The notes under the pieces were generated by a model. That model did not search any database and was not told where the DNA came from. It worked only from the letters and a program-made list of their open reading frames with translations. The translations under genes and the position numbers were made by a program. Shown piece by piece: positions 1 through 13,788 of a stretch of 13,788 nt of DNA. The DNA comes from Comamonadaceae bacterium. GTDB taxonomy: Bacteria > Pseudomonadota > Gammaproteobacteria > Burkholderiales > Burkholderiaceae_C. The DNA is taken from NCBI GenBank assembly GCA_947457975.1, contig CANGYC010000033.1, positions 1 to 13,788 on the forward strand. Reading direction: 5' to 3'. Numbering within the stretch: position 1 is the stretch's first letter; each line of letters starts with the position of its first letter.

Positions 1-1133
1 CCTAGCTTGTTGTGATAGACCACCTTGGCCAAACCCTCGACGCGTGCAGAGAGCGGGCGCTTGCGGTCTTGGTCGAAGAAGAACTTGGCGTCGGCCAGGC
101 GCGGGCGCACCACGCGCTCATTGCCTTGAATCACGGCCGAGGCATCATCTGGCCTGATGTTGCTCACCACCAGGAAGCGGTTGGTCAAGCGGCCTTGCGC
201 ATCGAGTAGCGGGAAGTACTTCTGGTTGGCCTTCATCGTGAGGATGAGGCACTCCTGCGGCACGTCGAGAAACTGCTTTTCGAATTCACACACGAGCACA
301 TTCGGGCGCTCCACCAGGGCCGTGACCTCGTCAAGCAGGGCCTCGTCCTCGATGGGGCGCACGCCGCCGCCCACCTGGGCGGCCGCAGCCTGGAGCTGCC
401 GCACGATCTCGGCGCGGCGCTCGGCAAAGCTGGCGATCACCGCCCCCTGCTCGGCTAATTGCTGCGCATAGCTGTCGGCATCGCGCAGGGTGAGCACGGG
501 CTGCGGCGCCTCGAAGCGGTGACCCTGCGTGGCATTGCCGGCGGTCAGGCCCAGGGCCTTGACCGGCACCACCGTGGAGCCGTGCAGCGCCACCAGGCGG
601 TGCGCCGGGCGCACGAAGTTCACGCTGCTCCAGCCGGGCAGCTCGCAGTCGGTCTCCAGCTGGTACTGCATGACCTTGGGGATGGGCAGCCGGGCCAGGG
701 CTTCGTCCAGCGCCTTCTGCAGGCCTGCCTGCAGGCCGGCGCCACGGGCGATGCTGTCGTAGAACAGCGCCTCGGCCTTGCCGTCAGGCTGGCGCTTGAG
801 GCGCGCCACCGCCGCGGCCGGATCGTCCACACCCAGGGCCTGCAGCTTCTTGAGCAGGGCCGGAGTGGCCTGGCCCTGCGCGTCCAGGCCCACGCTCACC
901 GGCATGAGCTTTTGCAACAGCGGCTGATCGGGCGCCTGCGAGAGCACGCCACTCACGTGGGCGGCCAAGCGGCGCGGAGAAGCGAAGGCGGTGACGGCGG
1001 CCTCGGCCGGGGCCAGGCCCTGGGCCTTGAGCTGCTCGGCCAGGGTGGCGGCAAAGGATTCGCCCAGCTTCTTGAGTGCCTTGGGTGGCAGCTCTTCGAC
1101 AAACAGTTCGACAAGAAGGTTGTTCATGCTCAT
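1..1133 (-). CDS. glyS: Glycine--tRNA ligase beta subunit, 5' part (runs off left edge)
   Basis: Beta subunit of the bacterial alpha2beta2 glycyl-tRNA synthetase, which charges tRNA-Gly in the cytoplasm; the beta chain carries the tRNA-binding regions. About 377 N-terminal codons are visible and open to the edge; family members are roughly 690-720 residues, so about half is missing. The N-terminus reads MSMNNLLVELFVEELPPKAL, the family hallmark, and further on there is LTMKANQKYFPL, typical of GlyS; the last visible residues are VVYHNKL. The start is the ATG ending at 1133, four bases after the glyQ stop; an in-frame ATG two codons later (ending 1127) is also possible. A purine-rich AAGAAGG within the end of glyQ may serve as ribosome binding site. 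The tight spacing implies co-transcription and coupled translation with glyQ, as expected for subunits needed in equal amounts. Confidence 0.96.
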   Translation of the reverse strand, partial: MSMNNLLVELFVEELPPKALKKLGESFAATLAEQLKAQGLAPAEAAVTAFASPRRLAAHVSGVLSQAPDQPLLQKLMPVSVGLDAQGQATPALLKKLQALGVDDPAAAVARLKRQPDGKAEALFYDSIARGAGLQAGLQKALDEALARLPIPKVMQYQLETDCELPGWSSVNFVRPAHRLVALHGSTVVPVKALGLTAGNATQGHRFEAPQPVLTLRDADSYAQQLAEQGAVIASFAERRAEIVRQLQAAAAQVGGGVRPIEDEALLDEVTALVERPNVLVCEFEKQFLDVPQECLILTMKANQKYFPLLDAQGRLTNRFLVVSNIRPDDASAVIQGNERVVRPRLADAKFFFDQDRKRPLSARVEGLAKVVYHNKL

Positions 1134-1137
1134 GGTC

Positions 1138-2043
<906 letters not shown>

Positions 2044-2125
2044 GTTCGGGGGACGCTGCCGGCGAGGCGGCGCCAGGGCCAGAAGGGGGAGGCACTCCGA
2101 ATAGGAGCAAACCCTGCATTCTACT

Positions 2126-2151
2126 GAGCCGCCCCCATGAGGGGCGGGCTC
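2126..2151 (-). terminator. Strong GC-rich hairpin at the end of lnt
   Basis: GAGCC-GCCCC pairs with GGGGC-GGGCTC around a short CATGA-type loop, with one bulged base. It overlaps the first base of the lnt stop codon (2150-2152). No T-run follows on either strand, so it is not a textbook intrinsic terminator. It could slow or partly stop transcription from lnt into glyQS, or protect the 3' end of the upstream mRNA. Confidence 0.4.
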
Positions 2152-3685
2152 ATCCGGCCCGGCGGCGGCGCATCCACCAGGCGGCCAGGCAGGTGGCCAG
2201 ACCCAGTGCGAGCCAGGGCACGAGACCCAGCACCGACACCCAGCGGGCGTAAGCCGTCAGGCCCTGGGTGCCCTGCACCTGCGCCTCGAGTGTGCCGCGG
2301 GTGTGACGCGGCAGCGCGTGGGTGACCTGGCCCTGCGCATCGATCACCACGGTGGCGCCGGTGTTGGTGGCCCGCACCATGGGCCGGGCGAACTCCAGCG
2401 CGCGCATGCGCGAAATCTGCAGGTGCTGGTCAATCGCGACGGTGTTGCCGAACCAGGCGATGTTGCTCACGTTGACGAACACCGTGGGGGCCGACTGCGG
2501 ATCGCGAAAGCGCGCGCCCAGCTCTTCACCGAACAGGTCCTCGTAGCAGATGTTGGGCGCCAGGCGCTGGCCCTGCCACTCGAAGGAGGCTTGCGCGAGC
2601 GGCCCGCGCGCAAAGCTGCCCAGCGGAATGTTCATCATGCGCACAAACCAATCAAACGCCAGCGGAATGAATTCGCCAAAAGGCACGAGGTGGTGTTTGT
2701 CGTAGCGATAGGGCTGCTCGGTGCCGGGCTTGAGGCCCATGACGGAATTCGTGTAACCCTGGTCCAGCGCACCCAGGGGCAGGCCAATCAGAGCCGCTTG
2801 CTGGCCCGAGGCGAAGCGCTCGAGCAGGCTTTTCCAGTAAAGGGGATCCATCTGGCTGGGCAAGAGGGGCAGCGCCGTCTCCGGCAGCACCACCAGCGCG
2901 CCGCGAGCCTGGCCCAGTTGCTCGCCGTAGTAACGCAGGGCATCGGCCAGGCCGGTGCCGGGCATGAATTTTTCATCCTGGGCGATGTTGCCCTGCACCA
3001 GCGTGAGGGACAGTGGCGCCTGCGCCAGGGGCTCGCCGCGTGGAGCCGGCAGGGCGGCCAGGCCGAGTGCACCACCCACCAGCCCAGCCAGGGCCCAGGC
3101 CCGATGGCGCCGGACTGGACCCAGGCAGGCCGCCAGGGCCGCGGCCCAGAGCGCGGCCAGCCAGCTCAGGCCATGCACGCCCAGCCAGCCGGCCAGGGGC
3201 CGGGCCCAGCCATCAATGTGCGCGTAGCCGGACTGGCCCCAGGGAAAGCCGGTGAAAAGCCGAACGCGGGCGAGCTCGGCCAAGAGCCAGCAAGCCGCAA
3301 AGAGCAGCACCCCGCCCCAGGCCGAGGCGGGCCGCAGCCAGACATACAGACCCGCCGCCAGCGCGTAGTACAGCGCCAGCAGACCGGCCAGCAGCAGCAC
3401 GGCCAAGGCGGCCAGCGGCGCGGGCAGGCCGCCGTACACATGCATTGAAATGAACAGCCACCAGAACGTAGCCACAAGCATGGCGGTGGCAAAAAGCCAG
3501 GCCGACCGCGCCGCCTGTGCGGGGCGCTCGCAGCGCTGCAGCTGCCAGGCCAGCGTCGCCAGCGCAGCCAGTTGCAGCCACGCCTGAGGCTCGCCCTGAG
3601 GCAGCCCCCAGGCCAGGGGCCAGGCCAGGCTGAAGGCGTGGGCCGTGCCGGCCAGCAGCAGGCCGAGGGCGGCGGGCCAGCCCAT
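2150..3685 (-). CDS. lnt: Apolipoprotein N-acyltransferase
   Basis: Inner-membrane enzyme that adds the third acyl chain, taken from phospholipid, to the N-terminal cysteine of lipoproteins; this is the last step of lipoprotein maturation. At 511 residues it has the usual family length. The N-terminal half (about residues 1-215) is a chain of hydrophobic helices; the second half is the nitrilase-like periplasmic domain, and a final hydrophobic helix ends in an Arg-rich tail (MRRRRAG). The Glu-Lys-Cys catalytic triad is intact: E269 in [11 protein letters not shown]330 in [14 protein letters not shown], and C380 in [12 protein letters not shown]. The ATG shares one base with the corC stop (TGATG), so translation is probably coupled. 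The corC-lnt pair is widely conserved in proteobacteria. Confidence 0.97.
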
Positions 3686-4530
3686 CAGGCGGCGACCGGG
3701 GACACCTTGAACCAGCGCACCGCGCCGCCCCGCGTGAGCATCACCACGAACTGCAGACCCTGCAGCACGTGGCTTTCGCCACGTTTGGGGACATGGCCCA
3801 TCTCGTGCGCCACCAAGCCACCGATGGTTTCGAGTTCGCCCATGGGCAGGTTCACACCGAAGGCCTCGTTCACGCGCTCGATGGCGGTGTCACCGCTGAC
3901 GCGGTAGCTGCGGTCGGTGAGCGCAAAGATGTCGCCCTCATCGTCGGCGATGTCGAACTCGTCTTCGATCTCGCCCACGATCTGCTCAAGCACGTCCTCG
4001 ATGGTGATGAGGCCGGCGACGCGGCCGAACTCGTCAATCACGACGGCCAGGTGGTTGCGGTTGCCGCGGAAGTCACGCAGCAGATCGTTCAGACCCTTGC
4101 TCTCGGGCACGAAGACCGCCGGGCGCAGCAGGGCGCGGATATTGAGCTCGGGGGCGCGCTGCAGCTTGAGCAGATCCTTGGCCAGCAGGATGCCAATGAT
4201 GTTTTCCTTGTCGCCCTCATACACAGGAAAGCGCGAGTGGGCGGTCTCGATGACGCCGTGCAGCAACTCGTCGTAGGGCGCATCGATGTCGATCACATCC
4301 ATGCGCGGGGCCGCCACCATGACATCGCCAGCCGTCATGTCGGCCATGCGGATCACGCCTTCGAGCATCTCGCGGCTCTGGGCGCCAATGACGTCTTTGT
4401 CCTGGGCTTCGACCAGGGTTTCGATCAACTCGTCCTTGGAGTCGGGGCCGGGATGCAGCATCTCGGCGAGCTTTTGAAGGAAACCTCGTTTGTCTTCCAA
4501 GCGGGAAGACCGGGGGGGAAGGTCGGCCAC
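3685..4530 (-). CDS. corC: CorC/YbeX family CBS-domain protein
   Basis: Cytosolic CBS-pair protein of the CorC/HlyC family, linked in enterobacteria to Mg2+/Co2+ efflux and, as YbeX, to ribosome-related functions. It has 281 residues without membrane helices. A CBS pair spans about residues 65-195: the first repeat contains MTAGDVMVAAPRMDVID and HSRFPVYEG, the second contains LAVVIDEFGRVAGLITIEDV and then EQIVGEIEDEFD. The C-terminal CorC_HlyC domain follows (YRVSGDTAIERVNEAFG; GHVPKRGE). The start is a GTG ending at 4530; an in-frame TAG lies seven codons upstream and no better ATG exists before residue 24. No clear Shine-Dalgarno sequence is seen. Its stop overlaps the lnt start. In many proteobacteria phoH and ybeY lie directly upstream, but here an acetyltransferase does. 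Confidence 0.94.
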   Translation of the reverse strand: MADLPPRSSRLEDKRGFLQKLAEMLHPGPDSKDELIETLVEAQDKDVIGAQSREMLEGVIRMADMTAGDVMVAAPRMDVIDIDAPYDELLHGVIETAHSRFPVYEGDKENIIGILLAKDLLKLQRAPELNIRALLRPAVFVPESKGLNDLLRDFRGNRNHLAVVIDEFGRVAGLITIEDVLEQIVGEIEDEFDIADDEGDIFALTDRSYRVSGDTAIERVNEAFGVNLPMGELETIGGLVAHEMGHVPKRGESHVLQGLQFVVMLTRGGAVRWFKVSPVAA

Positions 4531-4614
4531 GAAGGTGCGCGGTAGTTGCTAAGCGGGCAAGGATAGCCCAATTCCATGACAGCCTGCGGTCAGGGGCATG
4601 CCCGGGGCAAGGGC

Positions 4615-5328
4615 TTAGCGGGCCGTGCGCTCGCGGGCCTCGCGCACGCCCTGGCGCACGTCCTGCACCACCTTCAGCACATCCAAGAACTGACGCGCCT
4701 GCACCTTCAGGTGGTAATCGGTCTGCGCGATCTGCTCCTCCAGCAGCTCGGAGATGCGCGAGTCGATGTCGGCCGGCGGCAGGCGCAGGTAGCACTCGCT
4801 CTCGCCGCCCTCGCGCTCGACGGAGGCACCGGCTTTGCGGGCGATCTTGAGCATGGCCGTGTTCTCGCTGAGCGCATGCACGAACATCAGGCTCACGCCC
4901 TCGTTGCGGGCGTGCATGACGGCCCGGTCGAACAGCCGGGCGCCATAGCCCCGCCCGCGCACGCGCTCGATCACCGAGACGCCGAATTCGGCGCAGCTGT
5001 TGCACTGCGGATCCACCGAGAAGGCCAGGTGGGCCATGGCCAGCAATGTGAGCCGGCGGTTGTAAATGCCAAAGATCTCGTCGCGCTCGAAGTTCAGGCC
5101 GTCGACGTAGCGGCCGATCTGCTCGTCATTGGCGGCATAGCCAAAGCGCAGGTAGCGGTCGCGCGGGCCCAGGGACAGCAGGTGCGCCCGGATGCGCTCG
5201 AGGTGGCTGGGGCCCAGCGAACGGATGGGCACCAGGGCGCGGGCAGGATGCCGCGCGTGCCAGGCCGGGCCGAGCAGGCGGCGCCCCATCTCGAGGGAGG
5301 CCTTGATGAGCTGACCGACGTTCAACAT
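4615..5328 (-). CDS. GNAT family N-acetyltransferase
   Basis: Probable acetyl-CoA-dependent N-acetyltransferase; the substrate is unknown. It has 237 residues from the ATG ending at 5328. The GNAT acetyl-CoA-binding motif A is clear: FGVSVIERVRGRGYGARLF, with R/Q-x-x-G-x-G/A met by RGRGYG at about 124-129. The motif B region follows (VSLMFVHALSENTAMLKIAR), with the typical late Asn and a small helix. An N-terminal extension (about residues 1-50) and a Glu/Gln/Arg-rich, probably helical C-terminal tail (about 185-237) flank the core. An upstream in-frame GTG ending at 5367 would add 13 residues (MRSYPGANPYIDP); ATG is preferred because MLNVGQLIKASLEMGRRLLG looks like a natural amphipathic start, though neither has a strong ribosome binding site. 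It lies between the hydrolase gene and corC on the same strand, possibly as an independent unit. Confidence 0.87.
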   Translation of the reverse strand: MLNVGQLIKASLEMGRRLLGPAWHARHPARALVPIRSLGPSHLERIRAHLLSLGPRDRYLRFGYAANDEQIGRYVDGLNFERDEIFGIYNRRLTLLAMAHLAFSVDPQCNSCAEFGVSVIERVRGRGYGARLFDRAVMHARNEGVSLMFVHALSENTAMLKIARKAGASVEREGGESECYLRLPPADIDSRISELLEEQIAQTDYHLKVQARQFLDVLKVVQDVRQGVREARERTAR

Positions 5329-5435
5329 TGGATCAATGTAAGGGTTTGCACCAGGATAGCTCCGCACTTTTACAGAGTCTCACCATGCCCGCTGGCCCGG
5401 CCGGAATGTGGCGGCGCAGCAACTGCCTGGCCTAC

Positions 5436-5449
5436 CCTGCCGCCGCAGG
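5436..5449 (-). terminator. Small hairpin just after the alpha/beta hydrolase stop
   Basis: CCTGC-GGCG-GCAGG forms a five-pair stem with a four-base loop directly behind the stop codon (5451-5453). No T-run follows, so a terminator role is only a guess. Confidence 0.25.
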
Positions 5450-5450
5450 C

Positions 5451-6380
5451 CTAGCAAGCGGGCTCGGGCGGGGCGGTGGGCAAGGCAGGCGCGTCCAGGC
5501 AGGCCAGCACGGCCGTGACGACTTCAGGCCGCCAAGCCATCTGCACGTGGGCCAGGCCCGGCAGCAAGCGGTTGTCGGCCCCCGCCAGCCGGGCATGGCT
5601 GGGCGGGAACACCATGTTGTCGGCATTGGAGTGGAGGCACACGAAGTGCCGGGGCCATGAGGCCGGGACATCGGCGTTCAGGGCCTCAAGCCACGGATGG
5701 CCAGGCTGCATCTGGTGGGCATTGGGCGAGTAGCCGAAGTGCGCGGTCCAGGTGCCCCGGTGGGGGGTGCCCAGGGTCACCAGGCGATGGACGCGCTCGG
5801 GGGCGCGGGCCTGCCGCAACCAGGCCCGCATGACCAGGCCGCCCATGCTGTGGCCCACCAACAGCGGCGGCAGGCCGGTGGCCTGGGTCATGCGCGCCAC
5901 CGCAGCGTCCAGCGCCGGCACGTGCGACTCGATGGGGGCGAAGATAGGCGCCAGGTCCAGCGCGATGAAGGGGCGGTCCTCACTCTGCAGGCGCTCCAGC
6001 CAGAGGTTCCAAACGCCCCGGTTGCAGAGGTAGCCATGCACCAGCACCACGCCGCGCCGGCCATGATGGCGGGGCGCGAGCAGGTCTGGAAAGCGCTGCG
6101 AACGAAAAGGCTGGTGCCAGCAGAACACCTGCGGGGCCACCCAGGTCTCGCTCCACCAGGCGCGCCAGAGCTGAGCGGCGGTGGCCACGGGCACCGCATC
6201 GCCGCGCGAGACCCAGCACAGTGCCAGGAACTCCACAGCCAGAACCGCCGCGTGGGCCAGCGCAATGGCGAGTGCACCGCCCAGCGCGGCACCGGGTGAG
6301 GCGCGGTGAAACAGCACCCAGGCCAGCAGGGTGGCCAGCCAGGCGAAGGTGGCCAGGGCCTGAAGACGGGCGAGCGGCAT
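5451..6380 (-). CDS. Membrane-anchored alpha/beta hydrolase (lipase/esterase-like)
   Basis: Probable serine ester hydrolase of the alpha/beta fold, closest in feel to triacylglycerol-lipase-like proteins; the substrate is unknown. It has 309 residues. Two hydrophobic stretches (about 8-24 and 34-57) suggest membrane anchoring. The hydrolase core starts near residue 108 with GVVLVHGYLCNRG (oxyanion HG at 115-116). The nucleophile elbow is GHSMGG with Ser178, followed by LVTLGTPHRGT, a motif common in lipases. D254 (HSNADNMV) and H278 (GLAHVQM) fit as the other triad members. The ATG ending at 6380 has no Shine-Dalgarno sequence; a TATGAT -10-like box lies just upstream (6387-6392, minus strand), so the mRNA may be leaderless. 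The gene is divergent from the metallo-hydrolase gene at 6459. Confidence 0.88.
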   Translation of the reverse strand: MPLARLQALATFAWLATLLAWVLFHRASPGAALGGALAIALAHAAVLAVEFLALCWVSRGDAVPVATAAQLWRAWWSETWVAPQVFCWHQPFRSQRFPDLLAPRHHGRRGVVLVHGYLCNRGVWNLWLERLQSEDRPFIALDLAPIFAPIESHVPALDAAVARMTQATGLPPLLVGHSMGGLVMRAWLRQARAPERVHRLVTLGTPHRGTWTAHFGYSPNAHQMQPGHPWLEALNADVPASWPRHFVCLHSNADNMVFPPSHARLAGADNRLLPGLAHVQMAWRPEVVTAVLACLDAPALPTAPPEPAC

Positions 6381-6458
6381 CTGAAAATCATAGCGGCCGT
6401 GTCACGGAGGACACAGGCCCGCGCCCGGGGGCGAAAGCACCGCCATTAATATGAAGCC
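6381..6458. promoter_or_regulatory. Divergent promoter region between two hydrolase genes
   Basis: A 78-base spacer between divergent genes. On the minus strand TATGAT (6387-6392) is a good -10 box; on the plus strand TAATAT (6447-6452) is a weaker one. Both end six bases before the first base of an ATG, so transcription would begin at or near each start codon. Neither gene has a recognisable -35 or ribosome binding site. In the middle is an inverted repeat GTGTC-acggag-GACAC (6399-6414), a candidate operator. A plus-strand ATG at 6451 opens a three-codon frame overlapping the real start at 6459. Confidence 0.35.
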
Positions 6459-7373
6459 ATGACGCACTTTCTTCCTCCCGGCCTGTCGGTCATTGAGCGC
6501 GGCTGGCTCTCGGCCAACCTGGTGCTGGCCCAGGGCCAACGCCCGGCCCTGATCGACAGCGGCTACGTCAGCCATGCCGAGCAGACGCTGCAACTGGTGG
6601 CCGCCTCTCTGAAGGGCCAAGCCCCTGAGCTGCTGCTCAACACCCACCTGCACAGCGACCACTGCGGCGGCAATGCGGCGCTGCAGGCCGCCTACCCCCA
6701 GATGCGCACCCTCATTCCCCCGGGGCACGCCAGGCAGGTGGCCGACTGGGACGAAGAGGCGCTGACCTACCAGCCCACGGGCCAGCGCTGCCCGCGCTTT
6801 CGATTTGATGCGCTGCTGCAGCCGGGCCAGGACATCCTGCTGGGCGACCTGCCCTGGCAGGTGCATGCGGCGCCCGGCCATGATCCGCACAGCGTGATCT
6901 TGTTTGAACCGGCCAGCCGCACGCTGGTGTCGGCCGATGCGCTCTGGGAAAACGGCTTCGGGGTGATCTTCCCGGAGCTCGAAGGCGAAGAGGCCTTCGG
7001 CGAGGTGGCCGCCACGCTGGACCTGATTGAGCAGCTCCAGCCGGCCACCGTGGTTCCGGGCCACGGGCCCGTGTTCGGCATGCGCACCGAAGTGATGGAG
7101 CGGGCGCGCCAGCGCCTGGCAGGCTTTCAGAAAGATCCGCAGCGCCATGCCCAGCATGCGGCCAAGGTGCTGCTGAAATTCAAGCTGCTCGAAGTACAGA
7201 AGCAGACCCGCGAGGTCTTCATGAGCTGGGCCCGAAACACCCCCTACCTGGGCCTGGTGCACCAGCGCTTTTTTGCCGAACAGTTGCTCGAGGACTGGCT
7301 GAGCCAGTTGCTGGCAGACCTGGCCAAGGTGGGTGCGGCCGAGCTGGAGGAGGGCTGGGTGCTCAACCGCTGA
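6459..7373 (+). CDS. MBL-fold metallohydrolase (glyoxalase II-like superfamily)
   Basis: Predicted two-metal hydrolase of the metallo-beta-lactamase superfamily; the substrate is not identifiable. It has 304 residues. All metal-binding motifs are present: NTHLHSDHCGG (H63, H65, D67, H68), PGHDPHS (H141), SAD (D160) and VPGHGPVF (H202). The core ends near residue 215; about 90 further residues form a mostly helical C-terminal extension of the kind seen as an accessory winged-helix segment in this superfamily. No signal peptide is seen, so it is probably cytoplasmic. The ATG at 6459 gives a natural N-terminus (MTHFLPPGLSVIERGW) but has no Shine-Dalgarno sequence. A weak hairpin (7377-7393) follows the stop. 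It stands alone, divergent from the alpha/beta hydrolase. Confidence 0.9.
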   Translation: MTHFLPPGLSVIERGWLSANLVLAQGQRPALIDSGYVSHAEQTLQLVAASLKGQAPELLLNTHLHSDHCGGNAALQAAYPQMRTLIPPGHARQVADWDEEALTYQPTGQRCPRFRFDALLQPGQDILLGDLPWQVHAAPGHDPHSVILFEPASRTLVSADALWENGFGVIFPELEGEEAFGEVAATLDLIEQLQPATVVPGHGPVFGMRTEVMERARQRLAGFQKDPQRHAQHAAKVLLKFKLLEVQKQTREVFMSWARNTPYLGLVHQRFFAEQLLEDWLSQLLADLAKVGAAELEEGWVLNR

Positions 7374-7617
7374 AGGCCTGCCGACGGGTCAGGACGATTT
7401 GCATGGATCAGCTACAGACACCCGCTTTGGCCGCAAAATCATCAGAAATAGTCATTAATTGAGGTCTCTATATGGATTAATTTTGGCTTTCAGCCACATT
7501 CCCCTCGATACCCAGAGCGTTTACAACTTAAAGCTAAAAATCGCGCCTGATAATCGTCAATCTGCAGAGATTAGACTGAAGGAACAACCGTTCGGTGTTT
7601 ATCAAGGTTTGTGATTT
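7374..7617. other. AT-rich spacer upstream of the response regulator
   Basis: This 244-base stretch holds no gene and is much richer in A and T than the rest of the window (hand count of 7441-7560: 46 G/C of 120, about 38%). It contains a weak hairpin at 7377-7393, the heptamer ATTAATT twice 22 bases apart (7454-7460 and 7476-7482), a GGCT-ttc-AGCC hairpin (7485-7495), an inverted repeat AATCT-gcag-AGATT (7559-7572) and ACCG-tt-CGGT (7587-7596). A GATAAT hexamer near 7549-7554 could be a -10 box; the best -35 partner (TTAAAG) is only 15 bases upstream. It probably holds the promoter and control sites of the response regulator gene. Confidence 0.5.
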
Positions 7618-8304
7618 ATGAACATTCTTCTGGTTGAAGACTACCAAGACCTGCTGCACGCCATTGCCGAATCACTCGAGCGCCTCGAGCACCGCGTGAC
7701 CGGGCTGCGCACGGCTGAGGAAGTGGACGCGGTCCTCGCCCGGCAGCGGACTGACCTGGCCCTGGTGGACCTCAACCTGCCACGCGAGGACGGCCTGAGC
7801 CTGATCAAGCGCCTGCGCCAGGCCCATCCCGAGATGGGCATCATCGTCATCAGCGCCCGCAACACCACCCTGGACCGGGTCAATGGCTACCAGAGCGGCG
7901 CCGACATCTACCTCACCAAGCCCGTCGCTAATGAGGAACTCGTGGCCGCCATCGATGGCCTGGCCCGCCGCCTGAGGCCGTCACCGCGCCTCAATGGCGT
8001 GATGGAGGACCGGACTATCGACCTCAACAGCCATACCCTGGAGCTCAACGGACCCCAGGGCAGCGCCCGGCTGACCACCACCGAGTTCACACTCCTGAGC
8101 GGGCTCGCACAGGCCAACGAGGGCAGGCTGGAGACCCCGCAGATCTACCAGCTCTTGGGCCGAAGCGAGGGCAAGAAATCTGCCCTGGAAGCCCTGATTT
8201 ACCGGGTGCGCCGCAAGCTGGCCGAAACGGGCGCGGGAGACAACTGCATCCGCGCCCACCGGCTCAAGGGCTACCAGCTGTTCTGCTCGGTGCGCCTCCT
8301 CTGA
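7618..8304 (+). CDS. OmpR/PhoB-type response regulator, orphan
   Basis: Two-component response regulator: an N-terminal receiver domain (about 1-118) and a C-terminal winged-helix DNA-binding domain (about 130-228), 228 residues in all. Receiver residues are all present: acidic pair E7/D8, phosphoacceptor D51 in LVDLNLP, S79 in VISAR, K101 in YLTKP. The effector domain has LTTTEFTLLSGLAQ and SALEALIYRVRRKL (recognition helix), but the usual final R-G-x-G-Y is RLKGYQLF, so it is somewhat divergent. No histidine kinase gene lies next to it; its partner must be elsewhere. AAGG about 11 bases before the ATG is a weak ribosome binding site. It is convergent with the RidA gene, 16 bases apart, and preceded by an AT-rich spacer. 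A link to the aromatic-CoA operon is possible but unsupported. Confidence 0.92.
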   Translation: MNILLVEDYQDLLHAIAESLERLEHRVTGLRTAEEVDAVLARQRTDLALVDLNLPREDGLSLIKRLRQAHPEMGIIVISARNTTLDRVNGYQSGADIYLTKPVANEELVAAIDGLARRLRPSPRLNGVMEDRTIDLNSHTLELNGPQGSARLTTTEFTLLSGLAQANEGRLETPQIYQLLGRSEGKKSALEALIYRVRRKLAETGAGDNCIRAHRLKGYQLFCSVRLL

Positions 8305-8320
8305 GCGGGCACCCAGCGCC

Positions 8321-8713
8321 CTAGTCGGGCACGACCGCCGTCACCTCGATCTCCACGCGGGCCTGGTCCTCAATGAGGGCACTGACCTCGACGGCCGTCA
8401 TGGCCACGCCGAAGTGGCCGATGATCTCTCGGAAGATCTTGCCGATTTCAGGCGCGGCCTCAAGGTAGTCGCGCTTGCTGGTGACGTACCAGGTCATGCG
8501 CACGATGTGCTCGGGCCGGGCGCCGCCCTCGGCCAACACGGCCACGATGTTCATGAGCGCCTGCCGCACCTGGCCGACCAGGTCGCCCGTGTGGAAGACG
8601 CCTTGTTCGTCCCAGCCGATCATGCCGGCCACAAACACCATGCGACCCTGGACGGCCACGCCATTGGCGTAGCCCTTGGGACGGGGCCAGCCCGGAGGAA
8701 GCAGTACCTGCAT
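8321..8713 (-). CDS. RidA/YjgF/YER057c family protein (Met at the catalytic Arg position)
   Basis: Small trimer-forming family whose RidA members hydrolyse reactive enamines/imines; older annotation calls them translation inhibitors. It has 130 residues, the family length, with the typical GRMVFVAGMIGWDEQG, QVRQALMNIVAVLAEGG and VEIEVTAVV segments. By eye, the catalytic Arg of canonical RidA (in the segment resembling ARSCVEV) is Met105 here (AMTAVEV), while the late Glu (E121) is kept, so it is not a standard 2-aminoacrylate deaminase. The ATG ending at 8713 is chosen because AAGGAG precedes it at ideal distance; the open frame extends upstream into the dehydrogenase gene without a good start. 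It is last in the operon, 32 bases after the acyl-CoA dehydrogenase. Its presence beside the monooxygenase/reductase fusion parallels the 'translation inhibitor' gene of the Azoarcus evansii 2-aminobenzoate cluster. Confidence 0.9.
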   Translation of the reverse strand: MQVLLPPGWPRPKGYANGVAVQGRMVFVAGMIGWDEQGVFHTGDLVGQVRQALMNIVAVLAEGGARPEHIVRMTWYVTSKRDYLEAAPEIGKIFREIIGHFGVAMTAVEVSALIEDQARVEIEVTAVVPD

Positions 8714-8745
8714 CAATGTTCTCCTTGTGTGTTCCGGTGGGCGGC

Positions 8746-9909
8746 TCAGGCGCCGGCCTTGAGCAGTTCGCGCGCGATGATGAGTTGCTGCACCTCGGTC
8801 GCCCCCTCGTAGATGCGCAAAGCGCGGATCTCGCGGTAGAGGCTTTCCACCATGACGCCCTGCGTCACGCCCAGGCCGCCCCACAGCTGCACGGCCGCAT
8901 CGATGACCTGCTGCGCGTTCTCGGTGGCCACCATCTTGGCCATGGCGGCTTCGCGCGTGACCGACTGTCCCTGGTCGCGCTGCCAGGCGGCGCGGTAGGT
9001 GAGCAGTGCGGCGCTGTCGATGGCCGTGGCCATTTGCGCCAGCTTGGCCTGGGTGAGCTGGAAGTCGGCCAGCACGCCACCGAACATGGCGCGCGTGCGC
9101 GTGCGCGCCAGGGCTTCATCCAGCGCCCGGCGCGCAAAGCCCAGGGCGGCCGCGGCCACCGAGGTGCGGAACACATCGAGCGTGCGCATGGCCAGCTTGA
9201 AGCCCTGGCCCGCCTCGCCCAGGCGCTGGCTGGCGGGAATGCGGCAGCTCGTGAACTTCAGGCGCGCCAGCGGGTGCGGCGCGATCACCTCGATGCGCTC
9301 GGCAATGGCCAGGCCCGGGGTGTCGGCGTCGACGATGAAGGCCGAGATGCCCCGCGAACCCGGGGCCTCGCCGGTGCGGGCGAACACCACGTAAAAGTCG
9401 GCAATGCCGCCGTTGGAGATCCAGGTCTTCTCGCCGTCAAGCACATATTCGGCGCCCTCGGTGCGTGCGCTGCAGCTCAGGGCCGCCACGTCCGAGCCCG
9501 CCTCCGGCTCGGAGAGGGCAAAGGCCGCAATCGCCTCGCCGCGGGCCACACGCGGCAGGTAGCGCTGGCGCTGCTCGGGCGTGCCTTGCAGGGAGATCGC
9601 GCCCGAGCCCAGGCCCTGCATGGCAAAGGCAAAGTCGGCCAGGCCCTGGTGGCGGGCCAGGGTTTCACGGATCAGGCAGATGGCACGGGTGTCGATCAAG
9701 TCAGCGGCCCCGCCATGCGCGGTGCCGCCCACCGCATGCCGCAGCCAGCCTGCGCGGCCCAGGGCCTGCACCAGGTGGCGGCATTCGGCGTCCACATCCT
9801 GGCCATGGGCGCCCGAGAGATGCTGCTGCGCCCAGGCGTCCAAGTCCTTTGCCAGCGTGCGGTGATGCGGCTCGAAGAAGGGCCAGTCGAGGTAACTCTG
9901 ATCGGCCAT
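8746..9909 (-). CDS. Acyl-CoA dehydrogenase
   Basis: FAD-dependent alpha,beta-dehydrogenase of CoA thioesters, passing electrons to electron-transfer flavoprotein. It has 387 residues, the family length, with all three domains: N-terminal helices, the middle domain with [16 protein letters not shown] and [20 protein letters not shown], and the C-terminal helical domain with [12 protein letters not shown] and [21 protein letters not shown]368 in IYEGATE fits the catalytic base position. The start is the ATG ending at 9909, one base after the stop of the crotonase gene, with GAGGG upstream; an in-frame TTG ending at 9924 would overlap that gene and is less likely. Here it probably oxidises an alicyclic or ring-cleaved CoA intermediate made from the aromatic substrate; the exact substrate is inferred only from context. 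Confidence 0.93.
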
Positions 9910-9910
9910 C

Positions 9911-10756
9911 TCAGTTGCCCTCAAAGCGCGGACGCTGCTTGGCCACGAAGGCGTGATAGGCCCGCGAAAAATCTTCGGTGAGCATGCAGATGGCCTGTGC
10001 CTGCGCCTCGGACTCGATGGCCTGGTCGATGGTCATGGACCACTCCTGGTGCAGCATGGTCTTGGTGATGCCGTTGGCAAAGCTCGGGCCCTCGGCCAGC
10101 TCGGCGGCCAGCGCCTGGGCCTGGGCCAGCAGGTCCTCAGGGGTACACAGGCGGTTGAAAAAGCCCCAGCGCTCGGCCTCCTCACCGCCCAGGCTGCGGC
10201 CGGTGTAGAGCAGCTCGCTGGCGCGGCCCTGGCCCACGATGCGCGGCAGCATGGCGCAAGCGCCCATGTCGCAGCCAGCCAGCCCCACGCGGTTGAACAA
10301 AAAGGCTGTCTTGCTGCGGGCCGTGCCCAGGCGAAGATCGCTGGCCATGGCCAGGATGGCGCCGGCGCCGGCGCACACGCCATCCACCGCCGCAATGAGG
10401 GGCTGAGGGCAGGCGCGCATGGTCTTGACGAGTTCCCCCGTCATGCGCGTGAACATGAGCAGCTCAGGCGCCTTCAGGGCAATGAGCGGGCCAATGATCT
10501 CGTGCACATCGCCGCCCGAGCAGAAGTTGCCGCCCTCGCCCGCCAGCACCACGGCGCGCACATCCTCGGCCCACTTGAGCTGGTGAAAGAGGTCGCGCAG
10601 TTCGGCGTAGGAGTCGAAGGTCAGCGGGTTCTTGCGCTCGGGCCGGTTCAGGGTGATGGTGGCCACCTGGCCCTGCACCTGCCAATGGAAGTGGCGGGCC
10701 TGGTAGCCGGCCAGGGTTTTGCGGTTGCCTGCGAGCAGGCTGGGGTCGATGCTCAT
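9911..10756 (-). CDS. Enoyl-CoA hydratase/isomerase (crotonase) family protein lacking both classical Glu residues
   Basis: Crotonase-fold protein acting on a CoA thioester, 281 residues. The N-terminal strand [20 protein letters not shown] and oxyanion-hole segments [12 protein letters not shown] and [19 protein letters not shown] are typical. By hand alignment with rat enoyl-CoA hydratase, both catalytic glutamates are replaced: Glu144 (GGGCE) by Ile134 and Glu164 (QPE) by Arg156 (FNR). An Asp163 in [17 protein letters not shown] could be the working acid/base, as aspartate is in some family members. Simple hydration is therefore doubtful; isomerisation, hydrolysis or ring opening of an alicyclic CoA thioester are alternatives. 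The ATG ending at 10756 is preceded by AAGGAA and lies 17 bases after the fusion-enzyme stop. It belongs to the operon running from 13098 to 8321. Confidence 0.9.
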
Positions 10757-10773
10757 CCGGGTTCCTTGGTGAA

Positions 10774-13098
10774 TCAGGCCTTGGCGGAAGCCGCCTGCTC
10801 GCGGGCGAAGTTGGCCTCGAGCTGGCTCTTGGCCGAGACGTACTGGCGCGGCCAGGCCAGCGGGGTGTAGCCGATGCGCGCGGCCTCGGTCAGCGTCCAT
10901 GCCGGGTTGGCCAGGTGCGGGCGGGCCACGGCGCACAGGTCGGCCCGGCCCGCAGCGAGGATGCTGTTGGCGTGGTCGGCCTCGTAGATGGCACCCACGG
11001 CGATGGTGGGAATGCCCGCCTCCTGGCGGATGCGGTCGGCAAACGGCGTCTGGTACATGCGGCCGTAGGTGGGCTTTTGGTCCGGGTGCACCTGGCCGGA
11101 GGAGCAGTCGATCATGTCGGCTCCTGCGGCCTTGAAGACCTGCGCGATCTGCACGGCCTCGTTGGGCGTGATGCCTCCGGGCACCCAGTCATGCGCCGAG
11201 ATGCGCACCGAGATCGGCAGGTGTGCAGGCCAGGCCGCACGCACGGCGCGGAACACCTCCAGCGGATAGCGCAGGCGGTTCTCCAGCGTGCCGCCGTACT
11301 CGTCGGTGCGGTGGTTGCTCAAGGGCGAGATGAAGCCCGAGAGCAAATAGCCGTGGGCGCAGTGCAGCTCCAGCCAGTCGAAGCCGGCGTCAGCGCCGCG
11401 GCGCGCGGCGGCCACGAACTCGTCGCGCACCCGGTCCATGTCGGCGCGTGTCATGGCGCGCGGCACCTGGCCATCGGGCAGGTAGGGACGGGCGCTGGCG
11501 GCCAGCAGCGGCCAGTTGCCCTGGGGCAAAGGCTGGTCCATGCCGCCGCCGGTCCAGGGCTCGCAGCTCGAGCCCTTGGCGCCGGCATGGCCGATCTGGA
11601 GACCAATCTTGGCATCGGACTGTGCATGCACCCATTCGACGATGTGCTTGAAAGCCTGGCCTTGCGCATCGGTCCACAGGCCCGGGCAGGAGGGCGTGAT
11701 GCGGCCTTCGGGGCTGACGCAGCTCATCTCGACCATCACCAGGCCCGCGCCGCCCAGGGCGCGCGCGCCCAGGTGCACCAGGTGGTAGTCGCCCACCAGA
11801 CCGTCCTGCGCGGAGTATTGCGCCATGGGCGAGACGACGATGCGGTTCTTCAGCTTCACGCTGCGCAGGGTGTAGGGCGTGAACATGGGCGGCGGCGCTT
11901 TGCCACGCACCTGCACGCCCGCCCGCTCGGCGAACCAGGTTTCATAGCCCTGCAGCCAGGCCGCATCGCGCAGCCGGAGGTTCTCGTGGCTGATGCGCTG
12001 GCTGCGCGTGAGCATGGAGTACATGAATTGTTCGGGCTCGAGCTGGTCGCAGTAGCGGTGGCCGCAGACCTCGAACCACTCCATGGCATTCCAGGCGGCG
12101 TTCTGGATGCGCAGCGTCTCCACGCGCCTGGCCTCCTGGTAGGCCGCCAGCACCTCGGGCAGCTGGGCCGGGTCGTCGCCCAGGGCCTTGAACTGGCGCG
12201 TGAGCTCAATGGCATCTTCAATGGCCAGCTTGGTGCCCGAGCCGATGGCGAAGTGCGCCGTATGCACGGCATCGCCCATGAGCACCACATGGCTGCCCTG
12301 CGCATTGCGCAGCCACCAGTGGCCACACACCACGCGCTGAAAGTTCAGCCAGGCCGAGCCCCGCAGGTGGCGGGCATTGGTCATGAGCTTGGCGCCTTGC
12401 AGATTATTGGCAAAGAGTTGCTCGCAAAAGGCGATGGACTGTTCCTGGTCGGCCTGGTCCAGGCCGTGGGCCAGCCAGACTTCCTCGGGGCACTCGACGA
12501 TGAAGGTGGTGGTGTTCTCGTCGAACTTGTAGACATGGGCCTGGAACCAGCCGTGCTCGGTGCGCTCGAACAGGAAGGTGAAGGCGTCGTAAAGCTTGTT
12601 CGTGCCCAGCCAGATGTAGCGGTTGGGGCGCAGGGCGATGTCGGGCTTGAACACCTCTTCATAGCGCGTGCGCACCCGGGAGTTGATGCCGTCGCTGGCG
12701 ATCACGAGGTCGGCGTCGGGGAAGTCCAGGTCGCTGTCCACGTCGGCCTCGAACACCAGCTTGACGCCCAGCTCCTCGCAGCGCAACTGCAGGATGTTGA
12801 GCAGCTTCTTGCGGCCGATGCCCACAAAACCGTGGCCCCCGGAGCGGATGACCTGCCCCTTGAAGTGCAGCTCGATGTCGTCCCAGTGGTTGAAGGCCTT
12901 CTGGATGACCTCGGCCGTCGGTGCGTCCCAGGCCCGCATGTTGTCCATGGTGGCGTCGGAGAACACCACCCCCCAGCCGAAGGTGTCGTAGGGCTTGTTG
13001 CGCTCGACCACGGTGATGTCGTGGGCGGGGTTGAGTTGCTTCATCAGCAGCGCAAAGTACAGGCCCGACGGGCCGCCACCGATGCAGACGATTTTCAT
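10774..13098 (-). CDS. FAD monooxygenase / old-yellow-enzyme reductase fusion (2-aminobenzoyl-CoA monooxygenase/reductase type)
   Basis: Predicted dearomatising flavoenzyme acting on an aryl-CoA. Residues 1 to about 395 are an aromatic-hydroxylase-type FAD monooxygenase: Rossmann motif [15 protein letters not shown] (7-12), E32 for FAD ribose, DG motif ASDGINS (136-137), and GD motif [16 protein letters not shown] (275-276). Residues from about 403 are an OYE/YqjM-type NAD(P)H:flavin reductase: [18 protein letters not shown], the H579-x-x-H582-G-Y584 substrate pocket, and NHRTDEYGG. Length (774) and layout match the 87-kDa enzyme of Azoarcus evansii that turns 2-aminobenzoyl-CoA into 2-amino-5-oxocyclohex-1-ene-1-carbonyl-CoA. 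Databases often label such fusions salicylyl-CoA 5-hydroxylase/oxidoreductase; sequence reading cannot decide the substrate. AAGGAG sits six bases before the ATG. It is the first gene of the operon, behind a palindrome-controlled promoter. A partly conserved Cys of YqjM (SPMC) is Ala here. Confidence 0.9.
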
Positions 13099-13114
13099 GG
13101 GTGCTCCTTGGTGT

Positions 13115-13128
13115 CCCGCCCGAGCGGG
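13115..13128 (-). other. Small hairpin in the 5' leader of the fusion gene
   Basis: CCCGC-ccga-GCGGG can form a five-pair stem in the leader, between the promoter and the ribosome binding site of the fusion gene. It may be fortuitous in GC-rich DNA. Confidence 0.25.
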
Positions 13129-13142
13129 GCAGGAACGTCGGA

Positions 13143-13166
13143 AAATAGTTTAGGCCTAAACTATTT
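13143..13166. promoter_or_regulatory. Perfect 24-base palindrome, probable MarR-type operator
   Basis: The half-site AAATAGTTTAGG (13143-13154) is followed directly by its exact reverse complement (13155-13166). It stands in an AT-rich patch inside GC-rich DNA. It covers the -10 box and most of the spacer of the predicted operon promoter, which suits repression by a dimeric regulator. MarR-family proteins bind palindromes of this size and often control aryl-CoA pathways; the comparable Azoarcus evansii cluster includes a MarR-like gene. The regulator gene itself is not in this window. Confidence 0.75.
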
Positions 13167-13175
13167 AAGACTCAA
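13147..13175 (-). promoter_or_regulatory. Sigma-70-like promoter of the catabolic operon
   Basis: On the minus strand TTGAGT (13170-13175) and TAAACT (13147-13152) are separated by exactly 17 bases; each matches its consensus at four of six positions. The palindrome overlaps the -10 box and spacer. Transcription would start about 40 bases upstream of the fusion-gene ATG. Confidence 0.5.
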
Positions 13176-13214
13176 TCACCCCGAGCAGGATCCGGGTATG
13201 TCCTGGCTGCGGAC

Positions 13215-13788
13215 TCAGCGATTGCGGAAACGACGGTCGATGAAGGCCTGCAGCTCGCCCACCACGCCCTTCCTGAAGGTCATCACGCAGACCACAAAGA
13301 TAGCGCCGATGATGACCGTGACCCAGGAGCCAACCTTGTCGGCCAAGAGGTTCTGCAGGGCGATCACGATGCCCGCACCGAGGACGGGGCCGAACAGCGT
13401 GCCTACGCCGCCCAAGAGGCTCATCAGGATGACCTCGCCTGACATGGACCAGTGCACATCGGACAGGGTGGCAAAGCCCATCACCAGGGTCTTGAGCGAG
13501 CCGGCCAGCCCGGCCAGGGCGGCCGAGAGAATGAAGGCCAGCAGCTTGTAGCGGTCGACCTCGTAGCCCAGCGAGATGGCGCGGGGCTCGTTCTCGCTGA
13601 TCATCTTGATCACCCGGCCGAAAGTCTAATTAACGATGCGCGAGATGCCCAGGTAGCAGGCCAGGAAGATCGCGGCCACCACGTAGTACATGGCGGTGTC
13701 CGAGCCCAGGTCCAGCCCGCCCAGGAAGGTGCCGCGCGGCACGGCCTGCAGACCGTCTTCGCCGCCCGTGAAGGGCGCCTGCAGGCAA
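13215..13788 (-). pseudogene. livM: Branched-chain amino acid-type ABC permease, interrupted by an in-frame TAG, partial
   Basis: LivM-type inner-membrane permease of a high-affinity branched-chain amino acid/amide/aromatic acid ABC importer. The visible part starts mid-gene and runs off the right edge. Upstream of the stop the frame reads FTGGEDGLQAVPRG and, further on, ACYLGISRIVN; then a TAG (13626-13628) interrupts, and the same frame continues TFGRVIKMISENEPRAISLG and on to DRRFRNR at the true stop (13215-13217). Family members have a Ser at the interrupted position (S-P/T-F-G-R), so one base change, TCG to TAG, explains it. The part after the stop (about 134 residues) holds the conserved EAA-like loop and the last membrane helices, so the truncated protein should not work. 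A GTG at 13611-13613 could in theory restart translation but has no ribosome binding site. Sequencing error is the main alternative. Its place upstream of the aryl-CoA operon suggests uptake of the aromatic substrate. Confidence 0.82.

Follow-up and report, generated by a model that had tools for sequence, protein, structure and literature searches.

A compact four-gene operon of a Comamonadaceae bacterium that probably encodes the core of aerobic CoA-dependent anthranilate degradation

The window, i.e., the whole stretch of 13,788 nucleotides analysed here, is the entire contig C33 of an assembly of 302 contigs with 78% completeness, and searches of the bacterium's own genome covered 2.31 Mb of contigs. 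On the minus strand, from 13098 to 8321, four genes encode a fused monooxygenase/Old Yellow Enzyme (OYE) protein, a crotonase, an acyl-CoA dehydrogenase, and a RidA-type protein (Table 1). All four frames are open, each of the four genes starts with ATG, and the intergenic gaps are 17, 1, and 32 bases, which agrees with the tight same-strand run described in the first-pass annotation. An alternative, longer TTG start of the acyl-CoA dehydrogenase gene at 9924 would overlap the crotonase gene.

Table 1 Features of the window, with the evidence on which each assignment is based
Feature	Position	Strand	Basis
2-Aminobenzoyl-CoA (anthraniloyl-CoA) monooxygenase/reductase, probable; 774 aa, 86.1 kDa	10774..13098	-	PRK08255, PF01494, PF00724, A. 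evansii identity
Crotonase-family enzyme, 281 aa; putative ring-cleaving hydrolase or hydratase	9911..10756	-	PRK08258, A. evansii identity
Acyl-CoA dehydrogenase, 387 aa	8746..9909	-	Pfam domains, A. evansii identity
Rid-family protein, 130 aa, Met at the catalytic Arg105 position; proposed CoA-thioester enamine deaminase	8321..8713	-	PF01042, RidA-type alignment
Perfect 24-base palindrome; putative MarR-type operator	13143..13166		Palindrome search, motif scan
LivM-type ABC permease gene, 3' end	13215..13628	-	PF02653; in-frame TAG at 13626-13628

The fused protein consists of an FAD hydroxylase half (approximately residues 1-370, PF01494) and an OYE half (approximately 405-750, PF00724), and it matches the NCBIfam family PRK08255 with 1359.6 bits (cut-off 1078). 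A single chain of about 87 kDa combining an FAD monooxygenase with an OYE-type reductase is the hallmark of 2-aminobenzoyl-CoA monooxygenase/reductase (ACMR), and the window protein has this architecture at a similar mass. In a comparison of the kind that had been suggested, it is 71.7% identical over its full length (774 aligned positions) to the 87.1-kDa counterpart in Aromatoleum (Azoarcus) evansii KB740; the comparison refers to locus L245, presumably one of the two published copies. The counterpart on plasmid pAL1 of Arthrobacter sp. Rue61a is 50.4% identical and also falls within PRK08255 (1228.5 bits). The fused gene was present in 74 of the 120 family genomes sampled and in 61 of 299 of the phylum, the bacterium's own genome being included in both counts. 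Some genomes, e.g., G088, carry two copies.

The crotonase matches PRK08258 with 504.6 bits (cut-off 330) and is 64% identical to the crotonase of the A. evansii cluster. Its nearest solved chain by sequence, 3g64, is named merely a putative enoyl-CoA hydratase. The acyl-CoA dehydrogenase shares 69% identity with the A. evansii cluster protein, and the solved chains nearest to it, 5idu and 5jsc, bear general names only; the pathway offers a function for these two crystal structures.

The gene neighbourhood was compared across named loci, of which 42 out of 80 extended over at least 18 kb. With identity limits that we set ourselves, relatives of the crotonase, the dehydrogenase, and the Rid protein were found near the fused gene in 39, 37, and 33 of the 42 long loci, respectively. 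As the same partners recur beside the fused gene, the grouping is not due to chance. A CoA ligase (34/42), a MarR-type regulator (36/42), and a short-chain dehydrogenase/reductase (SDR, 26/42) are also frequent neighbours, and all three are missing from the window operon. The pathway would therefore depend partly on genes not linked to the operon, in an assembly that is incomplete. Of the three beta-oxidation enzymes encoded at L245, the operon has two, crotonase and dehydrogenase, and lacks the SDR; the Rid gene is present. One could suppose that the locus is a decayed remnant which has lost ligase, SDR, and MarR and whose four genes no longer work, all the more as the neighbouring livM fragment contains an in-frame stop. 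We consider this very unlikely, because all four operon frames are open and the ligase, its motif included, is found elsewhere in the genome (see below). Moreover, locus L167 of another assembly has the same compact operon (80-87% identity), preceded by an operator core identical to that of the window and flanked by relatives of the window's mbl, lnt, corC, and glyQ.

The first-pass annotation had expected the CoA ligase to lie to the right of the window or elsewhere. A ligase of the expected type is indeed encoded on contig C153, as a lone gene beside what we read as putative type II secretion genes. The C153 protein shows 70% identity to the G015 cluster ligase, and 55% and 46% to its counterparts in A. 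evansii and on pAL1, respectively. On pAL1, the fused gene adjoins an AMP-binding gene, which we take to encode the ligase with measured anthranilate-CoA activity, although the locus tags differ between the accessible part of the paper and the sequence record. In counts over 119 other genomes of the family, which are related and were not corrected for descent, this ligase type (E up to 1e-140) occurred in 71 of 73 genomes with the fused gene and in none of 46 without it. Other candidate ligase genes, on C56 (35%) and C124 (27-30%), were not considered further, the C153 match being far better. The window has no MarR-type regulator gene; a MarR relative on contig C37 is 52% identical to the A. 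evansii MarR and 66% to that of L172.

A palindrome, perfect over 24 bases, lies 44 bases upstream of the ATG of the fused gene. It was the only match of the palindrome search, and 200 shuffles gave none. The pattern TWGTTTAGRCYTAAASTA, allowing up to two mismatches, occurs at only two places in the 2.31 Mb, ahead of the window operon and of the C153 ligase gene, and the reversed control gave 0 sites; as the pattern was built to fit both sites, their zero mismatches are by construction, and its weight lies in the lack of other sites. Within five mismatches and at most 110 bases from the fused gene, the motif was found at 16 of 26 loci of the family. It is not universal, as 30 of 77 named loci with sufficient upstream sequence had it within five mismatches. 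In A. evansii L245, the only five-mismatch site lies 293 bases upstream, and a six-mismatch site precedes the MarR gene. A six-mismatch site where the C37 MarR frame begins was discarded as too weak because nine such sites occur off the expected place in 493 kb. A scan for a sigma-70 consensus promoter at the palindrome gave 0 sites. Because the missing ligase gene is on C153 and the motif (up to two mismatches) is confined to the operon and that gene, we infer a split regulon in which the two distant units share an operator-like motif. They would be joined through this palindromic operator by a MarR repressor, for which the C37 protein is a candidate.

Upstream of the operon, an ABC-type binding protein gene had been assumed. 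Such a gene was not found in the window; the neighbour (13215-13613) is instead a livM-type ABC permease fragment (PF02653), broken by an in-frame TAG, and it may be regarded as a putative member of the system at most. The part after the stop has its best matches at L054 and L058 (40%), the part before it at L058 (54% over 46 residues). Membership in the Liv/PaaK/TctC set that precedes the fused gene in L050-L053 and L062 was rejected since neither piece matched the set at E 1e-8. At L188, a relative (60%) of the later piece lies 2.6 kb upstream of the fused gene.

From these comparisons, we conclude with a probability of about 0.9 that the window operon encodes the core of an A. evansii-type pathway for the aerobic, CoA-dependent breakdown of anthranilate (2-aminobenzoate). 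This was also the earlier reading of the locus, and it is borne out by the full-length identity of the fused protein to its KB740 counterpart, which is encoded in a locus with the kinds of genes known from aerobic 2-aminobenzoate metabolism. The pathway type is already known, and the operon is, by sequence, a close relative of known anthranilate-CoA genes. Since the fused protein shares no more than 72% identity with the A. evansii enzyme and some genomes have two copies (e.g., G088), the physiological substrate might be a substituted anthranilate or a different aromatic acid with an ortho-amino group; as the gene content and the ligase type match anthranilate clusters, this is unlikely.

Automatic labels, it had been noted, would suggest salicylyl-CoA 5-hydroxylation. 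This holds for the NCBI family name; however, naming is not uniform. Counted by eye, 15 of 120 listed relatives have the NCBI salicylyl-CoA name and 27 of the 120 the JGI name "anthraniloyl-CoA monooxygenase." An operon for salicylyl-CoA 5-hydroxylase feeding the gentisate pathway is nevertheless extremely improbable, and we rejected it. The A. evansii counterpart is 72% identical, and the same NCBI name is also attached to the pAL1 enzyme, whose host, according to the available part of its description, grows on anthranilate and not on salicylate or gentisate. In addition, a search of the 78% complete genome for gentisate 1,2-dioxygenase gave one fragment of 37 bits near a contig edge (cut-off 442.1), and gentisyl-CoA chemistry has no obvious need for an OYE half or a Rid protein. 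A common pathway is filed by NCBI under salicylate and by JGI as anthraniloyl-CoA monooxygenase, and uniform naming would alter the predicted diets of these bacteria. Tryptophan, indole, and quinolines give rise to anthranilate. In 2022, a pathway tool omitted tryptophan breakdown via this route for lack of knowledge (PMC9007349).

The Rid protein deserves separate consideration. In an alignment to RidA-type chains, the position of the catalytic Arg105 is Met in all 60 readable sequences, including the window's own; the Rids of the A. evansii and pAL1 clusters have Met there as well. Tyr17 is kept in 61 of 61 sequences, and position 120 is Glu in 50 and Gln in 10, one sequence being cut; the window protein has Tyr and Glu. 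Close relatives of this Rid occurred in 58 of 60 other phylum genomes with the fused gene and in none of 238 without it (298 genomes, likewise related and uncorrected for descent, some of them in both samples). The close Rid is missing despite the fused gene in five genomes (G341 and G393; G017, G065, and G068), and G104 (76% complete) has it without the fused gene.

According to two papers, deaminase activity was undetectable in Rids without Arg105, and replacing the Arg by Ala abolished activity; the role of Arg-less Rids is called unknown in 2015, and they are described as without known deaminase activity in 2021 (PMC4433059, PMC8113886). These findings count directly against a deaminase, unless a thioester substrate dispenses with the Arg. 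Such a substrate has no free carboxylate there for Arg to grip, which in the deaminase reading would explain the replacement by Met. We see about an even chance that the Rid protein is specialised for deaminating a ring enamine bound to CoA and is the first Rid to work without Arg105. It could also have a purely protective function, quenching the reactive imines or quinone-imines that arise as by-products, and be dispensable for the pathway itself. Protection is the known role of RidA, the published inactivity of Arg-less Rids fits it, and a pathway intermediate can, according to the part of the literature available, lose ammonia non-enzymatically in acid. On the other hand, Met is fixed in all 60 readable sequences, and the close Rid, which exists beside other Rid paralogs (the bacterium's own genome has five Rid genes), is almost never found where the fused gene is absent; hence, we consider mere protection possible but rather doubtful.

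In the proposed route, the C153 2-aminobenzoate-CoA ligase would make anthraniloyl-CoA, the substrate of the fused enzyme. Hydrolysis of the ring enamine, possibly by the Rid protein, would then yield ammonia and 2,5-dioxocyclohexanecarboxyl-CoA. A CoA ester of C7H8O4, possibly cyclohexanedione-carboxyl-CoA, was found in Arthrobacter sp. Rue61a only on anthranilate, as far as the available part of the report goes (PMC3534580). The crotonase would add water and open the beta-keto thioester to 4-oxopimeloyl-CoA, and the acyl-CoA dehydrogenase would start its beta-oxidation. If the Rid protein acts in this way, the pathway's deamination step, so far without an assigned enzyme, would be filled, and one group of Arg-less Rids would gain a function. 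This lead makes nitrogen release assayable and bears on what Rids without the catalytic Arg do.

Among the closest known systems is A. evansii L245. Its four counterparts (fused enzyme 71.7%, crotonase 64%, acyl-CoA dehydrogenase 69%, Rid 52% with the same Met) lie on a single strand, arranged relative to one another as in the window. L245 encodes the fused enzyme, SDR, crotonase, acyl-CoA dehydrogenase, Rid, MarR, CoA ligase, and, judged from the translation, an ABC-type binding protein, and these gene kinds fit the published 2-aminobenzoate (abm) cluster, which reportedly has eight genes. SDR, MarR, ligase, and binding protein genes of this run are absent from the window operon.

The pAL1 locus (L065) is a more distant relative (fused enzyme 50%, ligase 46% to that on C153, Rid with Met 38%). 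Its neighbours differ, namely a fumarylacetoacetate hydrolase family protein, a cupin, and a thioesterase. The regulators are of PaaX type rather than MarR, the Rid gene is on the opposite strand, and the operator motif was not found within six mismatches in 45 kb.

SdgC, the Streptomyces salicylyl-CoA 5-hydroxylase, which presumably gave the NCBI family its name, is a stand-alone monooxygenase without an OYE half and belongs to gentisate chemistry. The catabolic Rid deaminases acting on 2-aminomuconate and 2-amino-5-carboxymuconic 6-semialdehyde, and RutC, are small Rids that release ammonia from enamines in catabolic pathways. RutC, however, retains the Arg and loses its activity when this residue is replaced, whereas the window protein has Met instead. 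Furthermore, the substrates of these enzymes are free carboxylic acids, while that proposed for the window Rid would be a CoA thioester.

The operon studied consists of four minus-strand genes separated by gaps of 17, 1 and 32 bases, and the first-pass annotation had placed and spaced them correctly. It lies on a contig (C33) of 13,788 bases, the whole of which forms the window, in an assembly of 302 contigs (2.31 Mb, 78% completeness).

Features read in the window and the basis of each reading
Feature	Position	Strand	Basis
Fused flavoprotein, 774 residues	13098-10774	-	open frame
Crotonase	10756-9911	-	open frame
Acyl-CoA dehydrogenase	9909 (ATG)-8746	-	open frame
Rid-family protein	8713-8321	-	open frame
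Glycyl-tRNA synthetase genes, lnt, corC, GNAT-like gene, alpha/beta hydrolase	within 3-8304	-	translations read by eye; hydrolase also by family search
Metallo-beta-lactamase-fold protein, then OmpR-type response regulator	within 3-8304	+	translations read by eye and family search
Perfect 24-base palindrome	13143-13166		
In-frame TAG in LivM-type permease frame	13626-13628		

Judged from sequence, this compact layout is inherited. A locus of another assembly (L167) has the same four genes with 80-87% identity, an operator core of 18 bases without mismatch to that of the window and, beyond the operon, relatives of the neighbors mbl, lnt, corC and glyQ. Within its 18 kb there is no ligase, no MarR gene and no close SDR gene, and the stretches read of L172, L206, L207 and L241, among others, likewise show no ligase. 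An SDR gene is present in 26 of 42 loci of at least 18 kb. The LivM-type frame, with 53 readable residues before the TAG and 136 after it, is either a decayed gene or carries a sequencing error; a 60% relative of the latter part lies upstream of the fused gene in L188.

We assign the operon with high confidence to a predicted aerobic 2-aminobenzoyl-CoA (anthranilate) pathway. This had been proposed in place of salicylyl-CoA 5-hydroxylation, and we accept it because the counterpart of the 774-residue protein in Aromatoleum (Azoarcus) evansii KB740 is 71.7% identical over 774 positions and lies in a locus with the described kinds of genes. NCBIfam (PRK08255) names the fused protein "bifunctional salicylyl-CoA 5-hydroxylase/oxidoreductase" (1359.6 bits). 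This name is not evidence, because the fused protein of plasmid pAL1 from Arthrobacter sp. Rue61a receives it too (1228.5 bits), while among the 120 relatives listed 27 bear the JGI name "anthraniloyl-CoA monooxygenase" and 15 the NCBI name (counted by eye). The Rue61a study shows that the plasmid ligase gene encodes an anthranilate-CoA ligase, and reports anthraniloyl-CoA in anthranilate-grown cells and no growth on salicylate or gentisate (PMC3534580). We take this ligase gene to be the AMP-binding one immediately ahead of the pAL1 fused gene (L065, 24988-26643); locus tags differ between paper and record. The nearest solved chains, with general names only, are PDB 5idu and 5jsc for the dehydrogenase (611 and 606 bits) and 3g64 for the crotonase (243 bits).

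The ligase is absent from the window and was found elsewhere in the genome, as the first-pass annotation had allowed. A gene on contig C153 is the best own-genome match for the ligases of the G015 cluster (70%) and of pAL1 (46%), the next matches reaching only 35%. From their translations, its neighbors look like the type II secretion genes gspK, gspL and gspM. This ligase type (E up to 1e-140) occurs in 71 of 73 other family genomes with the fused gene and in none of 46 without it; the misses are G057, where a contig end cuts the ligase, and G090. Another contig of the assembly (C124; L056, 1-7143) carries a FAD monooxygenase without an OYE half, cut by the contig start and 37% identical to the fused enzyme over its first half, followed by MaoC-like, BKACE-like (both named by eye), crotonase, CoA ligase and acyl-CoA dehydrogenase genes.

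The palindrome lies 44 bases upstream of the fused gene, and a similar imperfect site lies about 30 bases upstream of the ligase frame on C153. A pattern fitted to both sites, with two mismatches allowed, had no further match in the genome (reversed control, 0); because it was fitted to both, its weight lies in the absence of other sites. Across 26 loci of the family (493,231 bases in all), every site with up to four mismatches to the window core lay no more than 110 bases ahead of the fused gene (8 loci). Up to five gave 16 loci at the fused gene versus 2 sites elsewhere, one of them just before a ligase gene (L058), and up to six gave 20 versus 9. Of the 77 named loci whose upstream sequence is long enough, 30 carry an operator-like site with at most five mismatches, so the motif is common but not universal. 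The likely partner of the predicted operator is a MarR protein on contig C37, with 53%, 52% and 66% identity to the MarR proteins of G099, A. evansii and L172, respectively. On contig C216 (L124, 142-2138), a MarR-like gene is divergent from a Rid paralog whose Arg105 position is Ser and which is followed by a TctC-like binding protein; an operator-like site (701-718, 5 mismatches) is found where the MarR frame begins.

According to published work, RidA requires Arg105, which holds the substrate carboxylate; Rid4-Rid7, in which this Arg is missing, showed no deaminase activity when assayed, and RutC is inactive once it is changed (PMC4433059, PMC8113886). Aligned to solved RidA-type chains, the window protein has Met at this position. 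The same holds for A. evansii and pAL1, for 60 of 61 distinct close sequences from the loci analyzed (window included; the remaining one is cut before the site), for 50 of 50 Rid genes found in 80 named loci (the best 80 of 596 relatives) and for the 120 nearest database proteins among the matches listed (116 by pattern, 4 by eye); these tallies overlap. Tyr is kept in all 61 close sequences, with Glu in 50 and Gln in 10. The genome has four other Rid genes, and the two matching the profile carry Ser at the Arg105 position.

Among 298 further genomes from the same phylum (Pseudomonadota, judged from named relatives), a close Rid occurs in 58 of 60 with the fused gene and 0 of 238 without it, as raw counts that ignore kinship. 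Close means a best E of 1.3e-31 or lower; the cut of 1e-25 was chosen after the best matches per genome were seen to leave a gap from 1.3e-31 to 8.1e-14. Of the two genomes that miss it, G341 has no match and G393 has a weak Rid 14.5 kb away from its fused gene. Among the 58, 51 have both genes on one contig no more than 20 kb apart; in 5 they are on separate contigs, and in 2 they share a contig but lie far apart. The family sample gave 70 of 73 versus 1 of 46, again ignoring kinship, the single case (G104) being a 76% complete assembly. At least seven fused-gene genomes (G020, G042, G070, G087, G088, G091, G114) are in both samples.

We give a probability of about one half to the reading that the Rid protein is the enamine deaminase of the pathway. 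It would hydrolyze the C2 enamine to 2,5-dioxocyclohexanecarboxyl-CoA, the crotonase would next split the C1-C2 bond of this beta-keto thioester by hydrolysis, and beta-oxidation would begin with the dehydrogenase. The proposed product has the formula of a C7H8O4 CoA ester that was seen in Rue61a only when the cells had grown on anthranilate and that, according to the authors, might be cyclohexanedione-carboxyl-CoA (PMC3534580). Met in place of Arg fits a thioester substrate, as this has no carboxylate to grip, and Rid-family deaminases are known from other aromatic pathways (PMC6449761). Against a deaminase, the Arg-less Rids assayed so far were inactive (PMC4433059, PMC8113886), and the intermediate can shed ammonia non-enzymatically in acid. 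A literature search, with most subscription papers outside its reach, found no paper that mentions RidA together with aminobenzoyl-CoA or anthraniloyl-CoA; the deaminase idea may already be in print elsewhere.

The scan of contigs kept the best 80 of 596 confirmed relatives, A. evansii KB740 among them. Four Nocardia loci in this set (L226, L232, L233, L236) have fused enzymes 73% identical to that of the window, and all except the incomplete L226 have the gene order common among betaproteobacteria, suggesting transfer from one phylum to another. In L062 (G114, 8412-10784) and L053 (G015, 7621-9987), the fused enzyme was reported as two adjoining matches within unbroken frames of 809 and 819 residues, most simply read as an insertion in the linker that joins the two enzyme halves.

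In A. evansii KB740, a strain of the species used to study the pathway, the order (L245) is fused enzyme (773 aa, 87.1 kDa), SDR, crotonase, acyl-CoA dehydrogenase, Rid, MarR, CoA ligase and a last gene whose product looks by eye like an ABC-type binding protein. The 2001 description by Schuhle and colleagues reportedly has the same eight gene kinds, and is said to give the Rid gene as a putative translation inhibitor. The window crotonase, dehydrogenase and Rid protein are 64%, 69% and 52% identical to those of A. evansii. The operon is of an already known pathway type.
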